A stretch of DNA of 64,000 nt from Gemmatimonadota bacterium (GTDB taxonomy: Bacteria; Gemmatimonadota; Gemmatimonadetes; Gemmatimonadales; GWC2-71-9). The stretch lies in NCBI GenBank assembly GCA_003220795.1, contig QHTK01000048.1:1-64000 (forward strand), in the 5' to 3' direction. Shown here piece by piece: positions 1 through 64,000 of the stretch (the stretch's first letter is position 1; every line of letters begins with the position of its first letter). Position numbers and translations under genes: made by a program. A model generated the notes under the pieces. That model searched no databases, was not told where the DNA came from, and saw only the letters and a list, made by a program, of their open reading frames with translations.

Positions 1-269
1 AAGCGGTGGGCGCGACCCGCCGGGAAATCCTGTGGCAGTTCCTCGTCGAGGCCGCGACGCTCACGCTCATGGGCGGCGTGATCGGCATCGTATTTGGTCT
101 CGCCGCGGGCGAAGTCCTCAAGTCGCTGCTGCGCTTCTCGACGACCGTCCCGCTGTGGAGCGCCGCTGTTGCGACCCTCGTCTCCATCCTCGTCGGCGTG
201 GTCTTCGGTATCGTGCCCGCCAACCGGGCGGCGGGACTCGATCCGGTGGAGGCCCTCCGCTATGAGTGA
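1..269 (+). CDS. ABC transporter permease, C-terminal fragment (MacB/FtsX type)
   Basis: The gene enters from the left edge, so only its last 88 or so residues are present and no start is visible. The fragment begins with the GATRREI segment and runs through two hydrophobic helices. It ends with a P-A-x-R-A-A-x-L-D-P-V-E-A-L-R segment. This order is typical of the C-terminal end of MacB/FtsX-type permeases, which work with an ATPase to move lipoproteins or peptides across the inner membrane. Its stop overlaps the start of the next gene by 8 bases, suggesting co-transcription. The substrate cannot be told from this fragment. Confidence 0.85.
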   Translation, partial: AVGATRREILWQFLVEAATLTLMGGVIGIVFGLAAGEVLKSLLRFSTTVPLWSAAVATLVSILVGVVFGIVPANRAAGLDPVEALRYE

Positions 270-987
270 GCAGCGTGTCGACTTGTTGGCGATCGCGGCG
301 CACCGCGACGACGTCGAGCTGACGTGCGGCGGCACGCTGGCGAAGGCCGCGCAGGCAGGCCACCGCGTCGGCATCCTCGACTTGACGCAGGGCGAGACCG
401 GGACGCGCGGCGATGCCGGCTCCCGGGCGGCCGAGGCGGAGCGCGCGGCGCGGGCGCTCGGCGTGCACCAGCGCCTCAACGCGCAGCTCCCCGATGCCCA
501 TCTGCAAAACGACGAGCCGTCGCGCGCCCGCGTGGTCGAGCTCGTGCGGGCGACCCGCCCGCGCGTCGTGATTCTGCCCTTCCCCATCGGCCGGCACCCG
601 GACCATCGCATCGCCTCCGAGCTGGGGCGCGACGCCTGCTACCTGGCCGGGCTCGCCAAGTACGGCGGCGCGGGCGATCCCCACCGGCCCTTCAAGATTC
701 TGTATGCGCTCGCGTACCGCGAAGATCCCGTGAAGCCGACGTTCGTGGTGGATATCTCGGCCACCTTCGACGTGAAGATGCAGGCGATCCGCTGCTACGC
801 CTCGCAGTTCGACGGGGCCAGGGCAGCCGGCGAGATCTATCCCACCGGTCAGGATCTGTACGAGCTGATCCGCGTGCAGTCGGCCCACTACGGCTCGCTC
901 ATCCGCCGGCCGTACGGTGAGCCGTTCTTTTGTCACGAGACGCTGGAAGTGCAAGACGTGCTGCAGCTTGGCGTGCAGTCTCTGTAG
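262..987 (+). CDS. bshB1: BshB1-like PIG-L deacetylase (bacillithiol biosynthesis)
   Basis: A 241-residue PIG-L/LmbE-family zinc deacetylase. BshB1 removes the acetyl group from N-acetylglucosaminyl malate in bacillithiol synthesis. The N-terminal metal motif reads A-H-R-D-D-V-E (His14, Asp17) where the family normally has AHPDD; the proline is replaced by Arg but both ligands remain. The second motif HPDH is at residues 112-115. Length matches BshB1 (about 235). The ATG at 262 overlaps the permease stop; an upstream extension would run through the permease gene and was rejected. Bacillithiol is inferred: bshA and bshC are not in the window, and another GlcNAc-conjugate deacetylase is possible. 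Confidence 0.82.
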   Translation: MSEQRVDLLAIAAHRDDVELTCGGTLAKAAQAGHRVGILDLTQGETGTRGDAGSRAAEAERAARALGVHQRLNAQLPDAHLQNDEPSRARVVELVRATRPRVVILPFPIGRHPDHRIASELGRDACYLAGLAKYGGAGDPHRPFKILYALAYREDPVKPTFVVDISATFDVKMQAIRCYASQFDGARAAGEIYPTGQDLYELIRVQSAHYGSLIRRPYGEPFFCHETLEVQDVLQLGVQSL

Positions 988-997
988 TCGGTAGATT
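968..997 (+). promoter_or_regulatory. Candidate promoter for the cysteine desulfurase gene
   Basis: TTGGCG (968-973), an 18-base spacer and TAGATT (992-997) resemble a sigma-70 promoter. The hexamer ends only 8 bases before the ATG at 1006, so the transcript would begin at or next to the start codon. No Shine-Dalgarno sequence lies in that gap. The site overlaps the end of the preceding gene. Confidence 0.45.
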
Positions 998-1005
998 CCC
1001 CGCCA

Positions 1006-2181
1006 ATGGCCAAGCGCCTGGTGTATCTCGACAACGCCGCCACGACGCCGGTGCGGCCCGAAGTGCTGGAGGCGATGCTCCCCTATCTCGGGAAGGACGC
1101 CTTCGGGAACCCGTCGTCTCCCCATCGGTTCGGGCGCGCGGCGCGCGCCGGCGTCGAAGAGGCCAAGCGCACGATCGCCCTGGCCCTGGGCGTCGAGCCC
1201 GGCCACGTGATCTTCACGTCGGGCGGCACCGAGGCGGACAACCTGGCGGTGATCGGGTCCGCGCTCGCGGCGCGCGACCGGGGCGGCCCGTTCCGCGTGG
1301 CGGTGACGGCGACCGAGCACAAGGCCGTGCTCGCGGCCGCGCACGCGGTGAAGCACCTGGGCGGCGACGAGGTCGTCCTTCCCGTCGACGCGTCCGGAGT
1401 GGTGGACGAGGCGGCCGTCGAGCAGGCGCTCGCGTCCGGCGTCGCGGTCGTGAGCGTCATGTGGGTCAACAACGAGGTCGGGACGATGCAACCGGTGGGG
1501 CGGCTCGCGGCGCGATGTTGCGAGGCGGACGTCCCCTTCCATACGGACGCCGTTCAGGCGATCGGCAAGGTCCCGGTCGCGCTCAGGGACATCGGCTGTA
1601 CTCTCGTCACCATCTCCGGCCACAAGATCGGCGCTCCCAAGGGGATCGGCGCCTTGATCGTGCGCGACCGGCACGCGGTCGAGGCGATCATCCATGGCGG
1701 CGGCCAGCAGTTTGGGTTGCGGCCGGGCACGGAGAACGTGCCCGGGATCATCGGCCTGGGGCGGGCGGTGGAGCTCGCCGCCCACGAGCAGACGGAGTTC
1801 GCCGCCAGGGTGCGCGCGCTGCGCGACGAGCTAGAGCGGCGGCTGCTCGACGTCTTCCCCGACGCGGTGATCAACGGCGCGCGGGCCGAGCGGGCGCCCC
1901 ACGTCGCGAACGTCTCGATCCCCGGGACCGATTCCGAAGCCCTGCTCATGCACCTGGACCTCGCCGGCATCGCCTGCTCGTCGGGCTCGGCCTGCAGCAC
2001 CGGGGCCGTGGAGCCGTCCCACGTGCTCACCGCGATGGGCGTGCCGCGCGAGCTCGGCGTGGCGGCGTTGCGCTTCTCGTTCGGGAAGGACAGCGCGGCG
2101 GAGGACGTGGAGGTGGTGGCGGGTGCGCTGCCGGCGATCGTCGACAAGGTTCGCGCTTTGTCCGCGGTCCTGCACCGATGA
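1006..2181 (+). CDS. iscS: Cysteine desulfurase (IscS/NifS class)
   Basis: A 391-residue class V aminotransferase-fold enzyme that takes sulfur from cysteine, giving alanine and an enzyme persulfide for Fe-S clusters and tRNA thiolation. The N-terminus has the family's YLDNAATTP motif. The PLP lysine is Lys207 in SGHKIGAPKG, and the catalytic cysteine is Cys330 in the SSGSAC loop. That long-loop SSGSAC form marks the IscS/NifS group rather than SufS. Its stop overlaps the mnmA start by 4 bases (ATGA), so the two are very likely translated together and this enzyme probably supplies sulfur to MnmA. No iscU or other Fe-S scaffold gene is adjacent. Confidence 0.93.
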   Translation: MAKRLVYLDNAATTPVRPEVLEAMLPYLGKDAFGNPSSPHRFGRAARAGVEEAKRTIALALGVEPGHVIFTSGGTEADNLAVIGSALAARDRGGPFRVAVTATEHKAVLAAAHAVKHLGGDEVVLPVDASGVVDEAAVEQALASGVAVVSVMWVNNEVGTMQPVGRLAARCCEADVPFHTDAVQAIGKVPVALRDIGCTLVTISGHKIGAPKGIGALIVRDRHAVEAIIHGGGQQFGLRPGTENVPGIIGLGRAVELAAHEQTEFAARVRALRDELERRLLDVFPDAVINGARAERAPHVANVSIPGTDSEALLMHLDLAGIACSSGSACSTGAVEPSHVLTAMGVPRELGVAALRFSFGKDSAAEDVEVVAGALPAIVDKVRALSAVLHR

Positions 2182-3236
2182 ACGACCGCGTGCTGGTCGC
2201 CATGTCGGGCGGGGTGGACTCGTCCGTGGCGGCCGCGTTGCTCGTGGAGGCCGGGTACGAGGTCATCGGCGCCACCATGAAGCTGTTCTGCTACGGTGAT
2301 TCGGTCCCGGACCGCCCGTGCTGCTCGCTCGACTCGATCATCGACGCCCAGCTCGTGGCTCACAAGCTCGGTATTCCGCACTACGTGGTGAATCTGGAGG
2401 AGCGGTTCGGCCGCGACGTGATCGGCGACTTCGTGGCGGAGTACGCGCGCGGTCGGACGCCGATTCCATGTGTACGCTGCAACTCGTTCACGAAGTTTCG
2501 CGATTTCCTGCACCACGCCGATGCGCTGGACTGCGCCGCTGTGGCGACCGGGCACTACGTGATCACCCGCGACGGTGCACTGTACCGCGGCCGCGACGCC
2601 CAGAAGGACCAGTCGTACTTCCTGTGGGGGATCGACCGCGCCGTCGTCGCGCGGCTGCGCACGCCGGTGGGCGAGCTCACCAAGCGGGAGACGCGTGCCG
2701 TGGCCCGCCGGCTCGGGCTCGTCACCGCCGATAAGCCCGAGTCCGTAGAAATCTGCTTCGTCCCGGACGACGACTACGTCGGCGTGCTCGAGCGACACCT
2801 GCCGACGGACGCCCCGGCGCTGGCGCCCGGCCCGCTCGTCACCGTGGGTGGCGAGGTGGTGGGCGAGCACCGTGGGTTCGCGCGCTACACCATCGGCCAG
2901 CGGCGCGGGCTCCCCGGCGGTTTCGGGCGTCCGATGTACGTGGTCGCCATCCGGCCCGAGACGCGCGAAGTCGTGATCGGCTCGGGCGACGAGCTGTTCG
3001 GCCACGCTGTCGTGCTGGCCGAGCTCAACTGGCTCGCCGATCCGCCGGCGCCGGGAGCAGCGGTGCTGGTGCAGTGCCGCTATCGCGCCCGGCCCGTCCC
3101 GGCACGCGTCGGCCACGGCGCCGCCGGCACGCTGGCGCTCAAGCTCGCCGAGCCGGTGCGCGCCATCACGCCCGGGCAATCGGGCGCGCTGTACGACGCG
3201 GCCGGGCGCCTGCTCGGCGGCGGCGTGATTTCGTAG
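2178..3236 (+). CDS. mnmA: tRNA-specific 2-thiouridylase MnmA
   Basis: A 352-residue enzyme that adds sulfur at C2 of the wobble uridine in Lys, Glu and Gln tRNAs. The ATP-binding PP-loop SGGVDSS is at residues 10-16. The catalytic cysteine pair fits Cys101 (in CVRCN) and Cys193 (in VEICFVPD). The typical ARYTIGQRRGL segment is also present. The ATG at 2178 overlaps the desulfurase stop by 4 bases; the reading frame extends much further upstream but only as a shadow of that gene. Pairing with a cysteine desulfurase gives a direct sulfur relay. Confidence 0.95.
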   Translation: MNDRVLVAMSGGVDSSVAAALLVEAGYEVIGATMKLFCYGDSVPDRPCCSLDSIIDAQLVAHKLGIPHYVVNLEERFGRDVIGDFVAEYARGRTPIPCVRCNSFTKFRDFLHHADALDCAAVATGHYVITRDGALYRGRDAQKDQSYFLWGIDRAVVARLRTPVGELTKRETRAVARRLGLVTADKPESVEICFVPDDDYVGVLERHLPTDAPALAPGPLVTVGGEVVGEHRGFARYTIGQRRGLPGGFGRPMYVVAIRPETREVVIGSGDELFGHAVVLAELNWLADPPAPGAAVLVQCRYRARPVPARVGHGAAGTLALKLAEPVRAITPGQSGALYDAAGRLLGGGVIS

Positions 3237-3358
3237 CGCGCGTCGGCCCCCCCTCCCGGCGCACCCGAACCCGGTGCGCGGCGTCACAGTACGAGCGGCG
3301 CGGCGCCGCTACGTTTGGCGACCCAGTCCATTTCCTTGCGATAACGGGAGGACGCAGC

Positions 3359-4516
3359 ATGTCTGCATATCGTCGCACATGGTGGGCCATCGGCGCCGCC
3401 GCGCTCGTCGTGAGCGCCTGTAAGGACAGCACCGCCCCGCAACTGTCTAATCCTCAGCAGCTCGGCTCAGACCTGCAGATCGTTTCCAGCGTCTTCGACT
3501 CACCGGCCTTCCGGAGCTTCGGTGCGCTGGACAGCGCACCCGGGTCGCCGGTCGCGGCCTCGACTCCCGCAGGCGCGCTGCTGTCCGCCGCGAGCGTCGC
3601 GGCGCCGCAGACACCGCGCCAACCGTACGCCGACGCTCCGGCACGCCTGCAGGCCTTCCGGACGACGGCCGCGGCCTTCGGCGGGCGGCTGTCGGCCCAA
3701 GTGATCCCCTCCACGGTGTGGGGGAAGACCTACGTCTGGGACGTCAACGCCCACGCGTACGTTGAGGACCCCAGCCCGGCCGTGGCCGGCCCAAGCACTG
3801 GCGTGCGGCTGATCCTCTACGCCATCGACCCCATCACGCACCATGTGGTCGAGAGCCCCCTGACCCCGGTCGGCTACGTCGATCTGGTCGACCAGAGCTC
3901 GGGGAACACGAACCAGCTGGAGGTGATCGTCAAGGACGGGACTCCGCCGAACGGAACGACCTACGTCGACTATACGGTGAGCGCGACGGTGACGGGCTCC
4001 CCGCCCTCCAGCTTCGACGCGACCGCCGTGGGGTTCGTCACGGACGGCACGCGGCGCATCGACTTCAACGCCACGTTCTCGGCGACGAACCTCGCGACGG
4101 ACAATCCGGATGCGCACGCCGTCGTTCATTGGGCGCTCAACAATCCGGCGCTCACCATCGACCTCGACGAGAAGGTGGACACGCCGAACGCAAATGAGGC
4201 GACGATCACGATCGACTTCACGTATGCGCACGCCGGCGAAACCGTGCACCTCACGGGCACGGTGACTGTGGTCAGCTCGCCCGGGTCAGTGACGGCTGAT
4301 TTCGCGGTGTACGAGAATGGGGGCACGACACCGGTTGCCGTCATCCGCGGTACCGCCGATGCGACACACAACGGCATCACGATCACACATCAGGACGGCA
4401 GCCAACTCTCGCCAGGCGAGCTGGAGGCGCTCGATCAGCTGTTCCAGCTGCCGGAGCGGCTCGAGGAAGTGCTCGAGCACCTGGTCCAACCCGCCAAGCA
4501 CTTCATGGGTGCCTGA
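3359..4516 (+). CDS. Putative secreted lipoprotein, unknown function
   Basis: A 385-residue protein with a signal peptide and lipobox (LVVSAC) near residue 20, so it is probably lipid-anchored. The start at 3359 has a strong GGGAGGA ribosome site; upstream extension overlaps the end of mnmA in another frame. After the anchor comes a Ser/Ala/Pro-rich stretch, then a region rich in Thr, Val and Asp with beta-strand-like alternation, and a charged C-terminal helix of about 30 residues. No enzyme motif was recognised. It sits alone between mnmA and a clear terminator, so it looks like a single-gene unit. Confidence 0.75.
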   Translation: MSAYRRTWWAIGAAALVVSACKDSTAPQLSNPQQLGSDLQIVSSVFDSPAFRSFGALDSAPGSPVAASTPAGALLSAASVAAPQTPRQPYADAPARLQAFRTTAAAFGGRLSAQVIPSTVWGKTYVWDVNAHAYVEDPSPAVAGPSTGVRLILYAIDPITHHVVESPLTPVGYVDLVDQSSGNTNQLEVIVKDGTPPNGTTYVDYTVSATVTGSPPSSFDATAVGFVTDGTRRIDFNATFSATNLATDNPDAHAVVHWALNNPALTIDLDEKVDTPNANEATITIDFTYAHAGETVHLTGTVTVVSSPGSVTADFAVYENGGTTPVAVIRGTADATHNGITITHQDGSQLSPGELEALDQLFQLPERLEEVLEHLVQPAKHFMGA

Positions 4517-4541
4517 CGCGCCCTCCTCTCGCGATACTCGT

Positions 4542-4573
4542 CCCCCGTCGGGCTCTGGCCCGGCGGGGGTTTT
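4542..4573 (+). terminator. Rho-independent terminator
   Basis: A 12-bp G/C stem (4542-4553 with 4558-4569, one G-T wobble) closes a 4-base loop and is followed directly by TTTT. It lies 25 bases after the lipoprotein stop. Confidence 0.85.
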
Positions 4574-4596
4574 CGCGGTATAACGAAGACTTGAAG

Positions 4597-4965
4597 ATGG
4601 CCTACCGCCTCCTCGCCGACGCGGTCGTGCTGCTCCACACGGCGTTCGTGGGCTTCGTGGTGCTGGGCGGGTTCCTCGCCTGGCGCTGGAGCCGCATCGC
4701 CTGGCTGCACGTCCCCTGCGCCCTGTGGGGTGCCGTGATCGAGTACCAAGGCTGGGTTTGCCCGCTCACGCCGCTCGAAAACGCGTTGCGGCGCCGGGCG
4801 GGGCTCGCGGGGTACGCCGGCGGGTTCGTCGAGCACTACGTCCTCCCCGTGCTGTATCCCGCCGGACTGACGCGGCCGACGCAGGCGCTGCTGGGAACGC
4901 TCGTGGTGGTCGTCAACCTGATCGCCTACGGAGTGCTGCTGCGCCGCGCGCTCCGGGGAGGGTGA
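4597..4965 (+). CDS. DUF2784 family membrane protein
   Basis: A 122-residue protein with about three hydrophobic helices. The pattern of an early LLH, a W-x-H in the middle, CPLTPLEN, then EHYVLP...YP is the signature of DUF2784, a small inner-membrane family of unknown function. I chose the ATG at 4597; a TTG two codons upstream is also possible. A TATAAC box at 4579-4584 lies just before it. The next gene begins 5 bases after the stop. Confidence 0.8.
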   Translation: MAYRLLADAVVLLHTAFVGFVVLGGFLAWRWSRIAWLHVPCALWGAVIEYQGWVCPLTPLENALRRRAGLAGYAGGFVEHYVLPVLYPAGLTRPTQALLGTLVVVVNLIAYGVLLRRALRGG

Positions 4966-4970
4966 ACCCC

Positions 4971-6263
4971 ATGCCGACACGCCGCCACTTCGTCGAGTCG
5001 CTGGTCACCGCGGGGGCCGCGGTTCCGGCCCTCACGAATGACGGGCTCGACCGGCTGCGCGGGCTGGCGCGCCGCGTGTCCGGTCGCGCGCTCGCCGACG
5101 TCGCCCGCGACGAAGACTTCTGGCTCCAGGTCCAGCAGGCGTTCACCCTCGACCGCACGCTCATCAACCTGAACAACGGCGGCGTGAGCCCGAGCCCGCG
5201 GGTGGTCCAGGAGGCAATGCGGCGCTACCTCGACTACTCCAACACGGCGCCCGCGTACACGATGTGGCAGATCCTCGAGCCCGAGATCGAGGCGGTACGG
5301 CGCCGCCTTGCGGCGAGCTTCGGCTGCGATCCCGAGGAAATGGCGATCACCCGCAACGCGAGCGAGGCGCTCGAGACCGTGCAACTGGGGATCCCGCTCG
5401 AGCGCGGGGACGAGGTGCTCACGACGACGCAGGACTACCCGCGCATGCTGACGACGTGGCACCAGCGGGAGCGACGCGAGGGGATCGTGGTCAGGGAGAT
5501 CACCTTCCCCGTTCCCCCGCCGTCCCAGGACGACCTGGCCGAGCGGATCGAGCGCGCTATCACGCCGAAAACGAAGGTCATCCACGTCTGTCACATCACC
5601 AACCTCACCGGCCAGATCTTCCCTATCAAGCGGATCGTCCAGCGGGCGCGGGCGCGCGGGATCGAGGTGATCGTGGACGGGGCGCACGCCTACGCGCATT
5701 TCCCGTTCACGCGCGACGACCTGGACTGCGATTACTACGGCACCAGCCTCCACAAGTGGCTGCTCGCCCCCCACGGGACGGGCTTCCTGTACGTCCGCAA
5801 GGCGAAGATCGCCAGCGTTTGGCCGCTCATGGCCGCGCCACCGGAGATGAACGGCAACATTCGCAAGTTCGAAGAGATCGGAACGCACCCCGCGGCGAAC
5901 CACAATGCCATCGCCGAAGCGCTGACCTTCCACGAGGGGATCGGCGCCGAGCGCAAGGCCGCGCGGCTGCGCTACCTGTTCCAGCGGTGGGCGAAGCGGC
6001 TCGAGCACCTGCCGCGCGTCAGGATCCTCACCCCCTACGACCCGGCGCAGTCGTGCGGCCTCGCAAGTATCGCGATCGACGGGATGGACCCGAACAAGCT
6101 GGTCGCGTACCTGTGGGACACGCATCGGATCATCGTTACGCCGATCGTCCACAAGGAGTTCAGCTGCGTGCGGGTGACGCCGAATGTCTATACCACGGTC
6201 GCGGAGATCGACCGGTTCGGGGACGTGATGGAGGAGGTCCTCCGCAAGGGACTTCCCACGTGA
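4971..6263 (+). CDS. Class V aminotransferase-fold PLP enzyme with Tat-like leader
   Basis: A 430-residue PLP enzyme of the class V family, closest in motif order to isopenicillin N epimerase/EgtE-like proteins. The PLP lysine lies in TSLHKWL, after the usual Asp in IVDGAHAYAHF. The N-terminus reads TRRHFVESL followed by an Ala/Val-rich hydrophobic stretch, a Tat-like twin-arginine signal, so the enzyme may be exported folded with its cofactor. The reaction cannot be told from sequence: desulfurase, epimerase and sulfoxide lyase relatives share these motifs. A DUF2784 gene lies 5 bases upstream and a palindromic repeat directly after the stop. Confidence 0.8.
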   Translation: MPTRRHFVESLVTAGAAVPALTNDGLDRLRGLARRVSGRALADVARDEDFWLQVQQAFTLDRTLINLNNGGVSPSPRVVQEAMRRYLDYSNTAPAYTMWQILEPEIEAVRRRLAASFGCDPEEMAITRNASEALETVQLGIPLERGDEVLTTTQDYPRMLTTWHQRERREGIVVREITFPVPPPSQDDLAERIERAITPKTKVIHVCHITNLTGQIFPIKRIVQRARARGIEVIVDGAHAYAHFPFTRDDLDCDYYGTSLHKWLLAPHGTGFLYVRKAKIASVWPLMAAPPEMNGNIRKFEEIGTHPAANHNAIAEALTFHEGIGAERKAARLRYLFQRWAKRLEHLPRVRILTPYDPAQSCGLASIAIDGMDPNKLVAYLWDTHRIIVTPIVHKEFSCVRVTPNVYTTVAEIDRFGDVMEEVLRKGLPT

Positions 6264-6268
6264 GAGCA

Positions 6269-6298
6269 GGGGCGCAGCATGCTGCGCCCCTACATATT
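6269..6298. repeat. Palindromic intergenic repeat, copy 1
   Basis: A perfect 22-bp palindrome at 6269-6290: GGGGCGCAGCA followed by its exact reverse complement. It is followed by TACATATT. The same unit recurs at 7013-7034 with the same trailing bases. It starts 5 bases after the aminotransferase stop and could act as a transcription-end hairpin, although no T-run follows. Confidence 0.85.
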
Positions 6299-6322
6299 AC
6301 GGGACCGTATATCGGAGGCCCA

Positions 6323-6550
6323 ATGCGCGCCCGAGCGCTTTCGACCATCCTCGCACTACTCCTCGCCGCCTGCGGCGGCGGCCAGTCGCGGACATCGCGT
6401 ACCGCCGCAGCAGATTCGCTCACCGAGCGCCAGCGCGACAGCATCCTTGCCCAGTCGAAGATTCCGGGCGCGCGCGCCGTGGGGAAGGCGATGCGTGTCG
6501 CGGACTCGACTAGCGCAGGGATCCGGGCGGCCGACAGCATCTCGCCGTGA
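6323..6550 (+). CDS. Small putative lipoprotein (75 aa)
   Basis: A short signal peptide with lipobox LLAAC is followed by Gly-Gly-Gly and a charged, probably helical tail rich in Ala, Ser, Arg and Asp. The ATG at 6323 has a GGAGG site 5 bases upstream. No domain was recognised. Its stop overlaps the GTG start of a second lipoprotein gene. The pair lies between two copies of a palindromic repeat. Confidence 0.65.
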   Translation: MRARALSTILALLLAACGGGQSRTSRTAAADSLTERQRDSILAQSKIPGARAVGKAMRVADSTSAGIRAADSISP

Positions 6551-7008
6551 GGTGGGCGGCGGGGCTCGTGCTCGCGCTCGCCGCATGTGGGCCGTCGGAC
6601 CCCTGTCGGTCCTCCGAGATGCACCTCCGCAGCCGCTACGCGACGCGCTACGCCGGTCATTGGGTGGTGGCGCGCGGGGACACCCTCACCCTCCCCCAGA
6701 TGGGCGACCGGTTCAAGCTGAGCGCCGTGACGCTCGATACGGCTCGCGTCGCGGTGGGGCGGAGCTGTCGGTTCAGAGGCGCGCTGGTGTTTCAGGCGCC
6801 CCGGGCGGAGACGCTGGCGGTGACCTGGCTGGGCCAGCCGGAGCAGGCGCTCATTTACGGCTGGCCTGCCGAGCTGGGCCCGTTCGCCGGCATCGGCGCC
6901 GTGCGGGTGGGGGACTCGCTCGCGGGGGCGATCCTGTTCGACGAGCGCCTCGGCGTCCGCGTGCCCCCCGGCGTGACGGCGCGCTTCGTCGCGGGTCGGG
7001 CACGCTGA
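6547..7008 (+). CDS. Putative lipoprotein (153 aa)
   Basis: Starts with a GTG that overlaps the preceding stop by 4 bases. The signal peptide ends in lipobox LALAAC. The mature part has two further cysteines (DPCRSS and GRSCRF) that could pair, and a beta-rich Val/Gly/Leu composition. No family was recognised. Co-translation with the 75-residue lipoprotein suggests that they work together in the envelope. Confidence 0.65.
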   Translation: MRWAAGLVLALAACGPSDPCRSSEMHLRSRYATRYAGHWVVARGDTLTLPQMGDRFKLSAVTLDTARVAVGRSCRFRGALVFQAPRAETLAVTWLGQPEQALIYGWPAELGPFAGIGAVRVGDSLAGAILFDERLGVRVPPGVTARFVAGRAR

Positions 7009-7010
7009 GT

Positions 7011-7043
7011 TAGGGGCGCAGCATGCTGCGCCCCTACATATTT
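7011..7043. repeat. Palindromic intergenic repeat, copy 2
   Basis: The 22-bp palindrome of copy 1 (6269-6290) recurs at 7013-7034. Here symmetry extends by TA on each side to 26 bp (7011-7036), and CATATTT follows. It lies just after the 153-residue lipoprotein gene, so the lipoprotein pair is bracketed by the two copies about 740 bp apart. Confidence 0.85.
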
Positions 7044-7062
7044 ACCTCACAGGAGACCCCCA

Positions 7063-7548
7063 ATGCCCTTTACCACCGCCGAGCGCGCCGCCATGATCGA
7101 ACGGTACGCCCACGGCCCGACGCTGCTCAAGCGGGCCCTCGCCAAGGTCCCGGCCGACGCACTCAAGTGGAAGCCGGCCGCCGGCAAGTGGTCGGCGCAC
7201 GAGATCGTGGTTCACTGCGCGGATAGCGAGACGAACGCGCACATGCGGCTGCGCTACCTCGTCGCCGAGGCGGACCCGGTCATCGTGGGGTACGACCAGG
7301 ACCAGTGGGCCCTGGCGTTCGACTACCACGCCCACCCGCTCGAGCCGGCGCTGGCGACCGTGGAAGCGGTCCGGGCGAACACGCTCCCGCTGCTCCGGCG
7401 CATGACCGACCGGGACTGGCAGAAGACGGGCCGGCACTCCGAGTCGGGCCGCTACGCAACGGAGGACTGGCTCGCCATTTACGCGGAGCACCTCGAGAAG
7501 CACTCGCGCCAGATCGAACGCAACCTCGCGGAATGGAAGAGCCGATGA
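7063..7548 (+). CDS. DinB family protein
   Basis: A 161-residue four-helix protein of the DinB/YfiT superfamily. The three metal-ligand histidines expected in this fold can be placed: one in WSAHEIVVH near residue 49 and a pair in YAEHLEKH near 145-149. The family includes thiol-dependent S-transferases, which would fit the bacillithiol-type gene earlier in the window, but that link is inference. An AGGAGA ribosome site precedes the ATG. The stop overlaps the next gene by 4 bases. Confidence 0.85.
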   Translation: MPFTTAERAAMIERYAHGPTLLKRALAKVPADALKWKPAAGKWSAHEIVVHCADSETNAHMRLRYLVAEADPVIVGYDQDQWALAFDYHAHPLEPALATVEAVRANTLPLLRRMTDRDWQKTGRHSESGRYATEDWLAIYAEHLEKHSRQIERNLAEWKSR

Positions 7549-7940
7549 GAGGGTTCCTCTATCGCCTCGTCATCACGGCACTCGGGCTGTGGGCCGCCGC
7601 GACGATCGTGCCGGGAGTGACGATCGTCGGCGTGGGGACGCTGCTGCTCGCGGCGCTGCTGCTCGGGATCGTCAACGCGATCATCCGCCCCATTATCCTG
7701 ATCCTCACCCTACCGCTCACCGTCCTCACACTCGGCCTGTTCATCCTGGTGGTGAACGGGATCTCGCTCGCGCTCGTCGCGTGGGTACTGCCGGGATTCA
7801 CCGTCGCGGGGCTCGTGCCCGCGGTCCTGGGGTCGATCGTCGTCGGACTCACCAGCTGGTTCGCATCCACGTTCATCGGCGGGTCGGGACGGATCGAGCA
7901 CATCCGCCGCATCGAAGTGACGGGCCGCCGCATCGACTGA
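7545..7940 (+). CDS. Phage holin family / YvlD-like four-helix membrane protein
   Basis: A 131-residue protein with four hydrophobic helices and the conserved GIVNAIIRPIILILTLP segment between helices 2 and 3. That segment marks the PF04020 (YvlD, mycobacterial 4-TM) family of the inner membrane; function is unknown in most members and the holin name is historical. The ATG overlaps the DinB stop by 4 bases. It ends in a short basic tail (RRIEVTGRRID). Confidence 0.85.
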   Translation: MRGFLYRLVITALGLWAAATIVPGVTIVGVGTLLLAALLLGIVNAIIRPIILILTLPLTVLTLGLFILVVNGISLALVAWVLPGFTVAGLVPAVLGSIVVGLTSWFASTFIGGSGRIEHIRRIEVTGRRID

Positions 7941-7983
7941 TGGACCCTGGCAACGACGCTGGCCGGCTGACGCGGGGAGTGAC

Positions 7984-9072
7984 ATGTACGAGATCGAAAC
8001 GCCGGCGCTGCTGCTCCACCTCGACGTGGTGGAGCGAAACGTGAGATCCATGGCCGACCGCGCCCGGCGGCTGGGCGTGGCGCTGCGACCCCACGCCAAG
8101 ACGCACAAATGCGTGCAACTCGGACGGCTCCAGCTCGAGCACGGGGCGGGTGGGCTCACGGTTGCCACGCTCGTCGAAGCCGAGGTATTCGCCCGCGCCG
8201 GGGTGCGCGACGTCACCTGGGCGTTTCCGATCGATCCGGGCCACGTCGCGCACGTGCGTCGGCTGGCGCTCGAGACCGGCGCGACAGTGCGCGTCGTCGT
8301 GGACGATCTCGCCACGGCGCAGGCGCTGGCCGGGTCGGGGCTGCACGTGTGGCTCAAAGTGGACTGCGGATATCACCGCGCCGGTGTCGACCCGTCCGGC
8401 GCGTACGCGCTCGCGGTAGCCCGCGAGCTGGCTCGCGAGCAGGGACTCACGTTCGACGGACTTCTCAGCCACTCCGGCCATGCGTACCGCACCAGGAACA
8501 AGCCGGAGGCAGCGCAGGTCGCCGAACAGGAGCGCCGCGTGATGGTCGAATTCGCCGAGCGGCTGCGGCGGGAGGGGATTCCCGTGCGCGAGATCAGCGT
8601 GGGATCGACACCCGCGATGGCGGCCGCCGAGCGGCTCGAGGGCGTGACGGAAGCGCGGCCGGGCAACTATGTGTTCCACGACCGGACGATGGTGCTGATC
8701 GGCTGCTGCGCACCCGAGGACGTCGGGGTAAGCGTGCTGGCGTCGGTGGTATCGCATCAACCCGGTGCCGCGCATTTCATCGTGAACGCCGGCGCGCTCG
8801 AGCTGTCGAAGGACACCGGCCCCGCGCACGTGGGACCGGCGGCGATGGGCGCCGTGCGGGGGGCTCCGGAGCTGACGGTCGCCACGCTGTCGCAAGAGCA
8901 CGGGCTGATTCGGGCCGAGTCGGCCGCGGTCCTGGACGGTCGGTTCAAGGTGGGCGAGCGCCTCGAGATCATGCCCAACCATTCCTGCCTCACCGTGGCG
9001 CATTTCGACCAGTACCACGTGGTGCGCGACGGGCGCGTCGTGGACCGGTGGAAGATCGAACGGGGCAGGTAG
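7984..9072 (+). CDS. DSD1-type PLP enzyme (D-threonine aldolase / D-serine dehydratase-like)
   Basis: A 362-residue fold-type III PLP enzyme. The PLP lysine is in RPHAKTHK near residue 40, and the C-terminal metal-binding pair is in MPNHSC near residue 327. Both features define the alanine racemase N-terminal plus DSD1 C-terminal family, which splits D-threonine (and other D-3-hydroxy amino acids) or dehydrates D-serine using a divalent metal. The two activities cannot be separated by eye. It follows the 4-TM gene by 43 bases and is followed by a hairpin. Confidence 0.88.
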   Translation: MYEIETPALLLHLDVVERNVRSMADRARRLGVALRPHAKTHKCVQLGRLQLEHGAGGLTVATLVEAEVFARAGVRDVTWAFPIDPGHVAHVRRLALETGATVRVVVDDLATAQALAGSGLHVWLKVDCGYHRAGVDPSGAYALAVARELAREQGLTFDGLLSHSGHAYRTRNKPEAAQVAEQERRVMVEFAERLRREGIPVREISVGSTPAMAAAERLEGVTEARPGNYVFHDRTMVLIGCCAPEDVGVSVLASVVSHQPGAAHFIVNAGALELSKDTGPAHVGPAAMGAVRGAPELTVATLSQEHGLIRAESAAVLDGRFKVGERLEIMPNHSCLTVAHFDQYHVVRDGRVVDRWKIERGR

Positions 9073-9086
9073 CGGCATGTGACCCT

Positions 9087-9140
9087 AACCCGTGTGAGCG
9101 TCGTCATCGAGCCCACGGCCACGGGTTGCTTCTCTTCCTT
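9087..9140 (+). terminator. Possible terminator hairpin
   Basis: An 8-bp inverted repeat, AACCCGTG (9087-9094) and CACGGGTT (9120-9127), is followed by a pyrimidine-rich tail (TTCTCTTCCTT). The loop of 25 bases is long and the T-tract is interrupted, so this is a weak call. Confidence 0.35.
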
Positions 9141-9167
9141 GTGACTACTCTTGCGTGACGAACTCAC

Positions 9168-9467
9168 ATGAAGATCTTCATCCGTAATCTCGTGTTGTGC
9201 GCGCTTCCGCTCCTGTTTGCGATGGGCGCTGGCTATGGCTTCACGAGGATCCAAGGGTCCTGCGGCGCCATGGTGGGCGCGCTGTTCGCCGCCAAGTGCG
9301 CCGGGCGGCAGCGCCAGTACCAGGCGAGATTTCAGCTGGCCGGGGCGGGCTTCGGCATGGTGCTCGCCGCCACGCTGGGCACGTGGCTGGAACATCGCCG
9401 TCGCCGCGCCGTACAACGGACAACTTCTGCCGTCCAACGGACCCCTCTTGAAGGAGAGCCGTCATGA
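9168..9467 (+). CDS. Small two-helix membrane protein (99 aa)
   Basis: Two hydrophobic segments (about residues 7-24 and 57-71) flank a loop with two cysteines (GSCGAM and AKCAG). The tail is strongly basic and then polar. No family was recognised. It overlaps the start of the following DUF2914 gene by 4 bases, which supports translation as a pair. Confidence 0.6.
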   Translation: MKIFIRNLVLCALPLLFAMGAGYGFTRIQGSCGAMVGALFAAKCAGRQRQYQARFQLAGAGFGMVLAATLGTWLEHRRRRAVQRTTSAVQRTPLEGEPS

Positions 9468-9889
9468 AGCGCATCGGGGCGATCGTGGCGTTGTCCCTGC
9501 TCGCCGGCGGGGGTCTCGCCGCGCAGGACACGACCAAAGCAGCGGCGCCCGCGCAGCCGGCCGCCGCCAGCGTCAGCGTGGACGAAGCCGCAGTCGCGAA
9601 GAACGTGGTCGATCGGGTGCCGCAGGACACCGGCTCGGTGTTTCCGGTGGACGTGGGCCAGCTCGTCCTGTGGACCAAGGTGAGCGGCGCCGCCGGAACA
9701 GCGCTCCACCACGTGTGGTTCCACGGGGACACCCAGGTGGGCGACGTCGAGCTGCAGGTGGGCGGCTCACCGTGGCGCACGTGGAGTCGCAAGACCGTTC
9801 CCGCGGACTGGACCGGTGCCTGGCACGTCGAGGTGAGGGACGCGGCGGGGGCCGTGCTGAAACGAATCGACTTCACGGTAGGGCAGTAA
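9464..9889 (+). CDS. Secreted DUF2914 domain protein
   Basis: A 141-residue protein with a signal peptide ending GLAAQ, a low-complexity Ala/Pro stretch, and a C-terminal domain of about 95 residues. That domain has the order W-T-K-V-S-G, L-H-H-V-W-F-H, G-S-P-W-R-T-W-S-K and W-H-V-E-V-R-D-A-x-G typical of DUF2914, a beta-sandwich of unknown role. The ATG at 9464 has a GGAG site upstream. A large hairpin follows the stop. Confidence 0.8.
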   Translation: MKRIGAIVALSLLAGGGLAAQDTTKAAAPAQPAAASVSVDEAAVAKNVVDRVPQDTGSVFPVDVGQLVLWTKVSGAAGTALHHVWFHGDTQVGDVELQVGGSPWRTWSRKTVPADWTGAWHVEVRDAAGAVLKRIDFTVGQ

Positions 9890-9897
9890 GGGGTAAC

Positions 9898-9965
9898 GAC
9901 GCCACGCGGAACGCCCACTTCGCGACACGCACACAGTCGCTTCGTGGGCGTTCCGTCGTGGCGTC
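9898..9965. other. Long imperfect hairpin between two genes
   Basis: Arms at 9898-9918 and 9944-9965 pair over 21 bp with a single bulged T. Inside, GCGAC (9922-9926) and GTCGC (9936-9940) form a second stem after a symmetrical TTC/TTC internal loop. The whole 68 bases fold into one rod. There is no clear T-run at the 3' end. It could be a transcription-end structure, a small RNA or a repeat element. Confidence 0.7.
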
Positions 9966-9988
9966 AGGTTTCGTATTGTTTGTGCCTC

Positions 9989-10351
9989 ATGGAACTCGTC
10001 CAGCAGGTCGCGGCCAATCTCGAGATCGACCAGGGCAAGGCGGAAAAGGGCATCGGCGCGCTGCTCATGGCCCTGCGCATGAGTCTCGACCCTGCCGGAT
10101 TCGCGCAGGTGAAGCGCGCCGTGCCCAACTGTGAGAGTCTGATGGGCCGCGCCCTGATGGGCGGCGCGCGCACCGGTGAGATGGCGGCGCTGATCGGGCC
10201 GAGCGCCCTGATGGCGGCGCTCGCAGCCGCCGGTTACCGACAGGACGATATCCCCCGTCTCGGCCGACTCGTGCTCGAGCATCTGCGGCCGACGATCGGC
10301 ACCGAGCAGATCGAGAAATTCCTCGAAGGCGCGCCGGCGCTGCGAGGATAG
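9989..10351 (+). CDS. DUF2780-like small protein
   Basis: A 120-residue, mainly helical protein with no signal peptide. An N-terminal helix is followed by GIGALLMALRMSLDPAGF and later L-M-A-A-L-A-A-A-G. This resembles DUF2780/VcgC-type proteins, but the match is by eye and loose. I chose the ATG at 9989; a GTG 15 codons upstream lies inside the hairpin and is less likely. A weak TATTGT box sits 9 bases before the ATG. Confidence 0.6.
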   Translation: MELVQQVAANLEIDQGKAEKGIGALLMALRMSLDPAGFAQVKRAVPNCESLMGRALMGGARTGEMAALIGPSALMAALAAAGYRQDDIPRLGRLVLEHLRPTIGTEQIEKFLEGAPALRG

Positions 10352-10360
10352 CGGGTCACC

Positions 10361-10945
10361 TCACCGCAGCGTCATCCACGCCGCGAGCGCGGCCGTCTTC
10401 TCATCGGCACGCCACGGGCCGTCGATCGCGCGACCGAGCTCGGTCACCGCGCGCTTTAGCTGGGACTCGGAGCGGTGGAGCGCCGTCGCCCCCGCCGGAT
10501 ATGCCTGGCGCTCGACCAGCACCGAGGCCCGGAGACCCAACGAGCGACACGCCCGCTCGAGCACCGTGCGGAACAGCCGGCCTTCGAGGGCGTGCGCGCG
10601 GATGTGGTCGTTCGCGATCCGCGCCGGATCGATGTCGCTGCCGACGACGAGGGCGACACGACGCACCGCGTGGCCGGTCCTCCGATACTCGTGCAACAAC
10701 CGCCGCACCGACCGGCGGGTGATCCGCGCCACCACACTCCGCAAGCGACGCTCGAGCTTCGCCCCGCGCGCCGGCGCTGCATCCATCACCGCGTGGTACG
10801 GCTGACGGGAGGTGGGAACTGCGGGGTCGCTCAACTCGATCACGCGCCGGTCGGCCACGCGGGGCGCCCGCGCGGGGCCGACCAGCAGGACCGCCGTGGC
10901 CCAGCCGGACTTGACGCGGAATCCAACCGCTGCCTGCGCGCTCAT
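10361..10945 (-). CDS. Hypothetical cytoplasmic protein (194 aa)
   Basis: No recognised domain. The N-terminus (GFRVKSGWATAVLL) leads to an ELSDPAVPTSRQPYHA segment, then an Arg-rich region (about residues 65-95) and V-A-L-V-V-G-S-D-I-D. The C-terminus is helical and ends near W-R-A-D-E-K-T-A-A-L-A-A-W. There is no signal peptide or membrane segment. The following esterase gene is upstream on the same strand with a 9-base gap, so this is the last gene of a three-gene minus-strand unit. Confidence 0.6.
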   Translation of the reverse strand: MSAQAAVGFRVKSGWATAVLLVGPARAPRVADRRVIELSDPAVPTSRQPYHAVMDAAPARGAKLERRLRSVVARITRRSVRRLLHEYRRTGHAVRRVALVVGSDIDPARIANDHIRAHALEGRLFRTVLERACRSLGLRASVLVERQAYPAGATALHRSESQLKRAVTELGRAIDGPWRADEKTAALAAWMTLR

Positions 10946-10954
10946 GCACGGCCT

Positions 10955-11770
10955 TCAGGGGGCCCGGGAGGACCGCCGACCGAGCCGCTGCGCGAACAAC
11001 CAGCGCCACAGCTCGGGCTCGTTGTACGCCGACTCCCAGGAGTTGTGTCCCACTCCCGCGTACTCGGTGTACCGCACGTCGCCGCTCGCCTGGCGCAGCG
11101 CCTGTGCCATGCTGCGCGACTCGCTGACCGGGACCGCTCCATCCGCCTCACCGTGGAACAGCCATACGGGGGTGTCGGCGAGGCGCGCAGCCACGTAGGC
11201 ATAGGGGTCGGCCGCGTCGGCGGGAACGCCGGCCACGCGGATGCTCGCGAGAGCGCTCGGGGACCGGATGCCCCCGCAGATCGGCACCAGCGCAGCGAAG
11301 CGACCGGGGTGCTCGAGGGCCAGTTGCCACGTGCCGTAGCCACCCATCGAGAGGCCGGTGAGATAGACGCGCGCGGAGTCGCCGCGGAACTCGCGCAGCG
11401 CGGCGTCCAGGGCCTGCATCGCGGCGCGCGCCGGCGCGCCGCTCCAAACGCTGTCGCGCGGCGCCTGTGGCAGCACCACGACCGCCGGGAACGACTCGGC
11501 CCGGCCCTTCACGACGGGTCCGAGCCCCACCATGGTCTGGAGGTCGCCGTCCGCCCCGCGCTCGCCGGCGCCGTGCAGGTACAGGATGACGGGTGGGCGC
11601 CCGCCGCGCTCGGCGTGGCGCGGCACGAACACCTGGTAGCGGTACGTCGCGCCGTCCACGGTGGTGGTCCGCACCACGAACCCGCCCGGCGCCGGCGTGG
11701 GGCCCTCGCGCGCGACGCCGTGGCACGCGAAGCTCGCGAGGCCGGCGAGCAGCAGGCCGGCAGCCTTCAC
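10955..11770 (-). CDS. Alpha/beta hydrolase, secreted esterase/peptidase type
   Basis: A 271-residue serine hydrolase with an N-terminal signal peptide and possible lipobox (LASFAC). The oxyanion segment LYLHGAGERG, nucleophile elbow GLSMGG, acid region HGEADGAVPV and catalytic His in GVGHNSW are all present. The order fits the PHB-depolymerase-like/prolyl-oligopeptidase-fold esterases. Substrate is unknown. Its start overlaps the stop of the diguanylate cyclase gene by 4 bases, so the two are co-translated. Confidence 0.85.
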   Translation of the reverse strand: MKAAGLLLAGLASFACHGVAREGPTPAPGGFVVRTTTVDGATYRYQVFVPRHAERGGRPPVILYLHGAGERGADGDLQTMVGLGPVVKGRAESFPAVVVLPQAPRDSVWSGAPARAAMQALDAALREFRGDSARVYLTGLSMGGYGTWQLALEHPGRFAALVPICGGIRSPSALASIRVAGVPADAADPYAYVAARLADTPVWLFHGEADGAVPVSESRSMAQALRQASGDVRYTEYAGVGHNSWESAYNEPELWRWLFAQRLGRRSSRAP

Positions 11771-13437
11771 GCCTTGCGCTGCCTCGCTTTGTCCTGCTGT
11801 TCACCACCCCCTACGGCGATCACCCGGTCGCGGCCCCCCGACTTCGCCTGGTACATCGCGGCGTCGGCGCTGGCGATCAGCGTTTCCGGCGTGTCGCCGT
11901 GCGCCGGACACTCCGCCACGCCGATGGAGAGCGACATCCGCCCCTCACCGAACGTCTCACCCGCCACGCGGGCTCGAATACGCTCCGCCACCAGCGCGGC
12001 CGTCGTGACCGTCGTCTCGAGCAGCACCACCAGGAATTCCTCCCCGCCATAGCGCGCCACGCAATCTACCGCGCGCGTCGTCTTGCGCAGGATGTCCGCA
12101 ATCTTCGTCAGCGCCGCGTCGCCCGCGATGTGCCCATGCGTGTCGTTGTATTGCTTGAAGTGGTCGACGTCCGCCAGCAGCACCGAAAACGGGCGCCTGA
12201 GCCGGCGCGAGCGCTGCGCTTCGCTCGACAGCGTTTCCATGAGGTGTCGCCGGTTGTACAAGCCGGTGAGCGCGTCGGTGACGGAGAGCCGCTCCAGCTC
12301 CGCCTGGCTCTCGCGTTCCCGCAGGCGGGAGACCAGGGTGTTGAACACCTGGGTCAAGAAGCCCACCTCGCCGGTCGCGACCACCGGCAGGTCCACCGAG
12401 AGATCCCCGGCGGCCACGCGCGCCGCGGCTTTGGTGAGACGCCCGAGCGGCCGGACGATGAAGAGGCCCAGCCCGCCGGCCATCAAGCCCACGCCCGCGA
12501 GCAGCGCGACGAGGATCATCCCGGGACTGCCGCTCGACCGTACCACCTGCCGCTGGGTCTCCTGCCGCGGCAGCTCGGCGACCGCCGCGAGATGCAGGGG
12601 GGGCACGCGCCGCAGCGTGCCGACGACCTCCCGCCCGTCGGCGCGCTTGTACACCACGCTCGTGCCTTCCTTGTCGAACAGCGTCTGCGTGGTGGTCTTG
12701 AGGAGCCGCGTCCGCATCAGCTCCGCGGAGCTGACGCGTGATCTCATGACCAGCTTGCCCTCGTCCGTCACGAGATAGACGTCCCCCGGCTCGCTCGGCC
12801 CGAGCCGCTGCAGGATGTCCGCGACGGACCGCAGGTTCAACTTTGCGATGAACGCCCCGAGGAACCGCCCATCCGTCTGGCGGATCGGCACGGCGAGGAC
12901 GATCGCGGGTTTGCCGATGCCGGCATCCCAGTACGCCTCGCCCACGAGCGCGTCACCCGTCTGGAGGCCGTTCAGCCTTTCCAGGGTCAGCTGCATGCCG
13001 GCGGTGCGACCGGCACTGCTCGCGGCCGCTCGCCCGCGGGCGTCGAGAACCAGCAGTGCCTCGCAGCCGGTACAACGCTCGCGAACCGAGTTCAGGTAAT
13101 CGCGCAGCCGGCCGACCGCCTGGGCGCCGGCGCTTCCCGGCCGCATCCGGGCGAGGTTCTCCGCCACCACGTAGGAGCTCGCGGCGGTTCGCTGATCGGA
13201 CAGCCGTTCGGTGAGCCAGTTGTTGAGCTCCCGCGCCGTCTCGGAGCTCACGCTGCGGAGCTCTGGAGCGATGGTGTCGTCGAGCGGCTGCGGATTGCGC
13301 CGGTACGAGGCCAACGTCACGACCGCCGGAAGCAGGAGCGCCAGGACGGCGAACGCCAGGACCTTGCTCCTCGCGGAATCGAGGTGCAGCGCATTGAGCG
13401 GACGGGCGACGCGTTCTTCCCAGAAGGTCACGGGCAA
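11767..13437 (-). CDS. Diguanylate cyclase with Cache sensor, HAMP and GGDEF domains
   Basis: A 556-residue membrane sensor that makes cyclic di-GMP from GTP. A first membrane helix is at about residues 27-45, then a periplasmic Cache-like region to about 295, a second helix near 300-318, HAMP to about 370, and a GGDEF domain. The active site is GGEEF at 464-468. The inhibitory I-site is intact: RAVD (455-458) stands exactly five residues before GGEEF, so product feedback is expected. The signal sensed is unknown. It is the first gene of a unit with the esterase. Confidence 0.93.
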   Translation of the reverse strand: MPVTFWEERVARPLNALHLDSARSKVLAFAVLALLLPAVVTLASYRRNPQPLDDTIAPELRSVSSETARELNNWLTERLSDQRTAASSYVVAENLARMRPGSAGAQAVGRLRDYLNSVRERCTGCEALLVLDARGRAAASSAGRTAGMQLTLERLNGLQTGDALVGEAYWDAGIGKPAIVLAVPIRQTDGRFLGAFIAKLNLRSVADILQRLGPSEPGDVYLVTDEGKLVMRSRVSSAELMRTRLLKTTTQTLFDKEGTSVVYKRADGREVVGTLRRVPPLHLAAVAELPRQETQRQVVRSSGSPGMILVALLAGVGLMAGGLGLFIVRPLGRLTKAAARVAAGDLSVDLPVVATGEVGFLTQVFNTLVSRLRERESQAELERLSVTDALTGLYNRRHLMETLSSEAQRSRRLRRPFSVLLADVDHFKQYNDTHGHIAGDAALTKIADILRKTTRAVDCVARYGGEEFLVVLLETTVTTAALVAERIRARVAGETFGEGRMSLSIGVAECPAHGDTPETLIASADAAMYQAKSGGRDRVIAVGGGEQQDKARQRKA

Positions 13438-13508
13438 TTACCTCGAGGACTCCGCGAAGAGCGACCGGCGGGCATCGGGCAGACACACCACCGATGCGCA
13501 ACATGAAA

Positions 13509-13581
13509 CTGGGGCGGGAGGACTCGAACCTCCAACTTCCCGGTTAACAGCCGGGCGGTCTGCCAGTTGACCTACACCCCA
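13509..13581 (-). tRNA. tRNA-Asn (anticodon GTT)
   Basis: Read on the minus strand, a 7-bp acceptor stem (TGGGGTG with CGCCCCA, one G-U pair) and the discriminator G expected for tRNA-Asn are present. The anticodon loop is CTGTTAA, giving GTT. The T arm has GGTTCGAGTCC. All arms pair and the length is 73 bases. The CCA end is not encoded. Confidence 0.95.
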
Positions 13582-13667
13582 TTGCACCGCAGCCACCCCC
13601 CACACCGTGAACAGCCACGAGGCGTCAGACGCACAGCCGTGAGCAGGAGTGAGCGGCCGGGAAATCT

Positions 13668-13700
13668 CGCGCCCCCGAAGTCGCTGGATCCGGGGGCGCG
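13668..13700. other. GC hairpin in an intergenic region
   Basis: A perfect 10-bp stem (13668-13677 with 13691-13700) closes a 13-base loop. It lies in the 216-base gap between tRNA-Asn and the next gene. Only GGCGTTTCC follows, so it is not a good terminator. I see nothing else in this gap. Confidence 0.5.
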
Positions 13701-13797
13701 GGCGTTTCCGAGACTTCCGATCCGCTACGCCGCCCGGCCCCCGGAATTGGACTTCAGGCTCCGGTTGCGATTCGAACCGAGAACGGCGAACGTCAAC

Positions 13798-14841
13798 ATG
13801 GGCCCAACAGTACTATCGGCCCCTGCCGCAAGCAAGGGACCCTATGCCCCCCGTCATATCACTCACGTGACCGACTTCGCCCGCCTCACCCGCGCCGATT
13901 GGCTCAGGCTGGCCGACGGCTTTTACCGGCAACTCGATGGAACCTTCGCGCGCCTGTCGCCGGCGGCCTGGGAGCGTCCGACCTCCTACCTCGGCTGGCG
14001 CGCGCGCGACGTGCTCGCTCACATGACGAGCGCGATGCCGGTGAATTTCCGCCAGGTGCTCGACCGCGCGCTCGCCGACAACCCCGCCGCCCCACCGGAG
14101 TTCGACACGTTCACCCGGAATGCGCGCGAGGTCTGGCGCCGCCGGACCACGCCGATCCGTGCCCTGCTGGACGAATTCCACCGGGAGCTCGATGCGCTCA
14201 TGGCAACGTACCGCGGGATGAGCGATGCCCAGTGGGAAAAACCGGCTTGGTTCTTCGTGGGACGGGTGCGCGTGCGGACGCTGTTTCTCGTGCAGTTCGC
14301 CGACAACGTGTTTCACGAGCGCGACTTGTTGGCAGCCCACGGCGCCTGGGGCCGGCTCGACCCGGAGTACGCGGCGCCGCTCGTGGACTGGTTCGTGCGT
14401 GAGTACCGGCCCGCCACCTTTCGCCCCGACCGCTCGGACGGCTTGCGGGCGACGATGCGCTACCGACTGGGCGGCGCCGCGGGCGGCGAGTGGTGGCTCG
14501 CTGTGGCCGACGGCACCTGCCGAGTGGACCGGGCCGAGGGCGGAACGCGGCGGCCCGACGTCACCCTCGAGGCCGACGCGGAGGAGCTGGTCGCGGCCGC
14601 GCAGGCGCGCGCCGCGCCATGGGTGGGCCGACTCGCTCGCACGGTCGACTGGGTGCGCGGCCCCGGTCGCGCCGAAGATGTCGCCGCGGCGATCACGGGC
14701 ACGGCGAGCCTCGCCTGGGCCCTCGCGCGGCGGCGGATCCGCGTGAGCGGTGACCGGGCGCTCGCGAGCCGCCTCAACCGCGCATTCTGGCATTTCTGGC
14801 AGCGGACGGCGATGACGCGAGCCAATATCGCCAAAGGCTGA
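13798..14841 (+). CDS. DinB-fold/maleylpyruvate-isomerase-like protein with SCP2-like C-terminus
   Basis: About 347 residues from the ATG at 13798, or 324 from a GTG at 13867; the later start fits the family better. The N-terminal part has the W-R-A-R-D-V-L-A-H-M segment of the mycothiol-dependent maleylpyruvate isomerase/DinB superfamily, and a second His in NVFHERDLL. The C-terminal part (about residues 200-345) is composed like an SCP2 sterol-carrier domain (G-E-W-W-L, D-V-T-L-E-A-D-A-E-E-L). Function unknown, perhaps thiol-dependent. Confidence 0.7.
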   Translation: MGPTVLSAPAASKGPYAPRHITHVTDFARLTRADWLRLADGFYRQLDGTFARLSPAAWERPTSYLGWRARDVLAHMTSAMPVNFRQVLDRALADNPAAPPEFDTFTRNAREVWRRRTTPIRALLDEFHRELDALMATYRGMSDAQWEKPAWFFVGRVRVRTLFLVQFADNVFHERDLLAAHGAWGRLDPEYAAPLVDWFVREYRPATFRPDRSDGLRATMRYRLGGAAGGEWWLAVADGTCRVDRAEGGTRRPDVTLEADAEELVAAAQARAAPWVGRLARTVDWVRGPGRAEDVAAAITGTASLAWALARRRIRVSGDRALASRLNRAFWHFWQRTAMTRANIAKG

Positions 14842-14857
14842 ACGCGCTTCCCGTCGG

Positions 14858-16042
14858 TTACACTCTCACGCGCGCATCGACCCAGGCGCCGTTGTGCGCG
14901 TTCGACTCCACGGCCGCGGCGATGAATTTGACGCCGCGAGCGCCGTCTTCGACCGTCGGGACCAGCAGCGCCCGGGGATCAGGAGCCCGCTTGGCGCGCC
15001 GCGCCCGGATCTGCTCGGCGAGATCGTGATACAGATTGGCGAAACCCTCGAGATAGCCCTCGGGATGGCCGGCCGGGATGCGGGTAGCATGCGCCGCAGC
15101 CGCACCGAGGCACGGCCCGCCGCGTGACATGACCTGCGGCGGCCGCCCGACCGGCGCGAAGCGCAGCTGGTTAGGATGCTCTTGGCTCCATTCCAGGCCG
15201 GCCTTGTCCCCGTACACGCGAAGCCGCAACCCGTTCTCGTTACCGGGCGCTACCTGACTCGCCCACAGCATGCCGCGCACGCCGCCCTCGTAGCGGAGCA
15301 GAATGTGAGCATTGTCATCGAGCATACGGCCCTCGACGAAACGGCCGAGGTCCGCCGCCAGCTCGCGGGCGTGCAGTCCCGTGACGAAGTCGACGAGATG
15401 ATAGGCGTGGGTACCGATGTCGCCGAGGCAGCCGCCGGCGCCCGCCCGCCGTGGATCGACCCGCCAGCCGGCCTGTTTGTGCCCGGTGTCCTCCAGCTTG
15501 GTCGACAGCCAGTCCTGCACGTACTCCGCCTGGACGACGCGGATAGTGCCCAGCTCGCCGGCCGCCACCATCTCACGCGCCTGCCGCACGAGGGGGTAGC
15601 CCGTGTAGTTGTGCGTGAGGCCAAAGACGAGACCGCTGCGCCGTACGGCTTGTACGAGGTCGACCGCATCCTCCACGGTCGTGGTCATCGGCTTGTCACA
15701 GATCACATCGATGCCCCGGTCGAGAAAGGCGCGGGCGATGGCGTGGTGGCTGTCGTTCGGCGTGACAATGCTGACGACCTCGATGCTATCGGGCCGCCCG
15801 GCTTCGGCCGCCGCCATCTGGGCGAAGCTCGTGTACACGCGGTCCGGAGCCAGACCGAGATCGGCACCTGAGTCCCGGGCGCGCTGCGCGTCGGACGACA
15901 GGGCACCCGCGACGAGCTCGAACTGCCCGTCCATGCGGGCACACAGGCGGTGTACGGCCCCGATGAAAGCGCCCCGCCCGCCTCCGACCATGCCGAGCCG
16001 CAGCGGGGGAGACGTGCGCGCGTCCGATGTCGCGTCGACCAT
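14858..16042 (-). CDS. Gfo/Idh/MocA family oxidoreductase
   Basis: A 394-residue NAD(P)-dependent dehydrogenase of sugars or polyols. The N-terminal Rossmann motif reads [12 protein letters not shown], and the family's catalytic E/D-K-P motif appears as CDKPMTT. The C-terminal half has the [17 protein letters not shown] segment that lines the active site. The start at 16042 follows a GGGGGAC site; an ORF extension of 48 residues upstream overlaps the next gene and was rejected. It pairs with the sugar isomerase gene 16 bases upstream, a common arrangement in polyol or sugar catabolism. Confidence 0.9.
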
Positions 16043-16058
16043 GCTCGGGTCCCCCCCG

Positions 16059-17114
16059 TCAGGCGACGCCGAGCATGCGCCGATTGGCGGCCACGTCGGT
16101 GCCGGCACCGGCGAAATCGTCGAACGCCTGTTCCGTGACCCGGATGATATGATCGGCGATGAACTTCGCCCCTTCGCGCGCGCCATCCTCGGGGTGCTTG
16201 AGACAGCATTCCCACTCCAGCACCGCCCAGCCGGGATAATCGTACTGGGCGAGCTTGGAGAAGATCGCCTTGAAGTTCACCTGGCCGTCGCCCAGCGAAC
16301 GGAACCGTCCGGCCCGATCAATCCACGGCTGGAAACCGCCGTACACGCCCTGGCGGCCGGTCGGGTTGAACTCGGCGTCCTTGACGTGGAACATGCGAAT
16401 CCGCTCGTGATACAGGTCGATATACTCGAGATAGTCGAGCTGCTGCAGCACGAAATGGCTGGGATCGTAGAGGATATTGCAGCGTGGGTGCCCGCCGACG
16501 CGATCGAGAAACATCTCGAACGTCACGCCGTCATGCAGATCCTCACCGGGATGGATCTCGAAACAGAGGTTGACCCCCGCCTCCTCGAACACGTCGAGAA
16601 TCGGCCGCCAGCGCCGCGCCAGCTCGTCGAACGCCGTGTCCACCAGACCCGCTGGGCGCTGGGGCCAGGGATAGAGGTACGGCCATGCCAGCGCGCCGGA
16701 GAACGTCGCATGCTCGGTGACGCCGAGCCGGCGCGACGCCCGCGCCGCCAACTTGACTTGCTCGACCGCCCAGGCGGCACGCGCCTCCGGCTTGCCGCGC
16801 ACCCCTGGAGCCGCGAATCCGTCAAACGCGGTGTCGTAGGCGGGATGGACGGCGACCAACTGGCCCTGTAGGTGGGTCGACAGCTCCGTGACCTGGAGAC
16901 CACGCTCGGCCAGGATGCCGCGCACCTCATCGCAGTACGTCTGGCTTTCGGCCGCCTTCTCGAGGTCGAACAGCCGTCGGTCCCAGCTGGGGATCTGCAC
17001 GCCCTTGAAGCCCAGCTGGGCCGCCCAAGCCGCGATGGCCCGCAGGCTGTTGAACGGCGGCGCGTCGCCGGCGAACTGCGCCAGGAAAACGGCCGGCCCC
17101 TTGATCGCCTTCAT
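16059..17114 (-). CDS. Sugar phosphate isomerase/epimerase (xylose isomerase-like TIM barrel)
   Basis: A 351-residue AP-endonuclease-2/IolE-type TIM barrel. The metal ligands can be placed: Glu in CFEIHPGE, Asp/His in YDPSH, His in FHVKDAE and Glu in VLEWECC. These enzymes isomerise or dehydrate sugars and inositol derivatives. It lies directly upstream of the Gfo/Idh/MocA dehydrogenase, and the pair probably handles one substrate in successive steps. The substrate is not evident. Confidence 0.88.
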   Translation of the reverse strand: MKAIKGPAVFLAQFAGDAPPFNSLRAIAAWAAQLGFKGVQIPSWDRRLFDLEKAAESQTYCDEVRGILAERGLQVTELSTHLQGQLVAVHPAYDTAFDGFAAPGVRGKPEARAAWAVEQVKLAARASRRLGVTEHATFSGALAWPYLYPWPQRPAGLVDTAFDELARRWRPILDVFEEAGVNLCFEIHPGEDLHDGVTFEMFLDRVGGHPRCNILYDPSHFVLQQLDYLEYIDLYHERIRMFHVKDAEFNPTGRQGVYGGFQPWIDRAGRFRSLGDGQVNFKAIFSKLAQYDYPGWAVLEWECCLKHPEDGAREGAKFIADHIIRVTEQAFDDFAGAGTDVAANRRMLGVA

Positions 17115-17126
17115 CGCTCGTCCTCC

Positions 17127-18209
17127 CTAGTATCTCATGCCGCTCCGTTCCGCGAACGCCTTCAGCGCCACCTCCTGTTCCGGCGTGAGATGTTCGGGGA
17201 TGTCGACGTGCACCTCGACGTACTGATCCCCGCGCCGGCCGTTCTTCTCGATCCCCTGCCCCGCAATGCGGAACTTCTGCCCGGGCTGGGTGCCTGGTGG
17301 GATTTTGAGCACGACGCGGCGCCCGTCGAGTGTCTTCACCTTGATCTTGGAGCCGAGCAGTGCCTGCGCCAGGTTCACCGGCACGGTGCAGACGATGTCC
17401 AGCCCCTCGCGCCGGAAGAACCGGTCGGGCTCGACTTGCAGCACCACGACCACATCGCCCTTCCCCTTCGTCCCTTGCCCGCGGAGACGCAGCTTGGTGC
17501 CATCCTCGGTGCCGGCGGGCACCGTGATCACCAGGCGCTTCTCAACCCGTACCTCGCCACTGCCTCCGCAGGTGTGGCACCGCTCCGAAGGCACCCGACC
17601 CCTGCCGCGGCACACCGGGCACGGCCGGTTCACGGCGAACCCGCCCTGCCCGAACGAAATCACTCCACGCCCCCGACACTCCGGACACGTGGACAGCGTG
17701 GCGCCGGGCGCCGCTCCGCTGCCGCTGCAGGTGGGACACACCTCCGCCATCGGCAACGTCACCGGGACCTTGCCTCCCAGGGCGGCGACCCGGAACGGGA
17801 TCGTGACGGTGGTCTCGATCTCGTCCTCGTCGTCCGCGCGGCCCCCGCCCTCGGCACCACGCCGGCCGAAGATGCTCGAGAACAGGTCGCCCAACCCGCC
17901 GAACGAGCCGAGATCCGAAAGATCGAACTCGGCCCCTCCGGAGCCCTGGGCACCAGCGCCTCCACCCCGCCCGGCCCCCGCGTACGCACCATAGCGTCGC
18001 AGCTGGTCGTACCGCTTGCGCTTGTCCGCATCGCTCAGCACGTCGTGCGCCTCGTTGATTTCCTTGAAGCGCTCGGCCGCCTGAGCGTTGGTGGGATTGC
18101 GATCGGGGTGGTACTGTTTGGCGAGCCGGCGAAACGCCTTCTTGATCTCATCCACCGTCGCCGTCTCGGAGACCCCGAGGACCTGGTAATAGTCCTTCGA
18201 CGCGGCCAT
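17127..18209 (-). CDS. dnaJ: Chaperone DnaJ
   Basis: A 360-residue type I J-protein. The J domain has HPD at residues 34-36. A Gly-rich linker (about 75-115) follows, then four CxxCxGxG zinc motifs (CPTCSGSG, CPECRGRG, CPVCRGRG, CHTCGGSG) at about 150-205, and the C-terminal substrate domain. It delivers unfolded protein to DnaK and stimulates its ATPase. Its ATG shares one base with the grpE stop. dnaK itself is not in the window. Confidence 0.95.
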   Translation of the reverse strand: MAASKDYYQVLGVSETATVDEIKKAFRRLAKQYHPDRNPTNAQAAERFKEINEAHDVLSDADKRKRYDQLRRYGAYAGAGRGGGAGAQGSGGAEFDLSDLGSFGGLGDLFSSIFGRRGAEGGGRADDEDEIETTVTIPFRVAALGGKVPVTLPMAEVCPTCSGSGAAPGATLSTCPECRGRGVISFGQGGFAVNRPCPVCRGRGRVPSERCHTCGGSGEVRVEKRLVITVPAGTEDGTKLRLRGQGTKGKGDVVVVLQVEPDRFFRREGLDIVCTVPVNLAQALLGSKIKVKTLDGRRVVLKIPPGTQPGQKFRIAGQGIEKNGRRGDQYVEVHVDIPEHLTPEQEVALKAFAERSGMRY

Positions 18210-18847
18210 CAGCCGCTCTCACCGCGCGGGCGCGGCGACCCCGCACCGCCGTCCTGCGGTCGTCCCTCCTGCCAGGTCAGCACCGCGACTCGCGCCGGTC
18301 GGATCAGCACGCCACCTAGCTGATAGCCCGGCTGCAGCACGGCGCCCACGGTGTGGTCCTTCGCCGGATGGTCTGCAGGACCCGTCGTCACTGCCTCGTG
18401 CAAGTTGGGATCGAACGGCACGCCGATCTGGTCGATCCGGGTCACACCGATCGCTTCGAGCTCTTTCCAGAGCTTGCGCTCCACCATCTCAACGCCGTCA
18501 TGGATCGTTTTCGCGTCGGTTTGGCCGGGATCGACGTGCGCGAAACGGGCGAGATCGTCCAGCGCGTCCACCAAGCGATGCAGCAGGTCCGCCTGCGCCT
18601 TGGCCCACAGCTCGGTCCGCTCCTTCTGCGTGCGCCTGCGGAAGTTTTCGTAGTCGGCCGCCAGCCGAAGATGACGGTCCTTCAACTCGGCGAGCTGAGG
18701 CGCGAGGCGTGCCACCGCCTCCTCGGGCGGCTCGAGCAGCGCTCCCCCCCCCGCCCCCCCTGCCTCGCCGGATGTCGGGTCCGGCACGCGCGGGTCGGCG
18801 CCGTCCGGCGGGTCGACGGGCTGCCGTTGTTCGTCGTAGTGCTTCAT
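18209..18847 (-). CDS. grpE: Nucleotide exchange factor GrpE
   Basis: A 212-residue protein with a disordered Pro/Gly/Ala/Asp N-terminus (about 45 residues). Then comes the long helix with L-A-A-D-Y-E-N-F-R-R-R-T-Q-K-E and a C-terminal beta region with FDPNLHEAV and QPGYQLGGVLIRPARV, the GrpE signature. It releases ADP from DnaK. The ATG at 18847 was chosen because upstream sequence lacks family similarity. A 145-base gap upstream shows no CIRCE-like repeat that I could find. Confidence 0.93.
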   Translation of the reverse strand: MKHYDEQRQPVDPPDGADPRVPDPTSGEAGGAGGGALLEPPEEAVARLAPQLAELKDRHLRLAADYENFRRRTQKERTELWAKAQADLLHRLVDALDDLARFAHVDPGQTDAKTIHDGVEMVERKLWKELEAIGVTRIDQIGVPFDPNLHEAVTTGPADHPAKDHTVGAVLQPGYQLGGVLIRPARVAVLTWQEGRPQDGGAGSPRPRGESG

Positions 18848-18992
18848 AGGTTTCCGTTTCACCAAGCAATCGGCGTGCCGATCAGCGCGCGTCGTTCTGG
18901 CGGAGTCGGTCCCTGTAAGCGGCGGATTATCACCATTGCTCAAGAAGCTAGCTGTCAGAACGGCACGGGTAAACTCGGCCGCATCCGGGGAG

Positions 18993-19817
18993 CTACGAGC
19001 GGTTGAGTTGCGCGTCGACGAATCCCAGGAGATCTGCGATGGCCCGCTCCCGCTGCGGATCGTGCAGGATTTCGTGATACATCTCCGGGTACCAGCGCAC
19101 TTCCGCCGAGCCCTTGAGGCCATCGGCGAAGGCGCGCCCGAGGTGCGCGTCCACGACGCGGTCTTCACCCGCGAGCAAGAACAAGAGGGGGCTTTCGATC
19201 CGCTGGGCGTCGGCTACAACGGCCCCCTGCGCCCACCTGATCTCACGCCACGCGCCGGGTGACATCACGTCGTGGACGGCTGGGTCCTCGCTGTACGCCT
19301 TGTTCACCGCCGGATCACGGCTGAGCTGCTCGGGATCGAGGCGCAACGGCATGCCGAGCGTCGGCCACAGGTCCTGCAAGACCCGCCCGGCGACCCGCGT
19401 CCACGCCGGCGCCTTGAACGCGAGTCCGAGCCACGGGCAGCAGGCCACCGCGGCAGTGATCGGATCGCTGGGCTGCGTCTCGAGGTAGCGCAGTGTCACG
19501 AGCCCGCCAAATCCCAGGCCGAGCAAGACCTGGCGCCCCTCGGTGCGGAGCCGCACGGCGCGGCGGAACGCTTGCAGGTCGCCGAGCAGCTGGCTGAACC
19601 GCGACAGGTAGCCCTGTCGACCGCCGGAGCGCCCGTGGCCGCGCTGGTCGAGCAGATACGCGGCGAGCCCCGCGTCCCGCAGCCGTTCGCCGACCTCACG
19701 CCAGCGGCCCGCGTGGTCCGACCAGCCGTGGAGCAACAACAGGGCGGCGCGTGGCTGCGGCGGCTCGTACGCGTCGTACACGAGCTGCGTGCCGTCGGGC
19801 GCGGCGAGGGTCGGCAT
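18993..19817 (-). CDS. Alpha/beta hydrolase (monoacylglycerol lipase-like) lacking the nucleophile serine
   Basis: A 274-residue hydrolase of the Hydrolase_4 type. The fold markers LLLHGWSDH, DQRGHGRSGG, the acid segment LAGEDRVVD and the His in YHEILHD are in place. The nucleophile elbow, normally G-x-S-x-G, reads G-L-G-F-G-G at residues 100-105: the codon at position 102 is GGA (Gly). The protein may therefore be inactive as a serine hydrolase or act in binding. It overlaps the cinA stop by one base on the same strand. Confidence 0.82.
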   Translation of the reverse strand: MPTLAAPDGTQLVYDAYEPPQPRAALLLLHGWSDHAGRWREVGERLRDAGLAAYLLDQRGHGRSGGRQGYLSRFSQLLGDLQAFRRAVRLRTEGRQVLLGLGFGGLVTLRYLETQPSDPITAAVACCPWLGLAFKAPAWTRVAGRVLQDLWPTLGMPLRLDPEQLSRDPAVNKAYSEDPAVHDVMSPGAWREIRWAQGAVVADAQRIESPLLFLLAGEDRVVDAHLGRAFADGLKGSAEVRWYPEMYHEILHDPQRERAIADLLGFVDAQLNRS

Positions 19818-21070
19818 CAGGCGCGGGCCAGGAGCCGGCGCAGCAGGTCGAGCGCCGCCTGGGCGCCGCGCCGGCGCACCTCCTCTCGGTCACCCGGGAA
19901 CACGCGTTTTACCGCGCGGGTGTCGGTATCGACCCGGGCGGCGAGCCACACCGTCCCCACGGGTTTCTCCGGCGTGCCGCCTCCCGGTCCCGCGATCCCG
20001 GTCACGGCGATGCTCGCCTCCGTCGAGAAGAGCCGCTGGGCGCCTTCCGCCATCGCGCGCACGGTCTCCTCCGAAACGGACCCGTGCGCTTGCAGCGTTT
20101 CGAGCGGTACCTTGAGCGCGGCAGTCTTGATGACGTCGGCGTAGGCGACCACGCCGCCGATGAACGTGTCCGAGGCGCCCGGAATATTGGTGATGCGCTC
20201 GGCGACCATGCCGCCCGTGCAGGATTCGGCGACGCCCAGACGCTGCCGGTTCCGGCGCAACGCCTCCAGGACCACGGCGGCGAGATCGGCCTCATCGTGG
20301 CCGTACCAATGCTCGCCGGCGAGCTGCTGCAACCGCGCGGCCGCGGTCGTGAGCCGTGTCTCGGCGTCGCGCTGTTCGAGGCTCCACGCCGTGAGCCGCA
20401 GGTCCACCCCGTCGGTGGACGGCAGATAGGCGAGGGTGAGGGGCGCGATTTCCCCTTCGATCGATCCCAAGCGCTCGGCCAGCGCCGACTCAGGCACGCC
20501 CGTGGTCCGCACGGTGCGCGACAACACCACGCGCGGCCGTGCTCCAGGCGCGTCGTGGTGGACCAGCCGCGGCAGCACTTCCTCCACCAGCAATCCGCGC
20601 ATCTCGCGCGGCACGCCGGGGAGCAGCACGGCAACCCGGCCGCGCGCGTCCTCGATCCACAACCCCGGCGCGGTGCCGCGCGGATTGGGCAGGATGGTCG
20701 CCCCCTCGGGCAGCTGCGCCTGGGTGCGGTTGATGGCGGGCATCGGCCGTCCGAGCCGCTGGAATCGGGCCTCGATCCCCGCCAGCAGCGCGTCGTCCAC
20801 CACCAGCCGTTTGCCGAACAGTTCCGCGACGACGGTCTTCGTCATGTCGTCGCGGGTGGGGCCGAGACCTCCGGTCGTCAGCACGAACCCGGTGCGCTCG
20901 AGTGCTTCGGCCACGGCCGCGCGGATCGCCTCCGGCCGATCGGCGACGGTGACGCGGCGGATGATTTCGGCGCCCGCCGCAGCCAGGGCGCGGCCCAGCT
21001 CGGCGGCGTTCGAGTCCACGGTGTACCCGAGCAGCAGCTCCGTGCCGATGGTGACGATTTCGAGCTTCAC
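19817..21070 (-). CDS. cinA: CinA, nicotinamide-nucleotide amidohydrolase-type protein
   Basis: A 417-residue full-length CinA. The N-terminal MoaB-like domain has IGTELLLG and TTGGLGPTRDD; in family members it hydrolyses ADP-ribose-type pyrophosphates. The C-terminal domain (from about residue 260) has the AESCTGG motif and AVTGIAGPGGGTPEKPVGTVW, the deamidase that recycles NMN. The GTG start at 21070 overlaps the pgsA stop by 4 bases; a longer frame upstream only shadows pgsA. The cinA-pgsA pairing is common in bacteria. Confidence 0.93.
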   Translation of the reverse strand: MKLEIVTIGTELLLGYTVDSNAAELGRALAAAGAEIIRRVTVADRPEAIRAAVAEALERTGFVLTTGGLGPTRDDMTKTVVAELFGKRLVVDDALLAGIEARFQRLGRPMPAINRTQAQLPEGATILPNPRGTAPGLWIEDARGRVAVLLPGVPREMRGLLVEEVLPRLVHHDAPGARPRVVLSRTVRTTGVPESALAERLGSIEGEIAPLTLAYLPSTDGVDLRLTAWSLEQRDAETRLTTAAARLQQLAGEHWYGHDEADLAAVVLEALRRNRQRLGVAESCTGGMVAERITNIPGASDTFIGGVVAYADVIKTAALKVPLETLQAHGSVSEETVRAMAEGAQRLFSTEASIAVTGIAGPGGGTPEKPVGTVWLAARVDTDTRAVKRVFPGDREEVRRRGAQAALDLLRRLLARA

Positions 21071-21702
21071 CCTTTGAGCAGCGCGCGATAACGATAGAGA
21101 TAGACGCCGAGCGAGTACACCGTGAGCAGGATGGCTCCCGCCAGCGTCACGGCCACGACGGCTCCATGGAACTTGTCCCAGAAGTTGCGGAACCAGCCCG
21201 CAAAGGGGTGGGCGGCCAGCGCGTCCTTCCAGGCGAACCAGAACAGCGTCGCGCCAATGAACACGTTCTGCACCACGGCCTTGAGCTTGCCCGCCCCCAT
21301 CGCCGGAATGACCACGCCGCGCCGCTTGGCGAAGAAGCGGAACCCCGTCATGAGGAGCTCGCGGCCGACGAGCAGCAGCGCCACCCACACCGGGAAGCTG
21401 CCCCACCAGGGGATGCGGTAGTCGACCAGGATGGTGGGGTGGCGGGTGAGCCAGAAGATCGGGATCAACGTGGCGAACAAGAGCAACTTGTCGGCGATCG
21501 GGTCGAGCAGCTGCCCCAATTCGCTCACCTCGTTGCGCCGGCGGGCGAGGTAGCCGTCCACCACGTCCGAGGCACTGGCCGCGAGGAAGATCAGGAAGGC
21601 GATGACCTTGGGCCAGTACCCCTGAATGAACGGGAGCAGCGCGATGACCGGCGTGAGGCAGATGCGCGCGAGGGTGAGGATGTTGGGCAGGGTCCACCGC
21701 AT
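21067..21702 (-). CDS. pgsA: CDP-diacylglycerol-glycerol-3-phosphate 3-phosphatidyltransferase
   Basis: A 211-residue inner-membrane enzyme making phosphatidylglycerol phosphate. The CDP-alcohol transferase signature D-x2-D-G-x2-A-R-x8-G-x3-D-x3-D is exact at about residues 45-70. About five to six hydrophobic helices are present. The N-terminus LPNILTLARI and the G-R-E-L-L-M-T-G-F-R segment fit PgsA rather than PssA. It is coupled to cinA by a GTGA overlap; the mglA gene lies 12 bases upstream. Confidence 0.92.
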   Translation of the reverse strand: MRWTLPNILTLARICLTPVIALLPFIQGYWPKVIAFLIFLAASASDVVDGYLARRRNEVSELGQLLDPIADKLLLFATLIPIFWLTRHPTILVDYRIPWWGSFPVWVALLLVGRELLMTGFRFFAKRRGVVIPAMGAGKLKAVVQNVFIGATLFWFAWKDALAAHPFAGWFRNFWDKFHGAVVAVTLAGAILLTVYSLGVYLYRYRALLKG

Positions 21703-21714
21703 GGGACCGTCCCC

Positions 21715-22389
21715 CTAGCTCAGCGTCTTCAAGACCGTTTTGCTGACCGTCTTGAGGGTGTCGAACACGCCGTCGCCGCGCACCGCCACGGCTTCGAGGT
21801 ACGGCGCGCGCCCGACCCACTCGTGGCCCGCCTTCTCGACCAGGTTCTCCCCGGGGTGCAGGGGATCGGGGACGACTTTCTGCTGGGCCCCGTCTTCGAC
21901 CGGCCAGCCGGGGTTGAGCGACGCCTGGAGATCCTTGACCGGCGCGGCATTCGGCAGGTCGCGCTTGTTGTACTGGATCACGAACGGAATCTTGGTCAGG
22001 TCGTAGCCGTACTCGGACATGTTGTCGTACAGGTTCTGCATCGACTCGACGTTCGCCTCCATGCGCTCGATCTGGCTGTCGGCGACGAACACGATCCCGT
22101 CCACGCCCTTCAGGATCAGCTTGCGGCTCGCGTTGTAATACACCTGGCCCGGCACGGTGTAGAGGTGAAACCGCGTCTTGAACCCGCGGATCGTGCCGAG
22201 ATCGACGGGGAGGAAGTCGAAGAACAGCGTGCGCTCGGTCTCGGTGGCGAGGGAGATCATCTTCCCCCGCGTGTTGGGGGAGACCTTGCCGTAGATGTGC
22301 TCCAGGTTGGTCGTCTTGCCGCCCAGGCCGGGACCGTAGTAGACGAGCTTGCAGTTGATCTCGCGGGACGCGTAGTTGATCATCGACAT
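21715..22389 (-). CDS. mglA: MglA-like small GTPase
   Basis: A 224-residue Ras/Arf-superfamily GTPase. The P-loop is GPGLGGKT at residues 19-26, and the base-specificity motif is NKRD. The switch region [13 protein letters not shown] and TVPGQVYYN match MglA, which sets cell polarity and motility. It is about 25 residues longer than Myxococcus MglA: an insert near residues 155-195 carries a PVEDGAQQK region, and a Thr/Lys/Val-rich tail follows. A roadblock protein, its usual GTPase-activating partner, is encoded 12 bases upstream. Confidence 0.9.
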
Positions 22390-22401
22390 GGGCGCGTCCC
22401 C

Positions 22402-22896
22402 TTACCCGAAGAGTTTGTCAATTTCGTCTTCCGCGCCCTCGAGCAGCCCCTTCTGCGGCGCGGACGGTCCCCCCCCCGCGCCCACGCGATTGAACATCTC
22501 CTCGAACACCTTGGTCAGGGTCTCCACCACGCCCTTCCCCTTGAGCTTCACGAGGCCGAGCGTGGTGCGCTGGTCGAACAGCACGACCAGGATGACCCGC
22601 TTCGCCACGTCGGCGAGGAACATCGACTCCTTCTGCCCCTGGTGGACGAGCGACGCGAATTCGTGCTCGCCGATCATCTTGGCGAGCTGATCGTTGGCTG
22701 AGAAGTCGGCGGCCGTGAGCGAAGCGAAGGCGGCCGAATCGAACTGCGGCGGGTCACCCACCGTGGCCACGAGCTGGCCGGTGCGGTCCACCAGCAGCGC
22801 GCAGCGGGCGTTCGCCTCGCGCAGGAACGCCTGGAGATGCTGCTGGATCTGCTTGAAGTCGTTTTCCGAAAACGACCAGCTCGCCGCACCCGCCAT
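22402..22896 (-). CDS. mglB: Roadblock/LC7 domain protein (MglB-type)
   Basis: A 164-residue protein with a roadblock/LC7 core from about residue 12 to 125 (LLVDRTGQLVATVG, ASLTAADFSANDQLAKMIGE, ILVVLFDQRTTLGLVKLK). A C-terminal tail holds a Gly/Pro stretch and an acidic end. MglB homodimers act as GTPase-activating proteins for MglA, the product of the next gene. The ATG at 22896 follows GAGGGAA. The cluster recR-roadblock-mglA suggests one transcript. Confidence 0.88.
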   Translation of the reverse strand: MAGAASWSFSENDFKQIQQHLQAFLREANARCALLVDRTGQLVATVGDPPQFDSAAFASLTAADFSANDQLAKMIGEHEFASLVHQGQKESMFLADVAKRVILVVLFDQRTTLGLVKLKGKGVVETLTKVFEEMFNRVGAGGGPSAPQKGLLEGAEDEIDKLFG

Positions 22897-22909
22897 CGCG
22901 TTCCCTCGG

Positions 22910-23512
22910 TCAGTCAGCCTCGGACATGTCCCGTCGCGCGAGCAAGGCCTGCGCGATGGTCACGCCGTCGGCATACTCGAGATCCCCTCCCACCGGCAGG
23001 CCGCGCGCGATCCGGGTCACGCGCACGCCCGTGGGTTTCAGCGCCTGCTGCAGATACGTGGCGGTGACCTCGCCTTCCATCGAGGGGTTCGTCGCGATGA
23101 TCACCTCGCAGACCCCGGCGCCGTTGGCGACACGCGCCAGCAGGGGGTCGACACGCAGCGCCTCGGGCCCCACGCCCTCGAGCGGGGAGAGCCGCCCGCC
23201 CAGCACGTGGTAGCGCCCGCGGAACCGGCCAGCCCGCTCGATCGCCGCCACATCCGAGGCCTCTTCCACCACGCACAGGAGCGTCGCGTCGCGCCGTGGG
23301 TCGGTGCAGATCGCGCACGGATCCACGTCGGTGAGCGTGCCGCACACGCCGCAGGACGTCACCCGCTCGCGCACCCGCTGGATCGCCTCCGCCAGGCGCG
23401 CGGCGGTCTCCGCCGGCTGCTTCAACAGGTAAAACGTGAGCCGCTGCGCCGTCTTACGCCCGATCCCGGGGAGCTGGGCGAGCTCCGTCACGAGATCCTC
23501 GATGGCCGACAC
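22910..23512 (-). CDS. recR: Recombination protein RecR
   Basis: A 200-residue protein of usual length. It has the helix-hairpin-helix segment LPGIGRKTAQRL, the zinc finger with four cysteines (SCGVCG and DPCAIC), a Toprim domain (ATLLCVVEEASD) and the family segment ATNPSMEGEVTATYL. RecR works with RecF and RecO to load RecA on gapped DNA. It lies between ybaB and the mgl pair in the familiar dnaX-ybaB-recR order. Confidence 0.96.
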   Translation of the reverse strand: MSAIEDLVTELAQLPGIGRKTAQRLTFYLLKQPAETAARLAEAIQRVRERVTSCGVCGTLTDVDPCAICTDPRRDATLLCVVEEASDVAAIERAGRFRGRYHVLGGRLSPLEGVGPEALRVDPLLARVANGAGVCEVIIATNPSMEGEVTATYLQQALKPTGVRVTRIARGLPVGGDLEYADGVTIAQALLARRDMSEAD

Positions 23513-23518
23513 GGCGAA

Positions 23519-23839
23519 CTACAGCGGCAGTTGAAACGGAAACGACGGCAGGCCCGAGGCGAGCTTCTTGACTTCCGCCTGGTACAGCTCGGCGGCGCGC
23601 TGCTGCGCCTGCGACACGGCGGCGAGCACGAGGTCCTCGAGCATCTCGATGTCCCCCTGCGCGACCGCTTGGGGATCGATCTTGATCGCGCGGATCTGGC
23701 CGCGCCCGTCGGCGGTCGCCTGCACCATCCCCCCGCCGGCCGACGCGGTCACGGTCTGCTGCGCCAGTTGGGACTGGATTTCGGACAGCCGGAACTGCAT
23801 CTGCTGCCCCAACTGCAGCAGGTTGGATAAATCCGCCAT
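23519..23839 (-). CDS. ybaB: YbaB/EbfC family nucleoid-associated protein
   Basis: A 106-residue DNA-binding protein with the N-terminal helix, the central G-G-G-M-V-Q-A-T-A-D-G-R-G-Q-I segment and a charged C-terminal helix of this family. The start at 23839 was chosen because the conserved part begins there and a good promoter ends 7 bases before it. The frame continues 12 codons upstream into that promoter. It lies between dnaX and recR. Confidence 0.92.
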   Translation of the reverse strand: MADLSNLLQLGQQMQFRLSEIQSQLAQQTVTASAGGGMVQATADGRGQIRAIKIDPQAVAQGDIEMLEDLVLAAVSQAQQRAAELYQAEVKKLASGLPSFPFQLPL

Positions 23840-23846
23840 ACGCCGA

Positions 23847-23875
23847 AAGTTACCCCTCGCCCAAACGGGTGGCAA
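23847..23875 (-). promoter_or_regulatory. Candidate leaderless promoter of ybaB-recR
   Basis: On the minus strand TTGCCA (23875-23870), a 17-base spacer and TAACTT (23852-23847) form a sigma-70-like promoter. The -10 box ends 7 bases before the ybaB ATG, placing the transcription start at about the A of the ATG. No ribosome-binding sequence fits in between. Confidence 0.55.
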
Positions 23876-23876
23876 G

Positions 23877-25517
23877 CTACTCCAGCAACTCCAAGTCCAA
23901 CGCCTCGATGGCGGTGTTGAGGCTCGGATCCCTCGCCCGCAGCGCCGTGAGCCGGTCGGCTCGGACGCCCTCCTCGGTCATGCGGGCAGCGCGCGCAGCG
24001 GGCCGCTCCCCCCGCGCCGCACCCTCCAGTCTAATGCGGATCGGGTCCGCAGCGTATCGGCCCACCAGCAGCGCGAGCGCATCGCGCTGCCGCTCGATGC
24101 CCTCGACGTGCACCGGATTGGTGTCGAGTAACCGGATCGCGAGCGTGTTCCCTTCGATCGCCGCGATCTCCGCGGCCTGGAGCAGCGCTCCGAGCATCGG
24201 GCTCTTGGCGCGCGCGTCGTCAATAATCCGAGGCCACAGCGCGCGCAGGCGGTCCAGCGTGAGGGGACCCTTCTCCGGGGGAATGGCCGGGGAAGGGGGA
24301 AGGGGGACGGGCGCGGCGTCACGCAGCACCGGTGCCGGATCGCCTTTTCCCCTTCCCTCTTCCCCCTTCCCCGGCTTCTTACCGAGTGCCTCGATCACCG
24401 CCTGCAGCTCGACCGTCCGCCCCATCATCGCCCACCGCAGCAACAGCAGCTCCACGGCCAGCCGCGGGCTGCCGCTGGTGCGCAGCTGCGTCTCCATCTC
24501 CGACAGCACCACGAGCAGGCGCACGACATCGGGAGCGGGGAGCAGGGAACGATACCGGTCGATCAGCGCCACCATCCCCTCGGTGAGACCCTCCGGCTTG
24601 CCGCCCAAGCCTACCAGCAGCACGGCGCGCAGCGCCTCTCCCGCCCCCGCGACGAACTCGCCCAGATCGGCGCCGGCATCGACGAGCCGCTCCACCAGGG
24701 GGAACACGGCGTGGGTATCGCGGTCGGCCACGAGGCGGAGCAGCTCGCCGTACATGTCCTCGGGGATGAGCCCGAGCACGTCGCGCACCCGCTGCGCAGT
24801 CACCGGCCCCTCGCCGAACGACAGCACTTGGTCGAGAATCGAAAGGCCGTCCCGCATGCCGCCGTCTGCGCTCTTGGCGATCAGCTGTACGGCGTCGTCG
24901 TCCGCGGCCAGACCCTCGGCGGCGAGCACCTGCTTCAGTCGGTCCGTGATGGCGTGCGGCCCGATGCGCCGAAAATCGAAGCGCTGCAGTCGCGAGAGGA
25001 TCGGCGCCGCGCTCTGCGCGATCTTCTGCGGCTCGGTGGTCGCGAACACGAACACGACGCCCGGTGGCGGCTCTTCCAGGATCTTGAGCAAGGCGTTCCA
25101 CGCCTCGCGCGTGAGCATGTGCGCTTCGTCGACGATGTACACCTTGTGACGTCCTTCCGCCGACGCCGCGTACATGGCGCGCTCGCGCAGGTCGCGGGCG
25201 TCGTCCACCCCGCGGTTCGACGCCGCGTCGAGCTCGACCACGTCCAGGTTCGCCGCGCCCGTCCAGATGCGCGCGCACGAGTCGCAGGCGCCGCACGGCT
25301 CGCCGGCCACCCCCGAGGCATCGCGTCGCTCGCAGTTCAACGCCATCGCCAGGACGCGCGCCGCCGTCGTCTTGCCCACACCGCGGGGCCCAGCGAAGAG
25401 GTAGCCGTGCGCGACGCGACCCGCCGCGACCGCCCCGCGCAGCCCAGCGGCAACGTGGGTCTGCACGATCAGGTCGGAAAAACGCTTGGGGCGGTATTTG
25501 CGTGCTAGCGCAATCAT
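23877..25517 (-). CDS. dnaX: DNA polymerase III subunit tau/gamma (DnaX)
   Basis: A 546-residue clamp-loader ATPase. Walker A GPRGVGKT is at residues 43-50, a zinc module with CGACDSC follows, then VDEAH and the FATTEPQKI sensor. Domain III ends near residue 370. A charged Gly/Lys/Glu and Pro linker leads to a C-terminal tau-like domain. I chose the ATG at 25517; one at 25523 is equally possible, while longer starts run into the SRP RNA gene. In the linker a G GGA AAA heptamer (24351-24345) is followed by a hairpin and, in the -1 frame, a stop eight codons later, predicting a 399-residue gamma-like form. Confidence 0.95.
   Translation of the reverse strand: MIALARKYRPKRFSDLIVQTHVAAGLRGAVAAGRVAHGYLFAGPRGVGKTTAARVLAMALNCERRDASGVAGEPCGACDSCARIWTGAANLDVVELDAASNRGVDDARDLRERAMYAASAEGRHKVYIVDEAHMLTREAWNALLKILEEPPPGVVFVFATTEPQKIAQSAAPILSRLQRFDFRRIGPHAITDRLKQVLAAEGLAADDDAVQLIAKSADGGMRDGLSILDQVLSFGEGPVTAQRVRDVLGLIPEDMYGELLRLVADRDTHAVFPLVERLVDAGADLGEFVAGAGEALRAVLLVGLGGKPEGLTEGMVALIDRYRSLLPAPDVVRLLVVLSEMETQLRTSGSPRLAVELLLLRWAMMGRTVELQAVIEALGKKPGKGEEGRGKGDPAPVLRDAAPVPLPPSPAIPPEKGPLTLDRLRALWPRIIDDARAKSPMLGALLQAAEIAAIEGNTLAIRLLDTNPVHVEGIERQRDALALLVGRYAADPIRIRLEGAARGERPAARAARMTEEGVRADRLTALRARDPSLNTAIEALDLELLE
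24286..24375 (-). promoter_or_regulatory. Candidate -1 frameshift region in dnaX, with inverted repeat
   Basis: Reading the mRNA: codons AGG GGA AAA hold the slippery heptamer G GGA AAA at 24351-24345. Purine-rich Shine-Dalgarno-like sequence (GAGGGAAG) lies directly upstream. Seven bases downstream CGGCA-CCGG-TGCTG can form a 5-bp hairpin. The -1 frame ends at TGA (24321-24319). A perfect 17-bp inverted repeat (24286-24302 and 24359-24375) encloses the site. Confidence 0.5.
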
Positions 25518-25542
25518 GGGCATCAATCTAGCGAGAATTGAG

Positions 25543-25644
25543 ATGCCCCAGGCACCCCGCAGCGACACCCGGCATCGTTTAGCGCTGCTCCCTGCGGGGG
25601 CCTGACGCGGTTCACGAGCGGACGACCTGCGGACCTGGGGCACT
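25543..25644 (-). ncRNA. ffs: Bacterial small SRP RNA (4.5S type)
   Basis: About 102 bases. The ends pair (GCCCCAGG with CCTGGGGC), giving a long rod. The apical domain carries GTCAGG on one side and GGGAGCAGC on the other, the conserved symmetric and asymmetric loops that bind Ffh. A short purine/pyrimidine linker, CGCA, stands where the GNRA-type tip is expected. It ends about 25 bases before the dnaX start, the same ffs-dnaX order seen in many bacteria. Exact ends are estimates. Confidence 0.85.
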
Positions 25645-25737
25645 GAAAGCTAGTAGAACAGGGAACGGGAGAACAGAGACAAGACGCACAGCGGTGCACA
25701 GGGAACAGACAACAGGGAGGCCTACTCTTTGTGCTTC

Positions 25738-27309
25738 TTACCGGCGCGGGCGCACCACCTCGACCGACACAGTGGCTGTGAGGCCGGCGGAGATCGTCAG
25801 GTCGGTCGTACCGACGGCGACCGGCTTGAACTTGAGGGTGGCGGTGAGGCTGTCGGATTGCACGCCGACGAACCGGAGCAGCTGGCTGCGCACGTTGTAT
25901 TGCCGCAGCACGTCCTGCAGCGTGCGCGCCAGGCTCGTCGTGGGAATCAGGTTGCCGTAGCCGTCGCGCGCCTTGAGAGTCAGGGCGAATGGGACGTCGC
26001 GCTCCACGATGATGCGCCCGCCGTCGACGCGCGCACCATCGCGCTCGAGGATGAGCTCGACCGCCGGACCGGGGTCGACGTGGAGGGTCTCCGCCGCCTG
26101 CACGGAATCGAGCGACGCGGTGACGAGCGCCAATCCCGCTTGCGACCCCAGCGTCACCTCGACCCGCGCGCGACCGGTCGAGTCGGTGACGACGCTGTCC
26201 CGGGCGATCTGAGCATTGCGCACGCGGAACACGACCGCCCGTCCGGGCAGCGGCCTGCCGGACGCGCTGTGCGCCTGGAACACGAGCGGCTCCGGTAAGA
26301 GCGTGCGGGCGACACCCCGTTCTCCCCCGCCTCCCACGAACCCGGTCCCGACGCTGGACACCGGTCCCCCGAACACCGCTTCCAGCGCCGCCAGTCGCTC
26401 GCCCCGCGCACGCAGCTCGATGCGCCCGGGCCGCCGCACCGAGGCCGACTGTATGACGAACGCCGTTCGGCCCAGCGAATCGGTGGCGCGCGTATCGACG
26501 GCGATGCCCATGTCGGCGCGCTCCGGCCGCAACTCGACGTTCTCGTTCGGTACGGGGTTGCCGAACGAGTCTCGCACCGCTACCTGCACGGCGAACGGCC
26601 CTTCTTGCGCGCCGCCCAGCTCGAACCGCGCCGGCCGCAGGTCCGCGACCGCGGGCCGGCCCGGGCGCACGACCAGCTCGACCGTGGGACGGCCCGGCTG
26701 CGCGGCCCCGGTCGCGGACACGACCTCGAAGTGATACGTGACCGCCTGCCGGCCCGCCGGCACGCGGAACACCGCCAGCCCGCTGTCGTCGGTGACCGCC
26801 GGCAGGTCGCGCCCGGTGCCGCCGTGCAGGGCCAGCGTGACGCCGCGTTGGGCGACGTCTCCCCGTCGCACGGCGACCCGGAGCACGGCCTCCGTCCCCG
26901 CCACCACTGTCGCGCGCGCGGGCAGCGCCATCACCGTGAGCTGCCCGGTGGACGCAGCCCCGGCCGTGACCGGCGGCGCGGTCGGTCCGGCCGATGCCGC
27001 AGGCGGCGCAGGACTCGCGAGCGTCACCGTGGCGCGGGACGCTTGGCGGGCTGCGCAGCCGCCGACACTGCTCATCACGTCGGCGTCCGCGCCCAAGTCG
27101 CGCAAATCCGCCCAGTCGCGCTCAGTGGGTCGAAACGCGAGGCAGTTGCGGCGCACCAGGTCCGCCACCTCACCCTTGCGGATGATGGGGTTCGAGAGCA
27201 GACGGATCAGGTCCGTCTTGCGCAACGGCTCGGTCCCCTGGGCGGCGACGAGCACCGGCAGGGCGAGCCCGAGCAAACCGCCGACCGAGCGTTTCACGGC
27301 CGCGCACAC
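25738..27309 (-). CDS. Secreted Ig-like-domain protein, cassette copy 1 (partner of JAMM protein)
   Basis: About 523 residues with a signal peptide cut after VAAQ. The first domain (about 25-90) starts GTEPLRKTDLIRLL and has two cysteines (RRNCLAF and VGGCAA) and PTERD; it is shared with the copy at 28679-29746. Then an Ala/Pro/Thr linker and three or four invasin-like (Big-1 type) beta domains follow, with repeats of D-S-x-G-R-A and D-x-x-G-N-x-x-P. The start is GTG at 27309, overlapping the JAMM gene by 16 bases; GTG at 27297 gives a more usual signal peptide. Function unknown; probably an envelope or surface protein. Confidence 0.72.
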   Translation of the reverse strand: MCAAVKRSVGGLLGLALPVLVAAQGTEPLRKTDLIRLLSNPIIRKGEVADLVRRNCLAFRPTERDWADLRDLGADADVMSSVGGCAARQASRATVTLASPAPPAASAGPTAPPVTAGAASTGQLTVMALPARATVVAGTEAVLRVAVRRGDVAQRGVTLALHGGTGRDLPAVTDDSGLAVFRVPAGRQAVTYHFEVVSATGAAQPGRPTVELVVRPGRPAVADLRPARFELGGAQEGPFAVQVAVRDSFGNPVPNENVELRPERADMGIAVDTRATDSLGRTAFVIQSASVRRPGRIELRARGERLAALEAVFGGPVSSVGTGFVGGGGERGVARTLLPEPLVFQAHSASGRPLPGRAVVFRVRNAQIARDSVVTDSTGRARVEVTLGSQAGLALVTASLDSVQAAETLHVDPGPAVELILERDGARVDGGRIIVERDVPFALTLKARDGYGNLIPTTSLARTLQDVLRQYNVRSQLLRFVGVQSDSLTATLKFKPVAVGTTDLTISAGLTATVSVEVVRPRR

Positions 27310-28574
27310 TTGGAGCGCTCGAACCGCCGCTCCACCGCGTCGACGTCCGAATACAGCGAGCGATCGCGGGCGTTGCGCACGGAGTCGAGGGCACCGGCGT
27401 CGTCCTTGCGCGCCGCGTTGTACGACGTCCAGCGCTCCTCCAGATCGACCAGGCCGTGCGCCAGATCAGGACACGCCATCTTATGGCCGTCGAACAGGCG
27501 GGCGCGCAAGTCGAAGGCACCGACCGCGAGGGCCACCGTATCGGCCATGCGATCGACCCGCTCCCGCGGCGAAGGCGCCGCGACATGCGGGCCGGCCTTC
27601 ACCGGACCGCGGCCGGACGCAAGCGCGTGATAGACGTTGAAGAGCACGGCCCCTGCCACCACGCCGAGCGCGGCGTACCCCGCGACGCGAGCGACGCGAA
27701 CGACCCGCGCGACCCCGTACTGCCGCGCGGGCGAGAGCGCCGCCGCCGCCATGCTGGTTTCGTCGACGTCGTCGGGGAACAAGAGGCGTGGTTGAATCTC
27801 GAGTCGAGGGTTCGACACCCGGTCGGAGGTGAAAATGGACTCCTCGGTGCGGTAGTTGACCCACGCGAGGTCGCTGACTTTCCGTCCGTCCGGGAGCACG
27901 GACGCCGCGTCGAGCAGTTCGTAGAACGGCAGGTACTCGCTCGCGCTGAGCGCGTCCGACGCGATCCGGAAGAACCCGCCCACCGGAGCGTCGCCCGGCG
28001 TCACCACCAGAGCGATGTGCCACGGCTCGGCGAACAGCGCCGTGTGCGCCTCGATGTCGGCGGGAGAGGGCGTCGGGTCGACTCCGTGGTGGGTGTGATA
28101 CCACCCCACCAACTGGCCGTCGTTTTTCCGCACCTCCTCCTGCACGACCGTCCATCCCTGCGACAGCGCGGGCCCGAGGTGGTCTCCCGAAATCGACCAC
28201 GGCAACTGGATCGCGGATTCGATCACGACGTACGCGGTGCCGGTCTCCGGACACGTGAAGCGATTGCCCGCCAGGAACCCGAGCGAGGCGGCGCCGCGCG
28301 GCTTGGCCTCGACGTGGGCGTGAACGGCGGCGAAGGCGCTCTGTGTGATGAAGATAGGGTACGGCGAAGCGCTCGCAGCCCCGTCAACCGTCGGCGTCCA
28401 CAGGATCGCCGAACCGACGGGCAGCGGCCGCGTGAGCTCCACACTGCCCGGTTCGGCCGGCCCGTCGACGGGGAGAGGAATCGCGTCAGCGGCGCGGGGA
28501 CGCGCCGCGCTGCTCCGCACAGGGTCCATCCCTCGCGCCACGCTGCAACTTCCTCGCCGCGGCTGCCGCGTCAC
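27294..28574 (-). CDS. Membrane-anchored JAMM/MPN-fold protein, cassette copy 1
   Basis: About 426 residues from a GTG start. The N-terminal half holds a JAMM zinc motif H-x-H-x7-S-x2-D: His160, His162, Ser170, Asp173. The Glu normally found three residues before the preceding G-x-L-x-G strand is not there (A-S-L-G-F-L-A-G). A single membrane helix lies at about 298-317 after an Arg-rich stretch, so the JAMM domain should face the cytoplasm. The C-terminal domain has two cysteines (MACPDL, SKCARP) conserved in the paralog at 29731-31368, as expected outside the cytoplasm. JAMM enzymes cut isopeptide or peptide bonds; activity here is uncertain. Confidence 0.75.
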   Translation of the reverse strand: MTRQPRRGSCSVARGMDPVRSSAARPRAADAIPLPVDGPAEPGSVELTRPLPVGSAILWTPTVDGAASASPYPIFITQSAFAAVHAHVEAKPRGAASLGFLAGNRFTCPETGTAYVVIESAIQLPWSISGDHLGPALSQGWTVVQEEVRKNDGQLVGWYHTHHGVDPTPSPADIEAHTALFAEPWHIALVVTPGDAPVGGFFRIASDALSASEYLPFYELLDAASVLPDGRKVSDLAWVNYRTEESIFTSDRVSNPRLEIQPRLLFPDDVDETSMAAAALSPARQYGVARVVRVARVAGYAALGVVAGAVLFNVYHALASGRGPVKAGPHVAAPSPRERVDRMADTVALAVGAFDLRARLFDGHKMACPDLAHGLVDLEERWTSYNAARKDDAGALDSVRNARDRSLYSDVDAVERRFERSKCARP

Positions 28575-28678
28575 GTGACCGGAACCAGCGGGTCCGCCAC
28601 GGACGATAACCGCATGGCGACCCTGCAGTTATATGCTACGCCGGGCGCGCCAGCGGGACCGGTCGCCGGGACCTGTTT

Positions 28679-29746
28679 TCACCCCGGTCGGGGACACGAC
28701 GCGCCACTGTCGCGGTTTTGCAACACCACGGCGGTGATGTCTTCCCGACGCCCGGACGCAACCACTACGAGGCTCGTGGAGCCGGGCTCACGCGGTGTCA
28801 CCCGCACCACTCCGCCGAGGCTGTCCCCGCCGGCGTAATCGACGCGCAGCACGCCCTTGTCTCCCGTGGCCGCGGCGACGCGCGGCACCGGTACGGCGTT
28901 TCCGAATGCGTCCTGGCCGGTCACACGGAACACGACGGGGGACTCGAGCGCGAAGGAAACCCTGCGCTCGACCGGCGTGTCGCCGCAGCGAAGCAGGAGG
29001 CGCGCAGTGGTACCAGGCTCAGGGTACAGCGTGGCCTCGCGCACCAAGGTACGAACCGTGGCGCGGATCACGGTGGCCCCGGCCTTCGGACCCAGAGTCA
29101 GGTCCACGCCCACGCGACCGCTCGAATCGGTCAAGGCGCGAGTGGATCCCAACCGCCCGTTGGTGACGCCCAAGGCCACGACTTCGCCGCTGACCGGGCC
29201 TCCCGCCGTGTCGCGAACCTGGAAGACCAGGGGCAGCGTCGGCCGCGTGCCGACCAAGCCGTGCTGCCCCACGCCCAAGACGAACGCCGTGAGTGTGGTC
29301 GACAAAGGCGGACGAGGCGCGACGCGCGGCGGGGCGGCGACGACCGGCGGCGGTGGAGAGGCCGCGTGCGGCGCAACGACCCGCCGCGCGGTGTCCGCCG
29401 GCGACCGCCGGGCGCGGGGTGGGCGCGGCCGTGCCGCACGCTGGACTGGCACGGGTGCCGCCGGAGCGGTACGGCGCGCGCAGGCCTCGAGCGCGCGCAA
29501 CAGCGCCGTGTCCGCCCCCAGCGACACGAGATCGGCGCGGTCCCGCTCAGTCGGGGCGAAGCCGAGGCAGTTGCGCTGGACGAGCGCGGCGAGCTCGGCC
29601 GACCCGATGGTGCCGACCGTCAGCAAGCGCACGAGATCGGTCTTGCGGAGCGGCTCGGTGCCCGAGCTCTGTCCCGGTGCCTGGCGGGCGCCGGCGAGGA
29701 GCAGCAGGGAGACGCAGGTGAATTGGCGGGCTACGGCCGCTGGCAT
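28679..29746 (-). CDS. Secreted Ig-like-domain protein, cassette copy 2
   Basis: A 355-residue paralog of the protein at 25738-27309. A signal peptide ends near APGQ. The shared N-terminal domain follows (GTEPLRKTDLVRLL, QRNCLGFAPTERD, LGADTALL, LEAC). A long Pro/Arg/Ala linker (about 95-150) leads to about two beta domains with D-S-S-G-R-V and D-A-F-G-N-A-V-P, fewer than in the other copy. The ATG at 29746 overlaps the JAMM gene stop by 16 bases. The N-terminal domain is the best-conserved part, so it may be the docking piece. Confidence 0.72.
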   Translation of the reverse strand: MPAAVARQFTCVSLLLLAGARQAPGQSSGTEPLRKTDLVRLLTVGTIGSAELAALVQRNCLGFAPTERDRADLVSLGADTALLRALEACARRTAPAAPVPVQRAARPRPPRARRSPADTARRVVAPHAASPPPPVVAAPPRVAPRPPLSTTLTAFVLGVGQHGLVGTRPTLPLVFQVRDTAGGPVSGEVVALGVTNGRLGSTRALTDSSGRVGVDLTLGPKAGATVIRATVRTLVREATLYPEPGTTARLLLRCGDTPVERRVSFALESPVVFRVTGQDAFGNAVPVPRVAAATGDKGVLRVDYAGGDSLGGVVRVTPREPGSTSLVVVASGRREDITAVVLQNRDSGASCPRPG

Positions 29747-31368
29747 CCCGACCTTTCGAAGCGGCGCTCCACTGCATCCACACCGGCATACAGTGTCTGG
29801 TCCCGCACGGTGTGGTTCGGATCCAGTACGCCGGACGCGCGGCGAGCCGTGTGGTAGCTCAGCCAGCGAGCTTCGACCGCGAGCAGCCCGCGCGCGAGCC
29901 CGTCACAGGCCAACTGCCGTCGGTCGAACAGCGCCGCGCGGTCGCTGAAGTTGCGCACCGCGGTCGCGAGCGAGTCCGCGACCTGGTCGAGGCGCGTCGC
30001 CGCTGGGCGCGACGCTGGCGGCTGGGTGGGGGGGACGGGCGGGGGGCGGGGACGGGGCGGCGCAGGCGTTGGGGATCTCTTGAGAAACGGAATCGTTGGC
30101 AACCGGGGCAGTGGCGGCAGGGTGGGAAGACCGCCGTTCAGCCACGCGTAAAAGCCTCCCCCTCCACCGATCAGCAGGATGCCCAACACGAGACCCCAGC
30201 GACCCCATCGTCTCCGTCTGGCGCGCCGCCCCCTGCCTCGCCCTTCGGGGGCACGCACCGGCGGCGTGGGCTGCTCCTCGACTGCTGGCTCGGACACCTG
30301 TTCCATCGATTGCTCCCGGTCCCCCTCCCCCTCTCCCTCCCTCTGCTCGAAGACGGACGCGAGCTCGGGAGCAGGAGGCAGCGGCTCGGGTGGCGGCTCA
30401 CGCCGTCGTGGCGGAGTGGGCGGCGGGGGCGGGGGCGGGGGCGGGGGGGGCGCCGCACGTGGCGCCGGACGCGCGCTGCGTGGCGGCGCCGACGCGAAGT
30501 CTTCGGCCGACGTCAGGAACACGAGCTCGTCAGATTTCGGCGCCTGCGTCTGGGGCGGAGGCGGATGCGGCTCCGGCTCAGCGGGCTCCGGCTCTGCGGG
30601 CTCAGGTTCTGGAGCTTCCGGCGGCGCCCGCTGCTCGGGTGGCGACGGCTCCGGTGGCGCCCCCTCTGGTTCCGCCTGCTTCGGTTGCGTCCGAAACGGT
30701 CGATCGGCGACCGGGTTGTAGGCGCGATAGTTCTTCCACGCCACGAACGAGCGCTTCTTGCCGCCTGGGCGGAACGATTCTTCGCTCAACAGCTCGTAAA
30801 ATGGCAACACCGTCGTGGCCCAGGCCTCGTCCGCGCCGGCCCGAAAAAGACCGGCGACGGGTTGGCCGTCAGGGTCGCTCCCCAGCACGAGGGCGACCTG
30901 CCACGGCTCCGCGAAGTAGTGCTCGTGTGTTTCGATGTCGTGCGCCGTCATCGAGACCGGCAGCGGCGCATGGGTGTGGTACCAACCGATCAGGTGACCT
31001 TTTGTTTCCTCCACCTGCGCTACGATCCGATCCCAGAGTCGGGTCACAACGTCGGTGGTGCGGTCGCCGTAGATCGGCTGGCTCAAGCGCAGCGCCGCAT
31101 CGATGATGAGATACGAAACGTTGCTGTCGGGGCACTCGCACAGATCGCCGACGAGAAAACCTAGGATCCCCTGCCCCGACGGGGGCGCCGTGGCGAGGTG
31201 CTCGCGGACGGCCGCGAGGGCGGATTGCGCGAGGAAGACGGGGAACGGGATGTTGCCCGGCCGCCCCCCTCCTCGTCCCCCTCCCCCGGTGCCGGGCGTG
31301 GCGGTGGGACTCCACAGGATGGACTGGGCGAGCGGGATTGCCTTCCGGAGCGGAGCGTCCGCGCTCAT
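29731..31368 (-). CDS. Membrane-anchored JAMM/MPN-fold protein, cassette copy 2
   Basis: A 545-residue paralog of the product of 27294-28574. The metal motif is H-x-H-x7-T-x2-D (His131, His133, Thr141, Asp144), with Thr replacing the usual Ser; the canonical Glu before the G-F-L-x-G strand is missing. Residues about 228-380 are a Pro/Glu-rich linker including eleven prolines in a row. An Arg-rich block (RRARRRR) precedes one membrane helix at about 391-409. The C-terminal domain keeps the two cysteines and the VDAVERRFERS ending of the other copy. The linker could span distance between the domains. The substrate is unknown. Confidence 0.75.
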   Translation of the reverse strand: MSADAPLRKAIPLAQSILWSPTATPGTGGGGRGGGRPGNIPFPVFLAQSALAAVREHLATAPPSGQGILGFLVGDLCECPDSNVSYLIIDAALRLSQPIYGDRTTDVVTRLWDRIVAQVEETKGHLIGWYHTHAPLPVSMTAHDIETHEHYFAEPWQVALVLGSDPDGQPVAGLFRAGADEAWATTVLPFYELLSEESFRPGGKKRSFVAWKNYRAYNPVADRPFRTQPKQAEPEGAPPEPSPPEQRAPPEAPEPEPAEPEPAEPEPHPPPPQTQAPKSDELVFLTSAEDFASAPPRSARPAPRAAPPPPPPPPPPPTPPRRREPPPEPLPPAPELASVFEQREGEGEGDREQSMEQVSEPAVEEQPTPPVRAPEGRGRGRRARRRRWGRWGLVLGILLIGGGGGFYAWLNGGLPTLPPLPRLPTIPFLKRSPTPAPPRPRPPPVPPTQPPASRPAATRLDQVADSLATAVRNFSDRAALFDRRQLACDGLARGLLAVEARWLSYHTARRASGVLDPNHTVRDQTLYAGVDAVERRFERSGCQRP

Positions 31369-31401
31369 CGCCTCAAAATAACGAGCGGCGCGGCGGACCG
31401 C

Positions 31402-32439
31402 TCATTCCGCCAGCACGCGCGCGATCACGCCGGCGGCTTGCTCGACATCGTGTCGGCTCACATCCAGGTGCGTCACGGCTCGCAGCCGCCGCGCGCCGAA
31501 CGGCACGACCAGTACGCCCGCCTGCGCGAGCCGCGGGATCACGCTGTCCGCCGTGTCGCCCTCGCGCAGGAGATCGAGCATGACGATGTTGGATTCGGGT
31601 TCGGACGCTCGGACGGCGGCACAATCGGAGAGGCGCTCTGCCAGGAGCTTCGCGTTCTCATGGTCCTCAGGGAGGCGGCCGAGATTGCAGTCCAGGGCGT
31701 AGAGCGCCGCGGCGGCGAGAATTCCCGACTGCCGCATCCCCCCGCCCAGCCGCTTGCGGATCTCCCAGGCGAGCTCGCGGCGGGGCGCGGCGAAGGCGAG
31801 GCACGACCCGACGGGACAGCCGAGTCCCTTCGAGAAACTCACCATCACCGTGGCCGCGCCCCGCGTGAGCTGGGCGAGGGGGACGCCGAGTGCGGCGGCG
31901 GCGTTCCACAGCCGAGCGCCGTCCAGGTGGACGGGCAGCTGCGCCTGCCGCGCGGCGGCGACGATCCCGGCCATGATGGCCGGAGCCATCACCGTGCCCC
32001 CCGCGGCGTTGTGGGTGTTCTCGGCGGCGACGGCACCGACGCGCGGCACGTGGGGGGACGCGGGGCGCAGCGCCCCGCGCACCAGGTCCCCCGTCAACCG
32101 GCCATCGGGCGTCGCTACCGGCCGGATCTGCACGCCCCAGTTCGCCGCGACGCCGGCGAGCTCGTAGTGCACCAGATGAGCGTTCGCTTCGACCACGAGC
32201 TCCGTCCCGGGCCGCGTGAGCAGGGCGATCCCGGTCTGATTCGCCTGCGTCCCCGAGGGGAAGAACAGCGCGTCGTCCTGGCCGAGCAGCTCGGCGACGC
32301 GCCGCTCGAGGCGGCGGGTGGTCGGGTCGCCGTCCAGGACGTCGTCGCCGACGTCGGCATCGGCCATGGCACGGCGCATCGCGGGCGACGGCCGCGTCAC
32401 CGTGTCGCTCCGGAGGTCGATCGGGCGGGGCGCGGTCAC
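31402..32439 (-). CDS. ltaE: Low-specificity L-threonine aldolase
   Basis: A 345-residue PLP enzyme (aromatic beta-eliminating lyase family) that splits L-threonine or L-allo-threonine into glycine and acetaldehyde. It begins IDLRSDTVTRP, as the family does. It has FPSGTQANQ, the NTHN segment, HLDGARLWNA and the PLP lysine in SFSKGLGCPVGS. The GTG start at 32439 overlaps the upstream yihY stop by 4 bases. The frame runs far upstream only as a shadow. Confidence 0.93.
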   Translation of the reverse strand: MTAPRPIDLRSDTVTRPSPAMRRAMADADVGDDVLDGDPTTRRLERRVAELLGQDDALFFPSGTQANQTGIALLTRPGTELVVEANAHLVHYELAGVAANWGVQIRPVATPDGRLTGDLVRGALRPASPHVPRVGAVAAENTHNAAGGTVMAPAIMAGIVAAARQAQLPVHLDGARLWNAAAALGVPLAQLTRGAATVMVSFSKGLGCPVGSCLAFAAPRRELAWEIRKRLGGGMRQSGILAAAALYALDCNLGRLPEDHENAKLLAERLSDCAAVRASEPESNIVMLDLLREGDTADSVIPRLAQAGVLVVPFGARRLRAVTHLDVSRHDVEQAAGVIARVLAE

Positions 32440-33329
32440 CCCAGCTGCACGCGCTGCGAGCGTCGCATGCGCATCAGGTCGTACGTCTCGGCCACTTCGC
32501 CGCCCAGGAGGAAGATGTAGGCGGTGTAGTACACCCACAGCAGGAACAGGGCGAGGGCCACGACGTTGGCGTCGGAAGCGAGGCGATCGAGCGTCGCGAA
32601 CCGTATCACGTAGAGCGCGTACAGCCGTTTCGCCACCTCGAACCCGAGTGAGCAGAAGACCGCGGCGACCAGTGCGGTGCGCCAGTGAATCCGCCGGCTG
32701 GGGAGCAGCTTGAAGACGCCGAAGAACAACAGCACGCCGGCGGCGAACGCGGCGGTCTCGAGGCCGAAGCGCCACAGCCAGTCGAGAGCAAAGCTCGACG
32801 TGCTCATGAGCGCCGCGTTGCCCGCCTCCCAGGCGGCGACGAGCCCGCTCAGGACGAGCAGCGCGCCGGTGCCGAGCACCATGGCGAGGTCGAGCAGCTT
32901 CGCGACCGGCCACGGCCGCTGCTCGTCGGTGTCGAACACCTCGTTGAGCGCCGCCCGCACGCCGCCGAACAGGCGGGACGAGAACCACACGAACAGCGGC
33001 AGGCCGAACGCGGTCAGCCGGCCGCGGTGGCGCACGACGCCGCTCAGCGCGCTCTCGACGGCCTGGAACGCCCGGTCCGTGCCTCCGCCCGGAGTGGTGG
33101 GGAGGAAGCGCGCCAGCAGCTCGTGCAGATCGACCTGCTGGGTGGTGACTTGGTGCTGGACGAGAGAGCCCACGACCGCGAGCAGCAGGGCGACGAAGGG
33201 AATGACGGTGAGCAGCAGGTCGAACGACAAGGCGCTCGCGAGAAACGGGATGTTGTCCTCGTAGGCCGCCTCGAGCGTGCGGCGGACGACGCCGGTCACC
33301 GACCGATGCCAGCCGGCTTCGGCCCTCAC
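32436..33329 (-). CDS. YihY/BrkB family inner-membrane protein
   Basis: A 297-residue protein with about six hydrophobic helices and the DNIPFLASALSFDLLLTVIPF segment near the N-terminus. The C-terminal L-F-L-L-W-V-Y-Y-T-A-Y-I-F-L-L-G-G-E segment is also diagnostic. The family was once called ribonuclease BN in error; its function is unknown, perhaps transport. It overlaps genes on both sides by 4 bases. Confidence 0.92.
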   Translation of the reverse strand: MRAEAGWHRSVTGVVRRTLEAAYEDNIPFLASALSFDLLLTVIPFVALLLAVVGSLVQHQVTTQQVDLHELLARFLPTTPGGGTDRAFQAVESALSGVVRHRGRLTAFGLPLFVWFSSRLFGGVRAALNEVFDTDEQRPWPVAKLLDLAMVLGTGALLVLSGLVAAWEAGNAALMSTSSFALDWLWRFGLETAAFAAGVLLFFGVFKLLPSRRIHWRTALVAAVFCSLGFEVAKRLYALYVIRFATLDRLASDANVVALALFLLWVYYTAYIFLLGGEVAETYDLMRMRRSQRVQLG

Positions 33330-33637
33330 GCGACCGGCTCGTCCTCCTCCGCGGCGCGGGGGAGCGCCTTGGCGCCGCGACGGCTGCGCTTCGCCTCGGT
33401 GAGACGGCGCTCGAGCGCTTCGCGGGCGGTGGGGGAGGGGGCGTCCGCATCATCGTCGGTTTCGAGCAGCTGCCCGAGCTCGTCCACCTTCTCGCTCGCC
33501 AGGTCCCGCAGGCCGCGCAGCCTGCCCGCCAGCTTGCCGCGGGTCGCCTCGCCCTCGGGCGCGAACAGGAAGCCCACGACCGCCCCGATCCCGAGACCGA
33601 GCAGGAAGGAGCCGAACCCGGCGCCGCGCTCGCTCAC
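33326..33637 (-). CDS. YtxH domain protein
   Basis: A 103-residue protein with one N-terminal glycine-rich membrane helix (FLLGLGIGAVVGFLFAPEGE), the typical YtxH start, followed by charged helices. GTG at 33637 overlaps the aldolase-like gene stop (GTGA) and the stop overlaps yihY (ATGA). YtxH proteins are stress-linked in some Gram-positives; the role here is unknown. Confidence 0.82.
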   Translation of the reverse strand: MSERGAGFGSFLLGLGIGAVVGFLFAPEGEATRGKLAGRLRGLRDLASEKVDELGQLLETDDDADAPSPTAREALERRLTEAKRSRRGAKALPRAAEEDEPVA

Positions 33638-35010
33638 TCTCCCGCCTCCAGATCGTCCGGGGCGGCGACCGCGACGGCGCGCGGCTGGGCGTGGGAGTGC
33701 AGCGGCGGCCGCACGAAGCGGTCGACGATGGCGCGCGTATGGGTGACGCGCAGCTGCTCGAACAGAAAGGCGAACGTCTTCTCCAAGTCGGCCGCCACGG
33801 CCTCGCGCACGGCGGCGGGAAGATCCCACAGCCGCCGCTTGAACGGCCCGATCGCCTTCTTGCGGGCCTTGTAAGTGAACTGCTGCTCGGTGTCGCCCTT
33901 CTTCCACTCGTCCTTGCACTCGGCTTTGACCCATTCGTTGATCTCGGCGCGCAGCTCGGATGGCAACTTGGGATGGTCGAACACGATGTTCTGGAAGTTT
34001 GTGGCCAGATGGATCTCGATCGCCTCGCACGCCGGGAAGTGACCGAACGCCTCCGCGGGCAGGGTGGACGCACCGTGCTGCACCGCACCGCCCAGGCCGT
34101 ACGTGCCGCGCGCGTCCCGCGACAGCGCTTTCAGCGCGTCGAGATCGAGCTGTACCTTCGCGATCGAGCCGTCCGCCAGCACGACGCCACCGTGGCTCGT
34201 CCCGGTCTGGACCGAGATCTTGCTGATGCCCGCGTAGGGACCGAGCCGCTTCAGGGTACGGGTGTATCCGTCCATGAACGCCTTGAGCTCGTGCACGTCG
34301 GAGTTCTTGCCGCCCACCTCGCCGATCTCCGCGCCCACCGACACCGTCACGCCCTCCGGCTCGCGGTCGCGGATGAACTTGGTGAACTCGGCCGCCCGCT
34401 CATAATTCACGCGTTGCTGCTCGTCGAGCGTCTGCTGTGAGAGGTCCACGAGCGTCGACGTGTCGACGTCGATATTGTAGAAGCCGGCGTGCAGCTCTTC
34501 TTCGATCAGCGTGCGCAGGGCCTGGAGCTCGGTCTCGGGATCGGCTGCGTACTTCTTCGCGTTGACCTGGACGTGGTCGCCCTGAATGAAGAGCGGTCCG
34601 GTGAAGCCCTCGCGCAGCGCCGCCGCGGTCATCACGGCCACGTACTCGGCCGGCCGCTGCTCCGTGTAGCCGATCTCGCTGCGGGCGATCTCGCAGATCA
34701 AGGCGCCGACGTCGAGGCGCCGCGCCGCCCGGAAGACCGCGCGGGCGGTGTCGTAGGCCAGCATCCGCACGTTCATCGCCGGGGTGGTGAACGGCGGAAC
34801 TTCTCCGCGCCCCCGCGCCAGATACAGCTCATGGATCGAGGCGGGGCGCACGCCGGCCTGCTGCCCGATCTCCCAGATCAGCCAGCGGGCCTGCTCCCGC
34901 TCGGGCCCGGAGCCGAACACGGCCTGCCGCACCAAATCGTCCAGCGCGGCGCTCTGGCGCACGGCGGGATTCTGGAACCGCCGCAGCGTCGCTTCGTGTG
35001 CCTTCGCCAT
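33634..35010 (-). CDS. Class II fructose/tagatose-bisphosphate aldolase-like protein
   Basis: A 458-residue TIM-barrel enzyme. Class II markers can be placed: FIQGDHVQVN (catalytic Asp, zinc His), VGAEIGEVGGKNS (zinc Glu region) and QTGTSHGG (zinc His and phosphate loop). It is about 100 residues longer than the usual FbaA, with extra helical N-terminal (1-70) and C-terminal (375-458) parts. It belongs to a less studied branch, so the sugar bisphosphate is not certain. Pyruvate kinase is two genes upstream on the same strand, consistent with central sugar metabolism. Confidence 0.82.
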   Translation of the reverse strand: MAKAHEATLRRFQNPAVRQSAALDDLVRQAVFGSGPEREQARWLIWEIGQQAGVRPASIHELYLARGRGEVPPFTTPAMNVRMLAYDTARAVFRAARRLDVGALICEIARSEIGYTEQRPAEYVAVMTAAALREGFTGPLFIQGDHVQVNAKKYAADPETELQALRTLIEEELHAGFYNIDVDTSTLVDLSQQTLDEQQRVNYERAAEFTKFIRDREPEGVTVSVGAEIGEVGGKNSDVHELKAFMDGYTRTLKRLGPYAGISKISVQTGTSHGGVVLADGSIAKVQLDLDALKALSRDARGTYGLGGAVQHGASTLPAEAFGHFPACEAIEIHLATNFQNIVFDHPKLPSELRAEINEWVKAECKDEWKKGDTEQQFTYKARKKAIGPFKRRLWDLPAAVREAVAADLEKTFAFLFEQLRVTHTRAIVDRFVRPPLHSHAQPRAVAVAAPDDLEAGE

Positions 35011-35033
35011 GAGACGTCCTCCCGCCGTCGAAT

Positions 35034-35813
35034 CTAGACCGCGCCCAGGTCGATGACCAGCCCGTCGTACGCGGGGGCGATGCCGTCGGGCAAACCCGCC
35101 GCGAGCTCTGCGTGCGAGGCTTGGTGAGTGAGGTGCGTGAGGAACGTGCGTCGCGCGCCGATCTGCCGCGCCGCTGCGACAGCCTCGGGGATCGACAAAT
35201 GCAGCGGGTGCGGGCGCGGCAGCAGCGCGTTGAGCACCAAGACCTCGAGTCCCGCGAGCTGAGCCCGGGCCGTCTCGGGAATCTCCTTCGCGTCGGTGAG
35301 GTAGGCGACCGGTCCGACGCGGTATCCCAGGACGGTGCGGTCGCCGTGGGGCAGCGCCAGCGCGCGTACCCGCAGGCCGGCGATCTCGGTCTCCGCGTCC
35401 GGGGCGAGGGGATGGGCGGTGAGCTCGGGCTTGCTCGTCCCCGGCTGGGCGGGCGCGCCATCGAAGATGTACGCGAAGCGTCGGCCCAGCTCTGCCAGCG
35501 TGCCCGCCGCGCCGTACACCGGGAGGCGGCCGCGCTGCCGCACCGAGAAGGCGCGCAGGTCGTCGATGCCGTGCACGTGGTCGGCATGGGCGTGCGTAAA
35601 GAGCACGCCGTCGAGGGACGTCACGCCCGCGGCCACGAGCTGGAGTCGGAGTTCGGGGGGGGTGTCGATCAGCAGCCGCCGGCCGCCCGACTCGATCAGC
35701 GCGGCGGTACGGGTGCGCTTATCCCGCGGGTCGGTGGAGGTGCAGGTGCGGCAGGAGCATCCGATCTGCGGCACGCCGTAGGAAGTGCCCGTCCCGAGGA
35801 ACACGAGCCGCAC
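35034..35813 (-). CDS. PhnP-like MBL-fold phosphodiesterase/hydrolase
   Basis: A 259-residue metallo-beta-lactamase-fold protein. The metal motif THAHADHV is near residue 75-82, with further ligands in LPHGDR, LTDAKE and THLTH. The N-terminal GCSCRTC resembles the extra structural zinc site of PhnP, which hydrolyses cyclic ribose phosphates. No other phosphonate genes are near, so the substrate is open. The GTG start lies one base after the pyk stop. Confidence 0.87.
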   Translation of the reverse strand: MRLVFLGTGTSYGVPQIGCSCRTCTSTDPRDKRTRTAALIESGGRRLLIDTPPELRLQLVAAGVTSLDGVLFTHAHADHVHGIDDLRAFSVRQRGRLPVYGAAGTLAELGRRFAYIFDGAPAQPGTSKPELTAHPLAPDAETEIAGLRVRALALPHGDRTVLGYRVGPVAYLTDAKEIPETARAQLAGLEVLVLNALLPRPHPLHLSIPEAVAAARQIGARRTFLTHLTHQASHAELAAGLPDGIAPAYDGLVIDLGAV

Positions 35814-35814
35814 G

Positions 35815-37218
35815 TCAGACGACCTCGACCTTGAGCAGGTTGGTGGCGCCCGACACCTCCCACGGCACGCCCGCCGTCATCACGATGCGGTCTCCGGCCC
35901 GCGCGTAGCCGCGCTTGAGCAAGAGGTCGCGCACCACCTCGAGCATCGCATCGTAGCTCGGGACGTGGTCCACCAGGACCGCGGCGACCCCCCACACGAG
36001 CGCGAGCTGGCGGTAGGTGGCGGGCTCCGTGGTCACCGCGAGGATGGGGATCGGCGGCCGGAGCGCGGCGACCTTGCGGGCGGTGAAGCCGCCCTTGGTG
36101 AGGGTGACGATCAGCGGTGTCTTGAGCATCCGCGCGACGGCGCTCGTGCCGATGGCGATCGCATCTTCCACCGACACCTCCTGGCCCGCCGGCACGCGGC
36201 GCTCGTCCCGCGCCACGGCGAGCGGATGGCGCTCCATCTCCCGGATGATCCGGTCCATGGCGCGGACGGCCTCGAGGGGATACTCCCCGACCGCGGTCTC
36301 GGCCGACAGCATGACGGCGTCGGTGCCGTCCAGGATCGCGTTCGCCACGTCGGAGGCCTCGGCGCGGGTGGGGCGCGGGTGATGAACCATCGACTCGAGC
36401 ATCTGCGTCGCCGTGATCACCGGCTTGCCGTGGCGGTTCGCCTCGCGAATGAGCCGCTTCTGCACCACGGGCACCTCTTCGAACGGCAATTCCACGCCGA
36501 GGTCGCCCCGCGCCACCATCACCGCATCGGAGGCCCGGAGGATGCCGTCCAAGTCCTCGAGCGCCGCCGCCTTCTCGATCTTGGCGACGAGCTTGATCCC
36601 CGGCGGCACGAGCCGCCGCAGCTCGGCCAGGTCGTCCGCCCGCCGCACGAACGACAGCGCGACATAGTCGACGCCCCACCCCACGGCGTGGCCGACATCC
36701 TCCCGGTCCTTGTCCGTGAGGGCGGGCGCGCTGACGTGGAGCCCCGGCAGGTTCATCCCCTTGTGCGACGTCAGCGTGCCGCCGTCCACCACGCGACCTT
36801 CCACCCGCGGCTCGGCGATGCGCGTCACGTCGACCGAGAGCAATCCGTCGTCGAGGAGCACGCGCGCACCCGCCCGCGCGTCCTTGGCGAGGTCTTGATA
36901 GGTGGTGGGCAGCTCGTCCCCGCGCGCAACGTCTTCAGGCGCGAACACGACCTTCTCGCCGGCGCGGAGCACGCGCGGTTGGGCGAGCTCGCCGACGCGG
37001 ATGCGCGGGCCCTGGAGATCGACGAGGATCGCGACCGGGACACCCGCCGCGTCGGCCGCCCGCCGTGTCGCCGCGATCCACCCGGCCCGCACCTCCGGCG
37101 TGCCGTGGGAGGCGTTCACCCGGATCACGTTGGCGCCCGCGTCGATCAGGCCGGCGATGCGCTCGGGCGTCGCCGTCGCGGGCCCGAGCGTGACGACGAT
37201 CTTCGTGCGGCGGATCAC
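35815..37218 (-). CDS. pyk: Pyruvate kinase
   Basis: A 467-residue glycolytic enzyme transferring phosphate from PEP to ADP. It begins RRTKIVVTLGPAT and contains the N-x-S-H-G segment, VDLQGPRIR, the catalytic lysine in VAKIEK, MVARGDLGVE and ATQMLESM. The C-terminal domain is short and ordinary. GTG at 37218 overlaps the sirtuin stop by 4 bases. A fused frame upstream is a shadow of that gene. Confidence 0.96.
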   Translation of the reverse strand: MIRRTKIVVTLGPATATPERIAGLIDAGANVIRVNASHGTPEVRAGWIAATRRAADAAGVPVAILVDLQGPRIRVGELAQPRVLRAGEKVVFAPEDVARGDELPTTYQDLAKDARAGARVLLDDGLLSVDVTRIAEPRVEGRVVDGGTLTSHKGMNLPGLHVSAPALTDKDREDVGHAVGWGVDYVALSFVRRADDLAELRRLVPPGIKLVAKIEKAAALEDLDGILRASDAVMVARGDLGVELPFEEVPVVQKRLIREANRHGKPVITATQMLESMVHHPRPTRAEASDVANAILDGTDAVMLSAETAVGEYPLEAVRAMDRIIREMERHPLAVARDERRVPAGQEVSVEDAIAIGTSAVARMLKTPLIVTLTKGGFTARKVAALRPPIPILAVTTEPATYRQLALVWGVAAVLVDHVPSYDAMLEVVRDLLLKRGYARAGDRIVMTAGVPWEVSGATNLLKVEVV

Positions 37219-37994
37219 TGCGTCGCTCCTTGCGTGAGTGCGGCGACCAGCGCCGGCAGGACCACACCGGCCCGGCCGCGGCAAACGATGTGCGCGGCGT
37301 CGGACAGCTCGGTCGGGTCGGGGTTCGCCTCGATGACGGTCGCACCCGCCTCGCGCGCTATAAGAGGAAGCTGCGCGGCCGGCTGCACCAGCCCCGACGT
37401 CCCCACCACCAGCATCGCCCGGCACGACGCCGCCAGCGCCCATGCCTCCGCCGTCACCCGCTCCGGAAGCATCTCGCCGAACCACACCACGTCGGGCCGT
37501 ACCGGTGAGCCGCACCGCTCGCAGCGCGGCGGCTCGCACTCCGTATCCGCCGCGGGCTCGGGGGCTCGGTCGGCCGGAAACGGGTGGCGGGCGTCGAGAC
37601 ACGAGAACCGCTCCAGCGACCCGTGCAGCTCGAGCACCCGGCGGCTGCCGGCCCGCGTATGCAGGCCGTCCACGTTCTGCGTCACGATGGCGAGCTCGGG
37701 CACGAGGCCCTCCAGCGCAACGAGCGCGTGATACCCCGCGTGGGGGAGGGCGGCGCGCACCAGGCGGCGTCGCCAGGCATACCATCCGAACACCCGCGCC
37801 GGGTGGCGCCGAAACGCCGCCTCGGTGGCCAGCTCCTCAGGATCGTACCGCGCCCACAGACCAACGCCCGCGTCTCGGAAGGTAGGGATACCGCTGTCCT
37901 GCGACATGCCCGCGCCGGTCGCGACCACGACGCGCGGGGCCGCGCGCAGGGCGCGCGCCGCGGCCTGGATGGCGGCGCCGTCAGTGTTCAACAT
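37215..37994 (-). CDS. cobB: Sir2-family NAD-dependent protein deacylase
   Basis: A 259-residue sirtuin. Motifs: GAGMSQDSGIPTFR, TQNVDGLH, catalytic His in LELHGS, zinc cysteines (SCLDA, and CERC after CEPPR), and the NAD segment GTSGLVQPAAQL. The start at 37994 was chosen because the conserved part begins soon after it; the frame extends 24 codons further. It is directly upstream of pyruvate kinase with overlapping codons, so it may tune metabolic enzymes (inference). Confidence 0.92.
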   Translation of the reverse strand: MLNTDGAAIQAAARALRAAPRVVVATGAGMSQDSGIPTFRDAGVGLWARYDPEELATEAAFRRHPARVFGWYAWRRRLVRAALPHAGYHALVALEGLVPELAIVTQNVDGLHTRAGSRRVLELHGSLERFSCLDARHPFPADRAPEPAADTECEPPRCERCGSPVRPDVVWFGEMLPERVTAEAWALAASCRAMLVVGTSGLVQPAAQLPLIAREAGATVIEANPDPTELSDAAHIVCRGRAGVVLPALVAALTQGATQ

Positions 37995-38007
37995 GGGGAC
38001 ACCGCAT

Positions 38008-38469
38008 CTACCGGACGACGCCAATCTGCCGCTCCTCGAGCCGGCGCCTGAATCCCTCGAGCACATGCACGGCCCGCGCGATGCCCGATGCCGGCAGCCC
38101 TTCGATCGCCCGGGCGGCGAGCCGCCGCTCGAGCTGGCCCACTCGCAGCAGCACCTCGAGGCCCTGGCGGGTGAGCGTCACCCGCACGCCCCGATCGTCC
38201 TCAGGGTCCGGCGTGGTCTCGACGAGCCCCTTCAGCTCGAGCCGCTGGATGAACGTGGTGGCGGCGGCGCGCGACACGCCCAGGGCGGCGGCGACGTCCT
38301 TGGGCCGGGCGCCGTCGGGACCGCTCCCGTCCACGGCATTGAGTGCCGCGTGGGCGCGGTGCGACAGCCCGTAGGCGCGGAATGCCCGATCGCCGGCGCG
38401 CTGCACCGCCGCCTGCGTGGCGGCGACGGCGTCGGTCAGCTGCAGGGCCAGCTCGGAGCGATCGCTCAT
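38008..38469 (-). CDS. MarR-family transcription regulator
   Basis: A 153-residue winged-helix regulator. The helix-turn-helix lies in P-K-D-V-A-A-A-L-G-V-S-R-A-A-A-T-T-F-I-Q-R-L and the wing carries P-D-P-E-D-D-R-G-V-R-V-T-L-T, the MarR signature. It reads away from an ABC exporter operon across a 93-base gap holding a 27-bp palindrome, so autoregulation and control of the exporter are likely. Confidence 0.92.
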   Translation of the reverse strand: MSDRSELALQLTDAVAATQAAVQRAGDRAFRAYGLSHRAHAALNAVDGSGPDGARPKDVAAALGVSRAAATTFIQRLELKGLVETTPDPEDDRGVRVTLTRQGLEVLLRVGQLERRLAARAIEGLPASGIARAVHVLEGFRRRLEERQIGVVR

Positions 38470-38487
38470 GCCACCCCGTTAAGTTTA

Positions 38488-38514
38488 TTAATATGTTGAC
38501 TATTAACATACTAA
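38488..38514. promoter_or_regulatory. Probable MarR operator in a divergent promoter region
   Basis: A 27-bp imperfect palindrome of the form TTA-TATGTT and AACATA-TAA around an A/T-rich centre. This AT-rich patch stands out in very GC-rich DNA. It includes TTGACT and TATTAA-like hexamers usable by either divergent gene. Confidence 0.65.
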
Positions 38515-38548
38515 CCACTTCCCACGTGCCGCAAGCCGCGGTTTTCCC

Positions 38549-38562
38549 TAGATTTGCAGCCG
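38549..38562 (+). promoter_or_regulatory. Possible -10 box of the ABC exporter operon
   Basis: TAGATT (38549-38554) lies 8 bases before the ATG, with GTGCCG 17 bases upstream as a weak -35. The same hexamer and spacing precede the cysteine desulfurase gene at 1006. No ribosome site is seen. Confidence 0.35.
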
Positions 38563-39282
38563 ATGATCGAGGTGCAGGGACTCACGAAGTCGTACGGCAG
38601 CGTCGCCGCCGTCCGCGACCTGTCGTTCAGCGTGGCGCCCGGTGAAGTGCTCGGCCTCGTCGGCCCCAACGGCGCCGGCAAGACCACGACGCTGCGCAGC
38701 CTCGCGGGCATCGTCCGCCCGGCCGGGGGAACGATCCGGGTCGGCGGACACGACATGGAGCGCGATCCGGTCGCCGCCAAGCGCGTGCTCGCGTTCATGC
38801 CCGACGAGCCACATCTGTTCGACTACCTCACAGTGGAAGAGCATCTGCGGTTCACCGCCCGTCTCTACCAGGTGGCGGACGTGGAGCGACGCCTCCCTGC
38901 CCTGCTGCAGGAGCTCGAGCTCTCCGAAAAAGCCAAGGCGCTGCCCGGCGAGCTGTCGCGCGGCATGAAGCAGAAGCTGGTGATCGGGTGCGGCCTGCTG
39001 CACGATCCCAGCGCGCTGCTGTTCGACGAGCCGCTCACCGGACTCGATCCGGCCGGGATCCGCCGCATGAAACAAACCATCCGGGAGCGCGCGCGGCAGG
39101 GGGCCGCGGTCGTCCTGAGCTCCCACCTGCTGCACCTCGTCGAGGAGATCTGCACGCGCGTCCTCATCCTGCATCGCGGACGCAAGGTGGCGCTGGGAAC
39201 GATCGAGGAGATGCTGACCGAGCGGCCCGACCTGCGGGGGCGGAGCCTCGAGGACATTTTCCTGACGCTCACCGGGACATGA
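38563..39282 (+). CDS. ABC transporter ATP-binding protein
   Basis: A 239-residue ATPase. Walker A GPNGAGKT, a Q-loop position occupied by MPDEP, signature L-S-R-G-M-K-Q-K, Walker B LLFDEPLTGLD and the H-loop in LSSHLL are all present. The signature deviates from LSGGQ as in other CcmA-type export ATPases. It is coupled to the membrane subunit by a 4-base overlap and probably controlled by the divergent MarR regulator, suggesting export of a toxic or signalling compound. Confidence 0.93.
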   Translation: MIEVQGLTKSYGSVAAVRDLSFSVAPGEVLGLVGPNGAGKTTTLRSLAGIVRPAGGTIRVGGHDMERDPVAAKRVLAFMPDEPHLFDYLTVEEHLRFTARLYQVADVERRLPALLQELELSEKAKALPGELSRGMKQKLVIGCGLLHDPSALLFDEPLTGLDPAGIRRMKQTIRERARQGAAVVLSSHLLHLVEEICTRVLILHRGRKVALGTIEEMLTERPDLRGRSLEDIFLTLTGT

Positions 39283-41009
39283 TCGGGGCGGCGCTCTACT
39301 TGGTTGGCCGGTCCCTGCTCAACGCGACGCGGCGTCGCGTGGCGCGGCTGCGCCAGCCGAAGTACCTGATCGGGCTCGTGGTCGGTGGGTTGTACTTCTA
39401 CTGGTTCTTTTTCCGGCCGCGCCGGGGAGCGGGGCTCGGGGCGATCGCCTCCCCCGGCGGTGAGATCGTGGCCGTGGGGCTCGTGGGCGCGCTCGTGCTC
39501 CTCAAGTGGCTGTTCGGCAGCGCCGAGACGCCGTTCACGTTCAGTCTCGCCGAGACGCAGTACCTGTTCACCGCTCCGCTCACGCGGCGTCAGGTGATCG
39601 ACTTCAAGCTGGTGCGGTCCCAGCTCCCGCTATTCATTTCGGCGGTCCTGTCGGCGTTGGTCTTCTCGAGCGGCCAGGTAACCGGGCTGCGGGTGTTCCG
39701 CGTGGTGGGACTGTGGCTGGTGTACAGTACGCTGCAGCTGCACTACGCCGGGGCGTCCCTGGTGTGGGCGAGTCTGACGCAACACGGCGTAACGGGGTTG
39801 CGACGTCGGCTCGGCGCGCTGCTCGGACTGGCCAGCCTCTCGGCCCTCGTCTGGTGGAGCCTGCGCCGTGCGCTCCCCGGCATCGTGGCGGCCTTCCAGG
39901 ACGGCTCCACGCAGGGCTACGCGGCGTTGACGAGTGTCATGCATTCCGGCGCGCTCGCGGTGCTGTTGTGGCCGCTCGAGGCGCTCGTGGCACCGCTCCT
40001 CGCCACGAGCCCCGCGCTATTCGCGAGCCGGCTTCCGGCCGCGCTGCTCGTGCTCGCCGTTCATTACGTCTGGGTCGTCCGCTCGACGCTCGCCTTCGAG
40101 GAGGCCGCGGTGGAGCACGCGGCCAAGGTGGCCCGGCGGATCGAGGCCGCGCGCCAGGCACGGTGGGGGGAGCGAACCCTGCGAGCCCGGCAAGCGACGG
40201 GCCTGATCCGCCTGCGGTTGGCAGCGACCGGCGCACCGGCCGGTGCCATCCTCTGGAAGAACGCCGTCGGAGCGACTCGCGACTTGAGCCAGCGCGCGCT
40301 CGTGCTGGTCGTCGTGCTGGTGATCGGCGGCGCGATGGCCTTCGCGAACGGGCCGCTGCGCGCGCTCGATCTGGTGGCGGTGATGCTGTTGGCGCTCGGC
40401 GCCGTAGCCTTGGTGCTCGGGCCGGTCGCGGCGCGGTGCGACCTGCGCCAAGACCTCGAGATGCTGGACGTGCTCAAGGGCTACCCCGTGCACGGACGCG
40501 AGATGGTCGGTGGCGAGGTGGCGGCTCCGGTGATGCTGATCGGCCTCGTCGTCTGGAGCTGCTTGTTGGGGGCGTTCGCGGCTACGGCCGCCCGACCGGG
40601 CCCCGAGCTGCCCCCGCTGGGCGACCGCCTGGCGCTGCTGCTCGCCGCGTTACCGGCGACGGCCGCCGTGCTGCTCGTGCTGGTCTTGGTGCAGAACGCT
40701 GCGGTCTTGCTCTTCCCGGCTTGGATCGGCGTGGGGCGGGATCGCGCGGTGGGACTCGAGGCGACCGGCCAGCGGATTCTCATGACGGCGGGGAGCATGA
40801 TCGCGCTGATCGTCGCCCTGGTGCCCGCCGTGCTCGCCGGCGGTATCACCGGCGTGGCAGCGCACGCGGCCGGGCTGTCGACGGTCTGGGCGCTGCCGCT
40901 CGGGAGCCTGGTCGGGTCGGGCGTCGTGGGGTTCGAGGGAGCGCTGGCCGTGCACTTCCTGGGTGGGGTGTTCGACCGGATCGATCCCGCTGCGGCGGGA
41001 ACCGGCTAG
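39279..41009 (+). CDS. ABC exporter membrane subunit
   Basis: A 576-residue protein with about ten hydrophobic segments and no ATPase motifs. The N-terminus (LRQPKYLIGLVVGGLYFYWFF) and the SLAETQYLFTAPLTRRQV segment resemble the putative ABC-exporter family PF16962. A long basic region lies near the middle (about residues 265-310). The ATG at 39279 overlaps the ATPase stop. Its stop overlaps that of a convergent gene by 4 bases. Substrate unknown. Confidence 0.82.
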   Translation: MIGAALYLVGRSLLNATRRRVARLRQPKYLIGLVVGGLYFYWFFFRPRRGAGLGAIASPGGEIVAVGLVGALVLLKWLFGSAETPFTFSLAETQYLFTAPLTRRQVIDFKLVRSQLPLFISAVLSALVFSSGQVTGLRVFRVVGLWLVYSTLQLHYAGASLVWASLTQHGVTGLRRRLGALLGLASLSALVWWSLRRALPGIVAAFQDGSTQGYAALTSVMHSGALAVLLWPLEALVAPLLATSPALFASRLPAALLVLAVHYVWVVRSTLAFEEAAVEHAAKVARRIEAARQARWGERTLRARQATGLIRLRLAATGAPAGAILWKNAVGATRDLSQRALVLVVVLVIGGAMAFANGPLRALDLVAVMLLALGAVALVLGPVAARCDLRQDLEMLDVLKGYPVHGREMVGGEVAAPVMLIGLVVWSCLLGAFAATAARPGPELPPLGDRLALLLAALPATAAVLLVLVLVQNAAVLLFPAWIGVGRDRAVGLEATGQRILMTAGSMIALIVALVPAVLAGGITGVAAHAAGLSTVWALPLGSLVGSGVVGFEGALAVHFLGGVFDRIDPAAAGTG

Positions 41010-41371
41010 CACGTCTCCGTCCAGTCCACGGGCGATGTCGCGCCGCAGCGCACGCACCGCAGCGACGTCGGCTTTCCGGCGAAGTCCTGACGGTAGTGGC
41101 ATAACGGGCAGACCGCGTAGGTGGTGACGACCTCCATTCCTTTCTGTCCCAGCGTGGGCCGCAACACCCCCGTGCGAACGACGACGCTCCAGTGGTCGGG
41201 GGGCTCGGTGCGGAACGTCACATCCGCGCGGCTGAGACGGATCCGCTGCCGCCGCACCTCGACGACGACGTGCCCGTCCGAGGATTCCTCCACGACGGGA
41301 TACCACGCACCGCGGCGGAGCACGTCCGCCACATTGTCGGCACATCGGGCCCAGCCTAGGGTGATTCGCAT
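41006..41371 (-). CDS. Zinc-ribbon protein, paralog A
   Basis: A 121-residue protein (129 if the ATG at 41395 is used). The N-terminal part is a beta-rich W-A-R-C...LLRRGAWY-type domain; the C-terminus is a zinc ribbon with CPLC, 14 residues, then CVRC. Its homolog at 42024-42413 shares R-R-G-A-W-Y-x-V-V, the V-D/E-V-R/N-R-R strand and T-Y-A-V-C-P-x-C-x-x-R-Q. The two genes flank the MOSC gene, which reads the other way. No function is known to me. Confidence 0.7.
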   Translation of the reverse strand: MRITLGWARCADNVADVLRRGAWYPVVEESSDGHVVVEVRRQRIRLSRADVTFRTEPPDHWSVVVRTGVLRPTLGQKGMEVVTTYAVCPLCHYRQDFAGKPTSLRCVRCGATSPVDWTETC

Positions 41372-41421
41372 GTTCGGGGGATTGCGACCCCACATGATAC
41401 CACGATTGGGTAAATTTGGTC

Positions 41422-42000
41422 ATGCGTGAGCTCGGTCGGGTGGTCCGGCTGCAAGTCCAGCGCTCGTCCCTCAAGACCGGTGAGAAACCGCATCGCGTGT
41501 ACGATCCCGCTCCCATTCTGACGGTCGAGCGGCTCGCGGTGTCGCCCGACGGCGCGCTGGGAGAGGCCGGCCACGACGCCTGGATGGTGGACGTCCATCA
41601 CCGCATGCACCCCAGCACCAAGAACCCGGATGGTGAACACGGCATCTCGCTGGGGTTCACGTCGCACTACGACCTGATGCGCGCACGGCTGGGCGATCGG
41701 ATCACGCCCGGTTGCGCGGGCGAGAACATCCTCGTGGAGGCGCGGGGCCGCGTGGGGATGGAAGACTTGACCGGGGGCGTCGGGCTCGTCACGCCCGACG
41801 GCCGGGAGGTGGTACGGCTGCAGGTCCTGCAGGTCGCGCATCCCTGCCGGCCGTTCAGCGGCTGGGCACTGGGCGGGGTGGTGGAGACCGACGTGCTGAA
41901 GGAGACGCTGCAGTTCCTGGATGACGGGACGAGAGGGTTCTATTGCGTCGGAGCGGGGACCGGGATCGTGAGCGTGGGGGATCGTGTGGTGCTGCTGTAA
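41422..42000 (+). CDS. MOSC domain protein
   Basis: A 192-residue MOSC-fold protein (molybdenum cofactor sulfurase C-terminal type). It has the G-D-R-I-T-P-G-C-A-G-E-N-I-L segment, close to the family's G-x-x-G-E-N-l/I, followed by LQVLQVAHPCRPF with the conserved cysteine used for sulfur carriage. MOSC proteins act on molybdenum-cofactor sulfur or in N-hydroxylated base reduction. TAAATT at 41411-41416 lies 5 bases before the ATG. Paralogous zinc-ribbon genes lie on both sides. Confidence 0.88.
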   Translation: MRELGRVVRLQVQRSSLKTGEKPHRVYDPAPILTVERLAVSPDGALGEAGHDAWMVDVHHRMHPSTKNPDGEHGISLGFTSHYDLMRARLGDRITPGCAGENILVEARGRVGMEDLTGGVGLVTPDGREVVRLQVLQVAHPCRPFSGWALGGVVETDVLKETLQFLDDGTRGFYCVGAGTGIVSVGDRVVLL

Positions 42001-42023
42001 GAGGCGCGTTCAGCGCTCAGCCG

Positions 42024-42413
42024 TCAGCTGAGCTCGTCCCACGCCAAGCCCGCCATTTTTTTGCAGCGCTCGCAGCTCAACTCCCTGGAGTCCGCCTCGA
42101 ACGCCTGCCGGTGCCGGCAGCTCGGGCACACGGCGTACGTCAGGGGGAAAATGCGTCCGACCCGCTGGATCTCGCGGGGCTCACACCGCACGATGCTCCA
42201 GCGCTCCGGCGGATGATAGCGGATCTCGAGGAAGCGGCGGTCGACCGGCACGTTCCGCCGGTTCACGTCGAGCACGACGATGTGGCTCGAGGAGATGCGC
42301 ACCACGGCGTACCACGCACCGCGGCGCAGCAGGTGCGCGCCCGGCTTCCCGACTCGGGCCCACCCCTTCGCCTGGAGGCGCGTCGGGGTGATCGGGCGGA
42401 ACGGAATCGTCAC
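42024..42413 (-). CDS. Zinc-ribbon protein, paralog B
   Basis: A 129-residue protein similar along its length to the one at 41006-41371: K-G-W-A-R-V-G, L-L-R-R-G-A-W-Y-A-V-V, V-L-D-V-N-R-R-N, then a C-terminal zinc ribbon with CPSC and CERC. Each could bind one zinc. It converges on the MOSC gene with a 23-base gap. The role is unknown; a small single-strand or RNA-binding protein is one guess. Confidence 0.7.
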   Translation of the reverse strand: MTIPFRPITPTRLQAKGWARVGKPGAHLLRRGAWYAVVRISSSHIVVLDVNRRNVPVDRRFLEIRYHPPERWSIVRCEPREIQRVGRIFPLTYAVCPSCRHRQAFEADSRELSCERCKKMAGLAWDELS

Positions 42414-42538
42414 GCCAGAAAGCTACACGGCCCGGTGACCGGGGGTCGTGATCGAAGTCACACGCAACGAGCCCGCGGAATGTGACGGGTGACCGCTTCG
42501 CGTGGTGAGGAAAGCTGTGGCGCCGTCGCACGTGTGGC

Positions 42539-43600
42539 TCAGCGCGCCGCGCCAGCGAGGTACCCCCGGGCCACGAGCAGCTCGGCGTTCAGGATCGCGG
42601 CCCCCGCAGCGCCGCGAATCGTATTGTGGCTCAGCACGACGAAGCGGTGCCCGAGCACCCGGTCCGAGGCGATCCGCCCTATGGTGACGCTCATTCCCCG
42701 CCCGGCGTCGCGGTCCAGCCGGGGCTGCGGCCGGTCGGGCTCGTCCCGTACGAGAATAGGGCGGACGGGAGCCGTGTGCAGCCCCAAGCGTTGCGGCTCG
42801 CCTGTGAATCCGGCGAACGCCTCGCGCAGCTCCGCCAGCCCGGCAGGCCGGGCGAGCTTCACCCGCACGGCCGCCATGTGCCCGTCCACGACGTTCACCC
42901 GGTGGCACTGCGCGCTCACCGCGAACGGCGCCGGCGCGATGCGATCACCGTTCAGCCGCCCCAGGATCTTGAGGGTCTCCCGCTCGATTTTCTCCTCTTC
43001 GTTCGCGATGTAGGGGATCACGTTGTCGGTGATGTCGAGCGACGCGACGCCGGGATACCCGGCCCCGGACACCGCCTGCAGCGTCGTCGCGGCCACGGCC
43101 TCGACACCGAAGCGCGCCGCGAGCGGCGCCAGGGCGAGCGCCAGCATGACTGTCGAGCAGTTGGGGTTGGTGACGATGAAGCCGGCGCCGGCCCGCGCCT
43201 TCCCCCGCCCGTCGAGCAGCGCGAGATGCTCGGCGTTCACTTCGGGAATGAGCAGCGGTACCGACTCATCCAGGCGGTGAGCCGAGGAGTTACTCACCAC
43301 GGCAAATCCGGCCCGCGCGAAGGCGGTCTCGGTCTCGCCCGCGACGTCCGCCGGAAGGCTCGAGAAGACGACGTCGCAATCGAGCGGCGGCCGTGGCGGC
43401 TGCACGACCAGCGACTGGACCGGCGTCGGGATGTCGCCGGGGAGGCGCCAGGTGCACGCGTCCCCGTACGGCCGCCCCTGGGACCGGTCCGACGCGGCCA
43501 GCGCCGTCACCACGAACTGGGGGTGCTCCTCCAGCATGGCGACGAACCGCTGTCCGACGGTGCCCGTGGCGCCGAGAATGCCGACGCGAATCTTCCCCAT
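42539..43600 (-). CDS. asd: Aspartate-semialdehyde dehydrogenase
   Basis: A 353-residue NADPH enzyme making aspartate semialdehyde from aspartyl phosphate, the branch point to lysine, threonine and methionine. Rossmann motif GILGATGTVGQRF is at the start, the catalytic Cys is in NPNCSTVML, and the substrate/His region is in CHRVNVVDGHM. The sequence style (A-A-S-D-R-S-x-G, S-L-P-A-D-V-A) is that of the archaeal/fungal-like Asd class. The ATG at 43600 follows AAAGGA. It is divergent from thrA, whose pathway it shares. Confidence 0.94.
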   Translation of the reverse strand: MGKIRVGILGATGTVGQRFVAMLEEHPQFVVTALAASDRSQGRPYGDACTWRLPGDIPTPVQSLVVQPPRPPLDCDVVFSSLPADVAGETETAFARAGFAVVSNSSAHRLDESVPLLIPEVNAEHLALLDGRGKARAGAGFIVTNPNCSTVMLALALAPLAARFGVEAVAATTLQAVSGAGYPGVASLDITDNVIPYIANEEEKIERETLKILGRLNGDRIAPAPFAVSAQCHRVNVVDGHMAAVRVKLARPAGLAELREAFAGFTGEPQRLGLHTAPVRPILVRDEPDRPQPRLDRDAGRGMSVTIGRIASDRVLGHRFVVLSHNTIRGAAGAAILNAELLVARGYLAGAAR

Positions 43601-43688
43601 GCCGTCCGTCCTTTCCCGCCTTGACGCTCGCCGAACCCCGCGATAACTATGAACATACAATCGACGTCGCGTGGTGATTTGCCGCGTA

Positions 43689-43718
43689 TTGCCGCCACGT
43701 TAAACAAGGTGCTAAAAA
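43689..43718 (+). promoter_or_regulatory. Candidate promoter of the thr-lys-dap operon
   Basis: TTGCCG (43689-43694), an 18-base spacer and TAAAAA (43713-43718) fit a sigma-70 promoter. About 50 bases of leader follow, including a 5-bp GCCCG/CGGGC hairpin near 43724-43747 and then TTTGCTGTTCTT. No leader peptide was found. Confidence 0.45.
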
Positions 43719-43769
43719 GCGACGCCCGCGGCGCGCACTGCCCGGGCTTTGCTGTTCTTGAGGTTCACC

Positions 43770-46283
43770 ATGCCGCGCTCCAGACGCCCTCTCGAGATCC
43801 ACAAATTCGGCGGAGCCTCGCTTGCGAACGGGGCGGCCATCGCGCACGCGGTGTCGGTCATCCGGGCGCAGCGGCCCGCGCCCCTCGTCGTCGTGGTCTC
43901 GGCGATGGCGGGCGTGACGGACGCGCTGCTCGATCTCGCCAGCGCGGCCGTCCGGGGCGACGCGGACGGCGCCCGCGCCACCCTCGACCGGCTGGCGGCG
44001 CAGCACCGCGCGGCGGTCGCCGCGCTCGTCCGCGCCGCTCCGCGGGCGGAGGAACTGCTGCAGGCGATCGAGGGCGCCTTCGCGGAGGTCGAGCCGCTCG
44101 CGGCCGGGTTGCGCGTGCTGCGCGAGCTGACGCCCCGGACCACGGACTATCTCGTCGCCAGAGGCGAGTACCTCTCGGCCCGCATCGTCGCGGCGGCCCT
44201 CGACACGGCCGGTTGCCCCGCCGCCTACGTGGACGCCGTGGAGGTGATCCATACCGATGGGACGTTCGGCAACGCCTCACCCGATCTCAGACGCACCGAG
44301 CGCAGCGCGCGCCGCGTGCTCCGCCCGCTGCTCGCCCGCGGCGTCGTCCCCGTCGTTCCCGGCTTCCTCGGCGCCGCTCCGGACGGACAGGCGGTCACGT
44401 TGGGGCGTGGCGGCTCGGACCTCACGGCCACGCTGCTCGCCCGCGCGCTGGGCGCGCGGGAGGTCTCTCTCTGGAAGGACGTGCCGGGTGTGCTCACCGC
44501 CGACCCGCGCATCGTGCCGGACGCGCGCGTCATCCCGCAGCTGCATGTGCGCGAAGCCGCCGAGCTCGCGTACTACGGCGCGAAGGTGCTGCACCCGAGG
44601 GCCCTCGTCCCGGTGCTGCGGCGCAGCGTCGCGGTGCGAATCCGGCCGTTCGCCGAACCGGCGTCACTCGGGACGGAGATCTCCCGGCGGCGCACCCTGA
44701 ACGCTTACCCGGTGAAGGCGCTCTCCGCGATCCCCAAGCAGGCGCTCCTCACCGTGACCGGGAGCGGCATGCTCGGCGTGCCGGGGATCGCGGCGCGCGC
44801 CTTCGCCGCGGTGCACCACGAAGGGATCTCCGTCTCGCTCATCAGCCAGGCATCCTCCGAGCAGTCGATCTGCTTCAGCGTCCCGGAGGACCAGGCGGAG
44901 CGGGCGCGCCGTGGGCTCGATGAGGCGTTCCGGCGCGAGATCGGACGGCAGGAAATCGACCGCGTGGAAGTGCGCGCCGGCGCCGCGACGCTCGTGGTCG
45001 TCGGGCTCGGCATGGCGGGGACCCCCGGCATCGCCGCCCGCGTCTTCTCGGCGCTGGCCGAGGCGAAGATCAACGTCATCGCGATCGCCCAAGGCTCCTC
45101 GGAGCTGAACCTGTCGCTCGTGGTGGACGCCGGCGACGCGGCGCGCGCCCTGCGGGTGGTGCACGGCGCCTTCCAGCTCAGCAAGATCGGCGGAGGAATG
45201 GGCGCGCACCCGGCGCGCAGCGACGTGGTGCTACTGGGCTTCGGTCAGATCGGCCGCACCCTGGCGCCCCTGATCGCGAAGCCAAAGCACGGCGCGGTGC
45301 GGTTACGGCTCGTCGGGCTGGTCGATCGCAGCGGGTTCGTGTTCGATCCGGCCGGCCTGTCGCCGCGCGGGCTCGCGACCCTTGCCGCCGCCAAGGGGAG
45401 GGGCGCGCCGCTCGCGAAAGCCAAGGGAGCGGGCGGCCACCGCGGGTCCGCGACGGACGCCGTGACGTTCGCGACGCGCCACGCGCTCTCGAATCCGATC
45501 CTGGTGGACGTCACCGCGGCCGACACGACCGAGACGCTCAGGACGGCGTTGGCGGCCGGCATGCACGTCGTGCTCGCCAACAAGCGGCCCATCACGGTAA
45601 GCCGGAGGCGCTACGACGATCTACGCGCCACCGCAGCGGCGCACGGGCGCCAGCTGCTGCACGAGGCGACGGTCGGCGCCGGATTGCCGATCATGGACAC
45701 CTATGCAAAGCTGGTGGGGTCGGGCGACCGGGTGCAGCGGATCGAGGGGTGTCCATCGGGCACGTTGGGCTATCTGTTCGGGGAGCTGGGACGCGGCCGC
45801 CGCTTCTCGCAGGCGCTGCGCGGCGCGATCGCCAAGGGATACCCGGAGCCCGACCCGCGTGAGGACCTCTCCGGCATGGACGTGGCCCGGAAGGCGCTGA
45901 TTCTCGGACGACTGCTGGGTTTTCCCGGTGAGCTCAAGGACATCGCGGTGGAGTCGCTGGTGCCGCCGGGGGCCGAGCGCCTGACGCCGGAGGAGTTCCT
46001 CGCCCGGCTCGAGGAGTACGACGCGCCGTGGACGCGGCGCCTGTCGCAGGCACGCCGGCGGGGTGGCGCGCTGCGCTATCGCGCCATCGTGACCCGGCGC
46101 CGGATTCGCGATCATGGACACCTATGCAAAGCTGGTGGGGTCGGGCGACCGGGTGCAGCGGATCGAGGGGTGTCCATCGGGCACGTTGGGCTATCTGTTC
46201 GGGGAGCTGGGACGCGGCCGCCGCTTCTCGCAGGCGCTGCGCGGCGCGATCGCCAAGGGATACCCGGAGCCCGACCCGCGTGA
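43770..46283 (+). CDS. thrA: Bifunctional aspartate kinase/homoserine dehydrogenase, frame-shifted at its 3' end
   Basis: The kinase (KFGGAS start, LGRGGSDLTATLLA) takes about residues 1-300, two ACT domains about 310-460, and homoserine dehydrogenase follows with GFGQIGRTL near 488 and NKRPIT near 605. At 46110 an exact repeat of the preceding 421 bases begins. Since 421 is not a multiple of three, the product reads 780 normal residues, then 57 out-of-frame ones to a stop at 46283. The last 60 family residues (S-L-N-G-T-D-N, G-P-G-A-G) are lost. Removing one repeat restores an 840-residue ThrA. The start at 43770 has GAGG upstream. Either a recent mutation or an assembly error. Confidence 0.9.
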   Translation: MPRSRRPLEIHKFGGASLANGAAIAHAVSVIRAQRPAPLVVVVSAMAGVTDALLDLASAAVRGDADGARATLDRLAAQHRAAVAALVRAAPRAEELLQAIEGAFAEVEPLAAGLRVLRELTPRTTDYLVARGEYLSARIVAAALDTAGCPAAYVDAVEVIHTDGTFGNASPDLRRTERSARRVLRPLLARGVVPVVPGFLGAAPDGQAVTLGRGGSDLTATLLARALGAREVSLWKDVPGVLTADPRIVPDARVIPQLHVREAAELAYYGAKVLHPRALVPVLRRSVAVRIRPFAEPASLGTEISRRRTLNAYPVKALSAIPKQALLTVTGSGMLGVPGIAARAFAAVHHEGISVSLISQASSEQSICFSVPEDQAERARRGLDEAFRREIGRQEIDRVEVRAGAATLVVVGLGMAGTPGIAARVFSALAEAKINVIAIAQGSSELNLSLVVDAGDAARALRVVHGAFQLSKIGGGMGAHPARSDVVLLGFGQIGRTLAPLIAKPKHGAVRLRLVGLVDRSGFVFDPAGLSPRGLATLAAAKGRGAPLAKAKGAGGHRGSATDAVTFATRHALSNPILVDVTAADTTETLRTALAAGMHVVLANKRPITVSRRRYDDLRATAAAHGRQLLHEATVGAGLPIMDTYAKLVGSGDRVQRIEGCPSGTLGYLFGELGRGRRFSQALRGAIAKGYPEPDPREDLSGMDVARKALILGRLLGFPGELKDIAVESLVPPGAERLTPEEFLARLEEYDAPWTRRLSQARRRGGALRYRAIVTRRRIRDHGHLCKAGGVGRPGAADRGVSIGHVGLSVRGAGTRPPLLAGAARRDRQGIPGARPA

Positions 46284-46531
46284 GGACCTCTCCGGCATGG
46301 ACGTGGCCCGGAAGGCGCTGATTCTCGGACGACTGCTGGGTTTTCCCGGTGAGCTCAAGGACATCGCGGTGGAGTCGCTGGTGCCGCCGGGGGCCGAGCG
46401 CCTGACGCCGGAGGAGTTCCTCGCCCGGCTCGAGGAGTACGACGCGCCGTGGACGCGGCGCCTGTCGCAGGCACGCCGGCGGGGTGGCGCGCTGCGCTAT
46501 CGCGCCATCGTGACCCGGCGCCGGATTCGCG
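45690..46531 (+). repeat. Exact 421-bp tandem duplication inside thrA
   Basis: Unit 1 is 45690-46110 and unit 2 is 46111-46531; I find no difference between them when read side by side. Both ends of the unit lie next to the same 12 bases (CGGCGCCGGATT at about 45675-45686, 46096-46107 and 46517-46528), a short homology that could have promoted the event. The duplication is not in phase with codons. Confidence 0.95.
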
Positions 46532-46713
46532 TCGGCCTGGTCGTGGTCGATGCCTCGAGTCCGATGGCGTCGCTTAACGGGACCGACAACCAGTTCATCT
46601 TCACCACGACGCGGTATCGCAAGAATCCACTGGTGATCACCGGACCGGGGGCGGGGCCTGCCGTGACCGCCGGCGGAATCCTGAACGATGTGCTGAAGCT
46701 CGCCGGCGCGTGA
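46114..46713 (+). pseudogene. thrA: 3' part of thrA (homoserine dehydrogenase C-terminus) after the duplication
   Basis: This frame carries the second copy of the duplicated segment and then the genuine end of homoserine dehydrogenase, including A-S-L-N-G-T-D-N, the I-T-G-P-G-A-G loop and the closing N-D-V-L-K-L-A. It begins at an internal Met of thrA without a ribosome site, and lacks the NADP-binding half, so it is not a functional gene alone. Its stop overlaps the thrC start by 4 bases, as the intact thrA would. Confidence 0.85.
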
Positions 46714-47993
46714 GCGGGACGCGGCAGCGGTGCGCCAGCTGCGGCCACGAGCTCGCCGAGACCGACGCGCAGGTGCGCTGCCCCGCGTGCCACGGCCTGC
46801 TGGAGATCCTCCACGCCCGTCCCGCCGTGACCGGCGCGGCGCTGCGGGCCCGGTTCGACGGTCGCCGCGTGGAAAACGCCGCGCGGGACTCAGGGGTGTG
46901 GCGCTTCCTCGAGGCGGTGCTGCCGACGGCCGCGCGCGAGATCGTGAGCTATCCCGAAGGGAACACGCCGCTCCTCGAGTGTCCCGCGCTCGCCCGGTGG
47001 ACCGGGCTTCCCCGACTCCTGCTCAAGCACGAGGGTCTCAATCCCACCGGATCGTTCAAGGACCGGGGGATGACCGTGGCGGTGACGCAGGCCCGCCGCG
47101 TCGGCGCGACGGCGCTGGCGTGCGCGTCGACGGGCAACACCGGGGCCTCGCTCGCCGCGTACGCCGGTCTGGCCGGGCTGCCGGCACTCGTCATGGTGCC
47201 GCAGGGCCAGGTGGCGCTCGGTAAGCTGGCCCAGACGATCGCCTACGGCGCGCGCACGCTGCTCGTGCGCGGCAACTTCGACGCGTGTCTCGACCTCGCC
47301 GAGCAGGCACGTGTCCGGCTCGGGCTGTACCTGCTCAACTCGATCAATCCGTTCCGCATCGAGGGACAGAAGACGATCGTGCTCGAGCTGTTGCAGCAGC
47401 TCGACTGGGCAGCGCCGGACTGGATCGTGCTGCCAGCGGGCAACCTCGGCAACACGGCGGCCTGCGGCAAGGCGCTCGCCGAGGCGCGCGATTGGGGACT
47501 GATCACCGACACGCCGCGGCTGGCGGCGGTGCAGGCCGCGGGGGCGGCTCCCTTCGCGGCGAGCTTCCGGGAGCGGTTCGCGCGGCGCCACCGCGTCGAG
47601 CCGCGCACCGTGGCCAGCGCGATCAACATCGGCAACCCGGCGTCGTACGACCGGGCGGTGCGGGCGATTCGAGAGACGAACGGCGTCGTCACGGCGGTCA
47701 CGGACGCGGAGATCCTCGAAGCCAAGGCGGTGGTGGACGGGGCGGGCGTGGGGTGCGAGCCGGCGAGCGCGGCCAGCGTGGCCGGCGCGCGCCAGCTCCT
47801 GCGCGACGGCGTGATCGGCCGGGAGCAGCGCGTCGTGGCCGTGCTCACCGGACACCTCCTCAAGGATCCGGACAGCGTGACGCGCTACCACCAGCAGGCA
47901 GACCCCCGCCCCGCCTATGCCAACCCACCCGTCGAGATCGGGCCGACGCTGGGCGAGGTCGAGCGCGTGCTCCGTTCCCGGGACGCGCGCTGA
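46710..47993 (+). CDS. thrC: Threonine synthase with N-terminal zinc ribbon
   Basis: A 427-residue PLP enzyme turning O-phosphohomoserine into threonine. An N-terminal zinc ribbon (Cys8, Cys11, Cys24, Cys27) is followed by EGNTPLLE, the PLP lysine in TGSFKDRG and the STGNTGAS loop. The C-terminal part is like the short, archaeal/Bacillus-type enzyme. The GTG start overlaps the thrA stop. Homoserine kinase (thrB) is not in the cluster. Confidence 0.94.
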   Translation: MSGTRQRCASCGHELAETDAQVRCPACHGLLEILHARPAVTGAALRARFDGRRVENAARDSGVWRFLEAVLPTAAREIVSYPEGNTPLLECPALARWTGLPRLLLKHEGLNPTGSFKDRGMTVAVTQARRVGATALACASTGNTGASLAAYAGLAGLPALVMVPQGQVALGKLAQTIAYGARTLLVRGNFDACLDLAEQARVRLGLYLLNSINPFRIEGQKTIVLELLQQLDWAAPDWIVLPAGNLGNTAACGKALAEARDWGLITDTPRLAAVQAAGAAPFAASFRERFARRHRVEPRTVASAINIGNPASYDRAVRAIRETNGVVTAVTDAEILEAKAVVDGAGVGCEPASAASVAGARQLLRDGVIGREQRVVAVLTGHLLKDPDSVTRYHQQADPRPAYANPPVEIGPTLGEVERVLRSRDAR

Positions 47994-47995
47994 GC

Positions 47996-48026
47996 TTGAC
48001 ACGGGTCGCATCGTCGGACGTGTTTT
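47996..48026 (+). promoter_or_regulatory. Possible internal promoter before lysC
   Basis: A perfect TTGACA (47996-48001) stands in the only sizeable gap (54 bases) of the operon. The -10 is poor: TGTTTT at 48021-48026 with a 19-base spacer. It could allow lysC and dap expression apart from the thr genes. Confidence 0.35.
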
Positions 48027-48047
48027 ACAGACAACGAGGTCTCCCCC

Positions 48048-49457
48048 GTGGGTGATGTCACGATTCTCAAGTTCGGCGGCACGTCGGTCGCCGATGCCGC
48101 GGCGTTCACGCGCGTGGTGACCATCGTGCGCCGGCACGGGGGACCGCGGCCCGTCGTCGTGGTGTCGGCGCTCGCCGGCATGACGGACGCCCTGTTCGCC
48201 GGCGCGGCGGCCGGGGCGGAGGGTGACGTGGCCCGCGCCGGCCGCATCGTGGCCGACCAGCTCGACCGTCATGCCGGTGTCGGACGTTCGCTGTTGTCGG
48301 GGGACGCGGCCGTCTCGTTCCACGACCAGCTCGCGCAGGCCCGCCAGGAGCTCGCCGGCCTGCTCGACGGGTTAGCCGGGCGGGTGGGAGACGCCGCGGC
48401 CCTGCGGGACGAGATCGTGTCGTACGGCGAGCGTCTGTCCTCGTCCCTGCTCGCGGGGGCGCTCGCGGCCGCGGGAGTGGCGACGCGCGTGGTGGATGCG
48501 CGCCGCTGCGTCATCACCGACGAAACGCACGGTGGGGCGACGCCGCTCCCCGCCGACACGGAGTGTCGCATGCGTGCCGAGCTCGTCCCGCTGCTCGAGG
48601 CCGCGCTGGTCCCCGTGCTGGCAGGCTACATCGCGGCGACCCTGAGCGGTCGGACCACGACGCTCGGCCGGGGCGGCTCCGACTATACCGCCGCGCTGGT
48701 GGGGGCCGCGCTCGATGCCCGAGAAATCCAGATCTGGACCGACGTGAGCGGCGTCCTCACGGCCGATCCGCGGGTCGTCCCGAGCGCGCGCCCCATTCCC
48801 CGTCTCTCGTACGCCGAAGCCGCCGAGCTGGCGTATTTCGGGGCCAAGGTGCTGCACCCCAAGACGATCGAGCCGGCGACCGCCCGGCAGATTCCGGTTC
48901 GCATCTGCAATTCGCTGGCGCCGGACGACCCCGGCACGGTGGTCGCGGCCGACGCCGCCGTGTGGCCCGGCGCCGTCAAGGCCATCGCGCACAAGACCGG
49001 CCTCACGGTGCTGCAGATCGCGTCCACCCGCATGCTGGGAGCGTACGGCTTCCTGCGCGCGCTGTTCGAGGTATTCGACCGCCACCGCACTGTGGTGGAC
49101 GTCGTGACCACATCGGAAGTCAGCGTCTCGCTCACCTTGGAGGACGCCCGCGCGTTGCCCGCCATCGTGAGCGAACTGCGCGCGCTGGGGGAAGTGAGCG
49201 TCGAGCCACACCGGGCGATCGTATGCGTCGTGGGCGAGGGGTTGCGCACGACGCCCGGAATCGCGGCGCGCATCTTCACCACGATCCAAGACATCAACGT
49301 CTCGCTGATCTCCCAGGGCGCATCGCGGGTCAATTTGACCTTCGTGGTGGCGGAGGATCGGGTGTACGAGGCCGTGCGCCGGCTGCACGAGGCGTGCTTC
49401 GAGCGCGAGCGCGCATCGACCGGCGGCGACGCCGCCATCGGCCGGGCGGCGTCGTGA
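48048..49457 (+). CDS. lysC: Aspartate kinase, monofunctional
   Basis: A 469-residue kinase phosphorylating aspartate. It begins TILKFGGTSVAD, with LGRGGSDYTAALVGA and E-I-Q-I-W-T-D-V-S-G-V-L-T-A-D-P-R in the active site. Two ACT domains occupy about residues 310-460 (V-L-Q-I-A-S-T-R-M, then V-G-E-G-L-R-T-T-P-G-I), the site of amino acid feedback. With thrA it gives two kinases in one cluster, one for threonine and one likely for lysine. GTG start with GAGG 9 bases upstream. The stop overlaps dapE. Confidence 0.94.
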   Translation: MGDVTILKFGGTSVADAAAFTRVVTIVRRHGGPRPVVVVSALAGMTDALFAGAAAGAEGDVARAGRIVADQLDRHAGVGRSLLSGDAAVSFHDQLAQARQELAGLLDGLAGRVGDAAALRDEIVSYGERLSSSLLAGALAAAGVATRVVDARRCVITDETHGGATPLPADTECRMRAELVPLLEAALVPVLAGYIAATLSGRTTTLGRGGSDYTAALVGAALDAREIQIWTDVSGVLTADPRVVPSARPIPRLSYAEAAELAYFGAKVLHPKTIEPATARQIPVRICNSLAPDDPGTVVAADAAVWPGAVKAIAHKTGLTVLQIASTRMLGAYGFLRALFEVFDRHRTVVDVVTTSEVSVSLTLEDARALPAIVSELRALGEVSVEPHRAIVCVVGEGLRTTPGIAARIFTTIQDINVSLISQGASRVNLTFVVAEDRVYEAVRRLHEACFERERASTGGDAAIGRAAS

Positions 49458-50470
49458 GCGACCTCGTCGCCCTGGCGCATCGCCTCGTGAACATTCCGTC
49501 CGTGTCGGGCGAGGAGGCCGAGGCCGCCCGTTTCGTCGCGGCGCACCTCGCCGACCTGGGCTACGCAGTGGAGGTGTTCGAGGCCGCGCCGGGCCGGCCC
49601 AACGTGCTGGCGACGACCGATCACCCGCCTCGCGCCGTGCTGTCCACGCACCTCGACACCGTGCCGCCGCATCTCCCGGCGCGGGAGGAGCCCGGGTTCC
49701 TGTACGGGCGGGGCGCGTGTGACGCGAAGGGGATCATCGCGGCCCAGATCACGGCGGCCGAGCAGCTCCGGGCCGACGGGGTGGGCGAGATCGGACTGCT
49801 GTTCGTCGTGGACGAGGAGATGGGGAGCGCCGGCGCGCGGGCGGCCAACGCGCATCCGCGCGCCGGCGAGTGCCGCTGGCTGATCGACGGCGAGCCGACC
49901 GACAACAGACTTGCCGCGGGCTCCAAGGGCTCGCTCCGGCTCACCTTGCGGACCGAAGGTGTCACCGCCCACTCCGCCTACCCTGAGCAGGGGCGATCGG
50001 CGATCGATCCGTTGCTCGACGTGCTCGCGGACGTGCGCCGGACGCCCTGGCCGACCGATCCGTTCTTCGGCGACACTACGCTCAACATCGGCGTGATCGC
50101 GGGCGGCTCGCGGCCCAACGTCGTGGCGGGCGACGCGCGGGCCGATCTGCAGATCCGGCTCGTGACGGACGCCGCACCGGTGAAACAGCTGCTCGAGCGG
50201 ACCGTGGACGGACGGGCCCGCGTCGAGTACCTGACCGCCGTGAACCCTGTCCGCCTCACGACCGTGCCGGGATTCGAGACGTGCGTCGTCCGGTTCACGA
50301 CCGACATTCCGCACCTGGCGAACTGGGGCTCGCCCCTCCTCATCGGACCGGGGTCGATCCTGGACGCGCACACCGCGCACGAGCGGATCTCGTTCGAGGA
50401 GCTGGCGGCCGGAGCAGACGCGTATGTGCGCCTGGTGCGCGCGCTGCTGTGCCCGCAGGGTGCCACGTGA
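49454..50470 (+). CDS. dapE: M20-family deacylase, probably succinyl-diaminopimelate desuccinylase
   Basis: A 338-residue two-metal amidohydrolase. Metal ligands and base are visible: STHLDTVP, GRGACDAKG, VVDEEMGS (the double Glu) and the last His in LDAHTAHE; the lid domain has VTAHSAYP. ArgE, DapE and lysine-acetyl deacetylases look alike; the position between lysC and dapB favours DapE, and dapD nearby shows the succinyl route is used. The GTG at 49454 overlaps the lysC stop. At 338 residues it is shorter than Proteobacterial DapE. Confidence 0.83.
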   Translation: MSDLVALAHRLVNIPSVSGEEAEAARFVAAHLADLGYAVEVFEAAPGRPNVLATTDHPPRAVLSTHLDTVPPHLPAREEPGFLYGRGACDAKGIIAAQITAAEQLRADGVGEIGLLFVVDEEMGSAGARAANAHPRAGECRWLIDGEPTDNRLAAGSKGSLRLTLRTEGVTAHSAYPEQGRSAIDPLLDVLADVRRTPWPTDPFFGDTTLNIGVIAGGSRPNVVAGDARADLQIRLVTDAAPVKQLLERTVDGRARVEYLTAVNPVRLTTVPGFETCVVRFTTDIPHLANWGSPLLIGPGSILDAHTAHERISFEELAAGADAYVRLVRALLCPQGAT

Positions 50471-51177
50471 AGCTCGCGCTGTTCGGGTTCGGCCGCATGG
50501 CCCGCGCCGCTGCGGCGCACGCCGCCGGTGCGGGACATCAGATCGGCGCCGTCTTCACGTCACGCAACGCGGCCGACGTCGCCCGGCTGCTCCCGGGCCA
50601 CGATGCGGCCATCGACTTCTCCGCACCGGACGCCGTGCCGGCGCACGTCGACGCGTCCGCGCAGGCGGGGGTGCCCCTCGTCGAGGGTACGACCGGATGG
50701 CAGGCCCGGGAGGCGGACGTGCGGCGCGTGATCGACGAGCGGGGGGGCGCGATCGTCTATGGCGCGAACTTCTCGATCGGCGTCAACCTGTTCTATCAGA
50801 TCGTCGCGCGGTCGGCGGCGCTGTTCCACGGGCTCCCCGGCTACGACCCGTTCATCGAGGAAGCGCACCACGCGGCGAAGCGCGACGCGCCCTCGGGCAC
50901 GGCGCTCGCTCTGAAGGATATCCTGCTCCGCGGGTTGGGACGGTCCGACGTACCGTTGACGAGTACCCGGGCGGGCCACATCCCAGGCACACACCGCGTG
51001 GGGTTTGATTCGCTGGGCGATCAAATCCTGCTGACGCACACCGCCCGCAGCCGCGAAACATTCGCCGCCGGGGCCCTGCTCGCGGCCCGCTGGCTGGCGG
51101 CGGGAGGACGGCGAGGCATGTATGCCTTCGCGGACGTATTGGACGACATGCTGGCGATGGAAAGGAAGGTCGTATGA
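50467..51177 (+). CDS. dapB: 4-hydroxy-tetrahydrodipicolinate reductase
   Basis: A 236-residue NAD(P)H enzyme of the lysine pathway. The N-terminal nucleotide site is G-F-G-R-M-A, and the catalytic segment E-E-A-H-H-A-A-K-R-D-A-P-S-G-T-A is the DapB signature with the paired His and the Lys. The protein is 30 residues shorter than E. coli DapB: the first loop is G-x-G-x-M-A rather than the long G-A-x-G-R-M-G version. Overlaps dapE and dapA by 4 bases each. Confidence 0.92.
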   Translation: MKLALFGFGRMARAAAAHAAGAGHQIGAVFTSRNAADVARLLPGHDAAIDFSAPDAVPAHVDASAQAGVPLVEGTTGWQAREADVRRVIDERGGAIVYGANFSIGVNLFYQIVARSAALFHGLPGYDPFIEEAHHAAKRDAPSGTALALKDILLRGLGRSDVPLTSTRAGHIPGTHRVGFDSLGDQILLTHTARSRETFAAGALLAARWLAAGGRRGMYAFADVLDDMLAMERKVV

Positions 51178-52097
51178 CGCTGCGCGTGGAATGGCTGCGT
51201 GGATGCGGCACGGCGCTCGTGACTCCCTTCACGGCGACGGGCGAGGTGGACGAGGCGCGGTTCCGCGCTTTGCTCGAGCGCCAGATCGCGGGTGGCGTGC
51301 GCCTGCTCGTGCCCTGCGGCACGACGGGCGAGGGAGCGACGCTCGATCCGCGGGAGCACGAGCGGCTGATCGCGCTCACGGTCGACGTGGCGCGCCGGCG
51401 CGCGCGGGTGATCGCCGGCGTCGGGAGCAACGCGACCGCCGTCACGATCGAGCGGGCGCGCGCCGCCCGTGGCGCCGGCGCCGACGCGATCCTCGTGGTG
51501 GCGCCCTACTACAACAAACCGACCCAGGCCGGCCTCGTGGCCCACTTCCGGGCGGTGGCCGACGCGGTGGAGGACCTCCCCGTCGTCCTGTACAACGTGC
51601 CGGGTCGCACGGCATCCAACATCACGGCCGCCACCACGCTGACCCTCGCCGGGGAACGCGCCAACATCGTCGGCACAAAGGAAGCCTCGGCGGATCTGGC
51701 GCAGATCATGGCGATCCTGCGCGACCGGCCCCCGAACTTCTGCGTGCTCTCAGGCGACGACGCCATCACCCTGCCGCTGATCGCGCTGGGCGCCGACGGC
51801 GTCGTGTCGGTGGTCTCGAACGAAGTGCCCGACGCGATGGCGCGACTCACCGACCTCGCGCTGCGCGGCGAGTGGGGGGCGGCGCGAACCCAGCACTACC
51901 GCCTGCTGCCCCTCATGGAGGCGAACTTCATCGAGTCGAACCCGGGCCCGGTCAAGGCCGCGCTGGCCGCGCTCGGGCTCTTGGAAGAGCACTATCGCTT
52001 GCCCCTCGTGCCGGTTCAGGAGCAGACGCGCGCCCGCATGCGCGGGGCGCTCGCGGAGCTCGGCCTCCTCCAGGGCGCGGCGCATGTCGCTGCGTGA
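51174..52097 (+). CDS. dapA: 4-hydroxy-tetrahydrodipicolinate synthase
   Basis: A 307-residue TIM-barrel aldolase condensing pyruvate with aspartate semialdehyde. It has [11 protein letters not shown], the catalytic Tyr in LYNVPGRT and the Schiff-base Lys in GTKEASAD. The start overlaps dapB by 4 bases and the end overlaps dapD by 14. Confidence 0.95.
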
Positions 52098-52917
52098 GCG
52101 CATCGAAGCGCTCACCGCGACCGAGCGCCAGAGCTACGGTGACGCCGACCGGACGCTGTTCGCCGAGTTTCGCACGGCCCTCGCCAGGGGCGAGATCCGC
52201 GCCGCGGAGCGCACGGCGACCGGCGCGTGGTGCGTCAACACGTGGGTGAAGCGCGGGATCCTGCTCGGATTCCGGATCGGCGAACTGGTCGAGATGGCGG
52301 CCGCCGCCGGCTGGCGCTTCTTCGACAAGGACACCTATCCCCTGCGGCCCACCACGCTCGCCGACCGGGTGCGCATCGTGCCCGGCGGCTCGAGCATTCG
52401 CGACGGCGCCTACGTAGCGCCCGGCGTCGTGTGCATGCCGCCGATGTACGTGAATGTCGGAGCGTACGTGGACGAAGGCGCGATGATCGACAGTCACGTG
52501 CTCGTCGGGTCGTGTGCGCAGATCGGGAAGCGCGTGCACCTGTCGGCGGCGGCGCAAATCGGGGGTGTGCTGGAGCCGGTCGGCGCCCTCCCCGTGATCG
52601 TGGAAGACGATGTGCTGGTGGGCGGGGGGTGCGGGATCTACGAGGGCACGATCGTGCGCCAGCGAGCCGTGCTCGCTGCGGGCACGATCCTCACCGGCTC
52701 GACGGCCGTGTACGACGTGGTGCGGGAGCAGACGTATCGACGGTCCGGCGAGCGACCGCTCGAGATTCCCGCCGGGGCGGTCGTCGTGCCCGGCGCGCGG
52801 GCCGTAGCCGGTCCGGCGGCCGCCCGCTGGGGTCTCTCGCTCTACACTCCGGTGATCATCAAGTACCGCGACGAGAAAACCGACGCGGCGACCCTGCTCG
52901 AGGAAGGCCTGCGATGA
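52084..52917 (+). CDS. dapD: Tetrahydrodipicolinate N-succinyltransferase
   Basis: A 277-residue left-handed beta-helix acyltransferase. Hexapeptide repeats run from about residue 95 to 235 ([27 protein letters not shown]). The segment [13 protein letters not shown] matches DapD. It commits the pathway to the succinylated branch, pairing with dapE. It starts inside the end of dapA. Confidence 0.94.
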
Positions 52918-52924
52918 GGTGGCT

Positions 52925-53737
52925 ATGACGGACGAACCGGTAGCGGTGCTGGGGCTCGGCAAGATCGGGTCGATCCTGCTCCAGGGATTGCTGAAGGCCG
53001 GCCTCTCCCCCGGCAACGCCTGCGCCACGGTCCGCCACGTCGAGCGGGCGCGCGCGCTGAGCGCGCAACTCCCCGTCGCGGTCGGCACCGACAACCGCGC
53101 CGCCGCCCGCGGGGCAACGGTCATCCTGATCGCGGTCAAGCCTCAGAACGTGGGCGAGCTGCTCGACGAGATCCGCGCCGAGGTGACGCCCGCGAAGCTC
53201 GTTGTCTCCGCCGCCGCGTCGGTGCCGACCAGCTACATCGAGGGTCGTCTGGAACGAGGCGTCCCGGTGGTACGCGCCATGCCCAATACCCCGTGTCAGG
53301 TGGGTGCCGGGATGACGGGCATTTGCCGGGGGAGTCATGCCACCGACGCCCACCTCCAGGCGGCCCGCCAGCTGTTCGACACCGTGGGTCGGACCGTCGT
53401 GGTGGACGAAAAGCACATGGACGCCGTGACCGGGCTGTCCGCCAGCGGACCGGCGTTCGTTTACATCATTCTCGAGTCGCTGGCGGAAGCCGGCGTCAAG
53501 GTCGGGCTGCCCCGGGACGTGGCGACCCTGTTAGCCGCGCAAACGCTGCTCGGCGCCGCTAAGGTCGCACTCGAGACCGGCGATCACCCTGCCCTGCTCA
53601 AGGATGCCGTCACCACGCCGGCGGGCTGCACCATCGACGGGATCCTCGAGCTGGAGGAGGGGAAGCTCCGCGTGACGCTGATCAAGGCCGTGGTGAAGGC
53701 CACGCAGCGGGCGAAGGAGTTGATGTTCGAGAAGTGA
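52925..53737 (+). CDS. proC: Pyrroline-5-carboxylate reductase
   Basis: A 270-residue enzyme for the last step of proline synthesis. It has the Rossmann motif GLGKIG, the MPNTPCQVGAG segment and the C-terminal GLSASGPAFVY and TTPAGCTIDG signatures. The ATG at 52925 is chosen over a GTG two codons upstream because GAGG lies just before it. It is unusual as the last gene of a lysine operon. The stop is 7 bases from that of the convergent nrdJ. Confidence 0.92.
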   Translation: MTDEPVAVLGLGKIGSILLQGLLKAGLSPGNACATVRHVERARALSAQLPVAVGTDNRAAARGATVILIAVKPQNVGELLDEIRAEVTPAKLVVSAAASVPTSYIEGRLERGVPVVRAMPNTPCQVGAGMTGICRGSHATDAHLQAARQLFDTVGRTVVVDEKHMDAVTGLSASGPAFVYIILESLAEAGVKVGLPRDVATLLAAQTLLGAAKVALETGDHPALLKDAVTTPAGCTIDGILELEEGKLRVTLIKAVVKATQRAKELMFEK

Positions 53738-53744
53738 GCGCGGC

Positions 53745-56195
53745 TCAGCCGCACTCCGAGAACCCGCATACGTGGCATTTGGCGCACCCCTCCGCGAAGG
53801 CGAGCTGCGAACCGCAGTCCGGACAGGCGCCGATGAAATCCTGCGCCTCGCCCGTGCGCTCGCTCACCGTCCCTTCCGCCGCGGCGGCGTGCGCCGACGC
53901 CGGCGCGACTGCGCCACCCAGGAGATCCTGCTGCACGCCTTGCTTCTCCTGCATCCACTTCTCGATCGCGATGCCGATGGCATCGGGCACCGACATGACC
54001 TTGTTCGGTCCCAGACCCACGACGCGATCGGACGAGATGCCCCGTAGCTGCCGGTACACTTCGCGTATCGGAATCCCCGACCGCAAGGCCAACGAGATGA
54101 GCCGCCCGATCGCCTCGACGTCCGCCATCAAGGGCGCGCCGGCCTTGCCGAGTGAAATGAACACTTCGAACGGCTGACCTTTGTCGTCTTCCGTGATGTT
54201 CACGTACATGGTGCCGAGCGGCGTCTCGACGCGCCGCGTGGCGCCCTTCAAGAGGTCGGGACGGGACCGCTTGGCCCGCCGCTGCAGGTTCTCCGCCTCC
54301 GCGTCGTGCAGCATGTCGCGGGTGCGGGCCAGCTCGGCCTCGAGCTCGGCGAGGCGGCCGAGCGCTTCAGCCAGCGCGTCTTTCCCCGATCCCGCAGCTT
54401 GCTCCTGTACCTTCTTCGCGGTCGACCCGGTCGAGAGCACCTGCATCTCGCGTGACGCGTCCCGGTACACCGTCACGCCCTTGCAGCCGAGCTTGTAGGC
54501 GTAGCGGTAGATCTTCTCGACGTACTCCTCGGTCGCGTCGTTAGCGAAGTTGCAGGTCTTGGAGATCGCCGAGTCGGTGAACTCCTGGAATGCCGCCTGC
54601 ATCTGGATGTGCCACTCAGGAGTCACATCGTGCGCCGTCACGAACACCCGCTGCCACTTCGCCGGCACCTCGTCGAAGTGGATGTGGCCCGCCGCCGCAA
54701 TGCGCTGCATCAGCGCGCCCGAGTACCAGCCCTCCTGCTTCGCGAGCCGGACGAAGTCCTCGTTGACGTCGGGCATCAGCACGCCGGCCTGGTTGCGCAT
54801 GAAGGCGACGGCGAACAGCGGCTCGATTCCCGAGGAGCAGCCCGCGATGATGGAGATCGTTCCCGTGGGCGCGACGGTGGTGAGGTTGCAGTTGCGGAGC
54901 CGCCGCATCGGGCGGACGCGCTCGCCCTGCGGCCCGCGGGCACAGGTCGCGTCCGGACCCCAGATCGACCGCTCCCATTCCGCGAAGACCCCGCGCTGCT
55001 CCGCCAGCTTCTCCGACGCGACCTTCGACTCTTCGTCCACGAACTCCATGAGCCGGCGGCCGAGCGCGACCGCCTCGTCCGAGTTGTACGGCAACCCGAG
55101 CTGCACCAGCAGATCCGCCCAGCCCATCACGCCGAGCCCGATGCGGCGGATGCGCGTGGCGAGGACGTCGATCTCGGCGAGCGGGTAGCGGTTCGCGTCG
55201 ATCACGTTATCGAGGAAGTGGGTGCAGAGGTGCACAGCCGTCCGCAGGCGGTCCCAATCGACGTCTCCGTCTCGCGCGAACAGACCGACGTTGATCGATC
55301 CCAGGTTGCACACGTCGTAGGGGAGCAGCGGCTGCTCACCGCAGGGGTTCGTCGCCTCGTAGCTCCCGAGGTGGGGCACCGGGTTGTAGTGGTTCGCGCG
55401 ATCGATGAAGTACACCCCCGGCTCCCCGGTCTTCCAGGCGCCGTGCACGATCTTGCGGAACACCTCCCGGGCGTCGAGCTGGCCCACGGCCTGGCCCGTG
55501 CGCGGGTGAATCAGGTCGTAGCTCGTGCCCTCCTCGACCGCCTGCATGAACGCGTCCGAGACCGCGACCGAGATGTTGAAGTTCGTCACCTGCGTGAGGT
55601 CGTCCTTGCAGGCGATGAACTCGAGGATGTCGGGATGGTCCACCCGCAGTATCCCCATGTTGGCGCCGCGGCGGGTGCCGCCCTGCTTGACCACGTCGGT
55701 GGAGGCGTCGTACAGCTTCATGAACGACACGGGACCCGAGGCAACGCCCATCGTCGAGCGCACCACGTCGTTCTTGGGACGCAGGCGCGAAAACGAAAAG
55801 CCCGTCCCACCCCCCGACTGGTGCACCAGCGCCATGGCGCGGAGCGTGTCGTAGATGCCGCTCTGCCCGTTGGACAGGCTATCGTCCACCGGCAACACGA
55901 AGCACGCCGACAGCTGGCCCAGCGGCCGGCCGGCGTTCATGAGCGTGGGCGAGTTCGGCATCCACACCCGCGTGGCCATCAGCTCGAAGAACGTTTCGGC
56001 GAGGCCCTCGACCGCTTTGGCGGAGGCGCCGTAGCGGCCGTCCGGCTCGGCGATGGTGCGGGCGACCCGCCAGAACAGGTCTTCGGGCTGCTCGACCGGC
56101 GCCCCCTGGTCGTCCTTCACCAGGTAGCGCCGCTCCAGCACGGTGATGGCGTTGGCGCTCAGATCGAGCGTCCCTTTGCGGGTGGCGGCGGTCAT
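53745..56195 (-). CDS. nrdJ: Class II (adenosylcobalamin-dependent) ribonucleotide reductase
   Basis: An 816-residue enzyme making deoxynucleotides without oxygen or iron. The radical-site segment NPCGEQPLLPYDVCNLGSIN, the M-P-N-S-P-T-L-M-N-A-G start of the barrel and TVAPTGTISIIAG are typical of NrdJ. The C-terminus has a cysteine-rich tail (CPDCG, then CAKCHVCGFSECG) for re-reduction. There is no ATP-cone at the N-terminus. The start has GAGGGA upstream. A TGTGA-N6-TCACA palindrome lies 20 bases before it. I see no B12 riboswitch upstream. Confidence 0.94.
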   Translation of the reverse strand: MTAATRKGTLDLSANAITVLERRYLVKDDQGAPVEQPEDLFWRVARTIAEPDGRYGASAKAVEGLAETFFELMATRVWMPNSPTLMNAGRPLGQLSACFVLPVDDSLSNGQSGIYDTLRAMALVHQSGGGTGFSFSRLRPKNDVVRSTMGVASGPVSFMKLYDASTDVVKQGGTRRGANMGILRVDHPDILEFIACKDDLTQVTNFNISVAVSDAFMQAVEEGTSYDLIHPRTGQAVGQLDAREVFRKIVHGAWKTGEPGVYFIDRANHYNPVPHLGSYEATNPCGEQPLLPYDVCNLGSINVGLFARDGDVDWDRLRTAVHLCTHFLDNVIDANRYPLAEIDVLATRIRRIGLGVMGWADLLVQLGLPYNSDEAVALGRRLMEFVDEESKVASEKLAEQRGVFAEWERSIWGPDATCARGPQGERVRPMRRLRNCNLTTVAPTGTISIIAGCSSGIEPLFAVAFMRNQAGVLMPDVNEDFVRLAKQEGWYSGALMQRIAAAGHIHFDEVPAKWQRVFVTAHDVTPEWHIQMQAAFQEFTDSAISKTCNFANDATEEYVEKIYRYAYKLGCKGVTVYRDASREMQVLSTGSTAKKVQEQAAGSGKDALAEALGRLAELEAELARTRDMLHDAEAENLQRRAKRSRPDLLKGATRRVETPLGTMYVNITEDDKGQPFEVFISLGKAGAPLMADVEAIGRLISLALRSGIPIREVYRQLRGISSDRVVGLGPNKVMSVPDAIGIAIEKWMQEKQGVQQDLLGGAVAPASAHAAAAEGTVSERTGEAQDFIGACPDCGSQLAFAEGCAKCHVCGFSECG

Positions 56196-56214
56196 GCTGG
56201 CTCGTCCCTCACGG

Positions 56215-56230
56215 TGTGAGCGTGTTCACA
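56215..56230. promoter_or_regulatory. CRP/FNR-type palindrome upstream of nrdJ
   Basis: TGTGA, six bases, TCACA: an exact match to the core of the CRP consensus, 20 bases before the nrdJ ATG. Its position close to the start codon would suit repression rather than activation. No CRP-family gene is in the window. Confidence 0.4.
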
Positions 56231-56358
56231 AAGCGCGTGCGATAGCGGAAATTTAACAGCGCGCCAGACAAAAACGCGGAAGGGCAAGGTAGGCCGGTCG
56301 GCCCGTCCGGGCAACACTCGTGTCAGCGCCGCCCGCACAACACTTTCACCAATTCACA

Positions 56359-56901
56359 TCACAAACTTGCTCGCGCGAGCGGGAACCGACCGGCGCGATG
56401 CCGTTCCGCTTCCGCCACGTAGTGCTCCCAGGTGAGGCGGATCCGCTCTCGCAGCGCGTCGTCTACGCGCCGCGCCACCCGGGCAGGCACCCCCACGATC
56501 AACGACCCCGGTGGCACATGGGTTCCCTCCGGCACCACGGCGCCCGCCGCTACGACGCTTCCCGTGCCCACGTGGACGTCGTTCAGGAGAATGCTGCCCA
56601 TGCCGATCAGGCAGTCGTCCTCGACCGTGCAACCGTGCAAGATCGCCCGGTGGCCCACGCCGACCCGGGCCCCGATCCGCGCGGGCTTGCCTTCGTCTAC
56701 ATGCACGATCGTTCCATCCTGCAGGTTCGTGGCTTCGCCCACCACGATCGGCGCCATGTCGCCCCGGAGCACGGCACCGTACCACACGCTAGCGCGGGCG
56801 GCGAGCGTCACATCCCCGAGCACCACGGCGCCCGGGGCGATGAAGGCCGTCGCGTGAATGTTGATTACTGCCTCACCGGCTCGAACCGCCACTGCACCCA
56901 T
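56359..56901 (-). CDS. Gamma-class carbonic anhydrase family protein
   Basis: About 180 residues of left-handed beta-helix. The metal histidines can be seen: His in IVHVDEG and two in GVGHRAILHGC, the gamma carbonic anhydrase pattern. Members hydrate CO2 or act as acyltransferase-like proteins. The family core begins at V-I-N-I-H, where the codon is GTA, so the start must be upstream: the ATG at 56901 (or a GTG at 56892), giving about 37 bases of overlap with the kinase gene. Confidence 0.85.
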   Translation of the reverse strand: MGAVAVRAGEAVINIHATAFIAPGAVVLGDVTLAARASVWYGAVLRGDMAPIVVGEATNLQDGTIVHVDEGKPARIGARVGVGHRAILHGCTVEDDCLIGMGSILLNDVHVGTGSVVAAGAVVPEGTHVPPGSLIVGVPARVARRVDDALRERIRLTWEHYVAEAERHRAGRFPLARASL

Positions 56902-58727
56902 GCGTCGACCGGCTCCCCGTTCTTCTGCGCGGGATTCCAACGCAGGTTCCTGGCCATGTCCATCGCCTGGTCGTTGAACGTGGCGAGGTTGGAGGGGCCG
57001 AAGACGCGCGCCTCGAGCGTCGCGCCGTCGCGCGAGACATGGATCAGGAGGATCGCCTGACGTGGAAAGATCGTCGCATCCGCCGGGACGGGGATCCGCG
57101 TCAGCGACAGGGGCACGGGCGGCGTCGTGTAGCAAATGTGGTCCTGGTTGTAGGCCGGTCCGAAGACCTCGCAGGGGCCCGAGCCGTCCTCTCCCCCGGC
57201 GACCGTGGCCGACTCCAGCTCGACCTTGACGGTCAACGGCGCCCCCGCCGTGATGACGAGGGGGCGCTCGTAGGGAGCGAACCCAGCCGCCCGCACGGCG
57301 AGCTTGTACGTGCCGGGCGGCACGTCGCCCTGGGTGCGAAAGGGCTGCCCGTTGAGGGTGATCTGGGCGCCCGCAGGCAAGCCCTGCAGCGTGAGCCGCC
57401 CGGGCGTACCAGGCGCGATCTGGCGGCGGCTCATGTCGAGCGGTGGGGACGTGGAGCGCGTGGCCGGGCTGTCCGAGGCGGCGGCCGCCCCGGTGTCACC
57501 GAGCAGGCGCTGCGCGACCGTGTCGTGGATGGCGGCGGAGTCGGGGACGGCGGCCCGCGCGAAGAAGAGCAAGCCCTTCTTGTAGGCGTACAGACCGGGG
57601 GCGCCGACCGCCACGACGACGACGAAGACCCAGAGCGCGATCCCCGCGCCGACGGAACGGTGGTGCGGCTCGACCGCGGCGGCGAGCCGCGCCCCGGTCG
57701 GCGTGCGCGGGATGGGCGTCGTGGGCGCCCCGGCGAGGCGGGCGCCCGCGAGCGACGGGATGGCGCGCGTGGGGGCGGTCGAGAGCCCGACGGCGGCGAA
57801 ACCACCACCAGCCTCGAGGGCGTTGACGAGCTCGTCCGCGCTCTGGAAGCGATCGTCCGGCCCCTTCGCCATCATCTTCCGGATGATCTCGAACAGGGTC
57901 CGCTGGTCGTAGGTCTCGAGGGGTGGCAGCGGAACCTCCTCCATGATGTGCTTGTACCCGATGGAGAAAGAGTCCTCGCCGTCGAACGGCACGCTGCCGG
58001 TGAGACACTGGTAGGCGACGACGCCCAGCGAATAGATGTCGCTGCGGCCGTCGAGCGCCTGCGCGCGCGCCTGCTCGGGGCTCATGTAGTGGGGCGTGCC
58101 GATCGACATGCCCGTGCCCGTGAGCTTCCCGCCCGTCGCCGCCTTGGCGATCCCGAAATCCGTCACGACCGCCTGGCCGTGCTCGTCGAACATGATGTTA
58201 TCGGGCTTGATGTCGCGGTGCACGATGCCGCTCTTGTGCGCGTAGGCGAGGGCGCGGGAGACCTGGACGAGCACCTGTCGGATCTCGGCCGGCGGCAACG
58301 AGCCTCGCGCCCCGAGGACGGAGGCGAGCGGCTTGCCCCGCAGGAACTTCATGACGAAGTAGATCACCCGGCCGGACTTGCCGACGCGGTAGATCGGGAT
58401 GATGCCCGGGTGCTCGAGCTTGGCCGAGGTGCGGGCTTCGCGCTGGAACCGCTCGACGAACTCCTTGTCGAAGGCGAGCGAGAACGGCAGGACCTTGATG
58501 GCGACCTCGCGCTCGAGCTGCTTCTCCCGCGCCTTGAACACGATCGCCATGCCGCCGCGCCCGAGCTCGTCGAGGATCTCGTACTCGTCCTTGAGCTGCT
58601 CCCGCACCAGCTCGAGCTCGGTCAGCTCCTGGGGGGTCTGGATCGGAGTCGCCGCGAGATCCAAGCCGCAGGAGCGGCAGAATTTACTGGTGTCGTCGTT
58701 CTGAGTGCCGCAGCGGGAACAGTACAT
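56865..58727 (-). CDS. Ser/Thr protein kinase with zinc ribbon, PEGA and TonB-like C-terminal domain
   Basis: A 620-residue fusion. An N-terminal zinc ribbon (YCSRCG, FCRSCG) is at residues 2-22. The kinase domain (about 48-310) has GRGGMA, the Lys in VAIKVLP, HRDIKPDN and DFG, all intact. A variable linker leads to a membrane helix near 380-400. Outside is a PEGA domain (about 450-515). The end (about 545-620) resembles the C-terminal domain of TonB (A-T-L-E-A-R-V-F-G-P-S, A-x-x-L-R-W-N-P-A). The ATG at 58727 follows GGAG. A surface signal could be relayed to the kinase (inference). Confidence 0.88.
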   Translation of the reverse strand: MYCSRCGTQNDDTSKFCRSCGLDLAATPIQTPQELTELELVREQLKDEYEILDELGRGGMAIVFKAREKQLEREVAIKVLPFSLAFDKEFVERFQREARTSAKLEHPGIIPIYRVGKSGRVIYFVMKFLRGKPLASVLGARGSLPPAEIRQVLVQVSRALAYAHKSGIVHRDIKPDNIMFDEHGQAVVTDFGIAKAATGGKLTGTGMSIGTPHYMSPEQARAQALDGRSDIYSLGVVAYQCLTGSVPFDGEDSFSIGYKHIMEEVPLPPLETYDQRTLFEIIRKMMAKGPDDRFQSADELVNALEAGGGFAAVGLSTAPTRAIPSLAGARLAGAPTTPIPRTPTGARLAAAVEPHHRSVGAGIALWVFVVVVAVGAPGLYAYKKGLLFFARAAVPDSAAIHDTVAQRLLGDTGAAAASDSPATRSTSPPLDMSRRQIAPGTPGRLTLQGLPAGAQITLNGQPFRTQGDVPPGTYKLAVRAAGFAPYERPLVITAGAPLTVKVELESATVAGGEDGSGPCEVFGPAYNQDHICYTTPPVPLSLTRIPVPADATIFPRQAILLIHVSRDGATLEARVFGPSNLATFNDQAMDMARNLRWNPAQKNGEPVDAWVQWRFEPVRQ

Positions 58728-58782
58728 CAATTCTCCGAGGGTCGCGGAAACTTACGGGCGCGTCGGAGCGGGTGTCAACCGA

Positions 58783-61032
58783 CTAGCGCGACACAATGAC
58801 GAATTGGCGACGCCGCACCAACGACGCGGCCGTCGCCGGGTCGCGCACCTCGACGGCGAGGACGTAGCTCCCCTTCGACGCGTCGCGCAGGTCGACGGCA
58901 CGGCGCACCCTCGTCACCGGCCCGTCGGCGGGCGCGTCGAACTCGAACAGCACCGGCGTCTGTCCCCCGCCGAACAGCCGGTGAAACAGTGAGCGCCGTC
59001 CTTCCCGCTCGAGCCGGACGACGGTGTGATACGACGACCCCGGTGCGAGCCCGTATACCTCGTAATACAGCTCCGCCGAGCCGCCCTCCGGAAACCGGCC
59101 CAGCGGGTTGAGCGGCACCGTATCCGGTCCCGGCGTCCATGCAAGGCCCGATCCCTGGCGGCCGAGCACGAGGTCGCTGGCCGCGAAGCGCGCGCCGTCG
59201 AGGCTGCCGACGGCGATCGAGTCCCGCGTCACGAGGTCGCCGGCCTCCCGACCCGGCTCCGCCACCAGCAGACGGTAGCGGTATCGCCCCGGCGGAACCG
59301 GCAGCGCGAGCTGGCCAGTGAGATACGCCCCCGAGGGCAGCGCCTGCGGCGCGGTGAACACGCGCGTCGTGTCGAGCCGGGCGACCTGGTCGTCGAGGGT
59401 GTCGCACACGACCAACCGGAAGGAGATCGGGTACAGCACCCGCATCGAGTCGGCAACGGGCGTCAGCTGGTGGCCGGGAATCGCGAACACGACATGCAGC
59501 TGCTGTCCCCCCTGCGGGGCGCGCGCGCCGACGACAAACTCCGACGTCAGTACCTCGAGCGGCGTCACGAAGACGCGGCGATAGCTGTCCGTCGTCGTGC
59601 CCACGGCGATGCTATGCTGCCCGAGCGAGCGCTCAACGGCGAGCGCACCAGCCGCGTTCGCCGAGCCGAGCGTGTTTCCTAGCCGGGCATAGAGCGGATT
59701 TACGTCTGCGCGCGAGGCGAACAGGTCGCTGGTGATGGGATCGAGACCGCGACGGCCCTGCAAGGCCAGGGCGCCGCGGAAGCCGGCGACCACCGCGTCG
59801 GCCAGGCTTTCCACCAGCTTGTAGTCCTGGACGTCGTCTCGCGCGACGAAGTGGAAGATCAGGTCACCTTCCGGACGCCGGTACAGCCACGTTTCGTTTG
59901 GCTCGAGCCGGTCGAGCACGCGCGGGTAGGTCGCCCGCTTGTCGGGGGGACCGTGACGCAGGTAGATGGCGCCACGGTCGTCGAAGGTCGTCTGGTCGGC
60001 GCGATAGCGTTCGGTGATGTCGTAATGGCGATGCCGGCTCACGAGGCGAAAATTGTGCCAGGCGTAAAACCAGCGCCGATAATGCTCCGCGAGACGTTCG
60101 CCGGGCTCGCGTGCTTCGGTCGCGTCGCGCCGCAGCCAAAAGCGCTCGAGCCACGCGGCGCGCTGGCCGGGGGACGTGAAGCCGTCGAACGGCGCCATCT
60201 CGTCGGGGCCCACGAGGGCACTCAAGTCGGCGCGGTACAGCGCCAGGGCCGCGGCGGAGCGGGCCAGGCGCGCCCCGGCGAAATAGGTGTGCCACCCCTC
60301 CCCCGGCCGCTGCGCGTAGTAATAGGTCCGCGCGAGCTCCAGCAGGCCGAGCCCTGAGTCGCCGCCGACGCTCAGGTAGGCTTGGAACCCCGCCACCGAT
60401 GAATCGGCTTCGCCTACCTCGCGCTCCACGCGGCCGCGTGCGAGCTGCACGCCTGCGTTCCGGCCCGCCGTCGACGCCGCGGCGAGCCGCACCGCCTGCA
60501 GCGCGACCTCGAGTCGCGGCTGGATGCGCTGCGTGAGCGCGGTGTTCGCCAGATCGATGCTCGCCTGCGCGAAGCTCGGGTCGGCTTGCGTAGCGCGCGC
60601 CAGCGCCCGCGCCGCTTTGGACAGGTAGTCCTTCCCGAGCTGTTGCCGGAGATTCTCGATCGCGATGACGGCGTGCTCGCCCTGCGCCAGCTCCGCGAGC
60701 CCGAGACCGTACCACGCATAGGGCCAGTCGGGCCGGAGCTCCCCAGCCCATTCGAATTCTCCGGCCGCGTCGTCGTAATGCGCCTTGCTATTGGCGACTT
60801 CGCCCAGCCGATAGGCGATGAACCCGAGTCGACAATGGATGAGCGGATCGTTGCGTTGCTGCTTCGCCACTTGTATCGTCGCCGCCTCGAAACGCTTCAA
60901 CGCCAGCGAGTCGGTCACCGCCGTGAGGGAGTCGCGCAGCGCCTCGATCGCGGCGCGCTCGGCGGGGGACTGGGCGGGAAGACGCGTGGCGGGCCCGACG
61001 AGGAGGGCGAGCAGAACGAGCGACCGGCGCAT
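58783..61032 (-). CDS. GWxTD domain protein with TPR-like N-terminus
   Basis: A 749-residue secreted protein. A signal peptide ends at LPAQ. Helical TPR-like repeats run to about residue 230 (L-R-P-D-W-P-Y-A-W-Y-G-L-G-L-A-E-L). The GWxTD region follows near 260-370; the name motif is degenerate (A-W-L-E-R-F-W-L-R-R-D), but D-D-R-G-A-I-Y-L-R-H-G-P-P-D is a clear family mark. The C-terminal 300 residues are beta-rich. GWxTD proteins are found in Gemmatimonadota, Acidobacteria and relatives; function unknown. A TATAAT box lies 6 bases before its ATG. Confidence 0.83.
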   Translation of the reverse strand: MRRSLVLLALLVGPATRLPAQSPAERAAIEALRDSLTAVTDSLALKRFEAATIQVAKQQRNDPLIHCRLGFIAYRLGEVANSKAHYDDAAGEFEWAGELRPDWPYAWYGLGLAELAQGEHAVIAIENLRQQLGKDYLSKAARALARATQADPSFAQASIDLANTALTQRIQPRLEVALQAVRLAAASTAGRNAGVQLARGRVEREVGEADSSVAGFQAYLSVGGDSGLGLLELARTYYYAQRPGEGWHTYFAGARLARSAAALALYRADLSALVGPDEMAPFDGFTSPGQRAAWLERFWLRRDATEAREPGERLAEHYRRWFYAWHNFRLVSRHRHYDITERYRADQTTFDDRGAIYLRHGPPDKRATYPRVLDRLEPNETWLYRRPEGDLIFHFVARDDVQDYKLVESLADAVVAGFRGALALQGRRGLDPITSDLFASRADVNPLYARLGNTLGSANAAGALAVERSLGQHSIAVGTTTDSYRRVFVTPLEVLTSEFVVGARAPQGGQQLHVVFAIPGHQLTPVADSMRVLYPISFRLVVCDTLDDQVARLDTTRVFTAPQALPSGAYLTGQLALPVPPGRYRYRLLVAEPGREAGDLVTRDSIAVGSLDGARFAASDLVLGRQGSGLAWTPGPDTVPLNPLGRFPEGGSAELYYEVYGLAPGSSYHTVVRLEREGRRSLFHRLFGGGQTPVLFEFDAPADGPVTRVRRAVDLRDASKGSYVLAVEVRDPATAASLVRRRQFVIVSR

Positions 61033-61038
61033 AGTGCT

Positions 61039-61044
61039 ATTATA
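61039..61044 (-). promoter_or_regulatory. Consensus -10 box giving a leaderless mRNA
   Basis: TATAAT on the minus strand ends 6 bases before the ATG at 61032, so transcription would begin at or within a base of the start codon. There is no convincing -35 (GGAGAA region) and no Shine-Dalgarno site. Confidence 0.5.
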
Positions 61045-61109
61045 TCCCACCACCCACCTGCGCGTTCTCCCGGCTGAAGCCCCTACAGGACTCCCCCCGG
61101 TGCCGCGGC

Positions 61110-63980
61110 TCAGAAGTCCGACGCGAGCCCCATATACACGTGCGGGCGGCGGGCCGCCCCAGAGGGCGGATCGGCGAGCGGCGCCGCGACGCCGAGCCGG
61201 ACCTGCAGCAGGAAGTCGTAACTGATGGTGAAGTCGCCGGCGAGCTCCGCGCCCGCGGAGCGGAGCCGCGTGAGGCGCGGTGCCTGCCCTGCGTCCCAGG
61301 CGTCGCCCGCATCGCCGAACAGGTTGAGCCACAGCTTGTCGGCGCCGAACGGCAGGTGACCGAACGGCGCGCCGACGAGCGCGAGCGGCAGGCGATATTC
61401 GACGCTCAGGGTCGCGGCCCGCTCGCCCAGCAGCTCGCCGCCGCGGTAGCCACGCACCGGAAAATCGCGCGTCCCCCCGAGCGCCGCCTGGCCGAACGTC
61501 AAGACGTAGCTGCCCGACGACACACCCCCCGCCTTCAGCAGCTCGCGCAGCGGCCCGCCCGTCACGCCGGCGGCGAGCCGAACGGCGAGCACATGGTGCG
61601 CGAACCCGCCGAGTCCCGGGATGTGGGCGTACAGGCCGACGCGCGAGCGGGCTTCACTCGACCATCGAGTGCCTCCCAGCTCCTCGCGCCGCCGGTAGAA
61701 CGCCGACCAGCTGAATCCGTCCTGGTGCGAGACGGCGAGCGGGGCCGAGACGACGTGCGTCACCGCCAGCGTCACCGATCCTCCCAGGAGATCCCGGCCG
61801 TCGCACGCCGGGCAAATCGTGGCGAGCGAGGTGTCCGGGATGGTGACGAAGCGCGTCCCCTTGAACTCCGCGGCCAGTCGCACACTGGCGAACGTGCGCC
61901 AGCGCCGCGCCACGAACGTCGCGCCGAGCGCGCCCTCCTGCGTGCGCTCGGAGAGCGTGACCGGCGCGAGCAAGTCGTCCCACTCACTCGACGCCGACAC
62001 GTCGAGCGTCGGGTTGCCCAGCCCACTCCACAACCCCGCGAACCACCCGATCGCGCGGAACGGTTGCCGCGCCACGAGCCCCGCCGCGATGTAGTTGAAC
62101 CGGCCGACAGCATCGCTCCCCGCCGTGGCGCCGCCCCAGAACCGCCCGCTCCGCCCCACATCGAGAAACAGCGGCAGCCAGAAATGTGGCCGCAGCGCAG
62201 GCCACGCCGCGTACCCCGTCTCGCGCGTCGCGACGGGCGGCGCCGCGGCGAACGGAGCAGGTCGATCGACCGGTACCGGCTGGCCGGCAGGTCGCTCCCT
62301 CCGCCCATCCCCTGCGGCCGCGTGCCGCAACTCCCAGCCCCCGGCCGCGAGGGTCACGTACAGCAACGAGCCATCGGGCAGCGCCGCCGGCGCCCGGGCG
62401 CCGAGCGGCTCGGCCGTGAGCGGCTCGGCGCCCGTCGGGTCCCGCCAGCGATAGACCTGCGGGAACCCCGTCGGGTCGGTGACGAAGAGCAGCTCGCTCG
62501 CGGGTGTCCACGTCGGGTCGGCGATCACGCCCGCCGACTCCCGCAGCACCCTACCGGCCTCGGGGGAATCGGCGGGCCAGCGCAACAGCGCCCAGTGGCC
62601 GTCCGCGTTGCGCGTGCCCGCCACCCAGCGCCCGTCAGGGGACGGCACGACCTCGCCCCACGTCGCACCTGCCCCGTCGGGCGCGGAGGGCACCGGCAGC
62701 GCGGGGCGATTCCCCGCCGGTACCAGCGCGATCACCGACAGGCGGCCCCCGCCCGCGCGGGGCGCCACGAGCCTCGCCCCGTGCGTCACGCGGCGCCACT
62801 CGCCGCCCGCGACGGGAAGCCACCGGTAGAGGTCGCTGTACACCCGCCAGCGTGATGTCCACTCGAGCTGTGCCACGACCAGCGTGTCGCCGAGCCAGTC
62901 GTAGCTCACCTCGGCGTTCACTCGGTGGGTGCGTAACACCCGGAATTGCCGCGCATCGAGCACTCGCAGTTCGCTCGGCCCCCTACCGTCGTCCCGGACG
63001 TACGCGAGGTACCGGCCGTCGGGCGATACCTGTGGCACGGGCTCGGTGCGGAGCGCGCGGTCGATGACGCGCGCGCCCGAGGCGGCCGCCCCTGCCTGGG
63101 GCGGGGGCCCGGTGCCCTTGGGCCATTCCGCCTCCAGCGAACGACCCGGATCGGCGCGAGCGATCTGGCGCCCCACCCGATACGGGATCAGCTGTGCGGA
63201 CGTCGCCTCGACAAACCGGGGCACCACGGAGTCCCGCCCCTGCCCGGCCAGGTAATTAAAGAAGCGGCTGCCGTACGCGTAGGGCACGAGCCCGTCCGCC
63301 CAGCGGGAGAAGAAGACGGCGCTCGAGGGCGAGCGCGACGCATCGGCCGCGCGGTCCGCCGCGAGCACCTGGGTGTGCAGGCTACCCGTGACTCGCCCGC
63401 CGTTGGTGAACCGCGACTCGTAGTAGGTCGCCAGCCCCTCCGTCACCCAGCTGGGCTGGTACGTGTTGGGAAACAAGCCGGGGGCACGCCCGAACACCGC
63501 CTGCAGCCCGCTCCACAACCCACGCACCCGATCGAGGTGGAAGACGTGCGTGAGCTCGTGCGTCGTGACCAGCCGGAGCCAGCTGTCGTAGTGCTGTAAC
63601 CCGGGGTCGGTCGCCGGCGGTGGCAGGAAGACGTAGATCCGGTCCGAGGGAAACACCAGCGTCGCCCCGTTGGGGGAGTCGATGTCGTCGACCAGGGTGA
63701 GGTCGACCACCTGGCGGGGCGGGTGGAGCTCGGAGGCGAGCAGCCCATAGGCGCGCTCGGCCTCCCGGGCTGCGACCTGCGCCACGTCGCGATAGACCGG
63801 GCGGAAATGAACGCGGAAGTGCGGAGTGTACAGGGTGCGCCAGGGGCCGGAGGGGTCGACCTGTGCCTCGGCGCGCGCGGCGAACAGGAGGAGCACCAAA
63901 ATGCGGACTGCGGATTGCGGATTGCGGAATATCAGTGAAAGGTCGAGCCGACGACCTAAGGACGTCGTGCCAATCCGCAA
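61110..63980 (-). CDS. Outer-membrane-type protein: HExxH peptidase, beta-propeller and beta-barrel
   Basis: About 956 residues. A signal-like segment (I-L-V-L-L-L-F-A-A-R-A-E-A) precedes a gluzincin-type peptidase region (about 45-230) with the zinc motif THELTHVFH and the third ligand in SWVTEGLATYYE. Next (about 300-590) are WD40/TolB-like blades (V-S-P-D-G-R-Y-L-A-Y, P-S-P-D-G-R-W-V-A-G). The end (about 600-956) is a beta-barrel of the surface-antigen (Omp85-like) type, closing in phenylalanine. The frame begins in a repeat and is open to the window edge; TTG at 63980 is only a placeholder. A TTG/GTG near 63900 may be the real start. Confidence 0.8.
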   Translation of the reverse strand: MRIGTTSLGRRLDLSLIFRNPQSAVRILVLLLFAARAEAQVDPSGPWRTLYTPHFRVHFRPVYRDVAQVAAREAERAYGLLASELHPPRQVVDLTLVDDIDSPNGATLVFPSDRIYVFLPPPATDPGLQHYDSWLRLVTTHELTHVFHLDRVRGLWSGLQAVFGRAPGLFPNTYQPSWVTEGLATYYESRFTNGGRVTGSLHTQVLAADRAADASRSPSSAVFFSRWADGLVPYAYGSRFFNYLAGQGRDSVVPRFVEATSAQLIPYRVGRQIARADPGRSLEAEWPKGTGPPPQAGAAASGARVIDRALRTEPVPQVSPDGRYLAYVRDDGRGPSELRVLDARQFRVLRTHRVNAEVSYDWLGDTLVVAQLEWTSRWRVYSDLYRWLPVAGGEWRRVTHGARLVAPRAGGGRLSVIALVPAGNRPALPVPSAPDGAGATWGEVVPSPDGRWVAGTRNADGHWALLRWPADSPEAGRVLRESAGVIADPTWTPASELLFVTDPTGFPQVYRWRDPTGAEPLTAEPLGARAPAALPDGSLLYVTLAAGGWELRHAAAGDGRRERPAGQPVPVDRPAPFAAAPPVATRETGYAAWPALRPHFWLPLFLDVGRSGRFWGGATAGSDAVGRFNYIAAGLVARQPFRAIGWFAGLWSGLGNPTLDVSASSEWDDLLAPVTLSERTQEGALGATFVARRWRTFASVRLAAEFKGTRFVTIPDTSLATICPACDGRDLLGGSVTLAVTHVVSAPLAVSHQDGFSWSAFYRRREELGGTRWSSEARSRVGLYAHIPGLGGFAHHVLAVRLAAGVTGGPLRELLKAGGVSSGSYVLTFGQAALGGTRDFPVRGYRGGELLGERAATLSVEYRLPLALVGAPFGHLPFGADKLWLNLFGDAGDAWDAGQAPRLTRLRSAGAELAGDFTISYDFLLQVRLGVAAPLADPPSGAARRPHVYMGLASDF

Positions 63981-64000
63981 TCCGCAATCCGCAATCCGCA
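63902..64000. repeat. Inverted arrays of a 7-base repeat at the window edge
   Basis: TGCGGAT-type units (63902-63929, about four, some altered) face ATCCGCA units (63971-64000, about four, exact) across 41 bases. The arms can pair into a long hairpin. The repeat overlaps the first codons of the peptidase-barrel gene and is read there as N-P-Q-S-A-V-R. It may continue beyond the window. Confidence 0.8.

Follow-up and report, generated by a model that had tools for sequence, protein, structure and literature searches.

A dispersed double-foot GTAG REP palindrome flanking a lipoprotein-like gene pair in a Gemmatimonadota genome, and its occurrence next to and within RAYT genes

REPs tagged with the tetranucleotide GTAG have been gathered in a superfamily, and their combinations with transposase genes have been named REPtrons (Di Nocera et al. 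2013, PMC3733652). Within the TnpA-REP transposases, also called RAYTs, the sections on subclass 2.4 of Quentin et al. (2018, PMC6006769) describe double-foot REPs as well as REPs that stand in frame in tnpA between the HuH and Y motifs, and, for other TnpA-REPs, the portion of PMC8266576 used here treats cleavage at CT and the part played by GTAG. Here, we describe a 64,000-nt stretch of DNA (hereafter the window; positions 1 to 64,000 of contig QHTK01000048.1, forward strand, assembly GCA_003220795.1) from a Gemmatimonadota soil bacterium, in which two palindromes enclose a pair of small genes. These palindromes are members of a dispersed double-foot GTAG REP family, and we hold it to be very probable that they represent a non-autonomous element spread in trans by an HuH/tyrosine RAYT resembling subclass 2.4. 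This reading draws directly on the family itself, on its placement behind genes, on copies found next to RAYT genes and within them, and on presence/absence differences between congeners, and it agrees with the REP-type nature that the initial annotation had put forward as one option.

The repeat unit, its copies and their placement

The features around the two copies are listed below.

4971..6263, plus strand: class-V aminotransferase gene upstream of copy 1 (Pfam PF00266, E 6.7e-45)
6266..6293, no strand assigned: REP copy 1, 28-bp unit with its 22-bp core at 6269-6290
6323..6550, plus strand: small lipoprotein-like ORF 1, 75 aa (LAAC by eye; PT-VENN Pfam match below threshold only)
6547..7008, plus strand: small lipoprotein-like ORF 2, 153 aa (LAAC by eye; no Pfam match)
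7010..7037, no strand assigned: REP copy 2, 28-bp unit with its 22-bp core at 7013-7034
7063..7548, plus strand: DinB_2 family gene downstream of copy 2 (Pfam PF12867, E 1.3e-17)

The two copies reported initially at a distance of 744 bp are real: 31 nt are repeated exactly at 6268-6298 and 7012-7042, with starts 744 nt apart, and the 22-nt core finds two matches in the window at up to three mismatches versus none in 100 dinucleotide shuffles. Their position behind the aminotransferase gene and behind the second lipoprotein gene is equally borne out, copy 1 beginning 2 nt past the aminotransferase stop codon (6261-6263) and copy 2 only 1 nt past that of the second ORF (7006-7008). As had also been noticed, two overlapping small genes are enclosed, which share 4 nt and both carry a lipobox-like LAAC close to the N-terminus (by eye); neither has a Pfam match above the cut-off. 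These two lipoprotein-like ORFs are resident genes that lie outside the repeat. Two other features of the window are of a different kind. At 45674-46531, a near-perfect (99%) tandem duplication of 421 bp lies inside the ORF at 43749-46283, which is aspartokinase/homoserine-dehydrogenase-like (name by eye); since 421 is no multiple of 3, the frame of this ORF breaks, and the duplication is either recent or an assembly error. At 63902-64000, a (CAATCCG)n heptamer array faces an inverted TGCGGA/TTGCGGA array (arms of 27 nt, 96% complementarity, 45 nt apart) through which the window end cuts.

The repeat had been delimited as a 22-bp palindrome with trailing bases, of which TAC belongs to the unit and ATATT does not. 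The family unit is GTAGGGGCGCAGCATGCTGCGCCCCTAC, a 28-bp perfect palindrome as consensus with GTAG on both strands. In 296 flanks, the core is adjoined by T (99%), A (97%) and C (96%), the first two of these positions being fixed by the search pattern for the majority of flanks, which were located via a 26-mer; as T, A and C adjoin the core in nearly all flanks, GTAG stands at both ends of the element. Further out, the sequence is close to random, with A preferred at the fourth position. TACATATT, which includes the trailing ATATT, was rejected as part of the repeat: three of the 296 flanks start with it, and two of these three are the window copies. Each window copy has kept one intact foot (CTAC on the plus strand, thus GTAG on the minus strand), to the right of the core, and its left foot has decayed to GCAG in copy 1 and to TTAG in copy 2.

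The genome to which the window belongs is a draft of 3.30 Mb in 103 contigs, 92% complete. At up to three mismatches, the 22-mer occurs there at 18 places (seven exact, seven with one mismatch, one with two and three with three), and a reversed-pattern control gave no match in the same genome. The genome-wide count that had been proposed as a check therefore returned further copies, with 15 places in 3.3 Mb at up to two mismatches, which we took as the definition of the family in this genome. Both feet are intact at six places in this genome, which follow the broader GTAGGGGC...GCCCCTAC pattern. Among 61 genomes (the window's own and 60 relatives), nine carry the core at up to one mismatch in 2 to 53 copies each and 52 do not; the carriers are all five members of the genus and four others of the family. 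Beyond these relatives, the exact 26-mer was found in at least 118 stretches of named genomes from many phyla. The record titles among the matches listed include Gemmatimonadetes, Chloroflexi, Bacteroidetes, Planctomycetota, Acidobacteria, Acetothermia, Armatimonadetes, Desulfuromonas, Geobacter, Myxococcota, Rokuibacteriota, Calditrichaeota, Wallbacteria and two cyanobacteria, where single assignments may be wrong since many of the source genomes are metagenome bins.

Plotting the copies against stop codons, as had been suggested, placed them mostly just behind genes, with boundaries taken from a home-made gene caller based on codon usage. In the window's genome, nine of the 15 places are between codirectional genes, one is between divergent genes and five are inside genes, two of the latter near the gene end. 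For the 57 copies in the 53 named Gemmatimonadota loci among the matches listed, 45 are intergenic by the same caller (23 between convergent and 22 between codirectional genes, none between divergent ones), nine are in genes and three at an edge; in these loci, the distance to a gene 3' end is at most 30 nt in 53 of 68 cases, with a median of 20 nt. Such placement near 3' ends is as published for REPs in the part of Di Nocera et al. (2013, PMC3733652) considered here. The lipobox counts, which gave none among 30 flanking genes and none among 59 window genes, are uninformative on a lipoprotein association because the caller trims N-termini and misses even both window ORFs.

As RNA with short flanks, the two window copies fold at -21.2 and -22.4 kcal/mol, versus about -10 for shuffles. 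A known RNA family was rejected for these hairpins: Rfam gave no family above threshold, and only STnc320 appeared, scoring 20.7-28.7 bits where the gathering score is 50. Besides, a relative of the palindrome on another contig of the same genome (L054:3273-3303, contig C102) has one unpaired central base, is followed by TACGTTTTTT and lies about 30 nt past an ORF stop; it resembles a REP that has become an intrinsic terminator.

Congener comparison of the lipoprotein and RAYT loci

Each of the four congeners (G001-G004) has sequence aligning with the lipoprotein pair, whether there is one palindrome there, as in G001, or none, as in G002. At the copy 2 site, G004 has the exact core and G001 a decayed one with two core mismatches; the copy is absent from G002 and G003, and G002 has a different 0.4-kb stretch in its place. 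The copy 1 site is more eventful. In G003, a first copy is followed by a cyclase gene (PF04199, E 1.8e-46, minus strand), a second copy and the lipoprotein gene; G004 has a copy and the cyclase gene with the second copy missing, and G001 and G002 have neither palindrome nor cyclase gene. The left flank of window copy 1 is that of the first copy in G003 (the aminotransferase stop at the same spacing) and its right flank is that of the second (CATATTACGG..., with homology extending into the ORF). These flanks are most simply read as a probable deletion of the cyclase gene via recombination between two neighbouring copies, leaving copy 1; a gain of the cyclase gene in the other lineage is a possible alternative. 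Copy 1 marks a gene-content breakpoint between congeners. At a second locus of the window's genome (contig C32), both copies are common to G004, one of them is lacking in G002, and the alignment with G002 ends before the other. More generally, such presence/absence differences could also stem from deletion. In the loci L279 and L281, on the reverse strand, a promoter-like sequence TTGGCA...TAGAAT before the first lipoprotein gene was seen by eye and is common to G002 and G004. It is lacking in the window, so a REP-associated change may have altered transcription of the lipoprotein pair.

A RAYT gene lies between a ThiD-like gene (by eye) and a DUF2071 gene (Pfam) in G001, G002, G003 and in G028, which belongs to another genus. 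In the window's genome, the flanking blocks abut on contig C6, where positions 1-1223 and 2434-3234 of the G001 locus align to stretches 16 nt apart, and no RAYT remnant was found at this ThiD/DUF2071 locus. Because G001, at 91.5% over the aminotransferase region, is the nearest relative here, loss of the RAYT in the window's lineage would be the simpler reading; with a draft that is 92% complete, a second RAYT could be missing from the assembly.

RAYT genes beside and around the palindrome

In G030, a relative of the same family, a Y1 protein of 191 aa (P0001) is encoded between two perfect 28-mers 816 bp apart on contig C67. Its best NCBIfam match is REP_Tyr_transpos (NF047646), with 61.2 bits over residues 24-163 against a cut-off of 80; it is thus related to this family and no equivalog by that model. 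Searched against the 61 genomes, P0001 found matches in 12 and none in the window's own. Using an alignment of eight RAYTs (A1), 13 of the 61 relatives gave a match, namely five of nine carriers of the palindrome versus eight of 52 non-carriers (p 0.016), and so did 36 of 42 palindrome carriers of other phyla at E <= 0.001; A1 includes RAYTs from five of the 61 and two of the 42, which match by construction, and the 42 were chosen from the listed 26-mer matches as non-Gemmatimonadota by title. No A1 match was found in the window's genome, nor in the carriers G004, G009 and G034. The REPtron arrangement, a RAYT gene flanked by REPs, occurs at the G030 locus and at L283, occurs one-sidedly at L298, and does not occur in the window's genome. 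In two genomes of the same taxonomic order, the RAYT loci L253 (G047) and L254 (G045) contain RAYT-like genes that carry different palindromes: one RAYT lies between GGCGCGGATAAATCCGCGCC and its inverse, and another contains GGGCGACGCATGCGTCGCCC. These are putative cognate REP/RAYT pairs of different sequence. A variant palindrome, GTAGGGGCGCGGCACGCCGCGCCCCTAC, was also observed in G004 (L238:3287-3314, contig C92), about 55 bp from the end of an IS200-type Y1 transposase gene.

The element is also found inside RAYT genes. In G001, G002, G003 and G028 it stands in frame in the RAYT gene and is read as VGAQHAAPL (VWAQHAAPL in G003), the gene being frameshifted downstream in G002 and interrupted by stops in G003. 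Of the 30 A1-matching loci returned from distant genomes, seven have a RAYT gene that contains the exact 28-mer in frame (Desulfuromonas, three Chloroflexi, Wallbacteria, Acidobacteria gp2, whose gene has one in-frame stop, and Bacteroidetes MAG20), and in eight the RAYT gene contains another palindrome, mostly of the GTAGGGGC type. We compared 11 RAYT ORFs with an internal REP, these seven and those of the Gemmatimonadota AG36, G028, G001 and G002, leaving aside the broken copy of G003. In all 11, the REP is read in the identical frame and lies within tnpA between the HuH motif (MPNHVHG-like) and the helix preceding the Y motif. What was less expected is that the 28 nt are unchanged in 10 of the 11 genes (one change in G028) at a protein identity of 39-58% (median 47%, 55 pairs), an identity of the 28 nt that is in part selected by the search, since the named loci were located via the exact 26-mer. 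In a phylogenetic tree of 29 RAYTs (those giving a usable ORF among 31 intended), the REP-bearing ones do not group in one clade; five of 26 inner branches are well supported, and with most deep branches unresolved neither a single transfer nor many can be claimed.

The Desulfuromonas locus L082 (5122-5150 and 5516-5544) holds a REP upstream of the RAYT gene that has 19 nt beyond the 28-mer in common with the coding sequence beside the internal REP; counted from the core, the shared stretch is 22 nt, of which GTA belongs to the foot. Such sharing would fit copying from the RAYT gene to the upstream site, or the reverse. As a tentative proposal, which we would not yet favour, the in-frame REP may act as a protected master copy that travels between phyla and reseeds genomes with the same 28 bp, and once the RAYT is lost the decaying copies would serve as joints for gene loss. 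Such a master copy would travel with the RAYT gene because the internal REP encodes part of the transposase, and it would explain why the 28-mer is unchanged where RAYT identity is about 39-58%.

Origin of the palindromes and relation to known systems

Several other explanations were weighed against the dispersed REP. That the hairpins are intrinsic terminators or attenuators bounding the lipoprotein transcription unit, and were retained for that function, is unlikely in our view, even though both copies stand right behind stop codons and fold strongly as RNA, and although the relative at L054 combines its one-base loop with a T6 tail just behind an ORF. No terminator-like site (GC stem and U tract) was found at 6100-7200, so intrinsic termination, and with it the paired transcription-end hairpins considered at the outset, is unsupported by the sequence. 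In the same vein, the tail UACAUAUU is no U tract, a conserved T tail is missing from the element across the 296 flanks, copies also occur inside genes (RAYT genes included), and G002 lacks the palindrome at both sites with the genes still there. A role of the hairpins in stabilising or processing mRNA ends is possible. The notion that the palindromes are the ends of an inserted cassette carrying the lipoprotein pair, also raised initially, accounts for two copies that enclose exactly both genes and could invoke the different single gene, the cyclase, enclosed by two copies in G003. It is nevertheless extremely improbable and largely refuted by the presence of the pair in all four congeners, with one palindrome in G001 and none in G002; besides, a family with singletons throughout the genome needs no paired ends. 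What survives of the cassette idea is that copy 1 coincides with the gain or loss of another gene, that of the cyclase.

A binding site for a widespread DNA-binding protein, held by selection and not by transposition, would fit the same 26-mer in many phyla and its constancy inside RAYT genes of low protein identity. Against this stand the patchy occurrence (9 of 61 relatives), the presence/absence differences between congeners, the avoidance of promoters (none of the 57 copies in the named loci, among the matches listed, lies between divergent genes) and the direct link to RAYT genes, which together make it very improbable. A last alternative concerns the transposase. The Pfam Y1_Tnp search gave two genes in the window's genome, both of IS200 type by NCBIfam (one above and one just below the cut-off), which could act on the element instead of a REP-type RAYT. 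PF01797 matches are present in all nine carriers versus 19 of 52 non-carriers (p 0.0004) and one IS200-type gene adjoins a variant palindrome in G004, but five of the nine carriers belong to one genus, and no family palindrome lies close to the two Y1 genes, the nearest variant being about 1.5 kb away, which disfavours them as cognate transposases. Moreover, no IS200-type gene was seen that contains the exact element or is bracketed by it, whereas REP-type RAYTs do both. We thus regard a spread by IS200-type enzymes as quite improbable, and return to a REP moved by a RAYT, with copies genome-wide, mostly just behind genes, and bracketing RAYT genes or inside them.

According to this REP/RAYT reading, the element would fold as a single-stranded DNA hairpin that the RAYT cuts and spreads in trans; that GTAG guides cleavage at CT and that copying uses single-stranded DNA is presumed by analogy with the other TnpA-REPs for which this was published. 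As the RAYT is absent from the window's genome, its copies are probably immobile remnants in decay, as the one damaged foot of each window copy would suggest. They would persist where they are harmless, just past stop codons, and a strong transcript hairpin may there stabilise mRNA ends. In addition, copy 1 is probably the trace of a recombination between neighbouring copies that removed the cyclase gene.

These results name a repeat scattered through the genomes of many uncultured bacteria and link it to its cognate transposase. They also show REP copies at a breakpoint of gene gain or loss between closely related species, and provide a clean set (RAYTs with or without an internal REP, genomes with or without a RAYT) for the question of how REP and transposase travel together. 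Literature searches with GTAGGGGC, GCAGCATGCTGC and REP plus Gemmatimonad, which covered titles and the openings of abstracts, found no printed record of the exact 28-mer.

REPINs are inverted REP pairs with a spacer, whereas most copies described here stand singly, at distances of 744 bp or more. The transposase type and the non-autonomous spread are the same, as far as the relevant part of PMC6006769 goes. Rickettsia palindromic elements similarly make in-frame palindromic inserts in coding genes, but their sequence is another one, and their presence in their own transposase gene is not mentioned in the part of PMC3733652 considered. With the GTAG superfamily, our element has in common a short GTAG-tagged palindrome near gene 3' ends, sometimes within ORFs, and RAYT-associated REPtrons; the classical families, as portrayed in that part of PMC3733652, have GTAG at one end and short loops, in contrast to GTAG at both ends and a DNA stem with no unpaired loop here, and Gemmatimonadota are not mentioned in its main text. 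The closest likeness concerns features of subclass 2.4, as set out in the sections of PMC6006769 on it, and not phylogenetic placement: GT[AG]G at one end with its reverse complement at the other, a REP that can insert in frame in tnpA between the HuH and Y motifs, REPs that flank the gene, and a patchy distribution consistent with horizontal transfer. Unlike what those sections describe, the window's genome has no RAYT, and one exact REP is common to several phyla, for which we found no counterpart in them. Since double-foot REPs and REPs within tnpA are both reported there, the two striking features of the present element are already in print as a kind: the double-foot GTAG REP with its RAYT is known, and what is new is this member.
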